From the IMG/VR virus record IMGVR_UViG_3300042876_000902, positions 17,969-81,968 of that record: a stretch of DNA of 64,000 nucleotides. One strand, written 5' to 3'. The stretch comes from a virus. A model generated the notes under the pieces. The model was not told the DNA's origin and searched no databases. It worked only from the letters and a program-made list of their open reading frames with translations. The translations under genes and the position numbers were made by a program. Positions 1 through 64,000 of the stretch are shown in pieces; within the stretch, counting starts at the first letter, position 1, and each line of letters starts with the position of its first letter.

Positions 1-2
1 GG

Positions 3-812
3 TTGGAGCACCTCGAGTTCCGCAACGTCTACAACTGCGTGGTGATTGCCCCCGGTGCTGTGGACGGGGCCGTCTACGTTCTGAACGATTTGGTGGGAAA
101 CGACTACGCCGGATCGGCGCTTCAGTGCAACTCGACGGGGAACCTCATCGGTGACGTCTTCGTCACGAACTTCTCGTTTTACACAGGGCCGCTCAACACG
201 ACCGGGACCAACGTCCTGCTGAGTGGATACGTCGAGGCGTTCTCGATGATGCAGGCGGACGTCATCGGCGGGCAGTACGCGCTGAGGACGACCGGTGGTG
301 GGCAGGGTCACGGAGTTGGCCCGTGCTTCAACAAGTTCTCAACCGTCTACTTCGATTCTGCAACGGCGGGAGTCCTTCTCGACAACGCCGTCGGTGCGTG
401 GCTCACGAACTGCTGGTTCTCGTGCCGGCCCGGCTCCGGGTGCACGGTTCAGAACAGCAATGATGTGTCATTCAACCAGTGCAACTTCGTCAACAACGGC
501 ACTCACGGACTTCTGGTGGCGTCGACCGCTGCCCGCGTTCGAGTCACTGGTGGTTCAAGCATGGCAAACAACTACAGCGCCACCGGCGACGGTTATCACT
601 TCGCGGCGGGGGCCTCAGACTTCATCGTTCAGGGATGCACCGCATCCAACACTGGGATGAACATCGGAGGCAATCAGCGTTACGGGATCTGCGTTGAGTC
701 CGGAGCGTCCGATCGCTATATCATCCAGGGGAACCTCGTCAGCGGGAATGCGACCGGAGGGGTTTCAGACGGCGGTGCTGGATCGAACAAGCTGGTCGCA
801 AACAACTATTGA
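3..812 (+). CDS. Tail spike/fibre protein, C-terminal part (5' truncated by window edge)
   Basis: The open frame runs in from the left edge, so only the last 269 codons are visible and the true start lies outside. The residues show the short Asn/Gly/Val-rich repeats typical of right-handed parallel beta-helix proteins (for example QNSNDVSFNQCNF, then VNNGTHGLLVAS and QGNLVSGN). Phage proteins with this fold are tail spikes or receptor-binding proteins, often with polysaccharide-degrading activity. Position just upstream of tail-tip genes fits. No catalytic residues can be assigned from this fragment. Confidence 0.75.
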   Translation: MEHLEFRNVYNCVVIAPGAVDGAVYVLNDLVGNDYAGSALQCNSTGNLIGDVFVTNFSFYTGPLNTTGTNVLLSGYVEAFSMMQADVIGGQYALRTTGGGQGHGVGPCFNKFSTVYFDSATAGVLLDNAVGAWLTNCWFSCRPGSGCTVQNSNDVSFNQCNFVNNGTHGLLVASTAARVRVTGGSSMANNYSATGDGYHFAAGASDFIVQGCTASNTGMNIGGNQRYGICVESGASDRYIIQGNLVSGNATGGVSDGGAGSNKLVANNY

Positions 813-830
813 ACCAAAGGGCAGGACCCA

Positions 831-1163
831 ATGGGACTCCCGCTATCGCTTCCAGGCACGCTAGATGGGGCGTACAACGGAACGACCACGTCCGCTCCGA
901 CAACGACGTCGTCCGCTCCGGCAACCACGACGTCGGCCGCTCCGGCAACCACGACGTCGGCCGCTCCGGCAACCACGACCACGACGACGTCGGCCGCCCC
1001 ACGAGGCGAGTATGTGCTATCGTACAGAGGGTTCAACGTCCCGGTCCGGCCGGGGTCGGGAGCATTCCAACCAGAGGCGGGGCACGGGTCGGACCTCGTA
1101 GGGCCGGATGACACCAAACCAATCATCGTCGCGACCACGAGAGGTAAGAAGGCGATCACATGA
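831..1163 (+). CDS. Small Thr/Ser/Ala/Pro-rich mucin-like protein
   Basis: 110 aa starting at ATG 831. Residues about 18-57 are a low-complexity stretch rich in Thr, Ser, Ala and Pro with an 8-residue unit close to APATTTSA repeated three times. The C-terminal half (from about RGEYVLSYRGFNV) looks folded. Its stop overlaps the start of the downstream glycosyltransferase (ATGA), so the two are probably translationally coupled. A Thr/Ser-rich linker next to glycosyltransferases suggests an O-glycosylated virion component; that is inference. The family was not recognised. Confidence 0.65.
   Translation: MGLPLSLPGTLDGAYNGTTTSAPTTTSSAPATTTSAAPATTTSAAPATTTTTTSAAPRGEYVLSYRGFNVPVRPGSGAFQPEAGHGSDLVGPDDTKPIIVATTRGKKAIT
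914..985 (+). repeat. 24-bp tandem repeat inside the mucin-like gene
   Basis: A 24-bp unit (core CTCCGGCAACCACGACG) is repeated three times in frame, encoding the APATTTSA units. Copies are almost identical at DNA level, suggesting recent expansion or slippage. Confidence 0.8.
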
Positions 1164-2518
1164 AGCTCACCATCGGGATGGCGTGTTACAAGGACTTCGA
1201 CACGGCATGGTTCACCATCCAGTCGCTCAGGATCAACCAGGACCTGACCGACACGGAGATCCTCGTCGTCGACAACTTCGGTGATGACCGGCTTCAGCGG
1301 TTCGTCGGCAGCTGGACCAACGGTCAGGTGCGGTACGTTCGGTGGACTGACGTGCAAGGGTCCGGCCCGGCGAAGGGGCGTGTCTTCGCGGAGGCGAAGG
1401 GCGCCCACGTCATCTGCATCGATCCGCACATCATCCTGTGGCCAGGGTCCGTGAAGCGGCTCCGTGAGTGGTTCGACGCCAACCCCGGCTTCGACGGGCT
1501 CGTGCACGGCCCGCTGTTCTACGACCAGCTCACCTACGGATGCGACTCACTCAGGGGCGACTTCGGCGGTGACGGCGTGTGGGGAACCTGGCAGGGCTGC
1601 GGCGAGCTTCCGCTCGACGCCGCGCCGTACGCCATCGAGAAGATGGGGATGGGCTGCTTCGGGTGCCGCCGGGACGCGTGGCTCGGGTTCCCGACCCGGT
1701 ACAAGGGCTTCGGCGGTGAGGAGGGCATCATCCACAGGAAGTACGCGAAGGCCGGGCGCAAGGTGATGCTGCTCCCGTTCCTCCGCTGGGTCCACCTCTT
1801 CCGCGACGGGTCGGCGCCGTATCCGGCGCTCCTCGAAGACAAGGTGCGAAACACGGTCATCGGCTTCATGGAAAACGGCGACAGCCTCGAGCCGGTGTTC
1901 AAGCACTTCGGCGACACCGCACGCCGGATCTACCAGGAGCTGTCCACCGGCGCTACCTCCGCGCGGACGGTCGTCAGCACGCCCAGCCAAACGCCTGCGC
2001 AGTCGCTCTACGCGAGGACGGCCGGGACCCCGTCGGACATCAACGAGCACCTGCCGACGCTTGCGCGGCTCGCGACCGGGAAGCGGGTGGTCGAGATGGG
2101 GGTCAGAGGCGGGGCCTCAACGGTTGGGTTCATCCACGGCCGCCCCGCTTCGCTGCTCAGCTACGACCTCCTCCCGACCCCGTCGGAGGCTCAGCTGCGT
2201 GACTTCGCCTCTGCCTCGGCCGTGAAGTGGGAGTTCAGGATCGGCGACTCCCGGCAGGTCGACCCGGGCGAGCACGACGTCCTCTTCATCGACACCTACC
2301 ACGTCGCCGCCCAGCTCCGCGCCGAGCTGGCGAACCTCGTGCCGAAGACGCTGGAGTGCATCGTCCTCCACGACACCGTCACGTTCGGCGAGCGCGGCGA
2401 GGATGGCAGCCCGGGGCTGCTCGTGGCGGTGATGGAACTCATCGGCACCGGGCAGTGGCGGGTGGCGGAGGACTTCCGCAACTGCAACGGTCTGATGGTG
2501 CTCCGCAGGGTGAGCTGA
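1160..2518 (+). CDS. Bifunctional family-2-like glycosyltransferase plus class I methyltransferase
   Basis: 452 aa. The N-terminal half (about 1-260) is GT-A-like: LTIGMACYKDFDTAWFTIQSL at the start, VDNFGDD, then a CIDPH segment near residue 84 and a GFGGEEG segment, as in galactosyltransferase-like GT2 enzymes. A low-complexity linker (about 270-285) leads to a SAM-methyltransferase-like domain with VVEMGVRGGAS near residue 311 (glycine-rich motif I), DLLPTPSEAQ and LFIDTYH. Its coupling to the mucin-like gene and its place between spike and tail-tip genes suggest it decorates a virion protein or glycan. Acceptor and sugar are unknown. Confidence 0.75.
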   Translation: MKLTIGMACYKDFDTAWFTIQSLRINQDLTDTEILVVDNFGDDRLQRFVGSWTNGQVRYVRWTDVQGSGPAKGRVFAEAKGAHVICIDPHIILWPGSVKRLREWFDANPGFDGLVHGPLFYDQLTYGCDSLRGDFGGDGVWGTWQGCGELPLDAAPYAIEKMGMGCFGCRRDAWLGFPTRYKGFGGEEGIIHRKYAKAGRKVMLLPFLRWVHLFRDGSAPYPALLEDKVRNTVIGFMENGDSLEPVFKHFGDTARRIYQELSTGATSARTVVSTPSQTPAQSLYARTAGTPSDINEHLPTLARLATGKRVVEMGVRGGASTVGFIHGRPASLLSYDLLPTPSEAQLRDFASASAVKWEFRIGDSRQVDPGEHDVLFIDTYHVAAQLRAELANLVPKTLECIVLHDTVTFGERGEDGSPGLLVAVMELIGTGQWRVAEDFRNCNGLMVLRRVS

Positions 2519-2529
2519 GGGAGGCGGCC

Positions 2530-4551
2530 GTGCTCTACGATTGCTTCACGTTCTTCAATGAGGTCGAGCTGCTCGAGATCCGGCTGCGCTCGCTCCGCGA
2601 CGTCGTCGACCGGTTCGTCATCTGTGAGTCGCTCCACACACACTCCGGTCTTCCGAAGCCGCTGACCTTCCCGACGCTCGCGGAGAAGTACAAGGACTAC
2701 CCGATCACGCACCTCGTCTTCCCGGGCGACCCGCGGGCCGGGCCGTGGGACAATGAGCACGGGCAGCGGAACCACATGACGAGAGCGCTCGGCGAGTGCA
2801 GGTCCGACGACCTGATCCTGCTGTCGGACATCGACGAGCTGCCGAACCCCGCTGCGCTCGGCGACCTCGGCGACGCGGAGGTTGGTGCACTCGAGATGGA
2901 CCTCTGCTACTACTTCATCAACTGCCAGTTCCCACAGAAGTGGTACCACGCCAAGCTGTTCCGCCACCGCGCGATCGGGTCGCGGACGCTCACCGAGATG
3001 AGGTTCTCCGAGGCAAAGCTCATCAAGAACGGCGGGACCCACTTCTCCTACCTCGGCGGTGCCGAGCGGATCAGGACGAAGCTGCTGTCGTTCGCCCACC
3101 AAGAGTTCAACTCGCCGAAGTTCACCGACACGGAGAACATCGAGAGGCGGGTCGGGGCGAGCCGCGACCTCTTCGACCGCGGGGCGGACCTCGTCGTGCA
3201 TGACCTGGTCGAGGCCCCGTACTACGTCCCGCGCAGCGTGCTCGACGAGCCGGACCGGTACCGCGGCCTGATCCGCACCCCGCCGATGAAGCACTTCTAC
3301 CAGAGCATCCAAGGCTGGTTCACGTTCCCCGCCTTCTACCGCTCGATGGTCGAGCGGGCGCCGCAGGAGGGCGCACGCTTCGTCGAGGTCGGTTCGTGGA
3401 AGGGCACGTCGGCCGCGTACCTCGCCGTCGAGGTGGTGAACAGCGGAAAGCCGATCGAGGTGACGTGTGTCGACACGTGGAATGGGTCGGAGGAGCACGC
3501 CGGGTTCGACACCTCCCGCCTCTACGACGAGTTCATCGAGAACATGAAGCCGGTGAAGGATGTCGTGAAGGCGGTACGCGGGGCGTCGGTCGACGTCGCC
3601 ACCACCTTCGATGACGGGTCACTCGACTTGGTCTTCATCGACGCGGCTCACGACCATGACTCCGTGAAGGCTGACATCGAGGCGTGGCTGCCGAAGGTCA
3701 AGACGGGCGGGACACTCGCCGGTCATGACCACTCCCACCCTCCCGTTGGCCGGGCCGTGGCTGAGCTGCTGCCCGCGGCGGCGTCGGCGGGCGAGGACGT
3801 CTGGTGCTACCTGAAGCCGGGGCGGCAGCCGTTCGTCTCGTGCATCTGCCCGACCTACAACCGGGTCGGCGGCGACTACCAGTGGCTCATCGAGGAGTGC
3901 GTCGAGGCGTTCCTGCGCCAGACCTACCCGGAGGCGCTCCGCGAGCTGATCATCCTCAACGACCACCCCGGGCAGACGATCGTCTGCGACGCGCCGGGGG
4001 TCCGCGTCATCAACCACCCGCAGCGGTTCCCCACCCTCGGAGAGAAGTACAACCACGCGATCGAGCGCGCTCGTGGCGAGGTCATCCTCTCGTGGGAGGA
4101 CGACGACATCAGCCTCCCGAGGCGCATCGCGGATTCGGTGGACCGGCTCGACGAGGGGTACGACTACTGGAACCCGCAAGGCTCGTGGTTCATGGACGGT
4201 CACGGGGCGCTCCACAAGACCCACCCGCAGGGCGTCAACCACAACGCGTCGGCGTTCACCAAGAAGGCGTGGCGGGAGGTCGGAGGGTACGCGCGGGTGT
4301 CTGGCCCGCAGGACGCGATGATGGATTCGGCGCTCAAGGCCAAGGTGAGGACGTCGCCCGTTCACCTGACTGAGCCGAGGAGGTGGAGCTTCATCTATCG
4401 GTTCGGCGTCTCCAACCTCCACCTCTCCGCGTTCGCCGACACGCAGCGCGTGTACGATGAGTACGTGCGCAGGGCGACCGTGCACGGTCGCTTCGTCCTC
4501 GCTCCCAAGTGGCGGCGAGACTACGCTGCGCTCGCCGCTTCGATGTCCTGA
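2530..4551 (+). CDS. Three-domain GT17-like glycosyltransferase, methyltransferase, GT2 glycosyltransferase
   Basis: 673 aa from GTG 2530, with GGGAGG just upstream. The open frame extends further left, but that part only shadows the preceding gene. Residues 1-270 resemble glycosyltransferase family 17: YDCFTFFNEVELLEIRL at the N-terminus, LLSDIDELP near 98-105 (DxD), and WYHAKLF. Residues about 283-420 are a SAM-methyltransferase domain (FVEVGSWKGTSAAY; LVFIDAAHDHDSV). Residues about 434-673 are a GT2 domain (VSCICPTYNRV; SWEDDDIS with DDD near 524). Three enzymes in one chain in a tail operon is unusual and suggests sequential building of a methylated glycan. Confidence 0.8.
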   Translation: MLYDCFTFFNEVELLEIRLRSLRDVVDRFVICESLHTHSGLPKPLTFPTLAEKYKDYPITHLVFPGDPRAGPWDNEHGQRNHMTRALGECRSDDLILLSDIDELPNPAALGDLGDAEVGALEMDLCYYFINCQFPQKWYHAKLFRHRAIGSRTLTEMRFSEAKLIKNGGTHFSYLGGAERIRTKLLSFAHQEFNSPKFTDTENIERRVGASRDLFDRGADLVVHDLVEAPYYVPRSVLDEPDRYRGLIRTPPMKHFYQSIQGWFTFPAFYRSMVERAPQEGARFVEVGSWKGTSAAYLAVEVVNSGKPIEVTCVDTWNGSEEHAGFDTSRLYDEFIENMKPVKDVVKAVRGASVDVATTFDDGSLDLVFIDAAHDHDSVKADIEAWLPKVKTGGTLAGHDHSHPPVGRAVAELLPAAASAGEDVWCYLKPGRQPFVSCICPTYNRVGGDYQWLIEECVEAFLRQTYPEALRELIILNDHPGQTIVCDAPGVRVINHPQRFPTLGEKYNHAIERARGEVILSWEDDDISLPRRIADSVDRLDEGYDYWNPQGSWFMDGHGALHKTHPQGVNHNASAFTKKAWREVGGYARVSGPQDAMMDSALKAKVRTSPVHLTEPRRWSFIYRFGVSNLHLSAFADTQRVYDEYVRRATVHGRFVLAPKWRRDYAALAASMS

Positions 4552-4562
4552 AGGAGAGTCCG

Positions 4563-5003
4563 GTGGCATCCTACTTCCCACGCAGCTCTCGCGTCGGTCA
4601 GACGCCGCTCGTTGGTCAGTGGCCGGTGACCGGCACGCAGGTCGTTCACACGCCGACGTTTCCCACCTTCCGCGGACTCTCGATCAGGGTCAAGCGCAAG
4701 GTCGTCTACATCACCTCGAAGACCACGTCGGTCACCGGGTACGAGCAGCGCATCACGCGCCGTCGCTTTCCGCGGTATCAGTACGAGCTGACGATCGAGG
4801 TGCTCATCGACCAGGCAGGTGATGTGGCGAGCTTCGTCGACTTCGTGACTGCGCAGCGAGGCCGGGCAGGGAAGTTCATGTTCACCGACCCGCTCGACGG
4901 CGTCGCCCGGCTGTGCCGGTTCGACTCCGATGACTTCGAGCTGAGCCGGATCGTGGATGGGCTCTGGAGCGTGGCGACCCTCGAACTCATCACGGTGAAG
5001 TGA
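4563..5003 (+). CDS. Tail assembly protein, DUF2460/GTA gp12-like, copy 1
   Basis: 146 aa from GTG 4563, chosen because AAGGAGAG precedes it. The C-terminal part (RRRFPRYQYELTIE, then FVTAQRGRAGKFMFTDP and RLCRFDSDDFELSRIVDGLW) matches the pattern of DUF2460 tail proteins and is closely similar to the product of the next gene, so the two are tandem paralogues. It is shorter than the usual DUF2460 protein (about 200 aa). The product probably sits in the distal tail upstream of DUF2163 in the assembly order. Confidence 0.65.
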   Translation: MASYFPRSSRVGQTPLVGQWPVTGTQVVHTPTFPTFRGLSIRVKRKVVYITSKTTSVTGYEQRITRRRFPRYQYELTIEVLIDQAGDVASFVDFVTAQRGRAGKFMFTDPLDGVARLCRFDSDDFELSRIVDGLWSVATLELITVK

Positions 5004-5004
5004 C

Positions 5005-5358
5005 ATGGCCACCTTCCCCGACTACCCCGGCATCAAGATCGACATCAAGCGCAAGCCGTTCTTCGGTAACACCGTGGTCGAGGGTGAGTCCGGGCTCGAG
5101 CAGGTGACCAACTGGATCTCGCAGCCGCGGTGGCGCTATGAGCTGCAGATCGAGTTCCTGCGAGTATCGGTCGATGAGGTCCGCGGGCTTCTGCAGTTCA
5201 TCGATGACCACCGCGGGTCGCTCAGGAGCTTCTACATCACCGACCCACACGAAGGGCTGCCGCGGTTGGTGAGATTCGACCAAGACGACTTCGATTTCGT
5301 GCAGATCGTCGACGGGGTCTGGGAGGTCCCGACCCTCAACCTGGTGAGCGTGACATGA
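5005..5358 (+). CDS. Tail assembly protein, DUF2460/GTA gp12-like, copy 2
   Basis: 117 aa. It shares with its upstream neighbour the pattern RWRYELQIE, a Gly-Arg hinge (DDHRGSLRSFYITDP), then RLVRFDQDDFDFVQIVDGVW and a closing L.LVSVT. It is about 30 residues shorter at the N-terminus. The stop overlaps the start of the DUF2163 gene. A duplicated gene here suggests two related tail-tip rings or a specialised second copy; which applies is not visible. Confidence 0.65.
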   Translation: MATFPDYPGIKIDIKRKPFFGNTVVEGESGLEQVTNWISQPRWRYELQIEFLRVSVDEVRGLLQFIDDHRGSLRSFYITDPHEGLPRLVRFDQDDFDFVQIVDGVWEVPTLNLVSVT

Positions 5359-6197
5359 AGACCTGCTCCGAAGAACTCATCCAGTACATCGCGACCCATA
5401 ACCAAGTCGCCACCGCCGAGCTGGTGGAGATTGCGCCCGTCGACGGGTCCGGCCCGTACCGCTGGACGACCGGCGACGTCGACATCCTCGGCTACGCCTC
5501 GCGCGGACCGGTCATCACGTACAAGAGCGGAGAGCTTCATCATGTCGCCGGTGCCGAGACGTCCAACCTTGAACTGGAGCTGAGCGTCGGTGACGACTTC
5601 TACCTCACGAGCGGCAAGCGGCTGCAGGCAGCGGCGCTCGACGGCGACTTCGATGACGCTTCGGTGACCATCAGTCGCATCTACATGAGCGACTGGGGTG
5701 ACATCAGCCTCGGGCCGGTGAGCTGGTTCGAGGGGACGGTCGGTCCGTGCCAGCCATCGTCGACCGGCGTCGTCTTCACGGTCGAGAGCCTGCTGGCGAA
5801 GCTCAACAAGGTCATCCCGCGCCGCGTCTTCCAAGCATCGTGCCCGTTCGCCATCTACGACGAGCGGTGCGGGCTCGCGCGGACGCCGACGAGCGCGGTC
5901 GTGGTCGGTTGCACGACGAACACGCTCACCATCGACAGCGGCCCGGCGGCCACCGACTGGCAGCTCGGGACGTTCCGGCTCACGTCCGGGCAGCTGTCTG
6001 GCGTCCGTCGACAGGTGTCGTCACAGGCCGGGTCTGTCCTCACGTTCGCTCTCCCGCTCGGCACCGTCGCGCAGCCTGGTGACACGCTCTTGCTTTACCG
6101 CGGCTGCGCGAAGACCCGCCCTGCGTGTGCCGCGCTCGGCAACGAGCTGCGGTTCGGCGGGTTCCCGTACGTCCCGCGGCCGGAGTCGGTGAGATGA
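5355..6197 (+). CDS. DUF2163 family tail protein (GTA gp13-like)
   Basis: 280 aa. The family mark is the C-terminal Cys-containing segment: CPFAIYDERCGLA near residue 163, then a beta-rich stretch, LYRGCAKTRPACAALGNELRFGG and FPYVPRPES. In GTAs and siphophages this gene sits immediately before an NlpC/P60 gene, as here, with a 4-base overlap. The protein is a distal-tail/hub component. Length is normal for the family. Confidence 0.8.
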   Translation: MKTCSEELIQYIATHNQVATAELVEIAPVDGSGPYRWTTGDVDILGYASRGPVITYKSGELHHVAGAETSNLELELSVGDDFYLTSGKRLQAAALDGDFDDASVTISRIYMSDWGDISLGPVSWFEGTVGPCQPSSTGVVFTVESLLAKLNKVIPRRVFQASCPFAIYDERCGLARTPTSAVVVGCTTNTLTIDSGPAATDWQLGTFRLTSGQLSGVRRQVSSQAGSVLTFALPLGTVAQPGDTLLLYRGCAKTRPACAALGNELRFGGFPYVPRPESVR

Positions 6198-6628
6198 CCA
6201 CTCAGGAACAGCGCAAGGCGGTGGTCGACGAGGCGATGTCGTGGGTCGACACGCCGTGGAGGCATGCGGCCAGGTTCAAGGGCGTGGGAGTCGATTGCGG
6301 CCAGCTCCTCCTCGCGGCGTTCGAGACGGTCGGGGTGAAGGATCACATCGCTCCGTACCGGCAAGACTGGGCACTTCACAACAGCGAGGAGCTGATGCTA
6401 GCGGTCGTGGAGCGTCACTGCCGCCCCGTCGTCGGCCGCGAGCCACTGCCGGGCGACGTCGCGCTGTTCAAGTTCGGACGCTGCCTTTCTCACTCGGCCC
6501 TCGTCGTCCGCTGGCCGCTGGTAGTGCATGCATTCATCTTCGTCGGCAAGGTCGTCGTTGACGACGTTCACGCAAACTCCGGGCTCGTCCGCAGGTACGG
6601 TGGGTGCTGGAGCCTCTGGGAGAGCTGA
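6194..6628 (+). CDS. NlpC/P60-type tail peptidase (GTA gp14-like)
   Basis: 144 aa from ATG 6194, which overlaps the previous stop. The papain-like NlpC/P60 fold is indicated by VGVDCGQLLLAAF (nucleophile Cys35), PLPGDVALF and HSALVV (His100), with a third polar residue near His112. Such tail-associated enzymes cut peptidoglycan cross-links during DNA entry or take part in tail-tip maturation. Gene order DUF2163 - NlpC/P60 - gpJ-like supports the call. Confidence 0.85.
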   Translation: MTTQEQRKAVVDEAMSWVDTPWRHAARFKGVGVDCGQLLLAAFETVGVKDHIAPYRQDWALHNSEELMLAVVERHCRPVVGREPLPGDVALFKFGRCLSHSALVVRWPLVVHAFIFVGKVVVDDVHANSGLVRRYGGCWSLWES

Positions 6629-6630
6629 CC

Positions 6631-9600
6631 ATGTCTGGCGCATCTGAGACCGCGAGGAACGTCGGCCGCACGCTTTCCCACGCCTTCGGCGGCGTCGGGA
6701 ACTACACCACCGCCGGGGAGCTGCTGACCGGCGTACAGATCGGGACATCGTGCTTCGACCGTCCGGTCCCGATGCTCTACGGCCGGAATCGCATCGCCGG
6801 GAACCTCATCTGGATGCCACAGTCCTTCTGGGAGAAGGTGGCTGGAGAGTCGGCGAGCGGCGGCGGAAAGGGCGGCAACTCGCCCAGCTCTGGGACGCCC
6901 GACGCCTACTATCAGGGGTTCGCCATCGGCCTGTGCGAAGGTCCGGTGGGCGACATTCTCCGCGTTTGGCGTGACAAGGAGCAGTTCGGCGGGCTTGACA
7001 AGCTCGACGGCGGCGTCTTCACCTACTTCCATGGGACCCGGCCGCAGACGCCGTGGACCTACTTCGACTCCACGCCCGTGGCGAAGTCCACCGAGGAGTT
7101 CGTGGCGGAGAACGGGTATCGCATCGAGGACCCGGGGCTCGACCACATCACGTCGCCGACGTCGCTCATTCCTCCGGCTTCGATCCGCATCAAGTACGGT
7201 GGCGTGTGGAAGTATCTGCTCAACTCGAGCCAGGTGAGCGCGGGCTACCGGACCGGCCAGCTCTACCGGCCGAATCAGGACATCCTCGGCTATCCTGCGA
7301 ACCCCAACCCGTACTACTACACCATCGTCAAGGTGGGGAGCGGCGCCAGCGCCTACTGGGAGGTGACGTTCAGCGATGCCTCGCTCCTCGGCTGTCCGGT
7401 GATCATCACCTACTCGGGGACGAGGAACTACAGCGGCTATGCGATCGGCTACTCCGGGACGGCGTATCTCATCACGCCGCGGATGTCGCTCGGCTCATCC
7501 AACTCGATGAAGAATTACACGTTCGAGGTGAGTGGGTTCCTCGACGAGAACACGGACGTGGGTGGTGCCGATCCGGCGGCCGTCGTCTTCGACATGCTCA
7601 CGAACGCCATCTACGGCTGCGGGTGGGATGCATCGCGCATCGAGGTCGACCTCGGCCCCGACGGGACGGTGGCGAGTGGCTATCGCAGGTATTGCGACCA
7701 GATGGGTTTCAAGGTCTCGCCTGCCTTGAACGAGCAGAAGGCAGCGCTCGACTACGTGCAGTCGATCCTCGACTCCACCAACTCGGCGATGACTTGGTCG
7801 AACGGCAAGCTCAGGGTGGTCCCGCTCGGTGACGTGACGGTCGGGACGTTCACGCCCGCCCTCCAGCCGGTCTACGACATCGTCATTGACAACATGTCGG
7901 CGCTCACCGGATCGGACGGGTCGGTCGCGTCCATCGACGACGGTCCGGTGACCGTCATGCGAAAGCGGCAGTCGGACACCTACAACCGCATCCCCGTGGA
8001 ATATCTCGACCAGGCCAACGAGTACAACGTGGCCGTCGTGTCTGAGGTCGACCAGGCCGATGTCGACGCGACGGGGAGCGTCCGCGAGGCACAAGCGGTC
8101 CGGCTGGCATGCATCACGAACCAGCGGCACGCGCAGATCATCTCGAGGCTGATGGCGCAGCGTTCGTGCTACGTCCGCAACAGGTTCAAGATCCGGGTCG
8201 GCTTCAAGCATGCGGTGCTCGAGCCGCTTGACATCATCACGATCACCGAGCCGCGGCTCGGGCTCGACCGGAAGCCAGTCCGCATCACCTCCGTCGACGA
8301 GGACCCGGTCGCGCAGGACATCACGATCGAGGCGGAGGAGATGCCCATCGGCATCGCCCAAGCGGCTAGGTTCGCCACCGAGGTCGGCGAGGGCGGTGGG
8401 CAGGACTATGGGACCAAGCCGTACTTCTCGAACACGCCCATCATCTTCGCACCCCCGCCGACGGCCACGGAGTCGGGCGGCCCTGAGGTGTGGATCGGGA
8501 CGTCCGGCGCGAACAAGGACTGGGGCGGTTCACAGGTCTGGCTGTCCTGGGACGGGATCACATATGTGTACGAGGGCGACATCGGAGCGGCGACCTACGG
8601 CACGACCGTCGGTGCGGTGAACGCTGGGTCTCCGTTCGACAGCGTGAACAACGTCGACGTCGACCTCTCCGTCTCGGCGGGGCAGCTCGCCTCGGTGACC
8701 GACGTCGAGCGCGACGCTCTCGCGTCGGACTGCTGGCTCGAAGGTGAGGTCATCGCATACCGCGATGCTACGCTCCAGGTGGATGGGTCGTACCGCCTCT
8801 CCAGCCTCCGGCGTGGCTGCCGCGGCACCGCTTCCTCCTCGCACCCGGCCGGGGCCCCGTTCATCCGCATCGACGACAACTTGATGAAGCTGCAGGTCGA
8901 CCCGACCCGGTACGGTCAGACGATCTATGTGAAGCTCGTCAGCTTCAACCTGTCCAAGACGCAGTACGACGACATCAGTGATGTGCCGGTGTATCAGTAC
9001 ACGCTGCCGTCGTTCGCCCTCTCCGGTGCTGAGCAGATTCTCAACCTCCCGGTGAAGTTCGCGTTCGACCAGCTGGTGCTCGAGGACTGGGACATCGTCG
9101 GCTCCGGCGTCGTCTGCCTCGCGAGCGGCGGGCTCGACGGCAGCCGTGTTCTCCAGGTCACCGGTCAGGCGGTCATGATCCACAAAGGGCTCATCCCGGT
9201 GGACGCGCTCCGCCCGATCCGCATCGCGTCGCTGTGGAAGCAGGAGACCCAGCCGACGAACGGCACGGGCACGTTCCGGGTCGGCTTCTGTGGCATCGGC
9301 GCTGACATGACGACGAAGGTCAGCATGACCGGCGCTGACACGCTCTCTGAGCAGTACGTCACGGACGCCTTCGAGTCGCCGAACGCATCGTGGTACAGCT
9401 CAGAGAGCTTCCTGTCCGGTCGTGGGTCGCCCGGCGGGACAGCGGCCGGGACGGTCAACGCGCCGGGCAAGTTCCACGAGGATGTCCGATACGTCCGGCT
9501 GATGCTCATCATGAACGGCGACGTCGGCGAGAGCCCGGCCGGTGATGGCACGGTCTCCGTCGACAACCTGGCGGCGCTCGACGCGACCGCCGACGTTGCG

Positions 9601-10482
9601 AAGGCGGGCAACGCCGTTCGCAACAGGACGCTCTACGGGGTGGCGGTCAATCGTGTGATGGCCGCCGCGGCGGGCGAATGGGACGGCGTGCCACTCGCGG
9701 CCGGTGACCTCTGGTTCGACAGCGACCAGAATTACGTGCCATGGCGGTGGTCTGGGTCGCAGTGGTTGACGGTGGCCGACGCTTCCCCGGTCATCGCCTC
9801 GCGCCTCGCCGCCGGGATCATCACGGCCGACAAGATCGACGCTGGCGCTGTCACGGCCGACAAGCTCGCCGCCGACGCGATCAAGACCACCGGGTACACG
9901 TTCACCGGGACCGAGGGCGGGACCAACGAGGTGGCGACTTCCGGGGCGAAGATGCAGCGGTCCGGGACGGCGTTGCTCGCGGCGGCCAACAGCTTCAAGG
10001 TCGGGGCGGTCCCGTTCTCGGACATGGCGCTCGCTCGCGCCTTCGCACGCGTCGACGTCGGGGCCAGCTCCTTCTCTCCGATCTACGTCAAGGGGTTCAG
10101 CTCCATCACTCGCGTCGCGGGTCCGCCCGCGTGTCTGTGGTTTCAGGTCGAGACGGAGGTGTTCTCCGGCGTCCAGCCGATCCCGGCGCTCTCCGTCGGG
10201 ACATGCCCGGAGGAGGACGTCGGGACCGACGCGGACCTCATCGCGCAGATCCAGCCGTTCATCGTCGGGTACGACCGAAACTACAACTACGGCAGCGGCA
10301 GCTACTATCCTCCGGGCTCCTACCACGATTACGGTTGGCTCGGCATCTACGTCGCGCTGAGGCGCGCGACTCCTGGTGTCGTTGGTGGAGTTCCGACGGT
10401 AGAATACTCATGGGTGGATCCGGAGGCGTTCGGGACGGGCAACGCTGTGACGCTCTACGTCGCACTGATCACCAACAACTGA
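6631..10482 (+). CDS. Tail-tip host-specificity protein (GTA gp15 / gpJ-like)
   Basis: 1283 aa from ATG 6631. The N-terminal part has VQIGTSCFDRPVPMLYGRNRI, typical of the tail hub; the middle (about 520-580) contains RFKIRVGFKHAVLEPLDI followed by DIVxITE-type beta strands as in phage-tail_3/GTA TIM-barrel proteins. Near residue 1065 are TADKIDAGAVTADKLAADAI repeats, usual in the shaft region of gpJ-like fibres. The last ~200 residues are Tyr/Gly/Ser-rich and likely form the variable receptor-binding end. It is the largest gene in the window. Confidence 0.85.
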   Translation: MSGASETARNVGRTLSHAFGGVGNYTTAGELLTGVQIGTSCFDRPVPMLYGRNRIAGNLIWMPQSFWEKVAGESASGGGKGGNSPSSGTPDAYYQGFAIGLCEGPVGDILRVWRDKEQFGGLDKLDGGVFTYFHGTRPQTPWTYFDSTPVAKSTEEFVAENGYRIEDPGLDHITSPTSLIPPASIRIKYGGVWKYLLNSSQVSAGYRTGQLYRPNQDILGYPANPNPYYYTIVKVGSGASAYWEVTFSDASLLGCPVIITYSGTRNYSGYAIGYSGTAYLITPRMSLGSSNSMKNYTFEVSGFLDENTDVGGADPAAVVFDMLTNAIYGCGWDASRIEVDLGPDGTVASGYRRYCDQMGFKVSPALNEQKAALDYVQSILDSTNSAMTWSNGKLRVVPLGDVTVGTFTPALQPVYDIVIDNMSALTGSDGSVASIDDGPVTVMRKRQSDTYNRIPVEYLDQANEYNVAVVSEVDQADVDATGSVREAQAVRLACITNQRHAQIISRLMAQRSCYVRNRFKIRVGFKHAVLEPLDIITITEPRLGLDRKPVRITSVDEDPVAQDITIEAEEMPIGIAQAARFATEVGEGGGQDYGTKPYFSNTPIIFAPPPTATESGGPEVWIGTSGANKDWGGSQVWLSWDGITYVYEGDIGAATYGTTVGAVNAGSPFDSVNNVDVDLSVSAGQLASVTDVERDALASDCWLEGEVIAYRDATLQVDGSYRLSSLRRGCRGTASSSHPAGAPFIRIDDNLMKLQVDPTRYGQTIYVKLVSFNLSKTQYDDISDVPVYQYTLPSFALSGAEQILNLPVKFAFDQLVLEDWDIVGSGVVCLASGGLDGSRVLQVTGQAVMIHKGLIPVDALRPIRIASLWKQETQPTNGTGTFRVGFCGIGADMTTKVSMTGADTLSEQYVTDAFESPNASWYSSESFLSGRGSPGGTAAGTVNAPGKFHEDVRYVRLMLIMNGDVGESPAGDGTVSVDNLAALDATADVAKAGNAVRNRTLYGVAVNRVMAAAAGEWDGVPLAAGDLWFDSDQNYVPWRWSGSQWLTVADASPVIASRLAAGIITADKIDAGAVTADKLAADAIKTTGYTFTGTEGGTNEVATSGAKMQRSGTALLAAANSFKVGAVPFSDMALARAFARVDVGASSFSPIYVKGFSSITRVAGPPACLWFQVETEVFSGVQPIPALSVGTCPEEDVGTDADLIAQIQPFIVGYDRNYNYGSGSYYPPGSYHDYGWLGIYVALRRATPGVVGGVPTVEYSWVDPEAFGTGNAVTLYVALITNN

Positions 10483-10493
10483 AAGGAGGGGGC

Positions 10494-10718
10494 GTGAACG
10501 ACAACAGGAAGCAAGATGTGGATCCGATGACGGTGACGGGGTCGTACGCGGTCGTCAAGGGGAAGTATGGCAAGCGGTCGAAGGACAAGCCGCTCTGGTG
10601 GATCATCGCGTATCACGCGGGGAAGGCCGCCGTGCAGATCGCGATGGCACTCATCCTCCTCGGCATCGCGGCGTGGGCACAGCAGTGCGGGATCACGCTC
10701 CCCAAGGTGCTGCCGTGA
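10494..10718 (+). CDS. Small single-pass membrane protein
   Basis: 74 aa from GTG 10494 with AAAGGAGGGGG upstream. A basic, charged N-terminus (KGKYGKRSKDKPLWW) precedes one hydrophobic helix (about 45-62, VQIAMALILLGIAAWA). It could be part of the holin/lysis system or a tail-anchoring protein. The stop overlaps the next start (GTGA). Confidence 0.6.
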   Translation: MNDNRKQDVDPMTVTGSYAVVKGKYGKRSKDKPLWWIIAYHAGKAAVQIAMALILLGIAAWAQQCGITLPKVLP

Positions 10719-11104
10719 AGAAGCCCGCGAAGAAGACGAAGGTGACTGAGCCGGTGGCCGTGCCGTTCGCGTCTGTGAAGGACTTGTTGGAGGCGTACGC
10801 TTCGCGGACGGAGCGGGTCTTCGTGCAGCGGCTCACGGAACACGAAGAGCGTGAGGACAAGAACCTTCGTGACCTCATCGAGAAGCTGGTGATCACCGGT
10901 CGGAGCTTCGACGCCGTCGAGGCCAGGCGCGCGCAGGAGCGGATCGACATCGAGGCGAAGATCGTGTCAGTGCAGCAGCGGCTCGATGTTCTCGAGAAGT
11001 CGCACACAGCCGGGTCTGAAGACATCCAGCGGCTGCGGAACATCATCGAACCGCTCAAGGACATCATCGAGGTGTTCAAGCGGCAGCACGGCATCGGAGG
11101 TTAG
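10715..11104 (+). CDS. Coiled-coil protein of unknown function upstream of the endolysin
   Basis: 129 aa from GTG 10715. A Lys/Pro N-terminus is followed by almost continuous amphipathic helix (about 20-125; EHEEREDKNLRDLIEKLV, EARRAQERIDIEAKIV). No membrane segment. Its position between tail and lysis genes allows a structural or lysis-regulatory role; the family was not recognised. Confidence 0.6.
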   Translation: MKKPAKKTKVTEPVAVPFASVKDLLEAYASRTERVFVQRLTEHEEREDKNLRDLIEKLVITGRSFDAVEARRAQERIDIEAKIVSVQQRLDVLEKSHTAGSEDIQRLRNIIEPLKDIIEVFKRQHGIGG

Positions 11105-11107
11105 GTC

Positions 11108-11599
11108 ATGGCGGAAGCTCTGAAGGCACCCAACGGTCGGGCAGCCATCGAGGAGGTCTTCGGTGAGCTGCCGTGGCATTCGATCCCAGGTAGCACGTTC
11201 GTCCGCGTCGACCCGCTGTGGGAGGAGGAGCACCTCGTCGGGGTCTTCGTCGACAGCTTCTACATCCGAATGCACAAGAAGCTCGCGAGCCTGTTCGTCG
11301 AGGCGCTCATGGCGGCCCGCGCGGCGGCATCCGTCTACACGCTGCGACAGCTCGGCGGCTACTGCCCGCGTCGGATGAAGACGCTCGACCCGGCGAAGCA
11401 GGCAGCCGCGCCGCTCTCGACACACTCGTGGGGGATCGCCTTCGACATCAACTGGAACAGCAACCCGTTCAGCACGAAGCTCATCACGGACATCCCGGCC
11501 GCCTTCGTCGAGGAGTTCAAGAAGCGTGGTTGGAACTGGGGAGGTGACTGGCGCTCGAAGAAGGACCCGATGCACTTCCAGTTCTGCACTGGATACTGA
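11108..11599 (+). CDS. M15-family D-Ala-D-Ala carboxypeptidase-like endolysin
   Basis: 163 aa. The VanY/M15 zinc-site pattern is visible: STHSWGIAFDIN gives His106 and Asp113, and DPMHFQF gives His156. No signal peptide or separate wall-binding domain is seen, as is common for globular endolysins of Gram-negative phages. It probably cuts peptide stems of host peptidoglycan at lysis. Neighbouring membrane proteins support a lysis cassette. Confidence 0.85.
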   Translation: MAEALKAPNGRAAIEEVFGELPWHSIPGSTFVRVDPLWEEEHLVGVFVDSFYIRMHKKLASLFVEALMAARAAASVYTLRQLGGYCPRRMKTLDPAKQAAAPLSTHSWGIAFDINWNSNPFSTKLITDIPAAFVEEFKKRGWNWGGDWRSKKDPMHFQFCTGY

Positions 11600-11612
11600 G
11601 AGGGAGCGGACG

Positions 11613-11822
11613 ATGGAACCCAGCAAGATGAACAGGATCCTGCAGGGGTGGCGCAAGACGGGGTACTGGCTGCTCTCCGTGGCTGCGCTGACCGGCGGGG
11701 CATACTACATGAAGTCGGCGACGTTCGCCGAGTACCGTGATGGCCTCGTGGTGCTGGCGGGCCTCGTTCTCGCGGGCCACGTGTACCAGCAGGCGAAGGT
11801 CACCGCGGGAGACCCCAAGTGA
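11613..11822 (+). CDS. Putative holin (two membrane segments)
   Basis: 69 aa from ATG 11613. Two hydrophobic helices are seen, about 18-33 (YWLLSVAALTGGAYYM) and 44-58 (LVVLAGLVLAGHVY), with a basic N-terminus. Size, topology and position right after the endolysin fit a class II-like holin. The stop overlaps the next start (GTGA). Confidence 0.6.
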   Translation: MEPSKMNRILQGWRKTGYWLLSVAALTGGAYYMKSATFAEYRDGLVVLAGLVLAGHVYQQAKVTAGDPK

Positions 11823-12571
11823 TCTGGGCCTTGAAGCACTGGAGGTTGGTCGGGGTCGCTGCGCTCGCCGTCGCGGTCGTCGTCCTCGCGTTCCTGCTCG
11901 CGGCGCAGGTCAAGGCTGCTCGCGGCGCAGACCAGAAGCGCGAGGCCGCGGAGCTGCGGCTGGCTGGGGAGGTCGTCGCCCGCGAGGCCACCGAGCGAGA
12001 GTTGCGAAAGCTCGTGGCCAAGGACGCCGACTTGGAGCGCCAGGTGCGAGAGCTGGAGGCGCGCTCGCCCGGCGTCGTCGTGAGGACAGTCGAGCGGGTG
12101 GTGACCGTCGAGGTCCCGGCCGTCGGCGTCCCGCTCCCGCCCGGCCCGCCGTGCCTCCTCCCGGAAGGTGGGCGCGGTGTCGTCAGATGCACGGTGGTCC
12201 AGCTGCAGACCGGGCTCGGCAACGTGGTGGTGAGGGGCCGCGCCGAGGCCGTCCGCACGCACCCGCTCCCGGAGACGGTCATCCTCAGCGGGCCGTTCGA
12301 CTCGAAGGTGTCCGTGGTCGACGCGGTCCCGCCCGTCCTCGTGAAGCTGCGCGACCCGCTCTGGGAGCTGGAGGTCGGCGCCGAGTGGCAGGTGCTGAGC
12401 CTCAACGGCGGGGCGTCCGCGCGGCTGCAGCGCGACCCGTCGCTCTACCGGGCCGCCCTCGCGCGCCGCGTGCTGCCGTGGGTCTACGTCGGCGCGGTAG
12501 TCTCGACGCCCGACGGGCGCGCGTGGCAGGCCTCCCTCGGCGCCTCCGGACGCTTCGGCTGGGGCCGCTAG
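11819..12571 (+). CDS. Membrane-anchored coiled-coil protein, spanin-like
   Basis: 250 aa from GTG 11819. One N-terminal membrane helix (about 9-28, LVGVAALAVAVVVLAFLLAA) is followed by a charged coiled coil (about 30-80), then a Val/Pro-rich segment with two Cys (PPCLLPEG, RCTVVQLQ) and a beta-rich C-terminal half. The architecture resembles an inner-membrane spanin but is longer than usual. It is the last late gene before the hairpin at 12597. Confidence 0.5.
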   Translation: MIWALKHWRLVGVAALAVAVVVLAFLLAAQVKAARGADQKREAAELRLAGEVVAREATERELRKLVAKDADLERQVRELEARSPGVVVRTVERVVTVEVPAVGVPLPPGPPCLLPEGGRGVVRCTVVQLQTGLGNVVVRGRAEAVRTHPLPETVILSGPFDSKVSVVDAVPPVLVKLRDPLWELEVGAEWQVLSLNGGASARLQRDPSLYRAALARRVLPWVYVGAVVSTPDGRAWQASLGASGRFGWGR

Positions 12572-12596
12572 GCCGCTGGCAAGCCCCGAAGCAACG

Positions 12597-12630
12597 ACGC
12601 CCGACCCGGAGAGCCTCCCGGGTCGGGCGT
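12597..12630. terminator. Hairpin between convergent gene blocks
   Basis: Perfect 13-bp inverted repeat (ACGCCCGACCCGG, 8-nt loop, reverse complement) between the end of the + late block and the end of the - early block. There is no strong T-tract on either side, so it may be a bidirectional but weak terminator. Confidence 0.6.
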
Positions 12631-12688
12631 CGCGTTACCAGCGGGTCCCCGTTCGTTTAACGGGGCCTCCCGCGAGGCCTCGGAAGGC

Positions 12689-13219
12689 CTAGTAGTCGAC
12701 CTTCGCGTGGGGGTGATACTCCCACTCCCGCCCGGCCTTCTCAGCCCAGAGGCGGTTGAAGATCTCCATGTGCTCCGGGACGTACTCCTCCATGAACACG
12801 ATGCGGCGGCAGCTGGTGTTCATCAGGAGCTTCGTGCATGTCGAGCACGGGGCGAGCGTCACGTAGCAGGTGCTGATCGCCTGGGCGTCCCGGCACTGGA
12901 GGAGGGCGTTCTGCTCGGCGTGGATCGCCTCGCACCCGACCCCGCCCGACTGCGGCTGCCCGAGGGGCGCGAGGGCCCCGGAGCATGCGTTACCGTGGTA
13001 CACGGTAGTCTGCACTGCCCGGTGGGCCCCTTCGGCGTTGTCGACACTGGTGACCTCGTTGCAGTGAGGCAACCCGCTCGCGACCCCGTTGTACCCGGTC
13101 GCGAGGACGTGCCCGTGCCGGTCGACGAGGACGCACCCGACGTGGCGCCGGAGGCAGGTCGAGCGGGTCGCCACGAGCTTCGCCATCGCGACGAAGTACG
13201 TGTCCTTGTCGGGCCTCAC
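12689..13219 (-). CDS. Deoxycytidylate (dCMP) deaminase
   Basis: 176 aa from GTG 13219, which overlaps the ThyA-family stop and has GTGGAGG upstream; the open frame beyond it shadows the previous gene. Zinc/catalytic motifs are clear: CEAIHAEQNALL (His100, Glu102) and APCSTCTKLL (Cys125, Cys128). It converts dCMP to dUMP, feeding thymidylate or modified-pyrimidine synthesis. Last gene of the operon MazG-like - kinase - ThyA-family - deaminase. Confidence 0.88.
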   Translation of the reverse strand: MRPDKDTYFVAMAKLVATRSTCLRRHVGCVLVDRHGHVLATGYNGVASGLPHCNEVTSVDNAEGAHRAVQTTVYHGNACSGALAPLGQPQSGGVGCEAIHAEQNALLQCRDAQAISTCYVTLAPCSTCTKLLMNTSCRRIVFMEEYVPEHMEIFNRLWAEKAGREWEYHPHAKVDY

Positions 13220-14067
13220 GGGAGCGGCCTCCACTGACAGGTCTCGTCGGCCGTCCCCTCGCGGAGCGCCATGAGGTCCCGGCGCAGGGTCTCCCAGTCG
13301 CCCTTCCGCACGAGGGCGTCGGGCGTTGGCTCCGGGACCGGCCCGGGGTCCGACTCGAGCACCTCCTTCACCTTGTCGATGTCCTTCAGGTAGAGGTGGC
13401 TCGACGTCGCGTTGATGGTCATGGTCCCGAGGCCGACCGTCAGCTCGCGAGGGAGACCCCAGTTGTGCATGCACGCGACGAAGAGGGCGACCGTCGCGAA
13501 GCTGAACATGTCGTAGGGAAGCCCCATCCATCCGTCGCTCGACCGCATGAAGACGTGTAGGTGGAGCAGGTCCCGCCGGATCGAGAAGCTCATCGCGACC
13601 GTGCAGGGGATGTCCTTGCTCGGCAGCGGGTTCCGCTCCCAGATGGTGAGCACCGCCTGGCGGGTGTCCCGGTCCTTGCTGAGCTGCTGGACAACGTACG
13701 GGGTCTGCGCCCGGACCTTCGGGCCGTAGGCGCCGTTGAGGGTCACCCCGTCGTCGCTGAACCGCCCGTAGCTCGGCGCGAAGCGGGCGAGGGAGGCGAG
13801 GTCATTCTGGCCGTTCACGATCCACAGCGCCTCGGCGGCCATGAACTGCGCCGAGAGCTTCCGGGCCGGGGAGGTCACCACCGCCCGGCTCAGGTCGACG
13901 GACACGAGCTGGCCGTGGAGCATCTCGACGGTGTCGATCCCGCGCGGGGAAACCTTCTGCCCCTCCCGGCAGATGGCCATCATGGCCTCCCGCCAGGCGG
14001 CATCGCCGCACGGGGCCGGGGTCCCGGGCTGCGGAGTGTATGACTGGGCGAGCATAACGTCGGTCAT
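13216..14067 (-). CDS. ThyA-family pyrimidine methylase, probably dCMP (or dUMP) hydroxymethylase
   Basis: 283 aa from ATG 14067. The ThyA fold is shown by the nucleophile loop KDIPCTVAMSF (Cys155), FMRSSDGWMGLPYDMF (Arg175, Asp178) and SSHLYLKDI. In thymidylate synthases the last motif reads LPFN, where the Asn recognises dUMP; here Asp186 takes that place. An Asn-to-Asp change there is known from phage T4 dCMP hydroxymethylase and MilA-type CMP hydroxymethylases. Because the phage also encodes ThyX, a dedicated role in making 5-hydroxymethyl-dCMP is more likely than dTMP synthesis. An atypical thymidylate synthase remains possible. Confidence 0.75.
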   Translation of the reverse strand: MTDVMLAQSYTPQPGTPAPCGDAAWREAMMAICREGQKVSPRGIDTVEMLHGQLVSVDLSRAVVTSPARKLSAQFMAAEALWIVNGQNDLASLARFAPSYGRFSDDGVTLNGAYGPKVRAQTPYVVQQLSKDRDTRQAVLTIWERNPLPSKDIPCTVAMSFSIRRDLLHLHVFMRSSDGWMGLPYDMFSFATVALFVACMHNWGLPRELTVGLGTMTINATSSHLYLKDIDKVKEVLESDPGPVPEPTPDALVRKGDWETLRRDLMALREGTADETCQWRPLP

Positions 14068-14591
14068 GAGTCGAACCTCCCTTCGGCGATGTGGATGGCG
14101 AAGGCGGGCGCCCCGCCCTCCCACTGGGTGCGGTCGTACTTGAGGACGGGGAGCGAGGTCTTCATTGCGGCGTACCCGTCCCACACGCGGCGGAGCTGGT
14201 CCGTCCGCTTGAGGTACTCCTCCTGCGGCCTGCCCTCGAACGACTTGGCGCAGACCTCGAACGGCGGGAGGCAGAGGACCACCACGCCGTCGCACGCTGC
14301 TGCGATGCCCTCGAGCCACCCCGCCGTGTTCGGGCTCAGCCGGTTCAGCCCGGCCCGCATCACGGCGCCGTAGATGGGCTCGGAGAGCCACGACCGGTCG
14401 AGCACCGTGTCGACGTACCCGTGGGTTGCGGGCATCATGCTCACCTCGTACACGTCGGCGAGGTCTTGAGGGGAGACCTTGAGGTAGGAGCCATGGTGGA
14501 TGAGCATCCCTTGGACGGCGCGGGTGAGCGCCTGGGCCAGCGTGGTCTTGCCCGAGCCGTCCGGGCCTTCGAGGATGAAGAGGCGGCTCAT
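14064..14591 (-). CDS. P-loop deoxynucleoside monophosphate kinase (thymidylate kinase-like)
   Basis: 175 aa. P-loop FILEGPDGSGKTTLA (about 5-19) and the DRSWLSEPIYG motif near 65-75 match thymidylate kinase-like phage proteins. It is the second such kinase in the window; the copy at 24168 looks like a standard dTMP kinase. In an operon with a ThyA-family enzyme, phosphorylation of a modified dNMP is a reasonable inference. Overlaps both neighbours by 4 bases. Confidence 0.75.
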   Translation of the reverse strand: MSRLFILEGPDGSGKTTLAQALTRAVQGMLIHHGSYLKVSPQDLADVYEVSMMPATHGYVDTVLDRSWLSEPIYGAVMRAGLNRLSPNTAGWLEGIAAACDGVVVLCLPPFEVCAKSFEGRPQEEYLKRTDQLRRVWDGYAAMKTSLPVLKYDRTQWEGGAPAFAIHIAEGRFDS

Positions 14592-15076
14592 GGCGTCGCC
14601 TCCTTCGGCGCTCCGGCGTCGTCGCGCCGGTTGACGTACGTGCTCCGGTCGAGCCCCTCGGCATGGAGGTGAACCAGGTGGCTCGGCGGCGACCACCCCG
14701 GCGGCTTGATGAGGTCGACCGCGTGCCCGCGGTGCCCGACGCCGCGGATCTTGGACATGTTCGCCCGGTCGACCTCGGCCCACGAGCGGCGCCAGACCCG
14801 GCGGAGGCCGAGCATCACGGCCGTGCCTTTGAGGAAGACGCCGATGTCGATGAGCGCGTCCGTCATCCCCGCGATGTCGTCGCTCTCGACCGCGTCCTCC
14901 AGCTCGTCCACCTCCTCGCGGAGGCACTGCAGCCGCTCGCGCATCTTCCGCTTCGTGAGGAAGCCCGGCTCCTCGAACGAGAGGATGCCGAACTTGAGGT
15001 GCATCGCGCGGACGTCTTCCAGCTCCGGGTCGAGCCCGCGCAGGACGCGGATCGCATTCCACAGTCTCTTGAACAT
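14588..15076 (-). CDS. MazG-like nucleoside triphosphate pyrophosphohydrolase
   Basis: 162 aa from ATG 15076. The all-alpha NTP-PPase motif is visible as LREEVDELEDAVESDD followed by AGMTDALIDIGVFL (Glu54/55/58 and Asp73/77), then WAEVDRANMSK and VDLIKPPGW, a layout common in phage PRA-PH/dCTPase-like proteins. Members hydrolyse NTPs or dNTPs to monophosphates; next to dNMP-modifying genes, depletion of a canonical dNTP is plausible. First gene after a terminator at 15.1 kb, so it probably heads its own operon. Confidence 0.75.
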   Translation of the reverse strand: MFKRLWNAIRVLRGLDPELEDVRAMHLKFGILSFEEPGFLTKRKMRERLQCLREEVDELEDAVESDDIAGMTDALIDIGVFLKGTAVMLGLRRVWRRSWAEVDRANMSKIRGVGHRGHAVDLIKPPGWSPPSHLVHLHAEGLDRSTYVNRRDDAGAPKEATP

Positions 15077-15098
15077 CGCTGCTCCTTTCGTGCTCTGG

Positions 15099-15137
15099 AA
15101 ACAACAAGGGCCCGCCGCGTGCATCCGCGGCAGGCCC
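15099..15137 (-). terminator. Rho-independent terminator after the Lys-rich gene
   Basis: On the - strand a 12-bp stem with one G-U pair (GGGCCTGCCGCG / CGCGGCGGGCCC) is followed by TTGTTGTTT. It separates the Lys-rich gene (stop 15157) from the MazG-like operon. Confidence 0.75.
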
Positions 15138-15156
15138 GGTCGATGTTGCCGGCTGC

Positions 15157-16107
15157 TTAGGCCGCCTTCTTCTCGGGCGGCTTCAGCCCCTTCTTCTTGA
15201 GGTCGTTGCGGTACCACGCGACGTACGTGCGCTTGAAGCTCGGGAACTCCTTGCTGACCTTGTCGAAGATGACGTCGTCCGAGAACCGCCCGGACATGAT
15301 CAGCTCCTTCGCGACGCTCGCGGCCGACCGGCGCTCGCCCTTCTCCTTCGGCGCCTTGGCGGTGGCGCCCGCGCCCTTCTTCACGGACTTCATCGAGGCG
15401 GCGGCGTTGCCCTTGCCCGTCTTCTTCGCGGTGGTGATGCTCGGCTTCTTGGCCATGGCTCTCTCCTTTGCGCTGCTGTTGACGTTGATGAGCTTCTCCA
15501 GCTCTTCCACTGCGCGCTCGGTGGCTCCCCGGTACTGCATGTACTCGGTGAACAGCGTGGCGCACCTCGCCACCGGGTAACCCTCGATCTCCTTGTACTT
15601 CTTGTCGAACTCCCGCGCCGGGAGGGTCTTGACCGTGAACGGCCCCTCCCCCTCGGCGTCGAGCGTCAGGAACTCTACCACCTTCATGTCGTGCTCGCCA
15701 CCACCACTTTCAGGGAGGCGCCTCCCCAGCTCGATGCAGACCCGGTTGCTGAAGTCCTTGCAGACGACCGCCTGCTCCTGCGCCTTGAGCTGGCTCTTCG
15801 TGAACCGCTCGACCTCCCGGAACGTGGCGTTCACGGTTGGGCACGTGGAGAGGTGGTGCGTGATGGGCTGCTTGCACTCGCCGCACTTGGGCGCCTGGCC
15901 GTTGCCGAAGGCGGGCCCCTGCTTCTTGGCCTCGGGCGCCTTCGTGCTCTTGGTGGGCGGTGCCTTCGCGGGCGCGGCGGGCTTCTTCGTGCTCTTCACC
16001 TTCGCGGGCGGAGCCTTCTTCACCTTCGTGCTCTTGACCTCCTTCTTCGCGGCCTTCGCGGGCTTCTTGCTGCTCTTCGTGTCCTTCCTCGTCCCCTTCT
16101 TCGCCAT
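15157..16107 (-). CDS. Lys-rich histone-H1-like protein with zinc ribbon and C-terminal WYR domain
   Basis: 316 aa from ATG 16107 (GAGGAGG upstream). Residues 1-65 are Lys/Ala/Pro-rich. A Cys cluster follows (CGECKQPITHHLSTCP), then a charged middle domain. A second Lys-rich linker leads to a C-terminal domain ending in FPSFKRTYVAWYRNDLKKKG, shared with three other window proteins. An internal ATG at 15456 has its own AAGGAGAG and is in frame, so a 99-aa C-terminal product may also be made; the long form looks like an in-frame fusion of two genes. DNA or RNA binding is inferred from composition. Confidence 0.7.
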   Translation of the reverse strand: MAKKGTRKDTKSSKKPAKAAKKEVKSTKVKKAPPAKVKSTKKPAAPAKAPPTKSTKAPEAKKQGPAFGNGQAPKCGECKQPITHHLSTCPTVNATFREVERFTKSQLKAQEQAVVCKDFSNRVCIELGRRLPESGGGEHDMKVVEFLTLDAEGEGPFTVKTLPAREFDKKYKEIEGYPVARCATLFTEYMQYRGATERAVEELEKLINVNSSAKERAMAKKPSITTAKKTGKGNAAASMKSVKKGAGATAKAPKEKGERRSAASVAKELIMSGRFSDDVIFDKVSKEFPSFKRTYVAWYRNDLKKKGLKPPEKKAA

Positions 16108-16151
16108 GTGCATCCTCCTCAGCCAGAGGGTTGGACCAATCAACTTCGGCG

Positions 16152-16180
16152 ACCCTAGCAAGACCGGTTTGGGGAGTAAA
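16152..16180 (-). promoter_or_regulatory. Candidate promoter for the Lys-rich gene
   Basis: In the 141-bp gap upstream of the Lys-rich gene the - strand reads TTTACT, 17 bp, TAGGGT, with TGC just before the -10 (extended -10 style). The GCTAGRR core recurs upstream of other operons in this genome. Confidence 0.45.
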
Positions 16181-16248
16181 GGGAGTTGATTGACGCAGCC
16201 CCCTTGGTACTGGCCCCAGCCCCGGACTGATGAAGTCGTCTTTGTGAA

Positions 16249-17829
16249 CTACTCGCCACTCCGCCGCGCCGCCCGGTACTCCTTCAGCGCGGCGAACATC
16301 GCATTCTGACCCTTCTCCTTCCGGTGGAGAGCGCGGATGACCGTCTCGTCCACCGTCCGCCGGGCCGCGATGGTATGCTCGAAGACCCGGCTCTCCTTCT
16401 GGCCGGACCGAAGCTCCCGTCGGATGAACTGGTCCTTCATCTCGTAGTCCCATGAGGCCGTGTACCAAGCCGCGTGGTGCCCTCCGCCCTGAAGGTTGAG
16501 CCCGTGGCCCATGGACGCGGGGTGACCGCAGAGGACCGGGATCTCCTTCCGGTTCCAGCGGGCGACGATGTCAGCGGTCTCCTTGGGGGAGGTCCCGGAG
16601 CCCAGCACCTCGGCCTCGGGCACCGCCTCTCGGATGCGCTCGAGGTCGTGGTGGAACTCGTAGCCGACGAGGAGCGACTTTCCTTGCAGCTCGTCGATGA
16701 GGTCCACGAGGGCCTCGGTCTTCTCGTCGTGCAGGTGCTTCGTCACCCGCTCCAGCTTCCCCCGCCGGACCTTCTCGATGTAGATCCCTCCCGACGCCAC
16801 CTGCCGGCACTTGTTCGAGGCGACCGCGGAGTTGGCAGCCGTCACCTCTTCCCGGTCGATGATGGTGAACAGCTCCTCCTCCAGCTCGTCGTACACTTTG
16901 CGGACCTGGGGCGGGAGGTCGACCCACAGGGTGTTCGGGACCAGCTTGGGGAGCCCGGGGAGGTGGTCCTCAGCCTTCATGGCGAGAGCGAGGTTGCGCA
17001 TCCGCTCGTAGATGGCGGCCTCCGTCTCCTTGCTCTTCGGGACCCACGTGTACCCGCCGAAGCCCTTGGGTGTGAAGAACGTGAAGCGGTAGTGGGTGAT
17101 GTACTGGCCGAGCGTCTTGCCGAGGTCGATGGTGTACGCCTGGCCGAAGAGCCCCTCCAGCCCGTTCGCGGCCGGGGACCCGGTCAGCCCGTACCTCCTG
17201 CGGAACTGGGAGAGGAACGGCTTGAGCGCTTTGAACCGCTTGGTCTTCGCATGCTTCATCTTCGACAGCTCGTCGACCACGAGCGTGTCGACGCCCTTCT
17301 TGTGGATGAGGAAGTCGAGCGGGGCCCCGCGCTTCGTCCGACACTTGCACCGGGCCTTGCCGTTCCCGGCGCAGGCAGACAGGTGGGACTGATGCCCGCA
17401 GTCGGAGCAGGCGGTGATCCACTGGAGCCCGTCGAAGTTCACGACATAGAGGTTCCCGTCGTCCTGAAGGCGGCTCATCTTGTGGTCGCCGTGGAGCAGC
17501 ACCTCTTGGAAGTCGTCGCGGAACTCCTCCCACTTCGCCAGCTCACCGTCGCCGTCGTGCGTCCACACGCCGTACGCGACCCGGAGCGGCGCGACGACGA
17601 GGGCGTTCTTCACCGCCTTCGCCTTCCGCATCGCCTTCAGTCCGGCCAGCATGATGGACGTCTTCCGCAGCCCCGGCTCGAGGAGCAGCATGGCCTCGGG
17701 CCTGGTGACCACGAACCGCGCGGCCTCCCGCTGGTACGGCGCGGGGACCCACGGCTGCGCGACGATTGAAGAGGAACCCTGCGACGTAGCCGACTGCTTC
17801 TTCTGCGGTGTCGAACGTCTTGATGACAT
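16249..17829 (-). CDS. SNF2-type DNA helicase
   Basis: 526 aa from ATG 17829, supported by GGAGGGG 8 bases upstream. A Q-motif-like PAPYQREAARF precedes a variant Walker A, EPGLRKTS (51-58; GLRKT instead of GxGKT). Walker B is VVDELSK (DELS 186-189) and motif III is LTGSPA (216-220). An insertion at 141-163 carries six Cys/His zinc ligands (CSDCGH...CAGNGKARCKC). The C-terminal helicase domain includes GHPASMGHGLNLQ and a Q-x2-R-R motif. It probably works with the VRR-NUC protein whose frame it overlaps. Confidence 0.85.
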   Translation of the reverse strand: MSSRRSTPQKKQSATSQGSSSIVAQPWVPAPYQREAARFVVTRPEAMLLLEPGLRKTSIMLAGLKAMRKAKAVKNALVVAPLRVAYGVWTHDGDGELAKWEEFRDDFQEVLLHGDHKMSRLQDDGNLYVVNFDGLQWITACSDCGHQSHLSACAGNGKARCKCRTKRGAPLDFLIHKKGVDTLVVDELSKMKHAKTKRFKALKPFLSQFRRRYGLTGSPAANGLEGLFGQAYTIDLGKTLGQYITHYRFTFFTPKGFGGYTWVPKSKETEAAIYERMRNLALAMKAEDHLPGLPKLVPNTLWVDLPPQVRKVYDELEEELFTIIDREEVTAANSAVASNKCRQVASGGIYIEKVRRGKLERVTKHLHDEKTEALVDLIDELQGKSLLVGYEFHHDLERIREAVPEAEVLGSGTSPKETADIVARWNRKEIPVLCGHPASMGHGLNLQGGGHHAAWYTASWDYEMKDQFIRRELRSGQKESRVFEHTIAARRTVDETVIRALHRKEKGQNAMFAALKEYRAARRSGE

Positions 17830-18061
17830 AGCCCAGCCCCTCCAAGAGTCGGTGTATGTACTGCTGAAGCGCCCGCGGCTCCTCGCCGGGGCGCTTGAGT
17901 TCGATGAAGAGCGGGGCCCCGCCGGGGATCAGCAGCATCCGGTCGGGGTACCCACGCCTGCCGCGGAGGTTCAGCTTGACGATCTGCTCAGGCTTGAGGC
18001 CGAGGCCTCGGAGTCCGCGGACGAACGTGCGCTCGACCGCGGACTCCAAGTCCCGGATCAC
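17543..18061 (-). CDS. VRR-NUC domain nuclease
   Basis: 172 aa from GTG 18061. Residues 1-85 carry the PD-(D/E)XK-type VRR-NUC pattern: KLNLRGRRGYPDRMLLIPGG, then PLFIELKRPGEEP and QQYIHRLLEGLGY. The frame stays open for another 90 residues, overlapping the helicase start by 287 bp; that Arg/Ala/Gly-rich tail is probably not conserved. VRR-NUC proteins are often partners of SNF2 helicases in phages. A +1 shift near 17770 would join the two proteins. Confidence 0.75.
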   Translation of the reverse strand: MIRDLESAVERTFVRGLRGLGLKPEQIVKLNLRGRRGYPDRMLLIPGGAPLFIELKRPGEEPRALQQYIHRLLEGLGYVIKTFDTAEEAVGYVAGFLFNRRAAVGPRAVPAGGRAVRGHQARGHAAPRAGAAEDVHHAGRTEGDAEGEGGEERPRRRAAPGRVRRVDARRRR

Positions 18062-18576
18062 GGATACAGCTCCACGGAGAGGCGACGGCTGTTCCCAGCG
18101 CAGGTGACCGGCCGGGCGTCAGCGCAGTCGATGTGAAGTGTCGAGCCGAAGCCGATCTTCACGGTCACGAACCGCGCACCGAGGATGAACGTGACCGCGT
18201 CGGCGCCGGGGAGCGGGGTCTCCACCCCGTTCCTGTCGACCGCCCGGATCGGGATGAGGTCCGGGACTGGGTTGGCCGGGTAGTCCCGAGGCCCGAACGC
18301 ACCTTCCTTCCCACCGTGTCGTTCGCAGAGACCCGTCCTCGTGTCGAACGCCCCGCGGCAGCCCTTCATGTCAGGGCAGAACTTGTCCGCCGGAGCGGCG
18401 TACGTGGCCTTCCGCTTCGTCCGGATCGGATGGGTCACGTCGGTGACGGTGAAGGACGTCCCGATCCGGATCGGTTTCTTCACCCGCGTGTCGCAGAGAA
18501 GATCGCCGACCTCCGCCACTTCGTCCACCTTCAGCCAGCGCCATCCCTTCGGCAGCTTCTCGGTCTTCTTGGCCAT
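18058..18576 (-). CDS. Unknown protein with Cys-rich segment
   Basis: 172 aa from ATG 18576 (GGAGGGGTG upstream). It begins MAKKTEKLPKGWRWLKVDEV; the middle has KFCPDMKGCRGAFDTRTGLCERHGG, a possible zinc site. The C-terminal part is beta-rich. The family was not recognised. The stop overlaps the VRR-NUC start. Confidence 0.7.
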   Translation of the reverse strand: MAKKTEKLPKGWRWLKVDEVAEVGDLLCDTRVKKPIRIGTSFTVTDVTHPIRTKRKATYAAPADKFCPDMKGCRGAFDTRTGLCERHGGKEGAFGPRDYPANPVPDLIPIRAVDRNGVETPLPGADAVTFILGARFVTVKIGFGSTLHIDCADARPVTCAGNSRRLSVELYP

Positions 18577-18584
18577 CACCCCTC

Positions 18585-19037
18585 CTACTCGATGTCGACG
18601 AGCTTCAGCGCGTTGACGATCTCGGGCGGACCGATGAGCTTCGTCGTCCCGTCGAGTCGCTTGATCAGCACGGCCCTGGTCGCCGCCACCTGCTCGATCA
18701 TCAGAATCGCCCACGGGTTGTCGAGGGCCCCGGGCCGGACCTCCGTGGCGACCGCGAGAGGCGCCCCGGGGACCTCCTTCCCGCGGTAGAACGTCCGTGC
18801 CCCGTGCATGATGACTCCGCAGCGGTCGGGGCGCTGCTCGGGCAGCAGACCCTGCCCGTCCTCCGTCACGTAGAGGCAGAGGAAGTCACGGCAGCGCCCC
18901 GGCCTCCGCTCGTAGATGGCGCAGCACCCGGAGACGAGGTGGTGGCAGGCGTCCTCCTTGAGCTTCTGCAGCTCGGAGATGGCGAACCCGCCCGCTCCGC
19001 AGCAGGCATGGCACTCGATGCAGGTGTTCTTGTTCAT
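18585..19037 (-). CDS. YkgJ-family Cys-cluster protein
   Basis: 150 aa. The N-terminus CIECHACCGAGGFAISELQKL, then CHHLVSGCCAIYERRPGRCRDFLC, matches the Zn/Fe-chelating CxxCxxCC pattern of the YkgJ family. The biochemical role of this family is not established. It sits between the VRR-NUC gene set and the Cas4-like nuclease. Confidence 0.7.
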   Translation of the reverse strand: MNKNTCIECHACCGAGGFAISELQKLKEDACHHLVSGCCAIYERRPGRCRDFLCLYVTEDGQGLLPEQRPDRCGVIMHGARTFYRGKEVPGAPLAVATEVRPGALDNPWAILMIEQVAATRAVLIKRLDGTTKLIGPPEIVNALKLVDIE

Positions 19038-19047
19038 GCTCGCCTCC

Positions 19048-19836
19048 CTAGAACTTGCAGAGCCCGGGGCCGTTGCTCGACGCCTTCTTCTTCTGGCCGA
19101 ACCAGCAGAAGGTGCACATGTTCGACGGGGTCGGCCGGAACTGGACGTCAGTGAGCATCTTCTTCGTCTTCTTGTCCCACTCCTCGCGGAGGCGATCGGC
19201 GTCGTCGGCCCGCTTGTACACCAGCGGCTCGAGGTGCCCCTGGTCCAAGTACCACAGCTCCGCCTCCACCGCGTCGATGGTGGAGTCGAGGACGAACCCC
19301 GCGGCGCCGTAGAGGCTCAGCTGCTCCTTGTTCTCCTCGCGGACCTGCCCCGTCTTGTAGTCGATGATCTTCATCGTCCGGCCGTGGTCGCCGTCGTAGA
19401 CGTACCGGCAGTCCATCGTCACGCGGATGACCGGGAGCGGGAGCCCCTTCTCACGGGCGTCGGAGTCGAACCACTCCGTCAGCTCCCACTTCGCGTCGAA
19501 GCCCACCTGCTGCTCCGTCGCGAGGGACCGCTTGATCTTCCGGAGGTGGGCGAACTCCGCCTTGAAGCACTCGAGGCTCTTGGGGATCTTGGTCTTCGAG
19601 ACTTTCACGATGCGCTCGGCCCCGGCCACCTTGACGGTCGCGGAGGTCTTCCCCGTCGACCACAGCTCGGCCTCCTTGTGGATGATGGTGCCGCGCGCCT
19701 GGTGCTCGTTGTCCGGCTCCTTGATCTTGTCGATGTGCTTGTACCGCGCCATGAGCGGGCACTTCCGGTAGTCGCTGAACCGGGAGTAGGACCACGCGGT
19801 GAGCTTCTTCGCAGCTGCCTTCGGCTTGGTCGGCAT
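19048..19836 (-). CDS. Cas4/RecB-like PD-(D/E)XK exonuclease with Fe-S-type cysteines
   Basis: 262 aa from ATG 19836. The fold is shown by LTAWSYSRFSDYRKCPLMA (Cys26), RGTIIHKEAELW (His), VTMDCRYVY (Asp142) and MKIIDYKTG (Asp159, Lys161). Three C-terminal Cys (C241, C244, C260) with Cys26 form the four-cysteine set seen in Cas4 and AddB 4Fe-4S nucleases. In phages this gene acts in recombination or end processing; there is no CRISPR array here. Immediately upstream is DNA polymerase. Confidence 0.85.
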   Translation of the reverse strand: MPTKPKAAAKKLTAWSYSRFSDYRKCPLMARYKHIDKIKEPDNEHQARGTIIHKEAELWSTGKTSATVKVAGAERIVKVSKTKIPKSLECFKAEFAHLRKIKRSLATEQQVGFDAKWELTEWFDSDAREKGLPLPVIRVTMDCRYVYDGDHGRTMKIIDYKTGQVREENKEQLSLYGAAGFVLDSTIDAVEAELWYLDQGHLEPLVYKRADDADRLREEWDKKTKKMLTDVQFRPTPSNMCTFCWFGQKKKASSNGPGLCKF

Positions 19837-19847
19837 GTGATTCCCTT

Positions 19848-21851
19848 TCAGGCCGCGAGCTTCGTCGCGACCAGCTGGCCCTTCTTGTCGTATGGCTGCA
19901 GCGCCCCGAAGCTCTCGTCGGACCACGTCCCCTCCGAGAGCATCGCGACGTCGAACTCGATGGACTCCATGCAGCTCCGCAGCAGCTCCATCCCTTCCCG
20001 CGCCTTGGCCCTCGGGACCGAGGCGACCATCTCGTCGTGGATCGACAGCAGCAGCTTCATCCACTTCGGCTTTGCGTTGTGAATCCGGATCATCGCCTCC
20101 TTCGTGCAGTCCGCCGCCGACCCTTGGATGAGGGTATTCACCATCTTGTAGTCGAAGTGGACGATCTTCCCGTCGATGACCTTCGGCTCCTCGCAGAAGA
20201 TCTCCCGCCCTCCCCACGTGACGATGGGCTCCTTGGCCTTCGCCCGCCTCTCCATCTCCCGGTACATCTCCTTCAGACCGGGGTAGATGCCGTAGATGGC
20301 GTTCCGCACCTGCCTGGCCTCGTTCACCTCCAGCCCCGACCGCTCGGCCATCAGGCCGACGCCCATCCCGTACATGATGCCGAGGTTGAAGCCCTTGACG
20401 ACCTTGCGCTTGTAGTGTCGACCCGCCGCCTCCAACTTCGCCTTCGCGTCGTCATGGAAGTCGATCCACGGGTTGGCGAGGTACGCCTCCAGCAGCCTCC
20501 CGCCGCCCTCCACTGCCTGCTCGAAGTGGGCGAGGATCCGCGGCTCCTGCTGCGAGTAGTCGCGGTCGATCAGCACGTCGTCCTCACCCCACGGGAGCAC
20601 GTAGGCCCGGACGTTGGGCGCGGGCGGGAGGAGGAATGGTGCGTCGGGTAGGCTCGCCTTGAGCTTCGCCGCCTCGTCATCCGTCACTTCGTGCTCTCGA
20701 GCCCACTCGGCCGTAACCTCGTGCCTGAAGAGCGGCTCGAACTCCTTGGCCATGTTCTGGAAGTTGGGCGACGACTGCGCGCGGCCGGTCTTCGCGCCGC
20801 CGGTGCCCTTGCCCTTGTCCCGCCTGGTCGTGTACCAATCGGTGTAGATGAACCCGCCCGATGCGGACGCCGTCTCCAGCCACGGGCGGATGAACGTCTT
20901 CAGGACCGTCGAGAGCTGGGCCCGCCGCTTGAGGACGTGGAGGATCTGCCGGTCCTTGATGCCCGCCGCGAGGGCGTCCTTGTTCACCTCCCACTTGCCC
21001 TTCGATGTCTTGTTCAGCTCCGCGACCCCGGCCCGGACGAGCGCGGCCCCGAGCTGGTCCGGGCTGTTCCAGTTGATCTCGCCGCGGACCCGGAGGCGCT
21101 TCGCCAGCCACTGGTCGATCTTCGAGAGCACCATGGAGACGCCGTGCTCGTCGCGGGCCAGTGCCTCGACGTCGACCCGCACTCCCTGGTTCTCCATCTC
21201 CCAGATGACCGGGAGCAGGCGCCGCTCGCGATCGTAGGCGCCGGTCATCCCGCGCCGCTCCAGCTCGGGCAGCACTTTGGCCCCGAGCCCGTGGGTGCGG
21301 TCGGTGTCGCCCTCCGCGTACTCCGCCACCAGCTCGGCCGGGGCGAAGGCGATGTACGCACCCACGTAGAAGTCGCTGTCCTTCGAGGTCGACAGCTTGA
21401 TGCCGCGCGAGGCGAGGGGCTGGTTCTTCATCAGCCAGTCCTCGACGGCGTCGCGCTCCTCCTGCTTCCACCCGAGGAGGCGGTCGGCCGACGGCTTGAG
21501 GGCGTAGGTGGATGCGTACGGGTCCTTGAGGAAGAGCGCGGGCATCGTGTCATGGTACCGGTCCCACGGGAGGAACGGGAGGTCGAGGTGCACCGCGGCG
21601 ACCTCAGCGTCGAACTTGACGTGATGCATGAGGATGGGGCGCCCGGAGTCGTACGCCTCCCCGACCGCACGCCGCGCCTCCTCCCACGTGGAGTTGTTCT
21701 TGCCGACCTCGTGGCCCCAGCTGTAGTACCGGCTCTTGCCCGTCCCGAGCTTCACGGACACGCCGACCGGAGAGGGCGGGTGGTGCGGACGGCCGATGAT
21801 CGGCAGCGACTCGAAGTCGATGGTCGCCGCTTCCCGCGGGTTGAAGATCAT
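19848..21851 (-). CDS. Family A DNA polymerase with 3'-5' exonuclease
   Basis: 667 aa from ATG 21851. Exonuclease residues: TIDFES (Asp12, Glu14), HHVKFDAE (Asp81), AEGDTDRTHG (Asp184). Polymerase motif A is IDRDYSQQEPRI (Asp431), motif B KVVKGFNLGIMYG (about 483-494), motif C SIHDEM (His605-Glu607). There is no 5'-3' exonuclease domain. It is the phage replicative polymerase, in a cluster with SSB-like and Cas4-like genes. Motif B has Phe (F488), not Tyr, at the position that affects ddNTP discrimination. Confidence 0.92.
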   Translation of the reverse strand: MIFNPREAATIDFESLPIIGRPHHPPSPVGVSVKLGTGKSRYYSWGHEVGKNNSTWEEARRAVGEAYDSGRPILMHHVKFDAEVAAVHLDLPFLPWDRYHDTMPALFLKDPYASTYALKPSADRLLGWKQEERDAVEDWLMKNQPLASRGIKLSTSKDSDFYVGAYIAFAPAELVAEYAEGDTDRTHGLGAKVLPELERRGMTGAYDRERRLLPVIWEMENQGVRVDVEALARDEHGVSMVLSKIDQWLAKRLRVRGEINWNSPDQLGAALVRAGVAELNKTSKGKWEVNKDALAAGIKDRQILHVLKRRAQLSTVLKTFIRPWLETASASGGFIYTDWYTTRRDKGKGTGGAKTGRAQSSPNFQNMAKEFEPLFRHEVTAEWAREHEVTDDEAAKLKASLPDAPFLLPPAPNVRAYVLPWGEDDVLIDRDYSQQEPRILAHFEQAVEGGGRLLEAYLANPWIDFHDDAKAKLEAAGRHYKRKVVKGFNLGIMYGMGVGLMAERSGLEVNEARQVRNAIYGIYPGLKEMYREMERRAKAKEPIVTWGGREIFCEEPKVIDGKIVHFDYKMVNTLIQGSAADCTKEAMIRIHNAKPKWMKLLLSIHDEMVASVPRAKAREGMELLRSCMESIEFDVAMLSEGTWSDESFGALQPYDKKGQLVATKLAA

Positions 21852-21867
21852 GTGCTGACCTCGGGTG

Positions 21868-21904
21868 AAAGAAAGGCGGGCCCGCCCCGAAGGGCGAGCC
21901 CGCC
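21868..21904 (-). terminator. Rho-independent terminator after the SSB-like gene
   Basis: A 13-bp stem with one G-U pair, a UUCG loop on the - strand and a TTTCTTT tail, placed between the SSB-like stop (21917) and the polymerase start. Confidence 0.8.
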
Positions 21905-21916
21905 GCGTGGCGACTG

Positions 21917-22693
21917 CTAGAACTTCTTGCCCTTCGCCTTGCCGGGCTTGCCCTTGCCGGCCTTGACCTTCGAGTCGTCCGGCTTGGGGAACGGGAACTC
22001 GATGAGCTTCCGGACCTCCGCGTTCCGCTTCATCAGCACCGGGATGATGGCGGCCGGGGCCTTGGCGATCGGCTCGAAGTAGATGACCTTCTCCTTGAGC
22101 TGCATCTTCGTGAAGACCGCGTGCGGCGGGACGTTGAGGGACCCGCTGACCTGCTTCACGTAGTTGCCGAAGCCCTTGAGCGAGGTGGGCGGGACGGTGA
22201 AGTAGCCCGCCTGCTTCTCGAACTCCTCCGGGTCCTTGAACGGCGTGAACTTCGTCTCGCTCTCGTACGTGCCGGCCGGGATGAGCGCCAGGCGGATGCC
22301 GTTCTTGCACGCCTTCGCGTTGCCCTCGCCGGAGCCGAAGACGTTGTACTCGCAGGAGGCGCAGTCGGCGCACTTCTTGTCGGGCGAGTCGGCGTGCGGG
22401 AAGATGTCCTTCTCGTTCGACTTGCGGCCGAACGCGTAGCACACCGGCTGCTGCGACTTCCCCTTCGTGAACTTCTCGGGGTAGAAGGCGTTGCTGTACA
22501 CGAAGTCGACGACGATGGCGCCGACCTGGTTGTACGGGAGGGCGACGCCGCCGAACGTCAGCTTGTCGTCCTTGATGCTGAAGAACTCGCCCCCGCCGAT
22601 CCCGGCGACGGCGTCGGCCGCCTCCTTCGCCTGCTTGGCCAGCTCCTCGTCGTACCGCATGATGCTCTGGTTGTCGCCGCTCTTCTTGGCCAT
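21917..22693 (-). CDS. Probable single-stranded DNA-binding protein
   Basis: 258 aa from ATG 22693 with AGGAGAA upstream; the frame is open back to GTG 22786, two bases after the previous stop, so a 31-residue N-terminal extension is possible. A Cys cluster (CADCASCEYNVFGSGEGNAKACKNG) is followed by RLALIPAGTYE and a beta-rich domain; the C-terminus is a Lys/Gly tail. Proteins with this Cys pattern are common beside phage DNA polymerases and are generally annotated as ssDNA-binding; function is inferred. Confidence 0.65.
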   Translation of the reverse strand: MAKKSGDNQSIMRYDEELAKQAKEAADAVAGIGGGEFFSIKDDKLTFGGVALPYNQVGAIVVDFVYSNAFYPEKFTKGKSQQPVCYAFGRKSNEKDIFPHADSPDKKCADCASCEYNVFGSGEGNAKACKNGIRLALIPAGTYESETKFTPFKDPEEFEKQAGYFTVPPTSLKGFGNYVKQVSGSLNVPPHAVFTKMQLKEKVIYFEPIAKAPAAIIPVLMKRNAEVRKLIEFPFPKPDDSKVKAGKGKPGKAKGKKF

Positions 22694-22788
22694 TTGTTCT
22701 TTCTCCTGTGCTTCGCGTCGCTTCTTCATCTCGTCGATGGTGACGAGACGTCCGTTGACGATGATACCCTCTCTGCAGAACTGCACGA

Positions 22789-23196
22789 CTACGCCTTCAC
22801 GATGCTGATCTTCTTCTTGATGAACTTCGTGATGCCCGGGACCTTCTTCCCGGCTGCCCACATCTCCGCGATGGCCGTGGACGACAGCCGCTTCTGGATG
22901 AGGTGGAACGCGCCGGTCTTCCTCACGTACTTGTAGAAGGCCTCGTCGCCGCCGTCCTTCGCGAACACCGGGATGTCCTTCTTCACCAGCTTGGCCTTCC
23001 CCTTCTTCCCGGCGACGATCTCCGCCTCCATCCCCTCGAGCACTGAGATGAGGTGAAGCTCGAGTGCGTTCTCCTCCGCCTCGTACTTCGCCACCTCCTT
23101 CTGCAGCTTGGCCTTCTTCTCGCCCAGCTCCTTGAACCGGTCGACGCAGGCGCCGGGCGTCTTCGGGAACGTGAACTGCTTGACCTCGTCGCTCAC
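22789..23196 (-). CDS. Unknown coiled-coil replication-region protein
   Basis: 135 aa from GTG 23196, overlapping the ThyX stop. A helical stretch (about 18-50, DRFKELGEKKAKLQKEVAKY) precedes LISVLEGMEAEIVAGKKGKA and a basic C-terminus. It resembles Gam-like or nuclease-inhibitor proteins only in general layout. The family was not recognised. Confidence 0.65.
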   Translation of the reverse strand: MSDEVKQFTFPKTPGACVDRFKELGEKKAKLQKEVAKYEAEENALELHLISVLEGMEAEIVAGKKGKAKLVKKDIPVFAKDGGDEAFYKYVRKTGAFHLIQKRLSSTAIAEMWAAGKKVPGITKFIKKKISIVKA

Positions 23197-23849
23197 GCGT
23201 TCACCTCGCGGTCGAAGACCTCCGGGCAGAGGTCGATCAGCTCCCGCCGCACCATCCCGGCGACCTCCCGCATCTGCGGGTGGGCTGCGGGCGCCGTCCG
23301 GAGCTTCAGGAAGTGGAGCCACTCCCGGAAGTTCATCTTGACGCAGATCTCCGTCTTGAGGCACGTCGGGAGAACCGACCGCGCGATCTGCGGCGCCGCC
23401 CCGTGGTCGACGAGGTTCAGGTACGCCGCCTCAGCGCGGAGCATCGCGTCCTCCCATTCCCGGCGCTGCCATTCGTCGAGCCCCGGAGGCATGATCACCG
23501 CGATCTCCCCGCCGCGCTTCTCACTCGCGTAGTTGCAGTAGCGAGTGCTCTCCTGGGCGTAGGAGGCGATCCGGTGGCGGACGATCTCGTGGGAGACGCC
23601 GCGGTCGCAGACGATGCGGAACGTCGCGTCACCGAACTCGAGCATCGCGTCGTGGTGCATGCCCGCGAGCTTCGTGATGAGCTTCGCCGCGGAGCCGGGG
23701 GAGATGAGCCCCTCCGACTTGTAGCAGGTCCGCGCCGCCGCCTCGATGGCGAGGGCGCCCTCGGAGGCCGACCGCATCAGCTCCTCGGGCGGTGTCTGGG
23801 CGAGGACCGACGCCGCGATGAGCGTCGCGCTCTGGCTGACGATCTTCAC
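23193..23849 (-). CDS. thyX: FAD-dependent thymidylate synthase ThyX
   Basis: 218 aa. The ThyX signature RHRxxSxxxxSxRY is present as RHRIASYAQESTRY (91-104). It makes dTMP from dUMP with FAD and methylene-tetrahydrofolate. Together with dCMP deaminase and dTMP kinase it forms a full dCMP-to-dTDP route, which leaves the ThyA-family enzyme at 13.2-14.1 kb free for another reaction. Confidence 0.93.
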   Translation of the reverse strand: MKIVSQSATLIAASVLAQTPPEELMRSASEGALAIEAAARTCYKSEGLISPGSAAKLITKLAGMHHDAMLEFGDATFRIVCDRGVSHEIVRHRIASYAQESTRYCNYASEKRGGEIAVIMPPGLDEWQRREWEDAMLRAEAAYLNLVDHGAAPQIARSVLPTCLKTEICVKMNFREWLHFLKLRTAPAAHPQMREVAGMVRRELIDLCPEVFDREVNA

Positions 23850-24163
23850 TTGGGCCTCACCAGCTTCTGGAGCGCGTGGGCGAGGACGAAGCTCATCAGC
23901 TCCTGCGCGCCGTCGAGGTCCAGCTTGCGGTAGATGTGCTTCCGCCGGGTGCGGACGGTGTCGGGCCTGGCGTTCTCAGCGTTCGCCACGTCCTTCGCCC
24001 GCATGCCCTTCACGATGTTCAGCACCTCGTGGCGCTGGATGCCGCTCAGCGAGTCGGCGCCGGGCTGGGTCAGCAGCCACTCCTTCACGAGGGCTTCGCG
24101 CTCGACGTCCACGGGGTCGCGCTCCGGCGGCGGCGGGATGTTCGGCAGGTTCTGCTGGGTCAT
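23846..24163 (-). CDS. LuxR-type HTH transcription regulator
   Basis: 105 aa. The C-terminal half matches the GerE/LuxR helix-turn-helix: LSGIQRHEVLNIVKGMRAKD, VANAENARPDTVRTRRKHIY and RKL. There is no receiver or autoinducer domain; the N-terminal 35 residues are short and Pro-rich. It may control part of the early operon. The stop overlaps the thyX start. Confidence 0.75.
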   Translation of the reverse strand: MTQQNLPNIPPPPERDPVDVEREALVKEWLLTQPGADSLSGIQRHEVLNIVKGMRAKDVANAENARPDTVRTRRKHIYRKLDLDGAQELMSFVLAHALQKLVRPK

Positions 24164-24167
24164 GACG

Positions 24168-24839
24168 TCACTCCCCTCTCGTCTGCTTGTGATGGTTGTA
24201 CCTCTCCATGATCGCTTCGTGCACCGCCTCGACCGGGCGGGTTCCGTCCACGACGATCCACGACTCGTCGCTCATCGCCTCGTCATGCCACAGCTGGTCG
24301 TACCCGTCGACCACTTGCTCGATGAAGCCGGGCTTCCCCTCGTAGCGGTCGGGGTTCCCGCGGGCCGCGAGGCGCTCGACGCACACGCTCGCCGGGACGT
24401 GGACGAGCACGTTGAGGTCGGCCTGCGGGAGCAGCTCATGCATCTGCTTCAGGTGCTCGAGGTTGAGCCCGTCGGCGCTGCCGTACACGAGGCCCGACTG
24501 GTAGTACCGGTCGCAGACCATCCCCGCGACGCGACCGAGCCCGAGGTGGGCCCGGCGGAGCTTCCGCCCGACCTCCATCCGGTTCGCGAGCATCATCGCT
24601 TGGAACATCAGGGCGTCGTCGAGCACATCCGCTTCGATGAACTCGACCGAAGCGGCGTGGTCGCCGACGTCGGCGTAGGCCCCCAGCTTCAGCTGGCCCT
24701 TCAGGTGCCGGTCGATGAGCTTCCCGATCGGAGTGCTCCGGTCCGGGAACCGCTGGAGGTCGAAGCCCAGCCGGTCCGCGAGCATCTTCGCCTGGGTGGA
24801 CTTGCCCGAGCCGTCCGGGCCTTCGATGGTGATGATCAT
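24168..24839 (-). CDS. tmk: Thymidylate kinase
   Basis: 223 aa from ATG 24839. P-loop ITIEGPDGSGKSTQAKML (3-20), QRFPDRSTPIG (29-39) and CDRYYQSGLVYG (109-120) match dTMP kinase. A lid-like RLAARGNPDRYEGKPGF is also seen. Its substrate is dTMP, made by ThyX. Compare with the divergent kinase at 14064. Confidence 0.87.
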   Translation of the reverse strand: MIITIEGPDGSGKSTQAKMLADRLGFDLQRFPDRSTPIGKLIDRHLKGQLKLGAYADVGDHAASVEFIEADVLDDALMFQAMMLANRMEVGRKLRRAHLGLGRVAGMVCDRYYQSGLVYGSADGLNLEHLKQMHELLPQADLNVLVHVPASVCVERLAARGNPDRYEGKPGFIEQVVDGYDQLWHDEAMSDESWIVVDGTRPVEAVHEAIMERYNHHKQTRGE

Positions 24840-25264
24840 GAGACCTCCGGGACGTACTTCTTCACGGCGAAGGCGTTGTCGAGCCACGTGACGTAGCGGA
24901 CCGCGCCCGCGTTCGTCTCGAAGTGCTTCACCCGCGGGTCGAAGTAGAAGATCGGCCACTGCCTCGCGGGCAGCCCGCCGATCACGATCGGCAACTTCCC
25001 GAGCACGAGCCCGGCGGTCAGCTCCCCGAACCCGGCGCGGCAGTTGTCGTCGTGGATGAGCATGACGCACTCGGAGTCCTCGACGCCCCGGAGGTCGAAC
25101 TCCGCCGCACCCTGCAGGTAGTTCTGCAGCGCGAGCCCACCCTTCCCGGCGGCGGAGTGTCTGGTCCAGTCCGCCGTGATCGTATGACCCGCTTCGCGGA
25201 GCATCTGCTGGAGGACCCGGACCTCCTCGGCGCGCTCGAACTTCCCTGCTGCGTACACGTTCAC
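24836..25264 (-). CDS. Nucleoside 2-deoxyribosyltransferase-like protein
   Basis: 142 aa. The start MNVYAAGKFERAEEVRVLQQ, then ADWTRH, EDSECVMLIHDDNCRAGFGE and LTAGLVLGKLPIVIGG, follows the pattern of N-deoxyribosyltransferase-like proteins (the catalytic Glu would be in GFGE). Such enzymes exchange or hydrolyse bases of deoxynucleosides. Placement next to dTMP kinase supports a nucleotide role. The stop overlaps the tmk start. Confidence 0.65.
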   Translation of the reverse strand: MNVYAAGKFERAEEVRVLQQMLREAGHTITADWTRHSAAGKGGLALQNYLQGAAEFDLRGVEDSECVMLIHDDNCRAGFGELTAGLVLGKLPIVIGGLPARQWPIFYFDPRVKHFETNAGAVRYVTWLDNAFAVKKYVPEVS

Positions 25265-25644
25265 GGCTTCCTCTCCTTCTCGGCACTCCGGCCGAGGTTG
25301 ATCAAGTCCTTCATCCGGCGGCCACCTTTCTCGCCGAGCGTCCGGTAATGCCCGCTCCCGCGGTTCCTCATCACCTTGTCGCCGCCCAGCTTCCCGATCT
25401 TCTCGTAGAACCCATCGCCCTGCGTGTCCCGCGTCGTCGTCCCTCCCGCTCGACCGATCTCCCTGAAGAACTCGGCACCCCGCTCGGTCTTCACGGTGGT
25501 GCCGCCCTTCGACCCGATCTTCTTGAAGTAGTCGGGGTCGACAGCCAGGCGCGCATCGCGGTTGGCCCGACCTCCCTTGCTCCCCGACATGTGGACGCAG
25601 ACCGCCGGGCTCTCATCCGGGATCTGGCACCGTTCGCACTTCAT
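25261..25644 (-). CDS. KGG-repeat protein
   Basis: 127 aa from ATG 25644, chosen for AAGGAGGAG just upstream (the frame opens 22 codons earlier). An N-terminal Cys pair (MKCERCQIPD) is followed by four repeats of the form FKKIGSKGG / FREIGRAGG / YEKIGKLGG / YRTLGEKGG, as in KGG/stress-induced motif proteins. The motif is of unknown biochemical function; basic repeats suggest nucleic-acid contact. Confidence 0.7.
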   Translation of the reverse strand: MKCERCQIPDESPAVCVHMSGSKGGRANRDARLAVDPDYFKKIGSKGGTTVKTERGAEFFREIGRAGGTTTRDTQGDGFYEKIGKLGGDKVMRNRGSGHYRTLGEKGGRRMKDLINLGRSAEKERKP

Positions 25645-25713
25645 GCTCTCCTCCTTCTTCCACGCCCCAGCGGCAGCCTCGACCGCTGCTGAGATGGGGT
25701 ACTTCGGCATGAT

Positions 25714-26319
25714 TCAGCCCGCCTTCCGCATCAGCTTCTCCGTCACCTCCGACGTCGTGAGCGCCTTCGCCACCACCCCGCGGAGGACGCTCCCCCTCCC
25801 GAGCGCGGCGCGGAGGTCGCGCACGTTGCGCTTGCCGTACGCGGCGACCATGCTCGGGCCCCACGCGCCACCCGACGGCTCGCCGGTGGGCAGGCAGAAC
25901 TCGAAGCGCCCCCGCTGGAACAGCACCTCGTCCGCGGTTTCCATCAGCAGCTGGGCCCAGGCGGTGTCCATCGACTTCGCGGGGACTAGCATGAACCCGT
26001 CGCCGTGCTCGGCCAGGAGCTGCACCCACGGGAGGACCCGCGAGTAGGGCGGGTTCACCCACTTCCGCCCGCGCTTCCACAGGCTCGGGTCGAGCCCGTC
26101 GCCCAGCGTCACGCCGCCCGCCACCTTGAGCTTGCGCGGCTCGCCGTCGACGACCGTCACGCCGTTCGAGATCATCCGCTTCGCGGTACGCCACGGCATG
26201 CGCGGGTAGCAGCACGGGTCGAGGTCGAACGGCCCGAGGTCGTCGACCACGGGCTTGGGTGTGAGCCAGTCGTCGGTGGCCGACTTCGAGTCGGGCCGGT
26301 TCCGGTTGTCCTTGTTCAC
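25714..26319 (-). CDS. Phage N6-adenine DNA methyltransferase (Dam-like)
   Basis: 201 aa from GTG 26319. It begins with the family pattern DDWLTPKPVVDDLGPFDLDPC (Asp-rich, about 16-36) and has the catalytic NPPYS (89-93) after KWVNPP. It is shaped like phage DNA N-6-adenine-methyltransferases. It probably protects phage DNA from host restriction or marks strands. It overlaps the small zinc-ribbon gene upstream. Confidence 0.85.
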   Translation of the reverse strand: MNKDNRNRPDSKSATDDWLTPKPVVDDLGPFDLDPCCYPRMPWRTAKRMISNGVTVVDGEPRKLKVAGGVTLGDGLDPSLWKRGRKWVNPPYSRVLPWVQLLAEHGDGFMLVPAKSMDTAWAQLLMETADEVLFQRGRFEFCLPTGEPSGGAWGPSMVAAYGKRNVRDLRAALGRGSVLRGVVAKALTTSEVTEKLMRKAG

Positions 26320-26495
26320 TTGGCCTCCTTGGCCATGCGCTCTGCGAACCGCGCTCGCGCGGTCGCTGCCTGCACACGTTCGGGGGAATCCTGCCACTTC
26401 TGCTCGCAGCCGTGGCAGAACTGGATCGCGCGGGCCTTCTCGACGACCATCATCGGCTTCCCGCACGCAGAGCAGTCCTGAGCCTTCGCGCTCAT
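26316..26495 (-). CDS. Small zinc-ribbon protein
   Basis: 59 aa from ATG 26495. Two Cys pairs (CSACGKPMMVV ... FCHGCEQKWQ) form a likely zinc ribbon, followed by a helix rich in Ala/Arg. Unknown role; coupled to the Dam gene by a 4-base overlap. Confidence 0.65.
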   Translation of the reverse strand: MSAKAQDCSACGKPMMVVEKARAIQFCHGCEQKWQDSPERVQAATARARFAERMAKEAK

Positions 26496-26689
26496 CGCCG
26501 CCCCGCCTTCATCATCGTCTCGGCGATGCGTTGCCGGACGAGGTTCCGCTCCATCGGGTCGAGCGGCGCCAGCTCCGCCCACCACGTCGTCGGGACCTCG
26601 AGTGCGATGCCCGCCTCGAAGGCCCGCTTCATCATCTCCGCTCGCTTCTGCACCGCCGCCTTCCGCTTCTCATCGAGTTCTTTGGTCAT
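26492..26689 (-). CDS. Small helical protein, first gene of the dam-to-polymerase run
   Basis: 65 aa. Charged amphipathic helix (LDEKRKAAVQKRAEMMKRAF) and a Trp pair (TTWWAELAPLD). The family was not recognised. It follows the promoter candidate at 26723. Confidence 0.65.
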   Translation of the reverse strand: MTKELDEKRKAAVQKRAEMMKRAFEAGIALEVPTTWWAELAPLDPMERNLVRQRIAETMMKAGRR

Positions 26690-26722
26690 CAGCTTCTCCG
26701 GTCGGCAATCAGGGACCCGACC

Positions 26723-26752
26723 TTTCTAGCAAACGAGGGCTCGCTTGGGAAT
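26723..26752 (-). promoter_or_regulatory. Candidate promoter for the operon starting at 26689
   Basis: The - strand reads ATTCCC, 18 bp, TAGAAA with TTTGC before the -10. The -35 is poor; the call rests on the shared GCTAGRR core, the position after a terminator, and a short leader. Confidence 0.4.
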
Positions 26753-26812
26753 CACGAACAACCGACCGCCGTCATCAATGCGGAACCTGGCTGATCGCAC
26801 AACCATGGACAC

Positions 26813-26846
26813 AAAAAGAGCCCCGCGGGCCGGGGCCCCGGGGCTC
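26813..26846 (-). terminator. Rho-independent terminator
   Basis: On the - strand GAGCCCCG ... CGGGGCTC (8 bp, extendable through a GC-rich inner part) is followed by five T. No protein gene ends just upstream of it, so it terminates a non-coding transcript or is a second safeguard. Confidence 0.8.
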
Positions 26847-27104
26847 GCCTGATCGGGTTCCCTCCTTCGGGGGAGGTCTGGGAGGACCCGGGGGGAACGG
26901 GCGGATCCGGGGGACGAGCCCCGCCCGGCGGACCCGCGGGAAGGGCCCTAGGCGCCCCGCCCGCGGGCGATCGGCCGGAGGGGCGGGGTACCCTACCGCC
27001 CCGCCCCTCCGGCGCTCCGGAGCGGCTCCGGTAGCGTCCCGATCAGGCTCCCCCGAAGGAGGGGGAGGCGCCCGGGAGCCCGGAATCGCACAACGGCGGA
27101 CGTG
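26847..27104 (-). ncRNA. Candidate structured small RNA between two terminators
   Basis: This 258-bp GC-rich stretch has no credible ORF and lies between two strong leftward terminators, so anything ending at 26813 would be non-coding. It holds CCTGATCGGG (26848-26857) and CTCCTTCGGGGGAG (26862-26875), with perfect reverse complements in the same order at 27038-27047 and 27048-27061, which would pair as a pseudoknot. A 36-bp segment (26939-26974) recurs inverted at 63271-63306. No clear promoter was found. The surrounding gap (26690-27140) holds nothing else. Confidence 0.4.
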
Positions 27105-27135
27105 AAAAAGGCCCCGGGGCCGGAGCCCCGGGGCC
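27105..27135 (-). terminator. Rho-independent terminator of the upstream gene run
   Basis: Perfect 11-bp stem (GGCCCCGGGGC / GCCCCGGGGCC on the + strand), 4-nt loop, followed on the - strand by five T; it lies directly after the stop at 27141. Confidence 0.88.
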
Positions 27136-27140
27136 GGTGT

Positions 27141-27425
27141 TCACTTCTCCGCCGCGACGAACTCGTTCACCGACTGCCAGGTCCGCATCGTCAGCCGGGT
27201 CTCCGTCGTCGTCCGCAGCACGAACGGGTCGCCGAGCCCGCACGGAGGCGGGTAGCTCACGACGGTCTCGACGGTCGTCCCGGCCACCCGCTCGTACGTG
27301 ATGTCCCGGAGCGTCGTGCCGCGCTTCACGACCGCGAACCCGCGGACCCGGAGTGCCAGCCCCGCGTCGGTCTTCGCGAGGGCGTCGGTGAGGGACTTCG
27401 CCGCGACATCCTTAAAAGTATCCAT
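27141..27425 (-). CDS. Unknown protein
   Basis: 94 aa from ATG 27425; a GTG at 27440 overlapping the previous stop would add five residues. Beta-rich (LALRVRGFAVVKRGTTLRDI, VETVVSYPPPCGLGDPFVLR). The family was not recognised. Last gene before the terminator at 27105. Confidence 0.65.
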   Translation of the reverse strand: MDTFKDVAAKSLTDALAKTDAGLALRVRGFAVVKRGTTLRDITYERVAGTTVETVVSYPPPCGLGDPFVLRTTTETRLTMRTWQSVNEFVAAEK

Positions 27426-27436
27426 CTCGCTCTCTT

Positions 27437-27670
27437 TCACCCGACCCACTTGACCTTGATGTTCGGCCCGTAGATCATCTTGAGGTACCGGCACGTGTAG
27501 CAGCTTCCCCAGGTCAGCCCGGTCCGCCACGACCGCCGGACCGTCCGGCCGCAGCAGCTGCACTTCTTCCGCTCCGCAGGCGACGGCCTCGTCCTCGCGA
27601 GGTAGTGCCGGTGGTTCCGCTCGCCCTCCCACCGCCTCGGGTACTCCCTCTCTTCCGCAGCTTCAGCCAT
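27437..27670 (-). CDS. Small zinc-finger protein
   Basis: 77 aa. Basic N-terminus, then KKCSCCGRTVRRSW and WGSCYTCRYLKMIYG: a likely four-Cys zinc finger as in HNH-like or recombination-associated small phage proteins. No catalytic His is visible. Confidence 0.65.
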   Translation of the reverse strand: MAEAAEEREYPRRWEGERNHRHYLARTRPSPAERKKCSCCGRTVRRSWRTGLTWGSCYTCRYLKMIYGPNIKVKWVG

Positions 27671-27683
27671 GACGTTCGCTCCG

Positions 27684-27824
27684 TCACTCCAAGTTGATGG
27701 TGACCTTCCCGTACATCCTCCGCCGCCTCGCCGCGACCGCCCGCCGGGTCCTGACCCAACCGCGCAACAGCCAGAGCAGGATCGCGGCGACGACCCCCGC
27801 CGACACCCAGCACGCGGGGCTCAC
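27684..27824 (-). CDS. Small membrane protein
   Basis: 46 aa from GTG 27824 overlapping the previous stop. One hydrophobic segment (SPACWVSAGVVAAILLWLL) is followed by an Arg-rich tail (VRTRRAVAARRRR). Unknown. Confidence 0.55.
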   Translation of the reverse strand: MSPACWVSAGVVAAILLWLLRGWVRTRRAVAARRRRMYGKVTINLE

Positions 27825-28525
27825 CTGAGCCTCACGAACTTGACGAGGTACTCGCCGTGCGAGCTGGTCTCGCGGGTCTCGAGCATCACCCGCTCGTCCA
27901 AGCCGAACCGGGTGGCGGCGTAGTGCGCCGCCTGGTCCAGCGATGGCGCATGGACCCGCTCGGTGAGCGGTCGAACGGAGTCGACAACCCACTGCTGGAT
28001 GGCTCGCTCGCCCCGGCCGTCGACCTCTGGGAACATCGCGGCGATCTCCCGGGCCACGAGCCACCGCTCCCCGAGCGGCTTCAAGTTGAGCCGCTCGCGC
28101 CGGGCGACGGTCGCGATGAGCAGCAGCCGCTCCTCCGGAGTCACGCCGTGCCACGGCTTGTCAGGCCGGTCGAGGTTCAGCGGGAAGCGCGCGAGGCAGA
28201 CCTCGCACCACTCCTCCTTCGAGTCGGGCATCGCCTTGATGCACGTCGAGCTGAACCGCCGCACACTCAGGCAGAGCACGTGGTCGTTCGGGGGGTACCC
28301 CTCGTCAGCCTTCCGGCCGGAGTCCCACACCTCCTCCGTGAGGTCGCGGGGCCGGTCCGGGTTCCACAGAGCCGCGCGGGTCGCACCGGCGTAGGCACAC
28401 CCGAGCATCTCGACGGCCACCTTGGTCTCCGGCGCGAACCGGGTCCGCCCCTCGGGCCGGAGCTTCTCGCCCTCCGGGCCCGTCACGAACACCCCCGCCC
28501 CGTCCTCCTTCACGACGCGCTTCAT
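27821..28525 (-). CDS. Unknown 234-aa protein
   Basis: It starts at ATG 28525 inside the previous stop. It has a Cys pair in EEWCEVCLARFP and a helical C-terminal part (GVTPEERLLLIATVARRERL). No recognised domain. The long open frame further upstream only shadows neighbouring genes. Confidence 0.7.
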   Translation of the reverse strand: MKRVVKEDGAGVFVTGPEGEKLRPEGRTRFAPETKVAVEMLGCAYAGATRAALWNPDRPRDLTEEVWDSGRKADEGYPPNDHVLCLSVRRFSSTCIKAMPDSKEEWCEVCLARFPLNLDRPDKPWHGVTPEERLLLIATVARRERLNLKPLGERWLVAREIAAMFPEVDGRGERAIQQWVVDSVRPLTERVHAPSLDQAAHYAATRFGLDERVMLETRETSSHGEYLVKFVRLR

Positions 28526-29058
28526 CACGCCCTCGCCTTCGGGTTCGCCATCTCGCGGGCGAGCGCGGCGTCCACCTGCTCCGCTCTGGCAGCACGGCGG
28601 ACGAGGTTGCCGACGAGGATCGCGACCTTCATCTGCTTCCGCTCGTGGTAGCGGACGTGCTCCCGGATGAGCGCCTCCTCGAACGCACGCTCGCGCTTCG
28701 TCATGTCCGACCACCGGGCGAACCCCGCCCGTTCCAGCTCGGCCGCGAGCCGGGCCCACGTCGGGACCTCCGTCCACCCGCAGCGGACCGACTGCAGGTC
28801 TGCGAGGTTCTTCGCGAGGGCGAGGGCGTCGTCGGACGAGAGCCTCATCTGGACCATGGCCGTCACCGCCAGGTCGTGCATTTCCTGCCGGTGGCGATCT
28901 GTCATCCCCGGCCGCTTCCCCACCGTCCGCGCTCTCTCCGCCGCCTGCCGCCGGGCGAACTCCGCCAGCACCCGCCGCAGTGCCCTGAGCTTCGCCAAGG
29001 TCGAGAGCCCGTTGAGCGGCCCGACCGTCCTCGTCTCGATGTTGCACCAGTCCGTCAT
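28525..29058 (-). CDS. Unknown helical protein
   Basis: 177 aa. Mostly helical and Arg/Ala-rich (LSTLAKLRALRRVLAEFARR; VTAMVQMRLSSDDALALAKN; EALIREHVRYHERKQ). The family was not recognised; possibly a DNA-binding or regulatory protein. Confidence 0.7.
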   Translation of the reverse strand: MTDWCNIETRTVGPLNGLSTLAKLRALRRVLAEFARRQAAERARTVGKRPGMTDRHRQEMHDLAVTAMVQMRLSSDDALALAKNLADLQSVRCGWTEVPTWARLAAELERAGFARWSDMTKRERAFEEALIREHVRYHERKQMKVAILVGNLVRRAARAEQVDAALAREMANPKARA

Positions 29059-29073
29059 GACGTGTCCCTCCTG

Positions 29074-29523
29074 TCACGTGGTATGTTTCTTGAGCAGCGT
29101 CTTCCACTTCGTCTTCCACGCCAACACCTCGGCCCGGCCCGCCTCGACGTTCCGCGGGTCGTTCCACCACGTCGAGACGCCCGACGGGTGGGGGACGACG
29201 ATCGCCGGTCGGCCGCGGACCTCGCACCGCTGGAAGTGCCGCGGATGCTCGACCCCGAAGGCCTCGGCGACCCGGAGGCCGACGAGGACCACGGGCGCCG
29301 TGGCGAGGTCGATGACCCTCGCTGCCCGCCGGGCCCGGTGGAGCGGGAAGAGGTCGCCCTTCCCGGCGGCCGGGCCCGGGTACTTGCTCAGCAGGTTGAC
29401 GACGTGGCATTCGTCGAGCGACACGCTCAGCAGGTGCTCGAGCCGCTCACGGCTGTTCCTGGCCTCCAGCGGTCGGTCCGGGTCCGACGTCCGGCCCGGC
29501 GCCTGACCCACGATGTTGAGCAT
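29074..29523 (-). CDS. Uracil-DNA glycosylase superfamily protein
   Basis: 149 aa from ATG 29523 (GGAGG 6 bases upstream; a GTG one codon earlier is less likely). Motif 1 is NIVGQAPGR (3-11) and motif 2 is VPHPSGVSTWW (111-120), as in UDG families 4/5. It removes uracil from DNA, useful in a phage that makes dUMP with its own dCMP deaminase. No Fe-S cysteine set is visible. Confidence 0.8.
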   Translation of the reverse strand: MLNIVGQAPGRTSDPDRPLEARNSRERLEHLLSVSLDECHVVNLLSKYPGPAAGKGDLFPLHRARRAARVIDLATAPVVLVGLRVAEAFGVEHPRHFQRCEVRGRPAIVVPHPSGVSTWWNDPRNVEAGRAEVLAWKTKWKTLLKKHTT

Positions 29524-29526
29524 CAC

Positions 29527-29619
29527 TCACCTCCCGAGGAGAGTGCCGAAGATGACCAGGTCGACGGCCACGATGACCCCGACGACTACTCCGGCCCAGA
29601 AGCTACCCCAGTTCCACAC
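29527..29619 (-). CDS. 30-aa membrane peptide
   Basis: GTG 29619 has GGGAGG 8 bases upstream. The product (VWNWGSFWAGVVVGVIVAVD...) is a single hydrophobic helix ending LLGR, and its stop codon lies within the ribosome-binding region of the uracil-DNA glycosylase gene. Its tight fit between two genes supports it. Confidence 0.55.
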   Translation of the reverse strand: MWNWGSFWAGVVVGVIVAVDLVIFGTLLGR

Positions 29620-29623
29620 AGTC

Positions 29624-29851
29624 CTAACCTCCCTTCCGTCGTTCATCGTTCAGCTTGTCGATGAGCCTCCGGACCCGGATGCCCTCCCGCTGCTGGTCCG
29701 GGTTGTCCGAGATGACGTCCTCGCCCGGCCGCCTCGGGTCGAAGACCTCCCCGCTGTTCCTGTACTTCGGGTCGCTGAGCTGCCAGTAGAGGTGGGAGTC
29801 GAGCGCCGCGAGGATGATCGACGCTTCGCTGATCGTCAGGTCGACCTTCAT
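29624..29851 (-). CDS. Small unknown protein
   Basis: 75 aa from ATG 29851 (GGAGGAG upstream). N-terminal MKVDLTISEASIILAALDSH followed by a polar, Asp/Arg-rich part. The family was not recognised. Confidence 0.65.
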   Translation of the reverse strand: MKVDLTISEASIILAALDSHLYWQLSDPKYRNSGEVFDPRRPGEDVISDNPDQQREGIRVRRLIDKLNDERRKGG

Positions 29852-29853
29852 GT

Positions 29854-30057
29854 TCACTCCTCCTCCCATCCGTCGAACCACGGGCCCCACTGATCGGTGC
29901 GATGGCGGTTCTCGCTGAGCTTGCAGGTACGCGAGCTGGTCTCGGGGTCTCGGCAGTGTTCTTGGGCCTCCGCCCGAGACAGCCCGCGCTTCACCACCTT
30001 GCGATGACTCGGGGCCTCCGGGTTCTGGAAGAACCGGACGACGCGGTAGGTGGTCAC
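29854..30057 (-). CDS. Small phage protein with YRVVRFF start
   Basis: 67 aa from GTG 30057. TTYRVVRFFQNPEAPSHRKV, LSRAEAQEHCRDPETSSRTC and WFDGWEE resemble short proteins frequent in actino- and proteobacterial phages; role unknown. Confidence 0.7.
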   Translation of the reverse strand: MTTYRVVRFFQNPEAPSHRKVVKRGLSRAEAQEHCRDPETSSRTCKLSENRHRTDQWGPWFDGWEEE

Positions 30058-30236
30058 CGGAGCCTCCTCCTGTTCAGGCAGAACTGGCACAGGCGCTTCC
30101 CGTCGCTCGCGGCCTCGACGGTCCACACCCCGCGCTGCTTGCACCCGTCCTCCTCGCAGTCGCCTGCCCGCTGCGACCCCGACTTGACATCGGCCGCCTT
30201 CTTGAACTCCGCATTGAAGTCGTCTTCCCAGTTCAT
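30054..30236 (-). CDS. Small Cys-containing protein
   Basis: 60 aa from ATG 30236. Acidic N-terminus (MNWEDDFNAEFKKA) and two Cys pairs (CEEDGCKQRG ... CQFCLNRR), a likely zinc knuckle. Unknown. Confidence 0.6.
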   Translation of the reverse strand: MNWEDDFNAEFKKAADVKSGSQRAGDCEEDGCKQRGVWTVEAASDGKRLCQFCLNRRRLR

Positions 30237-30544
30237 GGCAACCTCAGCTTGGCTCCGGCGGGGAGCCCGCCGTTGAAGACCAGCAGCCCGTCCGCTGGCA
30301 TGACGTGAACGAAGCAGTCGCCGGTGGGGAACCCTCCGCCGACCCAGACACCGTCCCACTCCCACCGCTGCAGCGCGATGCGCGCTGCGGCGGCGTGGTT
30401 CTCGTCGGCCCCGAGGGCGTCGTCCCAACTGACGATGACCCTCCGTGGTGGGTGGCCGTCGTGAGCATAGCCAGGATCGGTGACCGAGACTCTGGCACCG
30501 CTGCGGTTCGTCGGCGGCAGGTACTTCGTGAAGATGGCGCGCAT
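30233..30544 (-). CDS. Unknown protein
   Basis: 103 aa from ATG 30544. Contains GYAHDGHPPRRVIVSWDDA and a Gly/Trp-rich segment (WEWDGVWVGGGFPTGD). No recognised domain. Confidence 0.65.
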   Translation of the reverse strand: MRAIFTKYLPPTNRSGARVSVTDPGYAHDGHPPRRVIVSWDDALGADENHAAAARIALQRWEWDGVWVGGGFPTGDCFVHVMPADGLLVFNGGLPAGAKLRLP

Positions 30545-30867
30545 CACGACCTCGCCTTCCGGACGCCGACCGCCGCGTTGGCGATCTCGAACGCCCGCTG
30601 TGCGATGTCCCTCGCGGTCTGAGCAGGGAACGCCGCCGACATGTGGGCGCAGCACCGGATCATGATGCTGTCCCTGATGCCCTCCTCTTCGCGCACCGCC
30701 TCGCGGCACTCGTAGCAGAACCTGTACTTCGTCGAGACCTCGCGTTTCTTGCACCGCTCGCAGGGATGAGTCTCCCCGCCTGCCTTCCTCTCGGACATGG
30801 CTTCACTCCTCTTGCGTTCGCGAGCCCACGCCCAAGGGTCGGGCTCACCGTAGTAGAAATCACCCAT
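30544..30867 (-). CDS. Unknown protein with zinc-ribbon
   Basis: 107 aa from ATG 30867, which overlaps the tiny upstream gene; a second in-frame ATG at 30798 also has a good ribosome-binding site. It has an aromatic start (GDFYYGEPDPWAWARER), CERCKKREVSTKYRFCYECRE and a helical C-terminus. Unknown. Confidence 0.6.
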   Translation of the reverse strand: MGDFYYGEPDPWAWARERKRSEAMSERKAGGETHPCERCKKREVSTKYRFCYECREAVREEEGIRDSIMIRCCAHMSAAFPAQTARDIAQRAFEIANAAVGVRKARS

Positions 30868-30985
30868 GACGCGCCGCCTCCGGCCGTCGTCGCTCGGGCT
30901 TCGGCGGCCCCTCGTTGCACATCCCAACGAGCAGCAGGACGGTCACGCAGAGCAGCACGTAGATCCCCACGGTCGGCTCTCTCAT
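30860..30985 (-). CDS. 41-aa membrane peptide
   Basis: ATG 30985 overlaps the previous stop (ATGA) and the stop overlaps the next start, so it is translationally coupled on both sides. The sequence has one hydrophobic segment (VGIYVLLCVTVLLLVGMCN) and a basic tail. Unknown. Confidence 0.55.
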   Translation of the reverse strand: MREPTVGIYVLLCVTVLLLVGMCNEGPPKPERRRPEAARHG

Positions 30986-31674
30986 TCAAGCGGTCTCCTC
31001 ACCTGGACATCCTTGCCGTCCTTGAGCCCGTCGCCCATCGCGGTCCAGTCGCGGGGCTTCGCCTTCCGCTCGGGCGCCTTCCGGCCCGCCGTCACCTCGA
31101 GCACATACTCCTCCACCCGCTTCTTCACCGTCGGCCGGACGAGCGGCTCCACCTTCCGTGTCACCTCGGAGGCCCACCCGACGCAGTAGGAGTCGCCCTT
31201 GACGGCGAGCCCCTTCCGGCTGATCAGCGGGTACTCCTCCTTCACCTTGTCGAGGTACTGCTCGCGGGCCTTGCGCATCGCCCGCGAGAGGTTCGTCGCC
31301 GCGTACGTCGCCACCTTCACGTCGACCTCCGGGCCGACGATGATGTAGTGGGCGTAGTAGCGAGCCGCACCTACCTGGCTCAGCTTGTACTTGCCGCCGA
31401 GCCCGGCTTGGAACAGCAACTCGCACCCGAAGGCCTGCGCAATGCCGCCGAAGAGGATGGTCTCGTAGTCCTTCGACTTCGACGCCGAGGCCCACGAGCG
31501 GAGCGGATGCTCCTTGATCGGTCCGACCTCCGCGTCGGAGGTCGAGACTCCGTGCTCCTTCATCAGCGCTTGGGCACGCTCCATCGCCAGCGCCGCCTCG
31601 TGCGGGTTCGGGTTGTTCCCGGCGAGGGCGAGCAGCTTGGCGATGCGTTCGATGATCTTCGGGTCAGCGCTCAT
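30982..31674 (-). CDS. DUF2786-domain protein
   Basis: 230 aa from ATG 31674. The first 40 residues (KIIERIAKLLALAGNNPNPH, EAALAMERAQALMKEHGVS) match DUF2786, a domain common in phage and plasmid proteins. The rest is a conserved-looking alpha/beta region. Molecular role unknown. Confidence 0.75.
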   Translation of the reverse strand: MSADPKIIERIAKLLALAGNNPNPHEAALAMERAQALMKEHGVSTSDAEVGPIKEHPLRSWASASKSKDYETILFGGIAQAFGCELLFQAGLGGKYKLSQVGAARYYAHYIIVGPEVDVKVATYAATNLSRAMRKAREQYLDKVKEEYPLISRKGLAVKGDSYCVGWASEVTRKVEPLVRPTVKKRVEEYVLEVTAGRKAPERKAKPRDWTAMGDGLKDGKDVQVRRPLE

Positions 31675-32086
31675 CGGCAGCCTCCAGCAATGGCGCGTGC
31701 CACGTGATCGTGTGCTCCCCGTCCCACCCGAAGAGGGCACCGGGGCCGTTCCCCTCCTCGTCGCGCGAGGCGTAGATGATGGCGCCGGACGACAGCTCGA
31801 CGGCCATCGACGGCTCATTCCATCCCTCGCGCTCCAGCTCCTCCTTCGTCATCTTGCGGATCCGGACGACGGCCGTCCCGATGATCAGGTCGCCGCCCGG
31901 CCCCGCCGCGTGGAGCTTCAGGCACTGCGGGCAGTTCACCTCCGGCGTCTGCGTGTCGCGGTCCCGCGGCTCGAGTGCCCACGAGTGGCCAGGTGGCCAG
32001 TCGCGCGGCATCTTCGAGTCGAACCGGCACAGCGGCAACCCTGCGTCCAGGTAGTGTATCACCCTCTTGGCTCTGTTGGACGTCAT
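31664..32086 (-). CDS. Unknown protein
   Basis: 140 aa. An N-terminal basic helix, a Trp/Pro-rich segment (PRDWPPGHSWALEPRD), a Cys pair (NCPQCLKLH) and a beta-rich C-terminus ending ITWHAPLLEA. Overlaps the DUF2786 gene by 11 bases. Confidence 0.65.
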   Translation of the reverse strand: MTSNRAKRVIHYLDAGLPLCRFDSKMPRDWPPGHSWALEPRDRDTQTPEVNCPQCLKLHAAGPGGDLIIGTAVVRIRKMTKEELEREGWNEPSMAVELSSGAIIYASRDEEGNGPGALFGWDGEHTITWHAPLLEAADER

Positions 32087-32189
32087 GCTCCGTCCTCCTG
32101 TGTGAGTTGATTCGTTCCCGGAACCGAAGGCCCGGGGCCGACCCGTTTGCTCCGTGCGGTGTCGGGCCAGCCCCGAGCCTCCCCCATCC

Positions 32190-32450
32190 CTACTCCGCTG
32201 CGTGAGCGTGCTGCTCGGCGAACCGCTTGCCGATGACCCCGCGAAGGACCATCTGCCTGCGGTACCACTGCGGCCAGTGCCGCTTCGACTCGTCCAGCAA
32301 CCCGCGCTTCTTCATCGCGAGGAAGATCTCCTCGTTCGTCTTGCCCTTCCCGATGAGTGTGCGGATCATGAACGCTGCGCTCTCGGCACGAGACGACGTG
32401 GACGACGACTTCGACTGCCGCTTCGCCTGCTTCTTGACGGTTGTTGCCAT
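32190..32450 (-). CDS. WYR-domain protein B (small, Lys/Ser-rich N-terminus)
   Basis: 86 aa from ATG 32450 (AGGAGAG upstream). A basic start (MATTVKKQAKRQSKSS) precedes FMIRTLIGKGKTNEEIFLAM and HWPQWYRRQMVLRG, the domain shared with the proteins at 15157, 32589 and 62565. Its 5' leader is strongly structured. Possibly nucleic-acid binding; not demonstrated. Confidence 0.65.
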   Translation of the reverse strand: MATTVKKQAKRQSKSSSTSSRAESAAFMIRTLIGKGKTNEEIFLAMKKRGLLDESKRHWPQWYRRQMVLRGVIGKRFAEQHAHAAE

Positions 32451-32485
32451 GACTGCTCTCCTGTTGCGGATGGGTGCTGCTCTGT

Positions 32486-32577
32486 GAGACGCTCGAGCAC
32501 CGCTGCTCGACTGCCGCGGGACCGTTCCCGCTGACCTTCGGCGTCTCATCGAGGGGAGGACCCCGGAGGGTCCTCCC
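32486..32577 (-). other. Structured leader between WYR genes
   Basis: GAGACGC (32486-32492) pairs with GCGTCTC (32541-32547), enclosing two perfect hairpins (TCGAGCA/TGCTCGA at 32493-32510 and GCGGGA/TCCCGC at 32516-32531): a three-way junction. A separate 10-bp hairpin (32554-32577, GGGAGGACCC) lies just after the stop of the upstream WYR gene and could be a terminator, without a clear T-tract. Confidence 0.55.
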
Positions 32578-32588
32578 GGCCCGGTCCG

Positions 32589-33137
32589 CTACGGTGCCTT
32601 CACCTTGGCCTCGGGGAACCCCTTGCGCAGCATGTCGGCGCGGTACCACTGCGGCCAGCTGTCCAGGATCCCGGCCTTCGGGAACTGCTTGCGTGCCGCC
32701 TTGAGGATGTCCTCGTTGGACTTCCTGGCGATGATGAGCGAGCGCATCAGGTGGGAGATCGACCCCTCCCGCCCGAGGCTCGGGCCCTTCGCCTTCTCGG
32801 GCTTCGCGGCGGGCTTCGCCTTGGCCAGCTTCTCCGCCTTGGTACCGCCCGCCGACTTCCCGGGCGGAAGCGTCGGCATCTGCTTCCGCATCGACTCCTT
32901 CGCCACCTCGACGTTCTTGGGCAGCTTCTTGAACCCCTTCGCAGCCTTCGTGGCCTTCACGGTCTTCGTGGTCTCGGGCTTCTCGACGTTGCTCTCCATC
33001 GCTCCTCTGCCTTCCCGGCCGCGCTCGGCGGCCTGTCTGATGATGCGGTCCAACTTCCTCTTCAGCTGCCTCAGCACCTTCTCGCGTCTCCCCCACGCCG
33101 GGCCGCTGACTTTCCCGACGCCGAGGTCCGGACTCAC
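32589..33137 (-). CDS. WYR-domain protein C with Lys-rich linker
   Basis: 182 aa from GTG 33137, which overlaps the previous stop; an ATG at 32999 would give 136 aa. N-terminal basic helix (REKVLRQLKRKLDRIIRQAA), a Lys/Ala/Pro linker, then HLMRSLIIARKSNEDILKAA and SWPQWYRADMLRKGFPE. It is the adjacent paralogue of the gene at 32190. Confidence 0.65.
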   Translation of the reverse strand: MSPDLGVGKVSGPAWGRREKVLRQLKRKLDRIIRQAAERGREGRGAMESNVEKPETTKTVKATKAAKGFKKLPKNVEVAKESMRKQMPTLPPGKSAGGTKAEKLAKAKPAAKPEKAKGPSLGREGSISHLMRSLIIARKSNEDILKAARKQFPKAGILDSWPQWYRADMLRKGFPEAKVKAP

Positions 33138-33535
33138 GTCTCGTCCTCCTCCGTGACCTTCAGCTCGTCGAACTTCATCAGCAGCCGGTTCGCCTCCCGC
33201 TCCCGCTCGACGGCCGCGAGGACGGCCGAGTGAGCGTCCTCCATCACCTGCTTCAGGTGATGGATCGCCTGCTGCTTCATGTCCTTCAGGAACAGCTCCT
33301 TCAGCTCCTTCCGATTCTTGCACGAGATCCCGCCGACGCACTCAAACCCCTCGAACGGCCCGCAGGTTGCGGTGACCTTCGCCCAGCACCAAGCGAAGGG
33401 GTCACCGCGGTTCACCCGCTCGATGATCTCCTGCTCCATGTCGGCGTCGGCCGCGTCGTCGCCCGACGCGAAGGCCCCCTTCACCGGCATGTCCTCCTGC
33501 CCGACCCGGTACTTCACCACGATGGCTTCGCTCAC
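33134..33535 (-). CDS. Unknown protein
   Basis: 133 aa from GTG 33535. An acidic middle (ASGDDAADADMEQEIIERV), two Cys (CGPFEGFECVGGISC) and a long C-terminal helix. The family was not recognised. Confidence 0.65.
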   Translation of the reverse strand: MSEAIVVKYRVGQEDMPVKGAFASGDDAADADMEQEIIERVNRGDPFAWCWAKVTATCGPFEGFECVGGISCKNRKELKELFLKDMKQQAIHHLKQVMEDAHSAVLAAVEREREANRLLMKFDELKVTEEDET

Positions 33536-33798
33536 GGTCCCCTCCCCACCACCGAGATGACGTCGGGCGGGACGACGGCCTGAAGCGTCCGGCCGCTGTC
33601 CCACTTGATGCCAACCTGGGTGTAGTGCTGCCGGCCGAGGTGAACCGACGACGCGTCGATGACGGTCCCGAGCGACCCGGCCGGGATGGGGTCGGGATCG
33701 TCCTTCATCGACACCAGCTTGACCCGGTCCCCGGGCCGGTAGGGCGGGCAGTCCTCAGAATACCCGTGCCAGTTGTTGCACTTCGCACACTTCGCCAT
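33532..33798 (-). CDS. DUF4314-like protein with N-terminal zinc knuckle
   Basis: 88 aa from ATG 33798. MAKCAKCNNWHGYSEDC is a likely zinc site; YRPGDRVKLVSMKDDPDPIP then AGSLGTVIDAS and GIKWDSGRTL match DUF4314, a small beta-barrel-like phage domain of unknown role. Confidence 0.7.
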   Translation of the reverse strand: MAKCAKCNNWHGYSEDCPPYRPGDRVKLVSMKDDPDPIPAGSLGTVIDASSVHLGRQHYTQVGIKWDSGRTLQAVVPPDVISVVGRGP

Positions 33799-33812
33799 GG
33801 CCCATCCTCCCT

Positions 33813-34332
33813 TCACAGCGTGTCCCTCAGGTGGTCATGCACTCGGTCGGGCGGGCTCCCGCGACGGGCGGCGAAGATCGACTCTCCCCGCTCCCGGCAC
33901 AGCTCGACCCGCTCCCGCTTCGACATCTGAGCCCAGCACCTCTCGACCTCCTCGCACTCGCGCCGCGAGAAGTCGTCCTCGTCGAGCACGGGGTAGGCGT
34001 CCAGCTCCGCCCCGATGTCACACCAGGTGCGGAACGCCCTAGTCACCTTCCCGTCCGGTCGGTAGACGAGGATCGCGAACCCGGCGACCCACCCGACGGC
34101 CCAGTGGGTGTGGTCCTGCTCTGTCGCCCACCCCCCGCCGGACGTACGGTGCCATCCGCTTCGCGATGGCCGCCGCGTTCGACTGCTCCAGCACGTCGGA
34201 GTCCCGGTTGTGGGTGTAGACGATCGTCCACTGGTCGGAGTCGGGTGGCCGTGCGAACCAGGCGAAGCACTCGAAGCGCCGATGGTTCCCCGCCGCCTTC
34301 GCGGCGAGGGCGGCGCAGTCTGATGCCCTCAC
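33813..34332 (-). pseudogene. Frameshifted phage protein (PVLDE/HWAVGW family)
   Basis: Reading from GTG 34332 gives ASDCAALAAKAAGNHRRFEC, then FVxYTHNRDSDVLEQSNAAA and ends in-frame as noise; the +1 frame continues sensibly (GGGWATEQDHTHWAVGWVAG, then PDGKVTRAFRTW, YPVLDEDDFSRRECEE) to the stop at 33813. The join falls at a run of six C (34131-34136). Together the parts look like one ~170-aa protein of a common phage family. One extra base, a sequencing error, or programmed +1 shifting could explain it. Confidence 0.65.
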
Positions 34333-35390
34333 GTCTCGTCCCTCCTCCAGATGCAGTCCTTCGGCGACTTGTCCGGCCGCGGGCGGTTCCACCTCGGGTG
34401 GCGGAACCGGCCCGTGGGCTCCCGGCCGTTGTGCTCGACCTCGATGACGGTGCCGATGAACCGCTCCGGGTGCAGCGACATCTCCTTGCGGAGGGCGTCG
34501 GAGAACCCCGAGACGCCCCGCTTCGGGTTCGAGACTGGCACGAGCTTGCCGTTCCGGTACTGCCCGATGGCGAGCCCGCCGATCCACCCCAGCTTGGCGT
34601 ACTTGGTCATCGTCTCCTGGTCATCACCCTTCTTCACGCTCATCTCGCGGGCCGGGACCGTCCCGGTGACAACGACGTCGGCCGTCCACACCTCCTTGAG
34701 CTTCACCCAGCGGGAGGCCTTCCCGTCGTACGGGGAGTCGAGCGGCTTCAGCACGATGCCCTCCTCGCCCTCGGCCACGACCCGCTCATGGAACACCCGC
34801 TTCTTGGCCACCTCGCCCTTCGACATCGAGACGAACGGGTTGCCCCAAGCGTTGAGGACTTCGCCAGCCGCCCCGCGCCGGTGGATGAGCGTCGCGTCCC
34901 GGATGTCCCTCCCCTTGTGCCAGAGGCAGTCGAACACCACGAGCCGGAGCGGGCCGCGCTCCAGCTGCTTCATCACCGCGAGCTTCGGATCGGACGTGAT
35001 GATGGACCCGACTGCCTTCGAGACGGCCCCGCCCTCCGCCCGGATCGCCGCGATGGCCTTCCGACTCGGGATGACCTCGCAGTCGATGACGGTGCCATCG
35101 AGGGAGCGAGCCCGCTTGACCCGGGCCGGGACGGGCTCCATCTGCCGCGAGCCCTCCCACCACTCGGCCCCCATCGAGAGGTGTGGGACCTGGTTGGTGC
35201 GCTCCTGGAACAGCCCGGTGACCTCGGAGATGCGGCGCGTCGTGAACCGGACCAGGTCACCGCAGAACTGCCCGATGAGCCGGAACCCATCGTACTTCAC
35301 CTCGGCGATGTAGTTCGGGTCGTCGAGCAGCTCGTCGCGGAACTTGCCGTGGGCCGACATCGGCTCCACCTGGATGAACTTCCAGCTCAT
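34329..35390 (-). CDS. ATP-dependent DNA ligase
   Basis: 353 aa. Nucleotidyltransferase motifs: AEVKYDGFR with adenylated Lys32 (motif I), V.DCEVI (104-107, motif III region), LVVFDCLW (150-157, IIIa), EEGIVLKPL (209-217, IV) and RWVKLK (227-232, V), then an OB-fold part (VVVTGTV, IGTVIEVEHNG). It seals nicks in replication or repair. T7-like compact size. Confidence 0.88.
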   Translation of the reverse strand: MSWKFIQVEPMSAHGKFRDELLDDPNYIAEVKYDGFRLIGQFCGDLVRFTTRRISEVTGLFQERTNQVPHLSMGAEWWEGSRQMEPVPARVKRARSLDGTVIDCEVIPSRKAIAAIRAEGGAVSKAVGSIITSDPKLAVMKQLERGPLRLVVFDCLWHKGRDIRDATLIHRRGAAGEVLNAWGNPFVSMSKGEVAKKRVFHERVVAEGEEGIVLKPLDSPYDGKASRWVKLKEVWTADVVVTGTVPAREMSVKKGDDQETMTKYAKLGWIGGLAIGQYRNGKLVPVSNPKRGVSGFSDALRKEMSLHPERFIGTVIEVEHNGREPTGRFRHPRWNRPRPDKSPKDCIWRRDET

Positions 35391-35479
35391 CGCAGCACCC
35401 CTTCCTTGATGGCCTCGAGGACCACCATGATCTCGAAGATGATGAGGACGAACGCGAAGTACATTCCGGCGGCCTTCAT
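35387..35479 (-). CDS. 30-aa membrane peptide
   Basis: ATG 35479 overlaps the previous stop and has GGGAGG upstream; the stop overlaps the ligase start. The product (MKAAGMYFAFVLIIFEIMVV...) is one hydrophobic helix. Unknown. Confidence 0.55.
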   Translation of the reverse strand: MKAAGMYFAFVLIIFEIMVVLEAIKEGVLR

Positions 35480-35802
35480 TCCTCCCTCCCTTCCATCGCG
35501 CTCAGGATGATGTTCGCCTCGTCGACGAGCGCGGCCTCGTCGTCGACGAAGTGGCTGCCCTTCGCCTCCGCAGCGTAGGAGACGCTGTAGCAGTCGGCGC
35601 CATCCTTGGTCATCGGCTTCGAGACCAGCTCCTTCCACCCGAGGGTCGTCAGCATCTCGACCCGGAGGTGGGACTGCGCGTCGTACGCGTCGCGCAGGAT
35701 GTCGACCCGGACCACCCACGGCCCGACCTTCCACACCGACTGGTAGTGCCAGGCTTGGCTGCTCTTCCACAACCTGACGTCCACGAGCCTCTTCGTCTTC
35801 AT
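35476..35802 (-). CDS. Unknown protein
   Basis: 108 aa from ATG 35802 (GGGAGG upstream). It starts MKTKRLVDVRLWKSSQAWHY and has beta strands followed by an acidic helix. The family was not recognised. Confidence 0.65.
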   Translation of the reverse strand: MKTKRLVDVRLWKSSQAWHYQSVWKVGPWVVRVDILRDAYDAQSHLRVEMLTTLGWKELVSKPMTKDGADCYSVSYAAEAKGSHFVDDEAALVDEANIILSAMEGREE

Positions 35803-35815
35803 CGTCGTCCTCCCT

Positions 35816-36022
35816 TCAGTGCAAGACTTCGCATTCACCGTTGTCGACGTACTCCCTCGGGTCGGGGACCGCCTTCCCACCCGCGAGGGCGGAGAGGGCG
35901 TCGAGAGACCAGAGGCACAGCGCGTCGTACCTTCCGATGAGGCAAGGCGGGCAGACCGTCGTCCCGTCGTTCCACTCCTTCAGGTCATCCAACGAGAGTG
36001 GCGGGTGAGCGATCCTGCTCAT
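35816..36022 (-). CDS. Small unknown protein
   Basis: 68 aa. Contains PPLSLDDLKEWNDGTTVCPP and an Ala/Leu helix; Cys residues (VCPPC) may bind metal. Unknown. Confidence 0.6.
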   Translation of the reverse strand: MSRIAHPPLSLDDLKEWNDGTTVCPPCLIGRYDALCLWSLDALSALAGGKAVPDPREYVDNGECEVLH

Positions 36023-36023
36023 C

Positions 36024-36626
36024 TCATGCCTCCTTCCCGACCTCGGTCGAGGTCGGCGTTGGCAGCCGGAGCCGCTTCGCGCCGAGCGCCTTGAGCATGA
36101 ACCGAACGTTCCGGTACGTGTGCTCGAACAGCCCGTTCTCCCACAGCGGCTCGCCGTCGTCCGCGAGTGGGACGATGACGACCATGAACGGGTCGGTGAG
36201 CTTCTCCGATGCGGAGAGGTTCCCGTCCGTCGACCACGCCTCGACCCGCCGCCCGTCGAGCATGCCGCGGAGCACCCAGGCCGTGCAGCCGCCGCCGGTG
36301 TGGTAGAACTCGAACCCGAGCGGCTTCACGAGGTCCGCCACCTCCTTGGCGCTCTTCTCCTGCTCCTCCATCCACCGCTGGAACCTGCCCGGCGGCTCCT
36401 CGACACCCATCTCGCGGACGGCGGGCGCCGCGTCGACGCCCGCCTCGAAGTGGGCGTGCTCGGCGTGCTCGAGCCCGAGCGTCGCCTGCTCATCCTTCGT
36501 GAACTGCCGGCCGGGGAAGAACCCGCCCGGGTTCCCCTCGCCGCGGAGCCGCCCGTCCGGGCCGACGCTCGTGTCGGCGAGCACCTTACCGCACCCGACG
36601 CACTCGTACCGGTATCCGATGAACAT
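36024..36626 (-). CDS. Unknown protein with N-terminal zinc-ribbon half
   Basis: 200 aa from ATG 36626. YECVGCGKVLADTS, a Gly-rich stretch, an Ala/Glu helix, and a C-terminal alpha/beta part (FMVVIVPLADDGEPLWENGL). No recognised domain. Confidence 0.65.
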   Translation of the reverse strand: MFIGYRYECVGCGKVLADTSVGPDGRLRGEGNPGGFFPGRQFTKDEQATLGLEHAEHAHFEAGVDAAPAVREMGVEEPPGRFQRWMEEQEKSAKEVADLVKPLGFEFYHTGGGCTAWVLRGMLDGRRVEAWSTDGNLSASEKLTDPFMVVIVPLADDGEPLWENGLFEHTYRNVRFMLKALGAKRLRLPTPTSTEVGKEA

Positions 36627-36628
36627 GG

Positions 36629-37006
36629 CTAGACCTCCACCTCGACCTGGTCGCAGTCGTTCGGACACCGGAACTGCAGCTTGTCGTCCTCGAGCCCAGT
36701 GAACTCCATCAGCACGTAGGCCCCGAACTTCCCGCAGTTGGGGCACGGCACCCGCAGCTTCCTGTCGTGGGCCTCGGGGCGGCCGTCGCCCGCGCCCTCC
36801 GGCTCGCCGAGCGACCGGGCGACGTTGTCCCGCCACTCGATGAGCATGTGGAGCTGGTCGCTGAACTCAACGAACCCGTCCGGAGACTGCTCGTCGAGCA
36901 CGCTGAACGCCCCGAGCACCTCGAACATGTCGTTCACCTCGACTGCGGCGTTGACGAAGGCCCGCAGCTTCGCGAGCGCCTTCAGCTCTTCCTTGGTGGC
37001 AGCCAT
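36629..37006 (-). CDS. Unknown protein with C-terminal zinc ribbon
   Basis: 125 aa from ATG 37006. Helical N-terminal half; C-terminal VPCPNCGKFGAYVL ... FRCPNDCDQ forms a likely zinc ribbon. Unknown. Confidence 0.65.
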   Translation of the reverse strand: MAATKEELKALAKLRAFVNAAVEVNDMFEVLGAFSVLDEQSPDGFVEFSDQLHMLIEWRDNVARSLGEPEGAGDGRPEAHDRKLRVPCPNCGKFGAYVLMEFTGLEDDKLQFRCPNDCDQVEVEV

Positions 37007-37019
37007 GACATCCCCCTTC

Positions 37020-37445
37020 CTACGTGTGAACTGACCAATCCCCTGCGGTCTGGTGGTAGATGATCCCACCGTTCATCAAGAACTGCCCGCGGCGGTCCCT
37101 CGCCGCGACCCGCCGCGGGTAGACCTCGAAGTACAGCGAGTGCTGGGCGAAGTCCCTCGAGAGCACCGTGACCGCTGGCTCGCCGAAGAACGTGGGGAAG
37201 CACGCCCGGTCGAGCGTCGTCACAAGCTGCTCCAGCTTCCCCTCCCGCTGCGCGAACTCGAAGATGATCGCGATGAGCATCTTCGTCTCCGGCGGCGCCT
37301 CCACGTCGTCCTTGTGGCTCTCGAACCACTCGTCCGCGGTCGTCGGCATCGCGACCTTCCCCTCACCGTCGCAGGCCGGACACCTGGGCAGCTCGGTCGT
37401 GTACCCGTCACCGCCGCAGTTCCGGCAATCCCTCTTCGTCGTCAT
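37020..37445 (-). CDS. DnaJ-type zinc-finger protein
   Basis: 141 aa. The N-terminus CRNCGGDGYTTELPRCPACDGEG is a pair of CxxCxGxG-like repeats as in the DnaJ Cys-rich domain, without a J-domain. The rest is alpha/beta (TKMLIAIIFEFAQREGK). Unknown role. Confidence 0.65.
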   Translation of the reverse strand: MTTKRDCRNCGGDGYTTELPRCPACDGEGKVAMPTTADEWFESHKDDVEAPPETKMLIAIIFEFAQREGKLEQLVTTLDRACFPTFFGEPAVTVLSRDFAQHSLYFEVYPRRVAARDRRGQFLMNGGIIYHQTAGDWSVHT

Positions 37446-37471
37446 CGTCGTCTCCCCTCTCGGTTGTGCTG

Positions 37472-37744
37472 CTACTCCGCCTCATCGACCACGGCGGCGC
37501 CCTTGCGGATCTTCCGGTCGAGCTTGCGGCGGCGGCGCTCCACGAGCCCGAGCTGGTACGCAGCCTCCACCTGCTCCGGGGTGAGGGTCTTCTTCCCGAA
37601 GGCCGCCGCGAGCGCCGCGCCCTTCTCCGCCGACAGCACCTTGAGCTGCTCCGGGGTCTCCCCGAGCCCGCTCACGAAGCCCGCGGTCTCCACCTTGCCG
37701 TTCGCCTTGCCGTTCACCTTCGTCGTCTTCGTCGTCTTGGCCAT
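37472..37744 (-). CDS. Small basic helical protein
   Basis: 90 aa from ATG 37744 (AAGGAGAACGAG upstream). The frame is open back to ATG 37840, which also has AGGAGGG upstream and lies in a large hairpin; use of it would add 32 Arg/Ala-rich residues. Contains KTLTPEQVEAAYQLGLVERR. Unknown. Confidence 0.6.
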   Translation of the reverse strand: MAKTTKTTKVNGKANGKVETAGFVSGLGETPEQLKVLSAEKGAALAAAFGKKTLTPEQVEAAYQLGLVERRRRKLDRKIRKGAAVVDEAE

Positions 37745-37789
37745 CTCGTTCTCCTTGCTGGTTGAGTGCTGCCTGGGGCGATGCGCCCC

Positions 37790-37907
37790 GTCGACCGGTG
37801 GTGCAAGCCGCGCCCGAGCTTTCGCTCGGGCCCCACGCATGTTGGCACCCTCCTCTCAGCGGGCACCACCGGTCGACGGAGCGGGCGAGCCCGTCGAGGC
37901 TCGCCGC
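37790..37907 (-). other. Structured intergenic region with 15-bp inverted repeat
   Basis: GTCGACCGGTGGTGC (37790-37804) and its perfect reverse complement (37863-37877) enclose an 8-bp hairpin with a TTTC loop on the + strand, GAAA on the - strand (37812-37831). A second 8-bp hairpin (GGCGAGCC, 37884-37905) precedes it in transcription. The large stem spans the alternative start at 37840, so it could regulate translation or terminate transcription; no T-tract is seen. Confidence 0.6.
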
Positions 37908-37914
37908 GCCGTCC

Positions 37915-38328
37915 CTAGTCCTCCATCCTGAGCACTCGGACCCTGGCACCTTTGTCGACCGTCACCTGCCACGCCTCCGTGGGCTTCGACCCGAACACCA
38001 CCATCTTGTTCGGAGGGAAGTGGCTGATGAGCGTGACTTCACCGCCGCCCACGGCCAGGTCGTTCACCTCCAGCCACCCGACCGACGTCAGCACGTGGTC
38101 TCCGATGCGGACGAGGTTCACCGAGGCGTGTTGGATGAACGACAGCCCGGCGACGCTGTAGTTCTCGCACTCGGCGAGCAGCTCGTCCTCCGTGAGGTTC
38201 TCGACGCCGCGGTACGTCCGGCCGCTCCGGATGATCTCTTCGAGCACACCCTCCTCGTTCGCCTCGTCCTTCATCGCGTCGATGAGCAAGTCCTCGAGCA
38301 CCTTCCTCACCTTCTTGTTGATCGCCAT
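37915..38328 (-). CDS. Unknown protein
   Basis: 137 aa from ATG 38328 (GAGGACGACGACG upstream, a leader shared with several genes here). N-terminal KKVRKVLEDLLIDAMKDEAN helix, then VENLTEDELLAECENYSVAG and a beta-rich C-terminus. Not recognised. Confidence 0.65.
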   Translation of the reverse strand: MAINKKVRKVLEDLLIDAMKDEANEEGVLEEIIRSGRTYRGVENLTEDELLAECENYSVAGLSFIQHASVNLVRIGDHVLTSVGWLEVNDLAVGGGEVTLISHFPPNKMVVFGSKPTEAWQVTVDKGARVRVLRMED

Positions 38329-38339
38329 CGTCGTCGTCC

Positions 38340-38570
38340 TCAGCTTGCCTTGAACAGCGTCCACTCACCGTCGGTGCACCGCCAGTACCACGTCTCCAAG
38401 CTGTAGCCTCCGCGACCGCCGATGCGAACGAGGTCACCCTCATTCGTGGTCGTGCACTCGACCGTCGGCATCGACCCGACCGGCTCCGGCTTCGGCGCCG
38501 ACGTCGACGCGGCGGGCGTCGACCCGCCGCACGCGCTCAGTAGCACCGCGAACATCGTCATCCTGACCAT
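38340..38570 (-). CDS. Small lipoprotein
   Basis: 76 aa. MVRMTMFAVLLSACGGSTPA carries a short signal peptide and a lipobox (LSAC). After a Pro/Ser linker the Cys-containing mature part includes VECTTTNEGDLVRI and WYWRCTDGEW. It may act in the host envelope, for example in superinfection exclusion; that is speculation from location alone. Confidence 0.65.
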   Translation of the reverse strand: MVRMTMFAVLLSACGGSTPAASTSAPKPEPVGSMPTVECTTTNEGDLVRIGGRGGYSLETWYWRCTDGEWTLFKAS

Positions 38571-38571
38571 G

Positions 38572-39036
38572 CTACCTCCCCTCCTTGCGAGACCGCTTCG
38601 CGGCCGTGAGCTTCACCCCGGCGCCGTCCTCGCACCGGAAGATCTTGCGCCGGTCGTCCTTCTCGTTGAGGTCCCAGAGCGTGTACTTGTAGAAGTACCG
38701 GCGCTTCGCCCGCGGGTCGTTCGGTGCCGCATCCCAGACCTTCAGCTGGAAATCGACGACCTCGCAGAGGTGCCCGTCATGGCGGCGGAGCCGCTTCGTC
38801 ATCAGGTCGCCGGTCACCTTCACCCGGACGACCGTCCCCATCGAGTGGGTCTCCTTCTGCGGCCCGCGCCTCCGCGCCTCCTTCACCGCCCTCGGCTGCT
38901 TCATCCGACACCTCCAGTCAACCTCTTGCCGCCGCCGATAGGCGGCGAGCGAGACCACCGGGCACGGCGTCTCGTAGTGGATGAACTTCGTGAACGTCGG
39001 CTCCGCCTTCGGCATCTCGATGATCTGGGCCGTCAT
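38572..39036 (-). CDS. Unknown basic protein
   Basis: 154 aa from ATG 39036 (GAGGAGGG upstream). IHYETPCPVVSLAAYRRRQE, an Arg-rich middle and a beta segment (GDLMTKRLRRHDGHLCEVVD; YFYKYTLWDLNEKDD). The family was not recognised. Confidence 0.65.
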   Translation of the reverse strand: MTAQIIEMPKAEPTFTKFIHYETPCPVVSLAAYRRRQEVDWRCRMKQPRAVKEARRRGPQKETHSMGTVVRVKVTGDLMTKRLRRHDGHLCEVVDFQLKVWDAAPNDPRAKRRYFYKYTLWDLNEKDDRRKIFRCEDGAGVKLTAAKRSRKEGR

Positions 39037-39059
39037 GCTCAGACCCTCCTCTGTCGGGT

Positions 39060-39491
39060 TCACCTGCAGCTCTCCTTCGTCCGCTCCGAGTGGATGGCTG
39101 CGCCGCCAGGTCCACACCGACACCCGGGGAGCGGCTTCCACTCGGCCACCCGAGCGTCGCGGGCGGCGGCCTCGATGTCCTCGGGCAGCGCGTTGTGCGG
39201 AAGGGCCTCGCTCTTCGACCCGAGGAACATCTCGGGGTCCCCGAGCGTCGCGCGCATCCTCGTCACCGGGTCGGCGACCTTGCACTTACCGCGGTGCCCG
39301 TCCTCGAGCACGCAGAGGATCGAGCACCGGTCCCCCTTCGCGAGCCGGGCCGAGGCGCGGTCGGCGTTCGTCAGCTTGGCCACCTTCCGGGCCTTCGCCT
39401 CCCGGGTCGGCTTCACGGACGCGAGCCCGCAGTCACACCGGCCACCGATCTTCGACAGGCACCAAGCGTGGTGCCGGAGCTTAGCAGCCAT
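39060..39491 (-). CDS. Cys-rich unknown protein
   Basis: 143 aa from ATG 39491, overlapping the previous gene by 11 bases. Cys/His residues in HHAWCLSKIGGRCDCGL and ILCVLEDGHRGKCKV suggest zinc binding. Unknown. Confidence 0.65.
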   Translation of the reverse strand: MAAKLRHHAWCLSKIGGRCDCGLASVKPTREAKARKVAKLTNADRASARLAKGDRCSILCVLEDGHRGKCKVADPVTRMRATLGDPEMFLGSKSEALPHNALPEDIEAAARDARVAEWKPLPGCRCGPGGAAIHSERTKESCR

Positions 39492-39903
39492 AGCGCCGCT
39501 CCGACTCGCAGCGGGAGGCGAACTCCGCATCGGCACGCGCCGCGCGGTCGATCCGCTTGAGCAGCCTGGCCCGGCTCTTCCCGGCGACGCTCCGCCCGAG
39601 GCGGCGCCGCGGGCGGTCCTTCATCTCCTCCCGGTCGAGCACGGCGACGACCCGGTCGCCCTCGCACTCCGGGCACCGGACGTCGTACATCCCGCCGCGC
39701 TTGAAGTAGTGCTCGCGCTCCTCCGAGCCCGGCTCGAAGGCCTCGTCGAACTCCTCAGCGCTGTAGGCGTGCTCGCCGATGCTCGGGTTGAGGATCGTCC
39801 CCTCTCCCTCGCAGCGGTGGCAGACCTCGCGCTTCGCGGGGAGCTTCAGCGTCCGGAGGACTCCGGCATCGTTCTCGATGTTGACGGCGACTTGGATGGT
39901 CAT
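39481..39903 (-). CDS. Protein with DnaJ-like zinc repeats
   Basis: 140 aa. After a beta-strand N-terminus (TIQVAVNIENDAGVLRTLKL) it has CHRCEGEGTILNP and, 45 residues later, CPECEGDRVVAV, a split CxxCxGxG pair. The C-terminus is Arg-rich. Unknown. Confidence 0.65.
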   Translation of the reverse strand: MTIQVAVNIENDAGVLRTLKLPAKREVCHRCEGEGTILNPSIGEHAYSAEEFDEAFEPGSEEREHYFKRGGMYDVRCPECEGDRVVAVLDREEMKDRPRRRLGRSVAGKSRARLLKRIDRAARADAEFASRCESERRYGC

Positions 39904-39904
39904 G

Positions 39905-40177
39905 TCACTCCTCCTTGATATACCGTACCTTCGCCAGGTTCCACGCTTCGTTCCACAGCTCCGCGTCCGCCTCCTCCACCGGGCGGGCGTGCCTGCGGAG
40001 GACGATGGTGAACGCCTCGTCCATCGCCATGTTGGCGTCGCAGAAGTCGTGCGAGTGGCAGACGTTGGGGTCGGGCTCCGCTGCGTTCCGCCTCGCGACC
40101 GCCTTCCACTCGGCGTCGGTCAGCCACTCCTTGAGCACTCCGGCGAACGCAGCAGCGAGCCGCTCGACGGTGGTCAT
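39905..40177 (-). CDS. Small unknown protein
   Basis: 90 aa from ATG 40177. Helical N-terminus (VERLAAAFAGVLKEWLTDAE) and a Cys/His/Asp segment (NVCHSHDFCDANMAMDEAF). Unknown. Confidence 0.65.
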   Translation of the reverse strand: MTTVERLAAAFAGVLKEWLTDAEWKAVARRNAAEPDPNVCHSHDFCDANMAMDEAFTIVLRRHARPVEEADAELWNEAWNLAKVRYIKEE

Positions 40178-40181
40178 GCCC

Positions 40182-40424
40182 CTAACCACCATTCCGCATC
40201 GAGCCTTCGGCGAAGTCGATGAGCAGCCTGGCGAGGCTGAGCGCGCCCTTCGGGTCGAGCGGGACCGTCCCGAGGTGACGCTCGTCGAACCGCTTGTCGG
40301 TCCCGAGGTCGTGGATACGCCCGGCCGGGTCCTCGATCCGCTGCGCGAGGACCAGCTCGACCACGTTGCGCTTGCCGGACGGGTAGTGGAGCTGCCAGAT
40401 CGTGTTCGTCTTCGTCGTCTTCAT
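40182..40424 (-). CDS. Small unknown protein
   Basis: 80 aa from ATG 40424 (AAGGAGAACGACG upstream). TIWQLHYPSGKRNVVELVLA and a polar rest. Unknown. Confidence 0.65.
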   Translation of the reverse strand: MKTTKTNTIWQLHYPSGKRNVVELVLAQRIEDPAGRIHDLGTDKRFDERHLGTVPLDPKGALSLARLLIDFAEGSMRNGG

Positions 40425-40441
40425 CGTCGTTCTCCTTGTGA

Positions 40442-40852
40442 CTACGTCGTCCAATACCACGACCGCTCGCCCCGCGCCCTGCGCAGCTGCCCCTCCGCCC
40501 GCCGCGACGAGATGCGGTCACGGACCGTCCCCGCGTCCGCCTTCCCCGACTGCCGGAGGTCGATGAACTTCTGGAGCATCTTCGCCCGGCGCTTCGTCAC
40601 GTACACCCGGACCGTCCGGAGGACGTGGGGCCCGGCGCCGACGCGGCAGAGGTGCCCGTCGAGCGTGACCGCGTACGTCCTCGCGGCGTACCCGTGCCTG
40701 CGGCTCGCCGCGATGAGGAGCGTCGGGATCACCCACCCGAGCCGGTCGCAGTACCACAGGTCGAACTGCGCGGTGCACGGGTACTTCATCTTGAGGTCGC
40801 TCTCGAGCACGCCATCCGGCAGCGCGGGCTTCGTCGTCGTCTTCGTTGTCAT
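40442..40852 (-). CDS. Unknown basic protein
   Basis: 136 aa from ATG 40852. Contains FDLWYCDRLGWVIPTLLIAA, HLCRVGAGPHVLRTVRVYVT and a basic C-terminal helix. The family was not recognised. Confidence 0.65.
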   Translation of the reverse strand: MTTKTTTKPALPDGVLESDLKMKYPCTAQFDLWYCDRLGWVIPTLLIAASRRHGYAARTYAVTLDGHLCRVGAGPHVLRTVRVYVTKRRAKMLQKFIDLRQSGKADAGTVRDRISSRRAEGQLRRARGERSWYWTT

Positions 40853-40872
40853 CTTCGTCTCCTCAGCGCGGC

Positions 40873-41058
40873 CTACGACGCCGCGCGCTCCGCCTTCGGG
40901 TTGTCGATGTACTGGAACGTCACGTCGGTCGGCTTGAGGCAGCAGTTCACCCCGACGAAGATCACCTTCGAGTAGTTCCACATCCTGGCGTGCCGCTCGA
41001 AGACCGCCACCGTCTTGAAGTAGCCCCACTTCCCGCAGCGTTCGCATTTGCTCGGCAT
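40873..41058 (-). CDS. Small zinc-finger protein
   Basis: 61 aa. MPSKCERCGKWGYFKTVAVF and a Cys pair (GVNCCLKP) suggest a metal site. Unknown. Confidence 0.6.
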   Translation of the reverse strand: MPSKCERCGKWGYFKTVAVFERHARMWNYSKVIFVGVNCCLKPTDVTFQYIDNPKAERAAS

Positions 41059-41067
41059 GACATCCTC

Positions 41068-41262
41068 CTACGGGTTCGGGTCCCAGCCTGCGGCGCGCTC
41101 CGAGGCTCGCACGTCCTCGTCGAGCCTCGGCGCCGGGTCGACGGCGCAGGCGCCGACGATGCCCGGGATCTCGTGATGATTGTGCCCGCAGCCGCAGTGG
41201 TCCAGCTCGCAGTCGTTCGGCCGACGGCAGCGGAGCTTCCTCGCGTCGTGTTTGTTCATCAT
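41068..41262 (-). CDS. Small Cys/His-rich protein
   Basis: 64 aa. CRRPNDCELDHCGCGHNHHE is a dense Cys/His cluster, probably zinc-binding. Unknown. Confidence 0.6.
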   Translation of the reverse strand: MMNKHDARKLRCRRPNDCELDHCGCGHNHHEIPGIVGACAVDPAPRLDEDVRASERAAGWDPNP

Positions 41263-41271
41263 GACATCCTC

Positions 41272-42021
41272 CTAGTGAGTCTTCCGGAGCATCTGGCGGA
41301 CCGGCTCCGCGACGACCTCGTAGTTGCGGCCGGGCCTGAGCTCACCGACCACCGACCCGTCGACGATGCCCGCCGTGACCATCCCGGCCAGGAGCTTCAT
41401 CCCGTCGATGCCCTTCTCCTCCACCGCGAGGTAGATGGAAGACGCGACGCAGGGGATCCCGTGCGCGATGCACTCGTCCATCGTGGCGACGACTGCGAGG
41501 ACGACCGTGCGGAAGTGGTCGCTCTCGGGCCCGCGCTCGACGACAGGCGGGGTCGTCTCACGATAGGTGTCGACCGCGTCCCAGAACAGCCTGCCGTGAC
41601 TGCGGATCAGCTGGGCACCGACCTCGTTGTACGGGACCGTCTGCGGGAACTTCCCGCCGACGATGGTCTGGTGGGCGTACCGGATCTCGGCGAGCGACAC
41701 CTGCTCGGAGCGGTGCTTCCACTCGTGGTCGGCCCGGCGCTCCTCGGCCGTGCGGCCGTCGCCGTCCTTGAAGGTGATGTCGCAGCCCTTCCGGCAGTGG
41801 ACGACGTTCTCGACCACGTGCCACAGCTCGTCGCGCCACTCGATGAGCCCGGCACGCTCCATCTCGCGGAGGCTCGCCCGCGTCCCGGCCTTCGCCTCCT
41901 CGGCGGTCTTCGGCCCGTCGATGAGGCGGCCGTAGACCTTGAACTCTCCGGCCGTCGGCTTCCGGCCCAGCTTCTCGGTGAGCAGCTTCATCATCGCATC
42001 CGTCTTCGTCGTCTTGGCCAT
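41272..42021 (-). CDS. Unknown 249-aa protein
   Basis: From ATG 42021. N-terminal winged-helix-like segment (AMMKLLTEKLGRKPTAGEFK, LREMERAGLIEWRDELW) then a central region with Cys (HCRKGCDITF) and a helical C-terminal half. A DNA-binding regulator is possible but not shown. Confidence 0.65.
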   Translation of the reverse strand: MAKTTKTDAMMKLLTEKLGRKPTAGEFKVYGRLIDGPKTAEEAKAGTRASLREMERAGLIEWRDELWHVVENVVHCRKGCDITFKDGDGRTAEERRADHEWKHRSEQVSLAEIRYAHQTIVGGKFPQTVPYNEVGAQLIRSHGRLFWDAVDTYRETTPPVVERGPESDHFRTVVLAVVATMDECIAHGIPCVASSIYLAVEEKGIDGMKLLAGMVTAGIVDGSVVGELRPGRNYEVVAEPVRQMLRKTH

Positions 42022-42036
42022 CGTCGTCTCCCTCAC

Positions 42037-42372
42037 CTACTTCGTGGTCTCCGCTCCGATCCGCAGCCGGTCGCACGTCGACCGGGTCTCGCGGGCCTTC
42101 GACTCCTCCGCCGTGCGCGCCGGACCCTCCGGGCAGACGCAGTAGGCGTCGGCCCCGCAGTACAAGCACCCGCCGTCGCGCGGGTCCTCGGGCATCGTGA
42201 AGTTCTTGAAGAGCAGCGTCTTGCTGTTGTGAACCAGCTCCGCCGCAGCCTTGAGGCAGGTGGCGCAGACGTTCACGACCTTCGTCGACTCCGTCGCGAA
42301 CTTCACGTCGTGTCTCTTGCAGAGTGCCATGCCGTTGGCCTGGAGGTGCCTCTTCGTCGTCCTCGTCGTCAT
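42037..42372 (-). CDS. Zinc-ribbon protein downstream of the large RNA candidate
   Basis: 111 aa. ALCKRHDVKFATES, VVNVCATCLKAAAEL and CLYCGADAYCVCPEG give several Cys pairs. First protein gene downstream of the ~0.85-kb structured region. Unknown role. Confidence 0.65.
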   Translation of the reverse strand: MTTRTTKRHLQANGMALCKRHDVKFATESTKVVNVCATCLKAAAELVHNSKTLLFKNFTMPEDPRDGGCLYCGADAYCVCPEGPARTAEESKARETRSTCDRLRIGAETTK

Positions 42373-42399
42373 ATGCAGTCTCTCCGCACGCCGCGCTCG

Positions 42400-43228
42400 C
42401 GCCCGCGACGTATTAGAAGGATCGCGCGATCTATGGATCGCGCGCGCGCGAGACGTCGTCGGACACCCCGAGCCACAACCGCCCGTGGTCGCATCCAGGC
42501 ACCGTCATCGGTGTGGGTCGGGGTGTCCGACGGCGGGGCGAGTCGTTGTCACTCGCCCTTCACCGTCACCGCTTCCAAGGTCACCTTTCGGTTTCCACGC
42601 TCGGCCTCACGTTGACGAGGACTGGGGTCGCACCCGGTGAAGTTCCCGGATCCCAGTGTCGTTAGGGAGGAGTCTCACTCTCCTCCACCGCAACGCTCAG
42701 CTACCGCGCTCCTTGGCCATCGACTTCAGGGACGTCCTCTCACGTTCCGCCGGGACCGACCCGGCCGCCCTCGCGCGTTCCTTTCTTCTCCCGCCCGCCC
42801 GACCGTGTACGTAAGGGCATCGCCGCTGTGGGCTTGACGCTCGGTCGCTCGTGAGTGGGGTGAAGAGGGGCGTGCCTGGTGGGCACGCCGCGCTCGTCGA
42901 AGGACACGTTCTCGCTCGTGCCCGCGCCCCGTGTCGTGGGGAGACGCCGCAGTCCGCGGTATGGCGCCGTACGCTCCGGCGTTCGCCACCCGGCCCCACA
43001 AGCTGGGGTCCACCGGTGGCTATCTCGGGGTTAGTGGCTCGGCGGACGGGAGGGCACTCCATTTCGCGCTCTCTCCCGGGTCCGCAGCGGATGTCTTTCG
43101 CCTCGCACTCGGACCGTACTAGCCACACAGGCTTAAGGTCCCTTCGCATTCCGCACTAGGTGCGGTGAGGTTACTCGGCCGCTTCGCGGTCGCCCCGACC
43201 GGCCCCCCGACCTATCCCGGGACCGGCG
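42400..43228 (-). ncRNA. Candidate large structured non-coding RNA (~0.83 kb)
   Basis: A 984-bp gap (42373-43356) interrupts otherwise wall-to-wall genes and has no ORF with coding-like composition. Transcribed from the candidate promoter at 43234-43264 it would fold extensively. Perfect stems include 43151-43165 (CCGCAC/GTGCGG), 42985-43020 (GCCACC/GGTGGC), 42869-42889 (GGCGTGCC/GGCACGCC), 42749-42765, 42666-42686, 42536-42558 (GGGCGAGT/ACTCGCCC) and 42423-42444 (9 bp). A 14-bp stem (42458-42471 with 42518-42531, extendable with one wobble) closes a multibranch domain. Size and setting resemble phage GOLLD or ROOL RNAs; sequence identity to either could not be judged. Confidence 0.65.
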
Positions 43229-43233
43229 ATCCG

Positions 43234-43264
43234 ACTCTAGCGGGATCGTGAGTACACCGGTCAA
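43234..43264 (-). promoter_or_regulatory. Candidate promoter for the large RNA
   Basis: The - strand reads TTGACC, 19 bp, TAGAGT, preceded by CGC (GCTAGAGT core). Transcription would start near 43226. The -35 is the best match to the consensus among the window's promoter candidates; the spacer is slightly long. Confidence 0.5.
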
Positions 43265-43294
43265 GTCTTTTTCAGGTTCCCTCGAAGGTACTGC

Positions 43295-43333
43295 CTCCTT
43301 CGGGGGAGGCGGGCGAGCGCTCCCCCGAAGGAG
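43295..43333. terminator. 14-bp perfect hairpin after the methyltransferase operon
   Basis: CTCCTTCGGGGGAG (43295-43308), an 11-nt loop and its exact reverse complement (43320-43333), placed 23 bases after the methyltransferase stop (43357). There is no T-tract directly after it on the - strand. The arm sequence also occurs twice in the 26.9-27.1 kb non-coding region. Confidence 0.6.
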
Positions 43334-43356
43334 TCATGCGCATCACGCGCGGGCGC

Positions 43357-44160
43357 CTACGCGCGGCGGAGCACCCACGCGCAGTTGCTCGATGCCTGCG
43401 GGTACTTCGGCGCGAGGAAGTTGGCGAGCACCTCCCACGGATACCAGGTCAGCAGCTCCTCCACGAGCTTGCGCTCGTCGGGCGTCATCACCTTCTTCAT
43501 CGCGTTCGCGGTCATGAAGGTGCCGTGGACGCGCTCGACCCGGAGCCCGACCGACTCGATGTAGTATCGCAGCTCGTCGAAGCGGTACTCGTGGATGTGG
43601 TTCGCCGCCATGTGCTTCTCGTTGTAGACGGGCGTCGAGAGGAGCGCCGTGCCGTCCGGCTTCAGCACGCCGCGGATCCCCTGAAGCAGCTTGATGCCGT
43701 CGGTGACCCCCATGTGCTCGATCGCCTCGAAGCAGGTGACGAGGTCGAACGGTCCCGGCGCCCGCGCTGCGCGCTCGGTCCCGTCAGAGAGGAGCGGTTT
43801 CATCAGCTCCTTCCACCGGCTCGTGAAGTCGAACTCGTCAAACACTCGAGTCCACGCGATGCCCGGCTTCTTCGGGATGCGGTCGACGTCGACCCCGACG
43901 TACAGCTCGGGGACCGTCGTCAGCGTGTGGAGCAGCACCTTCGGCATCATGACGTCCGGGCCACAGCCGACGTCGAGGACCCGCATCCCCTGCCGGACGA
44001 AGCGGACCGCGTAACTCCACCGGAACCAGTGGGCGGCGTAGTCCCGGTGGACGTACTTCCCGTGCACCCCGCCCTCGCGGAGCGAGGTGGAGTCGAAGCG
44101 CCGCGCCTCACGCTTCGTCGACGGGTGAGGCTTCGGCGCTGGCCAGCTCTTCTTGCTCAT
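43357..44160 (-). CDS. Class I SAM-dependent methyltransferase
   Basis: 267 aa from ATG 44160. Motif I is MRVLDVGCGPDVMMPKVLL (59-77), then YVGVDVD, DLVTCFEAIEHMG and a KPDGTALLSTPVYN segment, as in Methyltransf_11-like enzymes. The substrate is unknown (small molecule, glycan or nucleotide). It forms an operon with two cytosine-MTase-family genes upstream. Confidence 0.8.
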   Translation of the reverse strand: MSKKSWPAPKPHPSTKREARRFDSTSLREGGVHGKYVHRDYAAHWFRWSYAVRFVRQGMRVLDVGCGPDVMMPKVLLHTLTTVPELYVGVDVDRIPKKPGIAWTRVFDEFDFTSRWKELMKPLLSDGTERAARAPGPFDLVTCFEAIEHMGVTDGIKLLQGIRGVLKPDGTALLSTPVYNEKHMAANHIHEYRFDELRYYIESVGLRVERVHGTFMTANAMKKVMTPDERKLVEELLTWYPWEVLANFLAPKYPQASSNCAWVLRRA

Positions 44161-44750
44161 CGGATCTCTCCCCACTGCTTGGCCATCGCCTTGGCGATGC
44201 CAGGGTACGTGCGGCTCCTCTGCTTCCACCGGTCCGGCGAGGGCGACGCCCACGACCCCGGGCAGGTGGACACCCCTGCGTAGTACGGCCTCTGGAAGCT
44301 CACCTCGACCACCCGGCTCGGCTTCAGGTGCGGGAGGTTCACGAGCCAGAGGCACGTCTTCTTCGTCTCGCCGTGCCCGTGCTGCCACGGCTGGATGACC
44401 TGGTCGGGTGGCCTCACCGCCTTGGAGAGGATGCCGACCGGGTTCTCGAGTGCGATGCGCGGCACCGGGGCGGCGAGCAGCTCCTCCACGAAGGCGATGG
44501 CCTCCTGCTGCTCGCCGCTCCGGCGCTTCGCCGCCCACCACCGCGCCCCGGACGCGGCGAGGTGGGTGCACGGAGGGAACGCGACCATCAGGTCCCACCG
44601 CCCGCGCTTCAGCTGCCGCCGGACGTCCCCGATGATGTGAGGCCCCGGCGCCTCGCTCGGGAGGAGGTCGCAGGAGACGGCCTCGTGCCCGCGGGCGATG
44701 AACGCGTCGCGGACGCGACCGGAGAATTCGCAGGCCACGAGGACGCGCAT
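44157..44750 (-). CDS. Cytosine-C5-methyltransferase-like protein (short)
   Basis: 197 aa. MRVLVACEFSGRVRDAFIAR, VSCDLLPSE, the Pro-Cys motif AFPPCTHLAASG (57-68) and ALENPVGIL (ENP 102-104) match Dcm motifs I, II, IV and VI, but no target-recognition domain follows. This short form is common in phages. It may methylate DNA alone or act as a modified-base enzyme; unproven. Confidence 0.75.
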   Translation of the reverse strand: MRVLVACEFSGRVRDAFIARGHEAVSCDLLPSEAPGPHIIGDVRRQLKRGRWDLMVAFPPCTHLAASGARWWAAKRRSGEQQEAIAFVEELLAAPVPRIALENPVGILSKAVRPPDQVIQPWQHGHGETKKTCLWLVNLPHLKPSRVVEVSFQRPYYAGVSTCPGSWASPSPDRWKQRSRTYPGIAKAMAKQWGEIR

Positions 44751-45950
44751 CTAGGCCGCCGCGCCCACGTCGACGAGCATCGAGCGCGACGTCGGGCAGA
44801 GGTTGAGGACGTCCCCGTGGCTCACCTTGTGGGTGGCCTTGCGGACCTGGCCGGTGACGTTGCTCGAGAGCGTCTCGCAGACCCAGCGGGCGACCGCGGG
44901 GACCACGCCCTTCGAGAGGTACATCCGGAACTGCCCGTGGGTCGAGCCCGGCCACGCGTAGTCGTCGGGGAAGCCCATGATGCGGTTGTACTCCTCGCGG
45001 ACGAGCGGCCGGTCCGTCCCGCCGATGCTCCACCAGGCCCCGGCGAGGACCGTCGGTGCCATCCCCTCGGGGTCCATGATGCGCAGGACGTTGGTCACGT
45101 ACGGCGCCCGCTCGCAGAGGGCGCGGACGACGGCCGCGGGCGTGCCCTTCTCGAGCTTGATGCCGGTCTTCGACACCCCGCCGCCGATGCTGTCGAGCTT
45201 GCCGGTCCGCTTCAGCTCCTTGTTGATGATGGCGAGCATCGTCCCGTAGCCCTGCTCCCCGAGCATCGCGGCGTCGGCGAACTTCTTGCCGAACTGCGCC
45301 TTGAGCTTCGCCCGCTGACGCTCGAACGCCTCGACGTCGCGCTCGATCGGCGTGCCGCCCTTCTTCATCAGGATGCTGCCGACCGTCGCGAGCTGCGGAC
45401 GGTGGACGACGTGCAGCTCGCGGTTCGGGAGGACGCCCTTGCGGACGAACAGCGCCCAGAAGCGCTGGCGCCACTGCGGGTTGCCGAAGGTGACCGCGTT
45501 CTGCTGGATGCGGAAGAGGTCGTACCCGCGCGCCGCGAACTTGTCGTGGACCGAGCGTGCGCCCTCCAACGCCCCGGGGACCGACTCGACCGCGATGGCG
45601 AGTGCCTTGTTCCCCATCGCGTAGTTGAGCACGTTGATGGTGCAGGCGAAGGCGTCGGAGTCGAGGCCGACCTTGGTCTTGCCGTCGGCCGACTTCTGCC
45701 ACCGCGGCGTCATCAGCGAGAACGCTGAGCACGGCGGATGCGCCATGACGATGCTGTCGCTGAGGTCCAGCTTCTTCGGCCACTGGTCCCTGGTGTCGTG
45801 GTACGTGAGCTTCGGGAAGTTGGCCTTCTGGATGTTGATCCCGAAGGCACTGTCTTCCATCGAGGCGACGATCTCGTGCTTCGCCTGGGTGACGCCCTGC
45901 ACGATGCTGCCCGCGTAACTGTTGATGATGAGAACGCTCGGCTTGCCCAT
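44751..45950 (-). CDS. DNA (cytosine-5)-methyltransferase-like protein
   Basis: 399 aa. Pro-Cys motif AHPPCSAFSLM (70-80, Cys74), VESVPG in place of ENV (121-126), QQNAVTFGNPQWRQRFW (motif VIII-like, 149-165), a variable middle that could be the target-recognition domain, then TVLAGAWW and EEYNRIMGFPDDY (motifs IX-X). Motif I (IINSYAGSIVQG) is unusual. Modifies cytosine in DNA, probably against restriction or for regulation. Confidence 0.78.
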   Translation of the reverse strand: MGKPSVLIINSYAGSIVQGVTQAKHEIVASMEDSAFGINIQKANFPKLTYHDTRDQWPKKLDLSDSIVMAHPPCSAFSLMTPRWQKSADGKTKVGLDSDAFACTINVLNYAMGNKALAIAVESVPGALEGARSVHDKFAARGYDLFRIQQNAVTFGNPQWRQRFWALFVRKGVLPNRELHVVHRPQLATVGSILMKKGGTPIERDVEAFERQRAKLKAQFGKKFADAAMLGEQGYGTMLAIINKELKRTGKLDSIGGGVSKTGIKLEKGTPAAVVRALCERAPYVTNVLRIMDPEGMAPTVLAGAWWSIGGTDRPLVREEYNRIMGFPDDYAWPGSTHGQFRMYLSKGVVPAVARWVCETLSSNVTGQVRKATHKVSHGDVLNLCPTSRSMLVDVGAAA

Positions 45951-45953
45951 GTG

Positions 45954-46202
45954 TCAGACTCCCTCTTGGTCGGGGACCGGCTGGCCGTAGACCTCGCCGG
46001 TCCGTTCGTCACGGAACACCGCGCAGACCATCTCCCGGTCTGCGAACGACTCTCCCTCCCCCGCCTCCATGAACTGCAGGCGGAGGAACTTCGCCCGCCG
46101 GGCCACCTCGGCCCGGACCTTCACCTCCTCCGGCGTGCCCGACTCATCGTGCCGCCGGATCCGGAGCGCGCCGCCGGGGTTCATCGCGTATTCGTCAACC
46201 AT
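45954..46202 (-). CDS. Small unknown protein
   Basis: 82 aa. LRIRRHDESGTPEEVKVRAE, a basic helix and VFRDERTGEVYGQPVPDQ. The family was not recognised. Confidence 0.65.
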   Translation of the reverse strand: MVDEYAMNPGGALRIRRHDESGTPEEVKVRAEVARRAKFLRLQFMEAGEGESFADREMVCAVFRDERTGEVYGQPVPDQEGV

Positions 46203-46212
46203 TCGTCCTCCG

Positions 46213-46560
46213 TCAGATGCTGTGGTCGTAGATGACCTTCACACCGCTGAGGCCCCTGCCGCGGTCGCTCAGCCACCTCTCGGAGACGACCTCGACCGAC
46301 CCGCCGTTGGGCAGCACGACCCGGTGTCGCGTCCGGTCGAACTGGACCGGGCCCCGCGGGGCCGGGCCTTCGGCCACCGGCACGGCCAAGCGGCACAGAT
46401 ACCCGAAGGTCCACTCGCCCAGCTTGTCGGTCTGGACGACCACGAACACCCGGCTGCCGTGCTCGCTCGCCTCCAGCAGCGCCCGCCACAGCGTCCGCGT
46501 CGTCCGGCCGCGGGCTCGGTCATGCGGGAGCTGCGGGTACAGCTTGCTCACGTCAGCCAT
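46213..46560 (-). CDS. Unknown protein
   Basis: 115 aa from ATG 46560 (GGGAGG upstream). TTRTLWRALLEASEHGSRVF, VVVQTDKLGEWTF and a beta-rich C-terminus (HRVVLPNGGSVEVVSER). Not recognised. Confidence 0.65.
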   Translation of the reverse strand: MADVSKLYPQLPHDRARGRTTRTLWRALLEASEHGSRVFVVVQTDKLGEWTFGYLCRLAVPVAEGPAPRGPVQFDRTRHRVVLPNGGSVEVVSERWLSDRGRGLSGVKVIYDHSI

Positions 46561-46849
46561 CACACACCTCCCCCGTCCCGCCGCATCGCTCGCACGGCAT
46601 CTTCACCGTGCAGAAGCCCTTGGCGACGCGCGTCGTCTTCTCGCCCTTGCACACCGGGCACTCGAGCGGGCCGACCGTCGGCGTCTGGAGCCTGCTCAGC
46701 AGGCGGTCGCGCGCCGCCAGCAGCTCCCGGAAGGCGGCGGGGTCTCCGCCGCGGTCCGGGTGGACGAGGAGGGCGCGCTTGCGGAACGCCCGCTCGATCT
46801 CCCACCGCTCCGCGTCCGTCCGCACGCCGACGATCTGCTCGTCTGTCAC
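46553..46849 (-). CDS. Mini-DnaJ: J-domain with zinc repeats
   Basis: 98 aa from GTG 46849. A J-domain core ERWEIERAFRKRALLVHPDR contains the HPD motif (30-32); two Cys pairs follow (CPVCKGEKT, CERCGGTGEV) as in the DnaJ zinc domain. It could recruit host DnaK to phage targets, as host DnaJ does for lambda replication; here this is inference. Confidence 0.75.
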   Translation of the reverse strand: MTDEQIVGVRTDAERWEIERAFRKRALLVHPDRGGDPAAFRELLAARDRLLSRLQTPTVGPLECPVCKGEKTTRVAKGFCTVKMPCERCGGTGEVCDG

Positions 46850-47148
46850 GGCCGCTCTCCCCTCCGGTCGATGTCCTCGATCCATGCGACGGCGACGGCC
46901 GCCACCTGCACCAGCTCCTCGCGCAGGCGACGCCGGTCCGACTCCGAGAAGGCCTCCTTCACCTCCTCGTCGAGGATGTCACGCCACGTCACCTTGCCGC
47001 GCCGGGCCTGCACCTCGGTCCACGACTTCGCCTCGGCGCACTGCCGGTCGGCCAGCTCGCCGCCGGTGCCGTCCGGGTGGGCTTGAACGCCCCACTTCTC
47101 GTCCTGCTGCGCCCGCTCGTCGACCACGTCCTCGAGCACCTTCTTCAC
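46846..47148 (-). CDS. MazG-superfamily-like NTP pyrophosphohydrolase (second copy)
   Basis: 100 aa from GTG 47148. VVDERAQQDEKWG, TWRDILDEEVKEAFSESDRR (EExxEA) and LREELVQVAAVAVAWIEDID follow the layout of short phage NTP-PPase-like proteins. Possible dNTP-pool or alarmone control. Compare with the MazG-like protein at 14588. Confidence 0.6.
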   Translation of the reverse strand: MKKVLEDVVDERAQQDEKWGVQAHPDGTGGELADRQCAEAKSWTEVQARRGKVTWRDILDEEVKEAFSESDRRRLREELVQVAAVAVAWIEDIDRRGERP

Positions 47149-47399
47149 CGTCGCCTCCTCTTGAGTCGCCGTGCCTTCTTGAGCCACCGCCGGTTCGCCG
47201 CCATCTCGTCCTTGGCAGCGACCATCCTATCTCGGTCGACGTACTGATGTCTGCCGGCCACCGACCACATCCAGCGAGGCCAGGCGAGGTGGAGCAGCCG
47301 GTGGAGGAGCCCGGGGCTCTCCTCCACCTGGTGGACGTCGTGGTCCTCGGGCTTCTTGCAGTGAGCGCAGCGCCCCGGCTTGAAAACCCGGCTGCTCAC
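47145..47399 (-). CDS. Small basic protein
   Basis: 84 aa from GTG 47399. CAHCKKPEDHDVHQVEE may bind zinc; the C-terminus is a Lys/Arg-rich helix (RRWLKKARRLKRRRR). Unknown. Confidence 0.6.
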   Translation of the reverse strand: MSSRVFKPGRCAHCKKPEDHDVHQVEESPGLLHRLLHLAWPRWMWSVAGRHQYVDRDRMVAAKDEMAANRRWLKKARRLKRRRR

Positions 47400-47833
47400 A
47401 CGAGCCTCGGCTTCGGCGGCATCCCGCTCGCGAGAACGAGCCGCGAGGCGGGCGACTTGATGGTGATGAACCCCTCCTCGTCGGGTGGCTCGATGACGAC
47501 CCGGAACTTGTGGGTCGCCGACCGCTCCATCTCCTCCTTCACGTTGAAGCGGACCTGCCCGCCCGAGGCGTTGACGACGCACGCGAGCTGCTGTGCCAGC
47601 TCGGCCCGCTCCCGCTGGATGGAGCCCATGAAGTGCTGAGCGAAGAGCTGCCACCAGCGGCGGTCGATCTCCGTCGTCAGGCAGGCGTCGGTGAAGTGCA
47701 TCACCATCTCCACCTTCTGCCCGTCGACCTCCTCGCCCACCGGCTTCCCGCTGAGGATCCCCGGGTTCGCCTTGCCGCAGTTGCAGGGCGGGCCCTCCGG
47801 CCGCTCGGGCGCCCTGTCCTTGATGAAGCTCAT
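47396..47833 (-). CDS. Unknown protein
   Basis: 145 aa from ATG 47833. PPCNCGKANPGILSGKPVGE, then an alpha/beta part with WWQLFAQHFMGSIQRERAEL. The family was not recognised. Confidence 0.65.
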   Translation of the reverse strand: MSFIKDRAPERPEGPPCNCGKANPGILSGKPVGEEVDGQKVEMVMHFTDACLTTEIDRRWWQLFAQHFMGSIQRERAELAQQLACVVNASGGQVRFNVKEEMERSATHKFRVVIEPPDEEGFITIKSPASRLVLASGMPPKPRLV

Positions 47834-47838
47834 GTCGT

Positions 47839-48030
47839 TCACCTCACGTCGTAGTGGTCGTTCTTGCTGCAGTTGCAGTGCGGGTTGTCGCAGAAGCTGA
47901 CGTTCCTCCGCTCGACCTTCTCGATGGGCGGCGAGAAGAGGGTGTGGATGGCGAAGAACACGAGCACGGCGACGGAGATGACCATCGACACCACGGCCAT
48001 CGTCGCGGCGATGTGGGTCAGGATCGTCAC
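47839..48030 (-). CDS. Small membrane protein with Cys-rich tail
   Basis: 63 aa from GTG 48030. One membrane helix (AATMAVVSMVISVAVLVFFA) and a C-terminal CDNPHCNCSKNDHYD, a possible metal site. Unknown. Confidence 0.6.
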   Translation of the reverse strand: MTILTHIAATMAVVSMVISVAVLVFFAIHTLFSPPIEKVERRNVSFCDNPHCNCSKNDHYDVR

Positions 48031-48587
48031 GACCGCCTCCCGAGAGCGCGCTCCAGCCGCTCGACCCACTCGTCCTCGCCCATCGTCTTGCACCCGGCAC
48101 AGTCACGAGCGTGCGTGGTGACCTTCTCGCCGCCCTTGAGCGTGAGCTGCTCGGTCCGGTGCGTCAGGTGGGCGAGGTCGGCCAGGAGCTTGCGCATCTC
48201 GTCCAGCCTCGCGCGAGCCCCTCTCCACCCCTCCTCGGCCGCGTCCCGGTTCATCCGGGCGACGCGGAGGAGCCCGAGCACCTCGTCGGCCTCGTCGTGC
48301 CCGCCGCTCGGCTCCACCTTCTCCGCCGCGAGGGCTTCCCGGAGCTTCGTCACCTGCGCCTCGCCCTTCTTGAGCAACTGGAGCGAGACGGTCTCGTCCA
48401 TGACGAGCACGCGAACGTTCGGGAACCGCGGGTTGAGCACCGCGAGCACCTTGGCCTGAACCCGCTCGACGACCTCCGGCGGAACCGGCCTCGTGGTCTT
48501 GACGACCACCACGTCGCCGTCCTCGACCTCCAACTTCACCACGACCGCCCCGTCATCGACGACCGGGAACTCCAGCTTGCTCGCCAT
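48027..48587 (-). CDS. Unknown coiled-coil protein
   Basis: 186 aa from ATG 48587. Val-rich beta N-terminus (VVVKLEVEDGDVVVVKTTRP), long helix and a C-terminal CAGCKTMGEDEWVERL. The family was not recognised. Confidence 0.65.
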   Translation of the reverse strand: MASKLEFPVVDDGAVVVKLEVEDGDVVVVKTTRPVPPEVVERVQAKVLAVLNPRFPNVRVLVMDETVSLQLLKKGEAQVTKLREALAAEKVEPSGGHDEADEVLGLLRVARMNRDAAEEGWRGARARLDEMRKLLADLAHLTHRTEQLTLKGGEKVTTHARDCAGCKTMGEDEWVERLERALGRRS

Positions 48588-48886
48588 CACGCACCTCCCT
48601 TGAGGATCTTCAGCTCCTCTTTCATCCTGCGCCACTTCGAGAGCAGCTCCATCATGTCCAGCAAGCACAGCTCCTTCGGATCCCGGTCCGCGAGGACCGA
48701 CAGCACCCCGAGCATCGTCCCGTACTGGTTGCGGAACTCGACCATCTGCTCCTTCGTGAGATTGACCGTCTGAGCCGCCGGGAACGCCGAGGGGTCGGGG
48801 AGGTCGCTCCGCGAGAACCGGCTCGACCGCTCCGGCTTGGAGAGGAGCAGCTTCATCACCGTGCTGAACTGTTCATCGGTCATCAT
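48587..48886 (-). CDS. Small helical protein
   Basis: 99 aa. Two helical parts (QMVEFRNQYGTMLGVLSVLA; LSKWRRMKEELKILK). The stop overlaps the next start by one base. Unknown. Confidence 0.65.
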   Translation of the reverse strand: MMTDEQFSTVMKLLLSKPERSSRFSRSDLPDPSAFPAAQTVNLTKEQMVEFRNQYGTMLGVLSVLADRDPKELCLLDMMELLSKWRRMKEELKILKGGA

Positions 48887-49107
48887 TCCCTCCCGCGCAC
48901 CGCGATGAGCAGCTGATGTTCGAGCCGCTGGATCTCCGACCGGGTCTCGTTCACCTGGGTGTCGAGGGCGTCGGCCTGCTGCCTGAGTTGGTTGCGCCGC
49001 GCGTTCAGCTCCTTCAGCCTCGCCTCCGCGCCGCGGATGGCCAGCGCCAGCTCCCCGACGCCTTCCTCGACCTCGACCGGCTCCTTCACCTTCTTGCTAT
49101 CCGCCAT
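48883..49107 (-). CDS. Small coiled-coil protein
   Basis: 74 aa; residues about 18-70 form a heptad-like coiled coil (ARLKELNARRNQLRQQADAL, EIQRLEHQLLIAV). Unknown. Confidence 0.65.
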   Translation of the reverse strand: MADSKKVKEPVEVEEGVGELALAIRGAEARLKELNARRNQLRQQADALDTQVNETRSEIQRLEHQLLIAVRGRE

Positions 49108-49267
49108 CGGCCACCTCCTTCTCGTCCGCGTTCATGCACCGCTCGCACGGCATCGACTCCCGGCCTCCGCACGATTCGCACTTCTGCTGGAGGACATCCA
49201 TCGGCTCGCCGCAGGTGACGCAGAGCATCCCAGCCCCGTGGCACTCGTCGCAATCTTCGAGGCTCAC
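49097..49267 (-). CDS. Small Cys-rich protein
   Basis: 56 aa from GTG 49267. Four Cys pairs (CDECHGAGMLCVTCGEP, CESCGGRESMPCERC) resemble a DnaJ-type zinc domain. Unknown. Confidence 0.6.
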   Translation of the reverse strand: MSLEDCDECHGAGMLCVTCGEPMDVLQQKCESCGGRESMPCERCMNADEKEVADGG

Positions 49268-49557
49268 GGCCTGCTCCGTCTGGCCCAGAGCTGCTCCGCC
49301 TGGACCCGCCGCACGAAGTCGCCGACCGCGGTGTAGAAGACCGCGTCCAGCTCGTGCCCATGCCGACCGCAGGCGCGGGTCCGCGCCGACTCCGGGGAGG
49401 CGAGCCAGAGGTCGTAGCAGGTCCCGCAGAGGTGGACGGGCCGCGCCCCCTGCCCCATGGTCTTCGACCCGTCCGACTGCTTCATGCAGACCTCGCACAT
49501 CGGCAGCTTCTTCGCCCGTGCGATGTCCTCGTCGACCTTCTCCGACTCGTTGATCAT
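49264..49557 (-). CDS. Small zinc-binding protein
   Basis: 97 aa. CEVCMKQSDGSKTM, LCGTCYDLWLAS and a helical C-terminus. Unknown. Confidence 0.65.
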   Translation of the reverse strand: MINESEKVDEDIARAKKLPMCEVCMKQSDGSKTMGQGARPVHLCGTCYDLWLASPESARTRACGRHGHELDAVFYTAVGDFVRRVQAEQLWARRSRP

Positions 49558-49736
49558 GTCAGGATCCTCATCTGCTTGCCCTTCGGCCGGAGGGTCACCC
49601 CGCGCCGGAGGAGGGTCTTCTTGATAACGGTGGAGCCGACCCCGAAGCGCTCCTCCAGCGACGACAGCGGGAGGTTCTCCTCGGTGTACGCCCGCTCCAG
49701 CCGCCGCTCCTCGTCCTCGCTGAGCGTCTTCTTCAT
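49554..49736 (-). CDS. Small HTH protein
   Basis: 60 aa from ATG 49736. LSEDEERRLERAYTEENLPL, SSLEERFGVGSTVIKKTLLR is a resolvase-like helix-turn-helix; a DNA-binding regulator or terminase-small-like fold is possible. Confidence 0.65.
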   Translation of the reverse strand: MKKTLSEDEERRLERAYTEENLPLSSLEERFGVGSTVIKKTLLRRGVTLRPKGKQMRILT

Positions 49737-50404
49737 CACGGCGCGACGACCTCGACGGTGACCTCCGACCCCACCTCGAAGGTCCCGGGCTCGGCGGTGA
49801 AGTGAAGCTCCATCAGCGAGCCGAAACCGTCGACCGCGACCCGGACGTGGGTGACGGTCCGGGTCGCCTTGAAGCAGCCACAGCCGAGGTCGTGCGTGTC
49901 CTCGACGACCGAGACGACGCGGGCCGGGATCCGGGCGAGCACCTTGACGCGCTTCGCCTTCACCAGCTCGTCCTCCAGCCGGTCGATCTCGTCGGCGTAC
50001 TCGCGCAGCTTGTCCTTCACCCGCTGCGCCGCCATGAGCAGCGTCTCGCCCGTCCTCGCTCCGAGCACCGCGCTGATGTCCTCGGAGTGCTTGATGAGCC
50101 CATCCTCCAGCTCGCGCTTCTGCGTCTCGAGCTGCTCCACCTCGCCCACGACCAACCGCAGCTTCTCGCTCGTCGCCATGTTCTTCTCCCCGCCGTCGAG
50201 GATGACCGGCTTGCCCACGTACCCACCACAGCTTCCCTTGAACATCTCCTTGACCTTCGCCCTGAAGCTCTTCGGGATGATGAATCCTCGCCCGTCGGCT
50301 GGCGTCACGGTGACGTTGACTACCACCTGCTTGTCGCCGAGCGGGCCGTACTCCCTCACCAGCTCCTCGAACTTCTCCACGATCCACTTCGGGAGGATGA
50401 CCAT
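49736..50404 (-). CDS. Unknown protein with central coiled coil
   Basis: 222 aa. Beta N-terminal part (VVVNVTVTPADGRGFIIPKS), coiled coil (about 80-150) and a C-terminal beta domain with CGCF. An internal ATG with the start MATSEKLRLVVGEVEQLE could make a shorter product. Not recognised. Confidence 0.65.
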   Translation of the reverse strand: MVILPKWIVEKFEELVREYGPLGDKQVVVNVTVTPADGRGFIIPKSFRAKVKEMFKGSCGGYVGKPVILDGGEKNMATSEKLRLVVGEVEQLETQKRELEDGLIKHSEDISAVLGARTGETLLMAAQRVKDKLREYADEIDRLEDELVKAKRVKVLARIPARVVSVVEDTHDLGCGCFKATRTVTHVRVAVDGFGSLMELHFTAEPGTFEVGSEVTVEVVAP

Positions 50405-50405
50405 T

Positions 50406-50693
50406 TCAGTTCGCCCCCTCCGGCGCGGGCTCGCTGAACCCGAAGATCAAGCCCCACGGGAAGAGGTGCGCGGCGTGGCAGTTGCCGCAGCACGCCACGA
50501 TGAACGGGAACGTCCGGAGGGGGTCGATCCCCATCGTGTTCGTCTCCGTCTTCGGCTGCCAGACCGGCGGGCCGACCGGGTCGTCCTGCACGATGAGATG
50601 CCCGCTGCAGTTGCACAGCGCGCACGGCGGGCTCCCGACCTTCTCCCCGAGGAACTTCTCCACCTGCTCCTTCTGCTTCAACGACATCGCCAT
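50406..50693 (-). CDS. Small Cys-rich unknown protein
   Basis: 95 aa. CALCNCSGHLIVQDDPVGPP and FIVACCGNCHAAHLFPWG suggest metal binding in an otherwise hydrophobic protein. Unknown. Confidence 0.65.
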   Translation of the reverse strand: MAMSLKQKEQVEKFLGEKVGSPPCALCNCSGHLIVQDDPVGPPVWQPKTETNTMGIDPLRTFPFIVACCGNCHAAHLFPWGLIFGFSEPAPEGAN

Positions 50694-50705
50694 GACCTTC
50701 TCCCT

Positions 50706-50981
50706 TCAGACCGCGCCGACCACCGACGCGTAGGTGATGAGCCGCTCCTTCCACGAGAGCGGGAGGACCCGCTCCCTGACCTTGACCCCGGGCGCCACCG
50801 TCACGAAGACGGCGAACGTGTCGCTGCGGTCCGCCCTCGCCTTCAGGCAGATCTGGCAGGTCGGCTCGCCCTTCGTCACTCGCATCTCAGGGTAATCCCT
50901 GACGCGGAGGCCGCAGGCCGTATGCCCACCCGGCGTCACGTCGTAGCTGTAGCCCCGGACGTGGGTCCTCCTGCTGGTCAC
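50706..50981 (-). CDS. Unknown protein
   Basis: 91 aa from GTG 50981. VTPGGHTACGLRVRDYPEMR, then TCQICLKARADRSD. The family was not recognised. Confidence 0.65.
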   Translation of the reverse strand: MTSRRTHVRGYSYDVTPGGHTACGLRVRDYPEMRVTKGEPTCQICLKARADRSDTFAVFVTVAPGVKVRERVLPLSWKERLITYASVVGAV

Positions 50982-51196
50982 GCGAGCCCCTCCCGCCGGG
51001 CGAACGACCGGGCGACGAACAGCGTGCCGGTGCTGCCCTCCTCCGGCTCCGCCTCGGAGGCATCCCAGTCGATGCAGGCCTGGGGGATCCACTGCTCGTC
51101 CACGTCGGCGTCCTCGCAGCGGACCATCACGGCTCGCGGGGTGACCTTCCGGATCTCCACCTCCAGCTCGACCAGCTCGCCCAGCTCGCTCGTCAT
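50978..51196 (-). CDS. Small acidic protein
   Basis: 72 aa, beta-rich and acidic (ELVELEVEIRKVTPRAVMVR, EDADVDEQWIPQACIDWD). Unknown. Confidence 0.65.
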   Translation of the reverse strand: MTSELGELVELEVEIRKVTPRAVMVRCEDADVDEQWIPQACIDWDASEAEPEEGSTGTLFVARSFARREGLA

Positions 51197-51555
51197 GGCC
51201 GCCTCCGCGCTTCGAGGTCCCTCGTCACCTCGCCCTCGAGCACCTTGGCGGTGCGCCGCGCCTCGTCGGCCCGGTCGAGCATCCCGCGGGCGAGAAGCTG
51301 CAGCTGGTGTGCCTGCCGCTCCAGATCCGCCACCGCCGCCTCCACGAACTGCCCGCCGAAGGGGAACGGCTCCTCCCCGAGCCGGAAGGTCGCGATGCCC
51401 TTGTCGATGTGCTCGAGTTTCAGCACGAGCACCTTCTCTCCGGTGAACTGGACCCCGGCGAGGTCCGTCCTGACCGCCGTCCGCAGCTTCAGCTCGTCCC
51501 CGATGGCGAGGACCACGGTCTCGGGCGGGACGCCCCTGATCTCGATCGCGCTCAT
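51193..51555 (-). CDS. Unknown protein
   Basis: 120 aa from ATG 51555. Beta N-terminal half (PETVVLAIGDELKLRTAVRT) and a C-terminal helix (VADLERQAHQLQLLARGMLD). Unknown. Confidence 0.65.
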   Translation of the reverse strand: MSAIEIRGVPPETVVLAIGDELKLRTAVRTDLAGVQFTGEKVLVLKLEHIDKGIATFRLGEEPFPFGGQFVEAAVADLERQAHQLQLLARGMLDRADEARRTAKVLEGEVTRDLEARRRP

Positions 51556-51761
51556 CTCGTCATCTCCTTCTCGTTGTCGATCCGGGCGGCGTCGATCTTC
51601 TTGGCCGCCACCTTCGGGTCCTCGCTCACCGCCCACTCGTCGCCGTTCCGCATCGTGACGACTGCGCCGGTCGCGTCGTGGTTCGCGGTGATGGTCGCCA
51701 CCAGCTCCGGGTTGAAGAAGACCTCGCCGCCGGTCCGGCGGGTCAACATCGCGAGCCTCAC
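51552..51761 (-). CDS. FlbD-like small protein
   Basis: 69 aa from GTG 51761, which overlaps the previous stop. LTRRTGGEVFFNPELVATIT, VVTMRNGDEWAVSEDPK has the strand order of FlbD/small phage proteins of the form L.R..G..FFNP.LV. Role here unknown. Confidence 0.6.
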   Translation of the reverse strand: MRLAMLTRRTGGEVFFNPELVATITANHDATGAVVTMRNGDEWAVSEDPKVAAKKIDAARIDNEKEMTR

Positions 51762-52033
51762 AGCGTCCGCCTCGGCATCTCCGACGGCCCGCCCACCGGC
51801 TTCGGTGCCTTCTCGACGTCCACGTACTTCCCGCGCTCCGGCTCCGAGAGCACCTCGCAGGCCTGCTCGTCGAACCACTGCGACTTGTGCGGGAGCCCGT
51901 CCTTGTCGAGGCCGAGTGGGGTGATGTCGATCTTGTCGCACCCCGTCAGGTACTCGTGCCGCGCGCTGACGACGCCGGTGAATCCCGAGATGCGGTCCTT
52001 CGCGATGCTGCCCAGCTTCACGTTCTTGGCCAT
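51758..52033 (-). CDS. Small phage protein (DKITGF-type)
   Basis: 91 aa. KLGSIAKDRISGFTGVVSAR and YLTGCDKIDITPLGLDKDGL, then SQWFDEQACEVL, a pattern frequent in small phage proteins; role unknown. First gene after the helicase operon gap. Confidence 0.7.
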   Translation of the reverse strand: MAKNVKLGSIAKDRISGFTGVVSARHEYLTGCDKIDITPLGLDKDGLPHKSQWFDEQACEVLSEPERGKYVDVEKAPKPVGGPSEMPRRTL

Positions 52034-52086
52034 GGCTCTCTCCGTTCGCGGCTCCTTGCCGCTCCTCCCTCTTACCCTGCTTGGCT

Positions 52087-52113
52087 GATGATTCGGAGGG
52101 TCATCGAATCATC
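52087..52113. terminator. Hairpin after the primase-helicase gene
   Basis: GATGATTCG / CGAATCATC (9 bp, 9-nt loop) lies about 16 bases past the primase-helicase stop at 52129. No T-tract follows, so it may be a weak terminator or a protein-binding site. The 13-mer CGAAGGTACTGCC (- strand, 52114-52126) sits right beside it and recurs at 43283. Confidence 0.45.
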
Positions 52114-52128
52114 GGCAGTACCTTCGGG

Positions 52129-54330
52129 TCAGAACTTCTTGGCACGCTTCTTCGGCGGCTCCTCCGGGGCGAACCCCTCCTTCCGCAGCTCATCCTCCAC
52201 GTGCTTCTGCACCCCGTCCCGCCCGGCGGCGTTCCACTTCTGGGCGTTCTTCACCCGGATGACGTAGCCCTTCCACGTCCGGCCGAAGACCTTGAGCGGC
52301 ACGGCGCTCGCCCGCGGGAACCTCATCTGCTGGAGGAGGACGCCCATCGCGTTCACCGTCACCGGCTCCTTCTTGCGAACGCGGTCGAAGAACGTGACGA
52401 CCTCCGACGAGGTGTAGATGTCCCTGGTCAGCGCGCCGTTCGCGCCCCAGAGCACGGAGTCGGGGTCCTCGCGGAGCGCGGCGAGGAACTGCGCGGCCTC
52501 GCTGCGGGTCGCGCCGATCATCTCCTCCTTGCTCTCGGTCATCGGGGCCCAGCCCGTCGGCTCGAAGGCGTCCAGGTTCACCTCGTGCCGGAAGTGCCAG
52601 AGCAGGTGGCTCGGCCCGCCGCCCGCGAGCCACTCGTAGTACCTCCGCCAGAACGGTCCGCACTCCCGGCAGCGGTCGACCTCTGCCTGCGTCATGTGGA
52701 AGTCGCGGCCGCAGATGGCCTTGAGGATCTGGTGGATGGCGAAGCGGCGGTCGCCCTCGTCGACGCGGAGGACGTTGGGGCGGTTGGACGTCTCGTAGAA
52801 GTTGGCGTGGTCAGGGAGCGGATACTGCGGGACGTGCTTGACGTTGCACTGCAGGAACTCCTCCGTGATGAGCTTCTTCAGGATGTCGACCTTCCGCTGG
52901 GCATCGGACCCGGTCATGTCATCGATCATCACGAACTGCTTGCCGATGGCCCACCAGTTGAAGTCCGATTCGAGGTCGTTCTGGTTGATCTCGCTGTAGT
53001 TGTTCCCGTAGATGAGCCCGAGGGTCTTCCCGATCACCGACTTCCCGACGCCCTGCCCGTGCGACCAGATGCAGAGCGAGGTGTTCAGCTTCCCGGCCTC
53101 CGGGTGGGCGATGGGCCAGGCAAACCACTTCTCTCCCCACCTCCGCATCTCGGGCGACCCGTCGAAGACCCGGTCGAGGAGGTCCGTCCACGGGCCCACG
53201 TCGCCCTTCTCCTCCTCGACGCCCCAGCCGCCCCACGTGTTGTAGCAGTCGCCGACGATCCTCGGCTGCCCCGGCGCGTAGGTCGCGAAGGAGTGCTCGC
53301 GGCGCATCGGCCAGTCCGCCCACTCGAACGCCACCTTGACGTCCTGCAGCTTCGGCCGCCCGTCCTCCTCCACGCTGACGATCTTCTTCGCCCACACGTT
53401 CGAGTAGTGGACGTTCTTGAAGTCGGAGAGGGCCATCTGCGGCGTGTTCCTCCACCGCTTCTGGGTCGGGTCGTGCAGCTCCTCGACCGCCCGCTCGTCG
53501 ATGACGAAGCCGGGGTGCTTGATCATCACGAAGCGCGAGTTGAACTCCCACAGCTTCCGGGCGAGGTCGTCGGGCACGGCGTCGTCGAGCAGCCGCTGGA
53601 ACTCCTCGTCACCCTCGGCCACGAGGAAGTCGTCGAGCCCCGTCTTCTCCACGTCGGGGAGGTCGGGGAGGTTCACGACGGCGGTGGTCGCGCCCTCCTG
53701 CGTGATGGTGTTCGTGAAGCGTACCATCGCCCGCATGACGGCGGGCTTCCGGGCGGCGTCGGCGTCGAAGACCAGGTACACCTGACGCCCGAGCCACTTC
53801 ATCTCCTTCAGCTCGGGGAGGAGCGCCCAGCCCCGCTTGCTGCTCGAGAAGCTGTCCACTCCGGGGAGGGCGAAGCAAGCGTGCCCGCGCTTGGCGGCGC
53901 AGGCACTCTTCAGCTCACCCTCTGTCACGACGATGGGGACGCTCGTGTCCTTCGCCACCTTCTCCCAGTTCACGAGGCGCGGGAAGTAGGCCGCGGGCGG
54001 GCACCCGACCGGCCGGATGTACCGCTTCTGCCCGTCCTTGCTCAGGTCGGCGAACCCCTCCACCGGGTACTCGCCCAGGAGCCGCACGCAGCAGACCCCG
54101 CGGCGCGGCTCGCCCGCGAGGTTGTGGTACTGGATCTTCAGGCCCGGCATGTCGGGCACGCCCTTGTTCTTCGCGAGGACCAGCTTCACCTCCTTGATCG
54201 TCAGCACCTCGATGCCGAGGAGCTTCGCGTCCTTCGTGTCGAGGCCCGAGCTTGCCAGCTTCGCAGCCGCGAGCGCGCCGGGCGTTCCCTTCCCCTCCCG
54301 CTGCTTCGCCACCTTGCCCTCCTCGCTCAT
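52129..54330 (-). CDS. Primase-helicase (TOPRIM-like + superfamily 3-like ATPase)
   Basis: 733 aa. N-terminal DUF3854/TOPRIM-like domain: VPIVVTEGELKSACAAKRG (Glu137), LPGVDSF and VYLVFDADA (Asp189/191). C-terminal ATPase: Walker A SHGQGVGKSVIGKT (423-436), Walker B QFVMIDDMTG (465-474), ETSNRPNVLRVDEGDRRF with an Arg-finger-like region. The Lys/Arg tail may bind DNA. It probably unwinds and primes at the phage origin. Next gene is the sigma factor, overlapping by 4 bases. Confidence 0.85.
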   Translation of the reverse strand: MSEEGKVAKQREGKGTPGALAAAKLASSGLDTKDAKLLGIEVLTIKEVKLVLAKNKGVPDMPGLKIQYHNLAGEPRRGVCCVRLLGEYPVEGFADLSKDGQKRYIRPVGCPPAAYFPRLVNWEKVAKDTSVPIVVTEGELKSACAAKRGHACFALPGVDSFSSSKRGWALLPELKEMKWLGRQVYLVFDADAARKPAVMRAMVRFTNTITQEGATTAVVNLPDLPDVEKTGLDDFLVAEGDEEFQRLLDDAVPDDLARKLWEFNSRFVMIKHPGFVIDERAVEELHDPTQKRWRNTPQMALSDFKNVHYSNVWAKKIVSVEEDGRPKLQDVKVAFEWADWPMRREHSFATYAPGQPRIVGDCYNTWGGWGVEEEKGDVGPWTDLLDRVFDGSPEMRRWGEKWFAWPIAHPEAGKLNTSLCIWSHGQGVGKSVIGKTLGLIYGNNYSEINQNDLESDFNWWAIGKQFVMIDDMTGSDAQRKVDILKKLITEEFLQCNVKHVPQYPLPDHANFYETSNRPNVLRVDEGDRRFAIHQILKAICGRDFHMTQAEVDRCRECGPFWRRYYEWLAGGGPSHLLWHFRHEVNLDAFEPTGWAPMTESKEEMIGATRSEAAQFLAALREDPDSVLWGANGALTRDIYTSSEVVTFFDRVRKKEPVTVNAMGVLLQQMRFPRASAVPLKVFGRTWKGYVIRVKNAQKWNAAGRDGVQKHVEDELRKEGFAPEEPPKKRAKKF

Positions 54331-55040
54331 CTCCGCTCCCCGACCTGCCGCCCGTCCACGATGACCCGCTCGATGCGCTCCTTCAGCCTCTTCTCGACCT
54401 GTCTCACCCGCTCGCGGGACACGCCGTGATCCTTCCCGATCTCCGCCAGCGACAGTGGCGCGTCGCTCAGGAGCCGCCGCGCCACGATGTCAAGCTCGAG
54501 CGCGCTGTGCGCCGAGATGTTCGACGCCCACACCACCTCGCCGCGCCGCTCCAGCGCCTCGGCCGCCTCCAGCGGCGACGGGCCGCCGTCCTCGATGATC
54601 TCGAAGCGCGACAGCTCGACCCCGTCCTCGGTCACCGTGTTCGGGACCAGCGACAGGTTGGCCAGCTTCATCCGGTCGACCGACCCGCCGAAGGGGAGCC
54701 GGTGCCGCGTCACCGCCATCGCGACGTAGGCCCGGATCCAGTTCTGCGCGTACGACGCGAACCGCACACCGCGCCCCGCGTCGAAGCGGTCCGCCGCGAC
54801 GCACAGACCAAGCACGCCCTCGTGGGCGAGGTCCGCCACCCGGATGCCCGGCGTCCTCGCGTACGGCTTGAGGACGAAGATGACGAGGCGCAGGTTGTGC
54901 TCGATGAGGAGCTTCCGCGCCCATCGGTCCCCGGCCGCCACCCGGCGGGCCAGCTCGACCTCCTCCTCTTTGCTCAGCACGTGCCTCGACGCCGCCATCT
55001 TGGCGAAGCGCTTGAAGCTCGGGTCGTCCCAGACGTTCAT
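54327..55040 (-). CDS. Phage-encoded sigma-70 family factor
   Basis: 237 aa from ATG 55040. Region 1.2/2: SKEEEVELARRVAAGDRWAR, LLIEHNLRLVIFVLKPYART, then VADLAHEGVLGLCVAADRFD and VRFASYAQNWIRAYV. Region 4: LSLAEIGKDHGVSRERVRQV, EKRLKERIERV. The whole protein resembles a short RpoH-like sigma factor lacking regions 1.1 and most of 3. It could redirect host RNA polymerase to middle or late phage promoters. No anti-sigma partner was identified. Confidence 0.87.
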   Translation of the reverse strand: MNVWDDPSFKRFAKMAASRHVLSKEEEVELARRVAAGDRWARKLLIEHNLRLVIFVLKPYARTPGIRVADLAHEGVLGLCVAADRFDAGRGVRFASYAQNWIRAYVAMAVTRHRLPFGGSVDRMKLANLSLVPNTVTEDGVELSRFEIIEDGGPSPLEAAEALERRGEVVWASNISAHSALELDIVARRLLSDAPLSLAEIGKDHGVSRERVRQVEKRLKERIERVIVDGRQVGERR

Positions 55041-55264
55041 CCCGCCCTCCCCTTCGTCCACAGCGGCGGGTCCAACGGCCGCCTCGGCTCCGCCCTCTTC
55101 GCTCCCATGTCGATGAAGACCCGGAGGTCGCAACTGCACCGGGGGCAGCGGGCGTGCCCCGCGACCCCCGGCTTGGGCCGGACCGTCATCACCTCGCCCT
55201 TGCAGCGGAAGCAGAGGACGACGCACGGCTCGCCCTCCACCTCCCTGACCCGCCCCCTCGCCAC
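55037..55264 (-). CDS. Small zinc-ribbon protein upstream of the sigma factor
   Basis: 75 aa from GTG 55264. LCFRCKGEVMTVRP and HARCPRCSCDLRVFID form a four-Cys ribbon. Overlaps the sigma-factor start. An anti-sigma or RNA-polymerase-binding role is conceivable; not supported further. Confidence 0.6.
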   Translation of the reverse strand: MARGRVREVEGEPCVVLCFRCKGEVMTVRPKPGVAGHARCPRCSCDLRVFIDMGAKRAEPRRPLDPPLWTKGRAG

Positions 55265-55267
55265 GCT

Positions 55268-55870
55268 CTATCCCACCGAGACGGCGCGGCTGAGCCCGAG
55301 GCGCTTGTACGCCGCGCAGACGGCACGGGCTTGGCGCCGGGCGTCGTGGAGCGCATCGTGTATCACCTCGCCCTCCTGCACCGGCCCGGCCAGCTCGTCG
55401 ATCACCTTGGCGGCGTCGACCTCCGGGCAGGCGAGGGCGAAGAGGGTCCGGGTGTCTCGCGGCGCCCGGTAGTGCCACGGCACGGAGAGCTTCGTCTGGC
55501 GGAAGGCGTCCTCCAGGATCGCCACGTCGAAGAGGATGCCGTGAGCCCAGACGCCCTCGACCCTCCGCTCGCCGAAGACGTCCTGCATCCAGACGCGGAG
55601 GTCGACGAGTGCGTCCATGAGGTCGCTCGTCGAGAGGCCCCACGGCCCCGCCCGCGGCGACCACGCGGAGAGCCGCGCCTCCTCCTTCTGCGTCATCCCC
55701 CACATCACCGTGTCGCCGTCGACCTCCCGGTTCTGCTGCGGCTTCACCCGCTCCTTGAACTCCCGGCCGAGCTTCCCCTCGACCGGGCAGAACTCCACCG
55801 CCCCGATCTGCAGGATGCCCGCTCGCGCCGTCTTGCCCGTCGTCTCCAGGTCCACCATCACGTGGTTCAC
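55268..55870 (-). CDS. DEDD-type 3'-5' exonuclease
   Basis: 200 aa from GTG 55870. MVDLETTGKTARAGILQIGA (Asp7, Glu9), VWAHGILFDVAILEDAF (Asp near 113) and HDALHDARRQARAV (His-Asp) mark a DEDDh exonuclease like DnaQ/RNase T or T4 DexA. It probably trims DNA or RNA; substrate not predictable. Confidence 0.82.
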   Translation of the reverse strand: MNHVMVDLETTGKTARAGILQIGAVEFCPVEGKLGREFKERVKPQQNREVDGDTVMWGMTQKEEARLSAWSPRAGPWGLSTSDLMDALVDLRVWMQDVFGERRVEGVWAHGILFDVAILEDAFRQTKLSVPWHYRAPRDTRTLFALACPEVDAAKVIDELAGPVQEGEVIHDALHDARRQARAVCAAYKRLGLSRAVSVG

Positions 55871-56076
55871 TTCGCCGCCTTCCTTTCTTTGACCAGCTGC
55901 TGAACCTCTCCCCTCACCTTCTCGACCACCGCCTCGACGCAGGTCTGACAAGTGTCCCCGAGCGGGAGCCACAGCTCATCCTGCCCGGAGTCGTCGCAGT
56001 AGACTCTGACGGTGTACTGCTCCATGTGCTCCTTCTCCGCGCCGCAGACGTCGCAGACCGTGATCGTCTTCTTCAT
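55867..56076 (-). CDS. Small zinc-binding protein
   Basis: 69 aa from ATG 56076. VCDVCGAEKEHMEQYT and DTCQTCVEAVVEKVR. Unknown; coupled to the exonuclease gene. Confidence 0.65.
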   Translation of the reverse strand: MKKTITVCDVCGAEKEHMEQYTVRVYCDDSGQDELWLPLGDTCQTCVEAVVEKVRGEVQQLVKERKAAK

Positions 56077-57074
56077 GACTTCAACCATTCTGGGTGATCG
56101 AGGGACCACTTCACCACACGCTCGAGGCTCTGCTCGAAGGAGACGGGCGGCGCCCACCCCAGTGCCGCGAGCTTCGAGCCGTCGAGCGCGTACCGCAGGT
56201 CATGGCCGGGGCGCTGCGAGTGGAAGTCTGTCATCACGTGGCGCAGCGGCTTGCCCACGAACCCGGCGATGAGCTGGGCGAGCCGCAGGTTGTCGCACTC
56301 CTCCTCCCCGACGATGTTGAACTTGTCCCCGACCCTTCCGTGCTGGAGGATGAACATGACGGCGTGAGCGACGTTCCGGGCGTGGATGTAGAAGCGGCTC
56401 CCCGCCTTGGTCAGGTCCGCGTTCGCGTGGACGACGACGAGCTGCCCGTCGCGGACCCGGCGGATGGTCCCGGGGACGAACTTCTCCGGGTGCTGCCGCT
56501 CGCCGATGACGTTCATGCAGTGGGTGATGAGCACCGGCAGCCCGTACGTGTTGTGGTACGCGAGGCACAGCTCCTCGGCCCCCGCCTTCGTGGCGCTGTA
56601 CGGGTTGCCCGAGCGGTAGCGGTCCCACTCCTTGTAGGCGACGCCCTCGGGCGCCGGGCCGAACACCTCGTCCGTGGAGAAGTAGACGAAGCGCACCGGA
56701 TCGTGCCACCGTGCGTACTCGAGCAGGTTGGCCGTCGCGACTACGTTGTCGTACACGAACGAGAGCGGGTCGCTGATGGAGCGGTCGACGTGGGTCGCCG
56801 CCGCCAGGTGGAAGACGTAGTCCACCGGCCCGATCTGCTGAGCGAGCTGGGGCGAGACCGGTGCCTTGAGGTCGTGCCACACCCAGCGGCAGCGGTGACG
56901 GTGTCCGTCCCAGCCTGCGATCTCGGCGATGCGGTTGAGGTTCCCCGAGAGGTCGAGCCGGTCGAGGAAGACGATGCTCCAGTCCGTGTTGCGGAGCACG
57001 TGCTCCGCGACGTGATGCCCGATGAACCCCGCCCCGCCCGTGAGCAGGACGACCTTGCTGCCTCTCTTCTTCAT
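56073..57074 (-). CDS. NAD-dependent sugar-nucleotide epimerase/dehydratase
   Basis: 333 aa. Rossmann motif LLTGGAGFIGHHVAEHVL (10-27), DYVFHLAAATHVDRS, YFSTDEVFGP (Thr134-Asp-Glu) and NPYSATKAGAEELC (Tyr159, Lys163) match extended SDRs close to dTDP-glucose 4,6-dehydratase. TDE rather than the epimerase TSS/TST supports dehydratase activity. It may supply an NDP-sugar for the glycosyltransferases at 1.2-4.5 kb. Confidence 0.85.
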   Translation of the reverse strand: MKKRGSKVVLLTGGAGFIGHHVAEHVLRNTDWSIVFLDRLDLSGNLNRIAEIAGWDGHRHRCRWVWHDLKAPVSPQLAQQIGPVDYVFHLAAATHVDRSISDPLSFVYDNVVATANLLEYARWHDPVRFVYFSTDEVFGPAPEGVAYKEWDRYRSGNPYSATKAGAEELCLAYHNTYGLPVLITHCMNVIGERQHPEKFVPGTIRRVRDGQLVVVHANADLTKAGSRFYIHARNVAHAVMFILQHGRVGDKFNIVGEEECDNLRLAQLIAGFVGKPLRHVMTDFHSQRPGHDLRYALDGSKLAALGWAPPVSFEQSLERVVKWSLDHPEWLKS

Positions 57075-57274
57075 CTCCCCTCCCTCGCGATCCGCCTGAT
57101 CGCCACGTAGGAGCGGCCGAGCCGCCTCGCCGCGTCGGCCGCGGTCGCCCCGAACTTGATCATCGTCTTCACCCGCTCACGCTCCTCGGGTGTGATCCTG
57201 GTCCACCGGCGCCACGACGCCGGATCCCCGGTCCGCTCCATCGCCCGCTTGGCCTCCCGGCTCCGGTAGGGCAT
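57071..57274 (-). CDS. Small HTH protein
   Basis: 67 aa from ATG 57274 (GAGGAGCGGCG upstream). TPEERERVKTMIKFGATAAD, AARRLGRSYVAIRRIARE is a helix-turn-helix. It overlaps the preceding gene's frame by 98 bp. Confidence 0.65.
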   Translation of the reverse strand: MPYRSREAKRAMERTGDPASWRRWTRITPEERERVKTMIKFGATAADAARRLGRSYVAIRRIAREGR

Positions 57275-57413
57275 CGCCGCTCCTCAGCAGGAGGTCGAAC
57301 GCCGCGCGCCCGGCCTCGGTCAGGGGGATCCTGTTCCTGCGGCACCACTCCCGCACCCGGTCCTTCTGCGCCGCCGACAGGAAGACCTCGATCTTCTCCG
57401 GCCACTGCTTCAT
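57177..57413 (-). CDS. Small protein, N-terminal ribbon-helix-helix-like
   Basis: 78 aa from ATG 57413. KIEVFLSAAQKDRVREWCRR, NRIPLTEAGRAAFDLLL looks like a small DNA-binding fold; the last ~30 residues run over the downstream HTH gene and have random-looking composition, so the tail may not be functional. Confidence 0.55.
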   Translation of the reverse strand: MKQWPEKIEVFLSAAQKDRVREWCRRNRIPLTEAGRAAFDLLLRSGDALPEPGGQAGDGADRGSGVVAPVDQDHTRGA

Positions 57414-57604
57414 GGCTTCACCTCCGGCAGCTTGACGTATCGGGCGCAGCGGCAGTCCTTCGCCCAGCAGGTCCCGGTCGGCGTGTGCTCGTTCCACCGA
57501 TGCCGGCAGGCACAGCGCGGGCTGACCCGGTCCGCCGCCACCTCGAACGCCGCCGCAGCCTCCCTCCGCTTGCGCCACTCCTCCAACCACTTGAACATGC
57601 TCAT
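57410..57604 (-). CDS. Small Cys/His-rich protein
   Basis: 64 aa from ATG 57604 (AGGAGGTGGGAG upstream). Helical N-terminus (FKWLEEWRKRREAAAAFEVA) and CACRHRWNEHTPTGTC, CRCARYVKL as likely zinc ligands. Unknown. Confidence 0.6.
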   Translation of the reverse strand: MSMFKWLEEWRKRREAAAAFEVAADRVSPRCACRHRWNEHTPTGTCWAKDCRCARYVKLPEVKP

Positions 57605-57765
57605 GGCTCCCACCTCCTGATCCCCTCGAGCATCCCGTGCTGCGAGACGAGCACCGCCGCCGCCCAGGCGCCCCTGAGCAGGATGAACGGCAAGCAGACC
57701 GCCCCTCCCACCACGATGAAGACGAACACCGCCATCGACTCGACGCCGCGGAACACAGCGCTCAC
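57601..57765 (-). CDS. Small membrane protein
   Basis: 54 aa from GTG 57765. One or two hydrophobic segments (ESMAVFVFIVVGGAVCLPFI, GAWAAAVLVSQ). Unknown. Confidence 0.55.
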   Translation of the reverse strand: MSAVFRGVESMAVFVFIVVGGAVCLPFILLRGAWAAAVLVSQHGMLEGIRRWEP

Positions 57766-57938
57766 GGTGACACCTCCTCGCGCGTCGCCCCGCGGGCCAC
57801 GATAGTCTGCTCGGTGTGGTTGCACTTCGGGCAGACGAACGTCAAGGCGCGGCTCCACGTCCGCGCCTCATGCTCGGCGACGTCGACGATGCACCCGCAG
57901 GAGAGGCGGAGGTACTCGACGATCTTCAGGGGCTTCAT
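57762..57938 (-). CDS. Small zinc-binding protein
   Basis: 58 aa from ATG 57938. RLSCGCIVDVAEH and FVCPKCNHTEQTIV give a CxC...CxxC set. Unknown. Confidence 0.65.
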   Translation of the reverse strand: MKPLKIVEYLRLSCGCIVDVAEHEARTWSRALTFVCPKCNHTEQTIVARGATREEVSP

Positions 57939-58144
57939 CGGAACCTCCTCACGTGCTCGATCATCTCGAGCGTCACCTTGATGCGCAGCTTGACGTCTTC
58001 GAGGCTGCTCTTCGACCCCTCGTAGGAGATGGCCTGGAGGAGCTGCTCGTCGGTCGCCGAGCCCAGCACCTCGATGTCCGTCTCCTCCTTGATGAGGTTG
58101 ACCATCGCCTCGACGGCCTCGCGAACCACCTGCTCGCGGGTCAC
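57935..58144 (-). CDS. Small helical protein
   Basis: 69 aa from GTG 58144. All-helical and acidic/basic (REQVVREAVEAMVNLIKEET; DVKLRIKVTLEMIEHV). Unknown. Confidence 0.65.
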   Translation of the reverse strand: MTREQVVREAVEAMVNLIKEETDIEVLGSATDEQLLQAISYEGSKSSLEDVKLRIKVTLEMIEHVRRFR

Positions 58145-58323
58145 GGCTCGACCTCCTTGTCGGTGAACAGAGCGCCGATTGTGAACGGTCCGATGCCGAA
58201 CCCGACCCCGGGTGCATGGACGTGCCGACCTTCCGGCAAGTTGAGGATGAACCCGAGGCCGAGCTGCCTCGAGTGCCAGCTCACGAAGAACCTGCGCCAC
58301 CGCCAGATGCATCGCGTTCTCAC
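58141..58323 (-). CDS. Small basic/aromatic protein
   Basis: 60 aa from GTG 58323. RTRCIWRWRRFFVSWHSRQL is strongly basic and aromatic, followed by GFGIGPFTIGALFTDKE. Possibly membrane-associated. Unknown. Confidence 0.6.
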   Translation of the reverse strand: MRTRCIWRWRRFFVSWHSRQLGLGFILNLPEGRHVHAPGVGFGIGPFTIGALFTDKEVEP

Positions 58324-58556
58324 ATCACCGCTCCCTGGCCCTTGGCCACGGGCCTACCCTCTCGGTCCACGAGCAGCCACGCACCCCTCGCCATCTCGGG
58401 TGCCTCGACCACTTCGACTCCGGCCCACCACGAGCGGCTCGGGCGACCCGGCAGCTCGCGCTCCATCCAACCCCACACGTCAGGCGCGCAGATGAGCTTG
58501 GCAGGGATCCGCGAGGACTCGTCAATGACCATCTTCAGCACTTCGATGGCGCTCAC
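58320..58556 (-). CDS. Small unknown protein
   Basis: 78 aa from GTG 58556. VLKMVIDESSRIPAKLICAP, a Trp-rich middle (VWGWMERELPGRPSRSWW). The family was not recognised. Confidence 0.65.
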   Translation of the reverse strand: MSAIEVLKMVIDESSRIPAKLICAPDVWGWMERELPGRPSRSWWAGVEVVEAPEMARGAWLLVDREGRPVAKGQGAVM

Positions 58557-58789
58557 GGCTTCACCTTCTCTCCGCACCACGGGCAGAAGTTCATGAGAAG
58601 CACGGAGTTCCCATCAACCTTCTTCGGGAGGCGGTAGGCGAGCCGCGATGTGCAGTCACCGCTGTCCATGTTCATGAGCGTCGTGTGGTGAATGCCAATC
58701 TGACGAGCCCCGCCGCCAGCGAGAGCGATGATCATGCCGGGGCACAGCGTCTTCTCGGTGCAGCGGTTGACTGCCTTCTCCGTGGTCAT
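58553..58789 (-). CDS. Small unknown protein
   Basis: 78 aa from ATG 58789 (GGAGGTGAAG upstream). Cys in RCTEKTLCPGMII, DCTSRLAYRL and FCPWCGEKVKP; the last CxxC may be half of a zinc site. Unknown. Confidence 0.65.
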   Translation of the reverse strand: MTTEKAVNRCTEKTLCPGMIIALAGGGARQIGIHHTTLMNMDSGDCTSRLAYRLPKKVDGNSVLLMNFCPWCGEKVKP

Positions 58790-58992
58790 AGCTTCACCTC
58801 CGCAGGAACGCACTCCCATGCGATGCGCTTCGCCGGAGGCCTCGACGAGAGGTTGAGGTCTTCGAGCTTCGACACCCGGTACCCGGCGAGCCAGCAGGCC
58901 TCATAGGAGGTGAACGGGATCGCCACCGGGATCAACGCCTCCAGCCGATCGAGCGGTGCGTAGAGTGCCAAGATCAGGACCCACGTGCTCAT
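58786..58992 (-). CDS. Small protein with hydrophobic N-terminus
   Basis: 68 aa from ATG 58992. MSTWVLILALYAPLDRLEAL could be a signal or anchor; two later Cys. Unknown. Confidence 0.6.
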   Translation of the reverse strand: MSTWVLILALYAPLDRLEALIPVAIPFTSYEACWLAGYRVSKLEDLNLSSRPPAKRIAWECVPAEVKL

Positions 58993-59195
58993 GGCTTCAC
59001 CTTCTGCACCGCGACGGGGAACGGACCCTTGGCGTAGTCGTAGGCGTACGCAACCCCGTCGACGACCCTGACGGCGTAGCGGCTCGCCACCGGCCCGGTC
59101 TCGGCGAGCGCGCGGGCCACGAGGGCGACGCCGCCCGGGTGGTTGTGCTCGATCCAGGTAAGCGCGTCTTCGATGTGTCTCTGGGAGTAGCTCAT
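58989..59195 (-). CDS. Small unknown protein
   Basis: 68 aa from ATG 59195. SYSQRHIEDALTWIEHNHPG and ARALAETGPVASRYAVRVVD. Unknown. Confidence 0.65.
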   Translation of the reverse strand: MSYSQRHIEDALTWIEHNHPGGVALVARALAETGPVASRYAVRVVDGVAYAYDYAKGPFPVAVQKVKP

Positions 59196-59464
59196 CGCAG
59201 CGCCTCCAGCACCTGGTCCTCGAGCGCCACCCCGCGCCGCTTCGGCGTCGGCGAGGGCGTGATGGTGTCCATCCTCGTGCAGCTGCAGACGACCGGCGAG
59301 GCGTCGCGGCACTCGCGGAGGTCGTCGAGCAGGTAGACCACGCGCTCCTTCGCCACGAAGCGCTGAGGGTCGGTCGGGGGCGGGAGGCGGAGGCGCAGGC
59401 CGAGGGCACCGCCGAGGAGGAACGTGCCGATCAGCAGGATCACCGAGACGAGTGCGTTCCTCAT
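59192..59464 (-). CDS. Small membrane or secreted protein
   Basis: 90 aa from ATG 59464 (GGAGG upstream). N-terminal hydrophobic helix (ALVSVILLIGTFLLGGALGL) then a soluble part with CRDASPVVCSC. Unknown. Confidence 0.6.
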   Translation of the reverse strand: MRNALVSVILLIGTFLLGGALGLRLRLPPPTDPQRFVAKERVVYLLDDLRECRDASPVVCSCTRMDTITPSPTPKRRGVALEDQVLEALR

Positions 59465-59742
59465 CACAGCACCTCCGGTGAGAAGGGGCTCCTAGCACCA
59501 CTGAGGTTGAAGCGGGCGCCCCTGACCGCGGCGAGGCAGGACCCGCAGGGCTGGCCGTAGGCCCGGAACCCCGAGCACGTGTCGCAGGCGTAGCAGCCCG
59601 CCGCCTCGCCCTTCTCCACGTAGGTGGCGTACTGATCGCCCCGGCTCCTCGACCCGGCCACGCCCGTCTTAGCCCACTCGATCCCGATCAGGATGCCCAT
59701 GACCAGGCCGCAGGCGACCCCCAGCAGGATGGCAATGGTCAT
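59464..59742 (-). CDS. Small membrane protein with Cys pairs
   Basis: 92 aa. MTIAILLGVACGLVMGILIG is a membrane helix; CYACDTCSGFRAYGQPCGSC follows. Unknown. Confidence 0.6.
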   Translation of the reverse strand: MTIAILLGVACGLVMGILIGIEWAKTGVAGSRSRGDQYATYVEKGEAAGCYACDTCSGFRAYGQPCGSCLAAVRGARFNLSGARSPFSPEVL

Positions 59743-59972
59743 GACTCGCTCCTGCGGAAGAGCTGGGTGACGGCGACGAGGCCGAAGAGGAACGCTGCCG
59801 CGCCCACTCGGGCGATGATCCCGAGCAGCAGGAGGAGGGCGTACAGCGGCGAGAAGAGCACGAAGAACCCCAGCTCGATCGCATCCATGTGGTTGACCGT
59901 CGCCACGAAGTCGCTGGCCCCGGATGCCACGATGTCCCGGACGACCGCGACGAACCCGTCGTTGTCGCTCAT
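59739..59972 (-). CDS. Small membrane protein
   Basis: 77 aa from ATG 59972. Two hydrophobic segments (ELGFFVLFSPLYALLLLLGI; AAAFLFGLVAVTQL). Unknown. Confidence 0.6.
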   Translation of the reverse strand: MSDNDGFVAVVRDIVASGASDFVATVNHMDAIELGFFVLFSPLYALLLLLGIIARVGAAAFLFGLVAVTQLFRRSES

Positions 59973-59974
59973 GG

Positions 59975-60424
59975 CTAGAGCCCTCCGCGCTGACGGTTCA
60001 GCTCGGCCACCGCCTCGGTCATCTGCTCGAGGGTCACCTTGCATCCGGTGAGGCGCTCGTAGGCAGCGAGGCCTTCCTCCACCTCGCGACGGGCCGCGAG
60101 CTTGGACGCCACCGCCCGCTCCAGCTCGGTCGTGGCGCGCTCGACGTCGCCCTCGCAGGAGCGGAGCATGCTGACCCGACCGTTGAGGCGTCGCAGGACG
60201 TCGAGGTCCGCCGCCAGGTTGTGCTCGGGAGCGGGCTTCGGGTTGATGCACTCGCTCGAGATGGCGTGGATCCCCGAGTGATTCAGGTTGCCACACCGGC
60301 CACCGGCCACGGGCCCGTACGGCGAAGTGATGTGATGCGGGTTCATGCAGTCCGGCGAGTGCGGGTGCGGCATGCACCCATGAACCGCGTTGCTACAAAC
60401 GACCATCGGTGTTCCGTTCGACAT
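59975..60424 (-). CDS. Unknown protein, first gene of the leftward early block
   Basis: 149 aa from ATG 60424 (GAGGGAG upstream). Cys/His-rich N-terminal half (CSNAVHGCMPHPHSPDCMNP) and a C-terminal coiled coil (RATTELERAVASKLAARREV). As the first gene leaving the control region it may be expressed very early. Confidence 0.65.
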   Translation of the reverse strand: MSNGTPMVVCSNAVHGCMPHPHSPDCMNPHHITSPYGPVAGGRCGNLNHSGIHAISSECINPKPAPEHNLAADLDVLRRLNGRVSMLRSCEGDVERATTELERAVASKLAARREVEEGLAAYERLTGCKVTLEQMTEAVAELNRQRGGL

Positions 60425-60951
60425 ACACGCTCCCTCGGTTCAGCCATGACAAGGCCACGCCGCGAGGAAGCGGTGCCGTTGGACTGCGCCGTCGCCCCTC
60501 AGCCAGAGTTGCTCCCCGCGGCGCCCCACGTTCACACCCGTCAGCCACGGATGCGTTATGTAGACGTCGGTCGGGCCGGGTCACGCTTGGCTGAGGAGCG
60601 AGCACCGAGAAAGAGGAGCTGCCCGACCCGACCGACGAAGCTGGACCGTAGCCGGTCCGCCGCCAAGAAGTAAACCATCAAGATCGGATCGCTGGAACGA
60701 CTCGGAAGATGATTGTCCAGAAGAATGAGCCAGACGGGAGGGGGTGCGGTATGAGGCGGAGCCGACCCTGGTTTGGAGTGAGCACGTACGGAGCGTCGAG
60801 CGGCGGGAGAGGAGTGGCGCGGCGCGCCCATCAACGGTGAGTGTGCCAGTACGGTGCGTCCGATCAGGACTGGTAGTTGAATGCGGCGTTTTGCAGGGCT
60901 TTTCGATGTCCGCTTCAGCGGACGATCTCGAAATGTCCAACCAGTTAGGAC
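60425..60951. other. Non-coding leader of the leftward block
   Basis: No convincing gene: the overlapping open frames have low-quality composition. Transcription of the early block must start here. A weak - strand promoter-like pair (GTGACC, 16 bp, TACATA; about 60557-60584) is the best candidate seen. Confidence 0.4.
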
Positions 60952-61255
60952 GGTTACGACGGGTTTCGACCTTGTACGTGGGGTCGTAACCGGCGATCTG
61001 ACCGCTGGGAGAGAGGGGAAACGATGTCGTGAGGTTACGACGTTTCGACTTTTCGCCAAGGTATTCCTATAGGAGGAGGGTATGTAGAGAGAGTTCTTCT
61101 CGCATATAAGTTGGAAGAAAGTCGAAACGTCGTAACCGTGCGATGCTATTTTCGTTGGCAGAGAGGGCGCTCCGCGCCGGTTACGACCTCCCGCCGCAGT
61201 CGAAACCGTCGAAACCATATCGTGAGGAAACCGCTGGGAGAGAAGCGGTTACGAC
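60952..61255. repeat. Iteron cluster, candidate replication origin
   Basis: GGTTACGAC occurs six times in 304 bp: + at 60952, 61033, 61179, 61247; - at 60983, 61129. GTTTCGAC/GTCGAAAC occurs five times (60963, 61042, 61121, 61199, 61208), and the 14-mer ACCGCTGGGAGAGA twice (61001, 61230). No good ORF crosses it. It lies at the divergence point of the two transcription directions, as phage origins or master operators often do. Confidence 0.6.
61033..61137. repeat. Perfect 20-bp inverted repeat in the iteron cluster
   Basis: Left arm 61033-61052 (GGTTACGACGTTTCGACTTT) and its exact reverse complement at 61118-61137 flank a 65-bp, less GC-rich spacer containing TATTCCTATAGGAGG and GCATATAAG. 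The arms combine both iteron types. Confidence 0.85.
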
Positions 61256-61386
61256 TAGATTGCGGACCCACAGTCGATCCCTAGAGGGTACAAGGAGTCC
61301 CTTGTGGGTAGGGGTAGGGGTGAAATGTTTTCATCTCAGAAAACACGACGCCTTCAAACGGTGCCGTTCGGACGTTGGTGATCGTG

Positions 61387-61418
61387 ATGACAGCCACTCC
61401 GCAGCAGCACGCTAGGAT
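61387..61418 (+). promoter_or_regulatory. Candidate promoter of the HNH gene
   Basis: ATGACA, 20 bp, TAGGAT with GC before the -10 (GCTAGGAT), 18 bases before the HNH start. The -10 core matches the - strand candidates at 16152, 26723 and 43234; the spacer is long. Confidence 0.4.
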
Positions 61419-61435
61419 CCTCCCGAGGAGGAGAG

Positions 61436-61825
61436 ATGCCTTTCCAAGCGAAGAGGCCGTGTGCCACGCCAGGTTGTCCTGAGCGTGTGAGCAAGGGACA
61501 TTGCGAATTGCACGCGAAGAAGCGCAGGGATGAGGCTGAGGCCAGGAGGCCGAGCGCGAGCGCCAGACTGTACGGGTCTGAGTGGCGGAAGGCTGCGCGT
61601 GAGTTCCTCGAGATCAACAGGTGGTGCGTAGGGGAGGGGATCGTCGTTGATGGTGTGAAGACAGCTCGCTGCGGTGCTCGAGCGACAGTCGTCGATCACA
61701 TCCAGCCGCACAAGGGAGATCTCACGCTGTTCTGGGACAGGAGCAACTGGCAGCCGCTGTGCAAGAGATGCCATGACAGGAAGACGGCTCGCGAGGATGG
61801 GCGCTGGGAGCCGAAGGTGTACTGA
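61436..61825 (+). CDS. HNH endonuclease
   Basis: 129 aa, with GAGGAGGAG upstream. The betabetaalpha-metal fold is seen as VVDHIQPHKGD (His88), FWDRSNWQPL (Asn104) and CKRCHDRKT (His113). Zinc-ligand-like Cys occur at RPCATPGCPE and RWC/ARC. HNH genes of this type usually lie next to the large terminase in tailed phages, so packaging genes may follow to the right of the window. Confidence 0.85.
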   Translation: MPFQAKRPCATPGCPERVSKGHCELHAKKRRDEAEARRPSASARLYGSEWRKAAREFLEINRWCVGEGIVVDGVKTARCGARATVVDHIQPHKGDLTLFWDRSNWQPLCKRCHDRKTAREDGRWEPKVY

Positions 61826-61852
61826 GGCCAGGCGGTGATCGGGTGATGATCG

Positions 61853-61887
61853 GAGCTGGGCTTGCGAAGGCCCGGCTCTTTCATTTT
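61853..61887 (+). terminator. Rho-independent terminator after the HNH gene
   Basis: GAGCTGGGC, 8-nt loop, GCCCGGCTC (9 bp with one G-U), then TTTCATTTT. Confidence 0.75.
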
Positions 61888-62010
61888 GTGAAATCACAAA
61901 TTTTAAAAATTTTTTGACGTGGTTGAAGTGCATTTCCTGAATTGGATTTCATTTCAAAACGAGAGCCTCATAGGCGACTGTGCAAAAAATGGAGGCTTGT
62001 GTTTTCGATG
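61885..62010. other. AT-rich island
   Basis: In a GC-rich genome this stretch is A/T-dominated, starting with the palindrome TTTGTGAAATCACAAA (61885-61900), then ATTTTAAAAATTTTTT and a TTGACG hexamer at 61914. It could be a DNA-unwinding element or a strong promoter region. The rest of the 61826-62441 gap has no gene. Confidence 0.5.
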
Positions 62011-62136
62011 TGTACTTGTGTTGACGCGGTGCGTCGATGCGATCGGGTAGGTCAGCCTGGACCCACCCCATTGACACTGCCCTGTGCAGGACACCCCGAA
62101 TGAGGTGCAGTGCTTGTGGGGTGCGCGACGGTGTCG

Positions 62137-62227
62137 CACCGCCAAAGAGGTGCGCAGCTTGTGAGTGACCCGAAGGCACTGGGTCGCCTGGACCCCACTG
62201 CACAAGCATAACACCTCACAAGAGGTG
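62137..62227. repeat. CACCTC-N4-GAGGTG palindromes, left group
   Basis: Palindromes at 62137-62152 (one arm imperfect) and 62212-62227 (CACCTCACAAGAGGTG). Related half-sites are scattered to about 62345. The same palindrome occurs three times near the right end (63677-63917). Confidence 0.7.
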
Positions 62228-62441
62228 CCCACAACATCTAGTGCGCACCGGTGCGCACCTCCTGGCGGGGCACCTCCAAGGTAGTGCTGCGTGCACCTCC
62301 GAAGGGGCAAAGCGGCTCGACACCCCACAAGCACTAGTCCGTTCAACGCATTTCGCGGGGTTAGCGGCTGGCACGGCAATCGCAAAGAGTTTCGCTCGTT
62401 CCCCGCCGGATAGGCCGGAGGGGACGAAACCGGAGCGTACG

Positions 62442-62543
62442 ATGTCCCCGACCGAAGGTATCGCGATGATCTCTAGCCTCCTCGGAATCCTCCCGATCGT
62501 CATCGGTCTCGGCCTCGCCGCTCTTCTCGCTACGACCCGGTAA
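62442..62543 (+). CDS. 33-aa membrane peptide
   Basis: ATG 62442 with CGGAG 6 bases upstream. The product is one hydrophobic helix (ISSLLGILPIVIGLGLAALL) with a short polar N-terminus; a second in-frame ATG lies at 62466. Unknown. Confidence 0.5.
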   Translation: MSPTEGIAMISSLLGILPIVIGLGLAALLATTR

Positions 62544-62564
62544 CGGGCTAGCCCCGGAGGTAGT

Positions 62565-62834
62565 ATGTCGAAGTCCTCGAAGTCGTCGAAGTCCTCGAAG
62601 CGCCCCGCCGCGAAGTCCGCCCCGAAGTCGGACGGCCTCGGCCGCCCCGGGACCGTCGCCCGGTTCTTCCGCGAGACGATTCTCGCGAAGCCCGGCCGGG
62701 AGAACGCGGAGATCGTCGCCCTCGCGAAGCGGAAGTTCCCGAAGGCCGGGATCGCCTCGCACTGGGCGTCGTGGTACCGCGCGGAGATCGTCCGGAAGGG
62801 CGCGGCGTCGCACCGCGCGGCCTACGGGGCCTAG
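62565..62834 (+). CDS. WYR-domain protein D
   Basis: 89 aa, ATG 62565 preceded by GGAGGTAGT. A Lys/Ser N-terminus (MSKSSKSSKSSKRPAAKSAP) leads to FFRETILAKPGRENAEIVAL and FPKAGIASHWASWYRAEIVR, the domain shared with proteins at 15157, 32190 and 32589, and nearest to the 32589 copy (FPKAGI). Unlike the others it is on the + strand in the control region. Confidence 0.75.
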   Translation: MSKSSKSSKSSKRPAAKSAPKSDGLGRPGTVARFFRETILAKPGRENAEIVALAKRKFPKAGIASHWASWYRAEIVRKGAASHRAAYGA

Positions 62835-62857
62835 CGCACCTCGAAGGTAGTACACCG

Positions 62858-62891
62858 GGCCGGGGCGCGGTACGGCCCCGGCCTTTCTCTT
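62858..62891 (+). terminator. Rho-independent terminator after WYR gene D
   Basis: GGCCGGGGC, 8-nt loop, GCCCCGGCC (9 bp), then TTTCTCTT. Confidence 0.8.
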
Positions 62892-62912
62892 ACCCCGAAG
62901 GGAGTGCGGAAG

Positions 62913-63086
62913 ATGACCACCTCGAAGGTAGTGCGGAAAGAGACGAAGAGAGAATGGGCCCGGCGGATCGCCGCTCTCCGGGAGGCTTACCGGGCGATCG
63001 ACGCGGCGCGGGAGGCCCTAGACGCCGCGGAAGAGGCGATCGAGCGGATCGACGACGCGGACGCGGGTCTTCCGCCCCGCCGGTAG
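62913..63086 (+). CDS. Small helical protein
   Basis: 57 aa from ATG 62913 (GAAGGGAG upstream). Basic start then a long Ala/Glu/Arg helix (RAIDAAREALDAAEEAIERI). Followed by its own terminator. Unknown. Confidence 0.65.
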   Translation: MTTSKVVRKETKREWARRIAALREAYRAIDAAREALDAAEEAIERIDDADAGLPPRR

Positions 63087-63114
63087 ATCACCCCCAACGC
63101 GGCACTACACGGAA

Positions 63115-63141
63115 GGGCCCCGGACGACCGGGGCCCTTTTT
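63115..63141 (+). terminator. Strong rho-independent terminator
   Basis: GGGCCCCGG, loop ACGA, CCGGGGCCC, then five T. Confidence 0.92.
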
Positions 63142-63164
63142 CGTTGACCCGAAGGTATTGTGCG

Positions 63165-63197
63165 AACCCCCTCGAATGCTACGTTCGAGGGGGTTTT
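63165..63197 (+). terminator. Second rho-independent terminator
   Basis: AACCCCCTCGAA, 7-nt loop, TTCGAGGGGGTT plus TT (12-bp stem). It lies only 24 bases after the previous terminator, with no gene between; the spacer contains TTGACC and the CGAAGGTA motif. Confidence 0.8.
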
Positions 63198-63203
63198 CGC
63201 GTT

Positions 63204-63306
63204 CTAGGGCCCTAGCGCGAGCGCCGCGCGATCGGGAGGAGCGGGGCGCTAGGGGTCTAGCGGCTCGGTCCCGATCGCCCGCGGGCGGGGCCGCTAGGGC
63301 CCTTCC
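63204..63306. repeat. CTAG-rich region with inverted copy of the 26.9-kb element
   Basis: CTAGGGCCCTAG palindrome (63204-63215) and further CTAG sites. Positions 63271-63306, read on the - strand, match 26939-26974 at 34 of 36 bases (core GGAAGGGCCCTAG and CGCCCGCGGGCGATCGG). No ORF is credible here. Confidence 0.7.
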
Positions 63307-63400
63307 GCGCGACGTTCGCGGGAGGGATCGGGCGCCCCTTCCGCCGATCGCGAGCGCTCGCGAGCGCTAGAAGGTAGCGAGTGTGCGGGTTCCCTCGATC

Positions 63401-63506
63401 GTAGTGTCCTACACTACCTAGTGGGTGTGCCGCCAGGGCTCACCCCGTCGGTAGTGTCCTACACTACGTTCGCGGTGCTCACCCCGTTGGTAGTGTCCTA
63501 CACTAC
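63401..63506. repeat. Three GTAGTGTCCTACACTAC palindromes
   Basis: Perfect 7-bp-arm palindromes at 63401-63417, 63451-63467 and 63490-63506. The second and third lie in ~39-bp direct repeats (CCCCGTYGG before, GTTCGCGGT after). A degenerate inverted half-copy follows near 63557. Likely protein-binding sites (operator, partition or origin). Confidence 0.8.
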
Positions 63507-63676
63507 GTTCGCGGTACGCGACGTTGCGCACCCCGTTGGCGGTGCCGCCCCGTCGGACACTACGAACGGGGCGGGTCATCGTGCGGACCCCGGGTCGTGC
63601 TAACCCGGTCATTTTATTGAAGTGTCCCGATCGGGTCGTGTAGGTCGTGCGCGACCCCGGGTCGATGCGCCCGACC

Positions 63677-63917
63677 CACCTCGTGCGAGGTGCCGTGCAC
63701 TACCTTCGAGGTGGGCACGCCTCCACCCCGTCGGAGGTGCGCAAGAGTGCGCAGACCTGCTCAGGTCCGCAGTACACAAAGGGTGGGTCCGCCAGGCCTC
63801 ACCTGGTCTGTGCAGTACACAAGTGCGACACCTCCAAAGAGGTGTGAACACAAACCGCACAACATTGGCACAGCACCTCTTTCGCGGCAGCCAGGTCGCG
63901 GCACCTCACAAGAGGTG
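63677..63917. repeat. CACCTC-N4-GAGGTG palindromes, right group
   Basis: Perfect-arm copies at 63677-63692, 63829-63844 and 63902-63917 with different 4-base spacers (GTGC, CAAA, ACAA), so the arms are conserved and the spacer is not, as expected for a dimeric protein site. No gene is seen from 63087 to 64000. Confidence 0.75.
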
Positions 63918-64000
63918 TAGAACAACTCCACACCCCAGGTGTACCGCCCTGTGCAGGGTGGGTGGGGTACACCTCACTTTGTGAACACTTCACGTGAGAC

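What the first reader, a model, noticed from the sequence alone, without database searches (positions are those of the whole stretch)
42400..43264. Large, highly structured non-coding RNA candidate in the early block
A ~0.98-kb gap without a credible ORF sits among overlapping genes. The - strand has a TTGACC-N19-TAGAGT promoter candidate followed by at least eight perfect stems, including a 14-bp stem (42458-42471 / 42518-42531, extendable) that closes a multibranch domain, and ends near a 9-bp hairpin (42423-42444). Large phage RNAs such as GOLLD and ROOL have this size and setting; this could be a divergent member or a new class.
Basis: partly seen in the sequence, partly recalled or inferred. 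Interest (0 to 1): 0.88.

Follow-up and report, generated by a model that had tools for sequence, protein, structure and literature searches.

The report
Orphan large phage RNA candidate
An uncultured phage carries a roughly 1,000-base stretch that codes for no protein, is unusually rich in hairpins and matches no known RNA family, so it probably makes a large structured RNA of a new family, but no relatives were found that could prove it.

Summary
Window 42373-43356 (984 bp) is the largest intergenic gap in a tightly packed minus-strand block and is clearly non-coding: no codon bias, no 3-base periodicity, no protein-family match. Eight perfect hairpins of at least 6 bp plus a ~24-nt-arm hairpin (42454-42535) exceed shuffled expectation. 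It is not a detectable GOLLD, ROOL, OLE, HEARO, intron or other Rfam family, and the phage record has no tRNA gene. Without the one long hairpin, folding energy is barely better than shuffled sequence. The promoter is weak (19-nt spacer), there is no U-tract terminator on the minus strand, and the strand is favoured but not settled. No homologue was found in 50,697 phage records, 72,556 plasmids or about 80 related phage contigs, so covariation could not be tested. As a yardstick, the RNA-seq-verified ~800-nt orphan RNA of phage ICP1 scores no better on the same statistics and also misses Rfam. Best reading: an orphan large structured phage RNA, minus strand, GOLLD/ICP1-like in setting; probability about 0.55. 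A second, shorter non-coding element (26845-27104) in the same phage shares a perfect 14-bp stem with the hairpin bordering this one.

The parts
42373..43356 (.). Non-coding gap, 984 bp, between the methyltransferase gene and a 111-aa ORF
   Evidence: Gene finder with self-trained codon usage, period-3 test, no protein-family match
42405..43233 (-). Candidate large structured RNA (~830 nt); ends approximate, strand inferred
   Evidence: Hairpin enrichment; MFE z about -2 to -4; purine-rich on this strand
43234..43264 (-). Promoter candidate TTGACC-N19-TAGAGT, preceded by an A5 tract at 43268-43272
   Evidence: Read directly; consensus scan finds no site; A5/T5 is one of only three T5 runs before position 60,000
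43292..43336 (.). 17-nt-arm hairpin at the 3' end of the methyltransferase gene; contains CTCCTTCGGGGGAG/CTCCCCCGAAGGAG, identical to the closing stem of the 26.8-27.1 kb element
   Evidence: (z -4.95)
43187..43201 (.). Perfect 6-bp hairpin
43151..43165 (.). Perfect 6-bp hairpin (pair probability 0.97)
42869..42889 (.). Perfect 8-bp hairpin
42749..42765 (.). Perfect 6-bp hairpin
42666..42686 (.). Perfect 7-bp hairpin
42536..42558 (.). Perfect 8-bp hairpin
42454..42535 (.). Long hairpin, 24-nt arms 92% complementary (14-bp perfect core); folds slightly better on + because one mismatch becomes G-U there
   Evidence: z -4.7 on -, -6.4 on +
42423..42444 (.). Perfect 9-bp hairpin near the presumed 3' end; no U-tract follows on -
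43357..44160 (-). Flanking gene: SAM-dependent methyltransferase, conserved at 38-60% identity in related phages
42037..42372 (-). Flanking gene: 111-aa cysteine-rich ORF of unknown function, no relatives found

Best explanation
The gap encodes one large (~0.75-0.85 kb) structured non-coding RNA, most likely transcribed on the minus strand together with, or from a weak promoter inside, the early-type gene block. It folds into a chain of hairpin domains and ends in a very stable 18-24-bp hairpin that would protect its 3' end. The strong hairpins at 43292-43336 and 42423-42535 would set its boundaries by processing or attenuation rather than by a canonical U-tract terminator. It would act as a stable RNA in infection in the way the orphan ICP1 RNA, GOLLD and ROOL are thought to: an RNA scaffold or assembly, not a message. 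Shown here: non-coding, hairpin-rich, no known family. Inferred: transcription, strand, ends, stability and role.
For: Non-coding by codon usage, period-3 signal and family searches. Largest gap in a block whose genes otherwise overlap. Perfect hairpins in the body 41 bp versus 14 in shuffles and 70 versus 21 in the whole gap. Whole-region MFE better than all 20 shuffles on both strands. Minus strand has A 137 > U 84 and G 254 > C 215, the same direction of skew as the minus strand of the ICP1 gap, which I take to be its transcribed strand because its neighbouring genes and its U-tract terminator lie on it. Yardstick: ICP1's expressed ~800-nt RNA (PMC7567579) gives MFE z -2.5, no hairpin excess and no Rfam hit above cut-off, so a weak z does not argue against a real large RNA.
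Against: No homologue, hence no covariation. Without the long hairpin, MFE z is only -0.8 (-) or -1.5 (+). Two of 86 coding-region windows match its hairpin excess. The promoter spacer is 19 nt and consensus scans find neither promoter nor terminator. Strand is not settled: the long hairpin folds better on +, and the only T5 run nearby is on + at the right end of the gap. No expression data.
Confidence: 0.55

Rival explanations
1. The region is a DNA element rather than an RNA gene: a recombination, replication or protein-binding region whose inverted repeats work as duplex or cruciform DNA.
For: Large perfect inverted repeats with no strand preference. The same 14-bp inverted pair CTCCTTCGGGGGAG occurs exactly twice in the window, at 26862/27048 and 43295/43320.
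Against: No iterons or AT-rich unwinding segment: direct repeats are short and weak, GC stays 62-75% across the gap, and cumulative GC skew has no turning point here. The many small hairpins across 700 bp are more RNA-like. The repeat-rich low-GC region at 60.4-62.5 kb looks more like an origin or packaging region.
Confidence: 0.15
2. The RNA is encoded on the plus strand, antisense to the block, ending at the T5 run at 43268-43272.
For: T5 is very rare in this genome; the two others before position 60,000 are at strong terminators. The long hairpin and total fold are slightly better on +. No clear minus-strand terminator.
Against: The hairpin before T5 is weak (z -0.9) and separated by about 5 nt. 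The plus strand is pyrimidine-rich, unlike typical structured RNAs (general knowledge). It would run head-on into the methyltransferase operon.
Confidence: 0.12
3. A long untranslated regulatory region (leader, attenuator or processing region) of the early operon rather than a separate RNA.
For: Lies in line between two minus-strand genes; the promoter candidate reads toward the next ORF; no terminator before the ORF at 42372.
Against: About 1 kb is far longer than known bacterial leaders (general knowledge); no riboswitch or leader family matches.
Confidence: 0.1
4. Relic of a decayed gene or acquired non-functional sequence.
For: No relatives and no conservation evidence; the gap content is not shared with related phages.
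Against: No residual codon signal or protein match in fragments of either strand. Hairpin excess would decay in neutral sequence. Other intergenic space is nearly absent.
Confidence: 0.08

Closest known systems
Vibrio phage ICP1 ~800-nt orphan ncRNA (gap between ORF139 and ORF140 in NC_015157; PMC7567579)
   Same: About 1-kb ORF-less gap in a phage gene block (1011 bp), no tRNAs, no Rfam family above cut-off, similar fold z
   Different: Expression shown by RNA-seq only for ICP1; no sequence similarity (31 of 100 shuffles align as well); the ICP1 gap holds a canonical U-tract terminator visible in its sequence
GOLLD RNA (RF02032)
   Same: Phage-encoded, over 800 nt, function unknown (PMC12286853)
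   Different: No covariance-model match; no nearby tRNA; conserved 3' domain not found
ROOL RNA (RF03087)
   Same: Large phage/prophage RNA
   Different: No covariance-model match; no tRNA island
HEARO/OLE and group I/II introns
   Same: Large structured RNAs in bacteria or mobile elements
   Different: No match among 4227 Rfam families even at E<=5 apart from miRNA-like and viral-element hits at chance level; no HNH/IscB or reverse transcriptase found in the flanking genes tested

Membership tests
GOLLD | Match to the Rfam covariance model RF02032 | tested here: not met
   No match at gathering cut-off, at E<=5 with permissive filters or at E<=1 on the whole record (no control genome rang in that tool)
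GOLLD | Location near tRNA genes | tested here: not met
   No tRNA in the window or in the other 18 kb of the record; the record may be incomplete
GOLLD | Length around or above 800 nt, phage-encoded | tested here: met
   984-bp gap in a phage record
GOLLD | Induced during lytic growth; forms a homo-oligomeric cage | not testable with these tools
   Needs RNA-seq and cryo-EM
ROOL | Match to the Rfam covariance model RF03087 | tested here: not met
   (no control genome rang)
ROOL | Near tRNA islands | tested here: not met
OLE / HEARO / group I and II introns | Match to their Rfam models | tested here: not met
   all 4227 families, E<=5
Large structured phage ncRNA (general kind) | Non-coding ~0.6-1 kb stretch in a phage genome | tested here: met
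Large structured phage ncRNA (general kind) | Conserved secondary structure supported by covariation | tested here: inconclusive
   No homologues found, so nothing to align
Large structured phage ncRNA (general kind) | Discrete abundant transcript | not testable with these tools
   No expression data

The most novel reading that the evidence does not exclude
A new family of large ornate phage RNA, unrelated in sequence to GOLLD, ROOL and the ICP1 RNA, that assembles or scaffolds during infection; the same phage also carries a second, possibly pseudoknotted non-coding element using an identical 14-bp stem, implying a shared processing or binding step.
Probability: 0.3. Interest if true: 0.7.

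Novelty: new variant of a known kind. Interest (0 to 1): 0.45.

Why it matters
Large phage RNAs of unknown function (GOLLD, ROOL, the ICP1 RNA) are among the least explained RNAs. If this one is real, it adds an independent family in a lineage without detected tRNAs and supports the idea that many phages carry such RNAs that Rfam does not yet cover. It also gives a calibration point: a verified large phage RNA (ICP1) scores weakly on single-sequence folding tests, so such tests cannot exclude candidates.

Tried and rejected
(1) Neighbour-guided search: relatives of the adjacent methyltransferase, DNA methylase and DNA polymerase were collected; about 80 phage records were searched, none with a match above chance. 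(2) Long gaps beside the methyltransferase in L088 and L143 looked like syntenic RNAs but read as protein-coding. (3) Single-sequence covariance models of a 3' (R1) and a 5' (R2) domain: the only R1 hit (L228, E 0.039) lies inside a primase/helicase-like gene and that locus had been chosen by the exact 16-mer; the R2 hit (L134, E 0.66) is chance. (4) Exact-motif scans of viral contigs: no homologue. (5) I first used RF01998 for GOLLD; it is group-II-D1D4-1. It gave only weak sub-cut-off hits, and the test was repeated with RF02032. (6) Similarity of the body to ICP1, phage K or the 26.8-27.1 kb element: at shuffle level. (7) The 150-aa ORF 42697-43149 as a gene: negative codon score, no homologues. 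(8) A gap-alignment check that seemed to beat shuffles for two regions used long gapped alignments at random-level scores and was discarded.

Full report
Setting. The window is part of an 82-kb virus record. Window 12689-60373 is a block of minus-strand genes, tightly packed (median intergenic distance -1), with helicase, thymidylate synthase, ligase, primase, sigma-factor and DNA methyltransferase genes. Its closest relatives share the methyltransferase next to the gap at 48-60% identity; isolated phages (Stenotrophomonas AXL_3, Pseudoxanthomonas PW916) share it at about 38%.

Observation. The gap 42373-43356 is 984 bp, the largest in the block (next 451). Every ORF in it scores against the phage's codon usage, its period-3 signal is lower than in all 86 coding-region windows, and fragments from both strands match no Pfam or PHROG family. 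Perfect hairpins of at least 6 bp are about three times as frequent as in shuffles; only 2 of 86 coding-region windows reach the same z.

Limits of the structural evidence. Much of the whole-region energy signal comes from one hairpin, 42454-42535. Without it z is -0.8 (-) or -1.5 (+). The stated promoter is verbatim but has a 19-nt spacer, and no consensus promoter or terminator is found nearby. Elsewhere in the block the phage does use U5 terminators (27135-27110, 26839-26817). Strand: purine excess and gene direction favour minus; the long hairpin's G-U pair and the rare T5 at 43268-43272 favour plus. I put minus at about 0.7-0.8 if an RNA exists.

Calibration. ICP1's ~1-kb ORF-less gap yields its most abundant transcript, about 800 nt, and ICP1 has no tRNAs (PMC7567579). 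The same tests on that gap (1011 bp) give MFE z about -2.5 on either strand, no hairpin excess and no Rfam hit above cut-off. The present candidate is at least as structured by these measures, so the weak z does not refute it.

Families. No Rfam family matches the window at cut-off, nor the region at E<=5 apart from chance-level hairpin models. GOLLD and ROOL models are silent over the record and 18 relatives, although no control genome rang in those two searches. There are no tRNAs.

Homologues. None in phages or plasmids, in about 80 related records by DNA, by covariance models of two sub-domains in 43 records and held loci, or by motif scans. Covariation therefore could not be tested. This is a gap in evidence, not evidence of absence: the nearest relatives are only about 60% identical in a conserved protein, and metagenome contigs could not be searched.

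A linked observation. The hairpin just outside the candidate RNA, 43292-43336, carries CTCCTTCGGGGGAG/CTCCCCCGAAGGAG. The only other copy in the window is the inverted pair 26862-26875/27048-27061. That pair closes a 260-nt non-coding element lying between two U5 terminators with MFE z about -3. It also has an 11-bp pair (26847-26857/27038-27048) that interleaves with the 16-bp pair (26860-26875/27048-27063), the geometry of a pseudoknot. About 78 nt of it recur at 81% identity at 63235-63311 on the plus strand, in a further hairpin-rich stretch. This phage may thus carry several structured non-coding elements.

Verdict. A real, clearly non-coding, hairpin-rich element, probably (0.55) a large structured RNA of no known family. 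It works like GOLLD or the ICP1 RNA only by analogy of size and setting, and it is not a member of GOLLD, ROOL, OLE or HEARO by the tests available.

Noticed in passing
window 26845-27104 (- strand): 260-nt non-coding element between two U5 terminators, MFE z about -3, with a 16-bp closing stem and an interleaved 11-bp pair (possible pseudoknot); shares a perfect 14-bp stem with the hairpin at 43292-43336. Arguably a cleaner ncRNA candidate than the given one.
   Followed up: partly
window 63200-63385 (+ strand): Hairpin-rich stretch after two terminators (z -3.8) that is 81% identical over about 78 nt to part of the 26845-27104 element: a possible paralogous structured element.
   Followed up: partly
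window 63395-63565: At least three copies of the palindrome-like motif GTAGTGTCCTACACTAC in a non-coding stretch, possibly operator sites.
   Followed up: no
window 26794-26803 and 27085-27094 (- strand): GTCC-N4-GTTGTGCGAT follows both U5 terminators at about the same distance; the 10-mer occurs nowhere else exactly in the window. Possible promoter of the phage-encoded sigma factor.
   Followed up: no
window 60374-62564: Low-GC, largely non-coding region with repeated GTTACGAC/GTCGTAAC motifs and an apparent HNH-like ORF around 61437-61825; candidate origin or packaging region.
   Followed up: no
L219 249-499: About 250 nt between two tRNA genes in another virus contig, no Rfam match, contains GGAAACCGAAAGGTGA; may be an unannotated RNA of a tRNA island, unrelated to this one beyond the motif used to fetch it.
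   Followed up: partly
window 54327-55703 (- strand): The phage encodes its own sigma-70-type factor (regions 1.2, 2 and 4), so promoters may not follow the host consensus.
   Followed up: no
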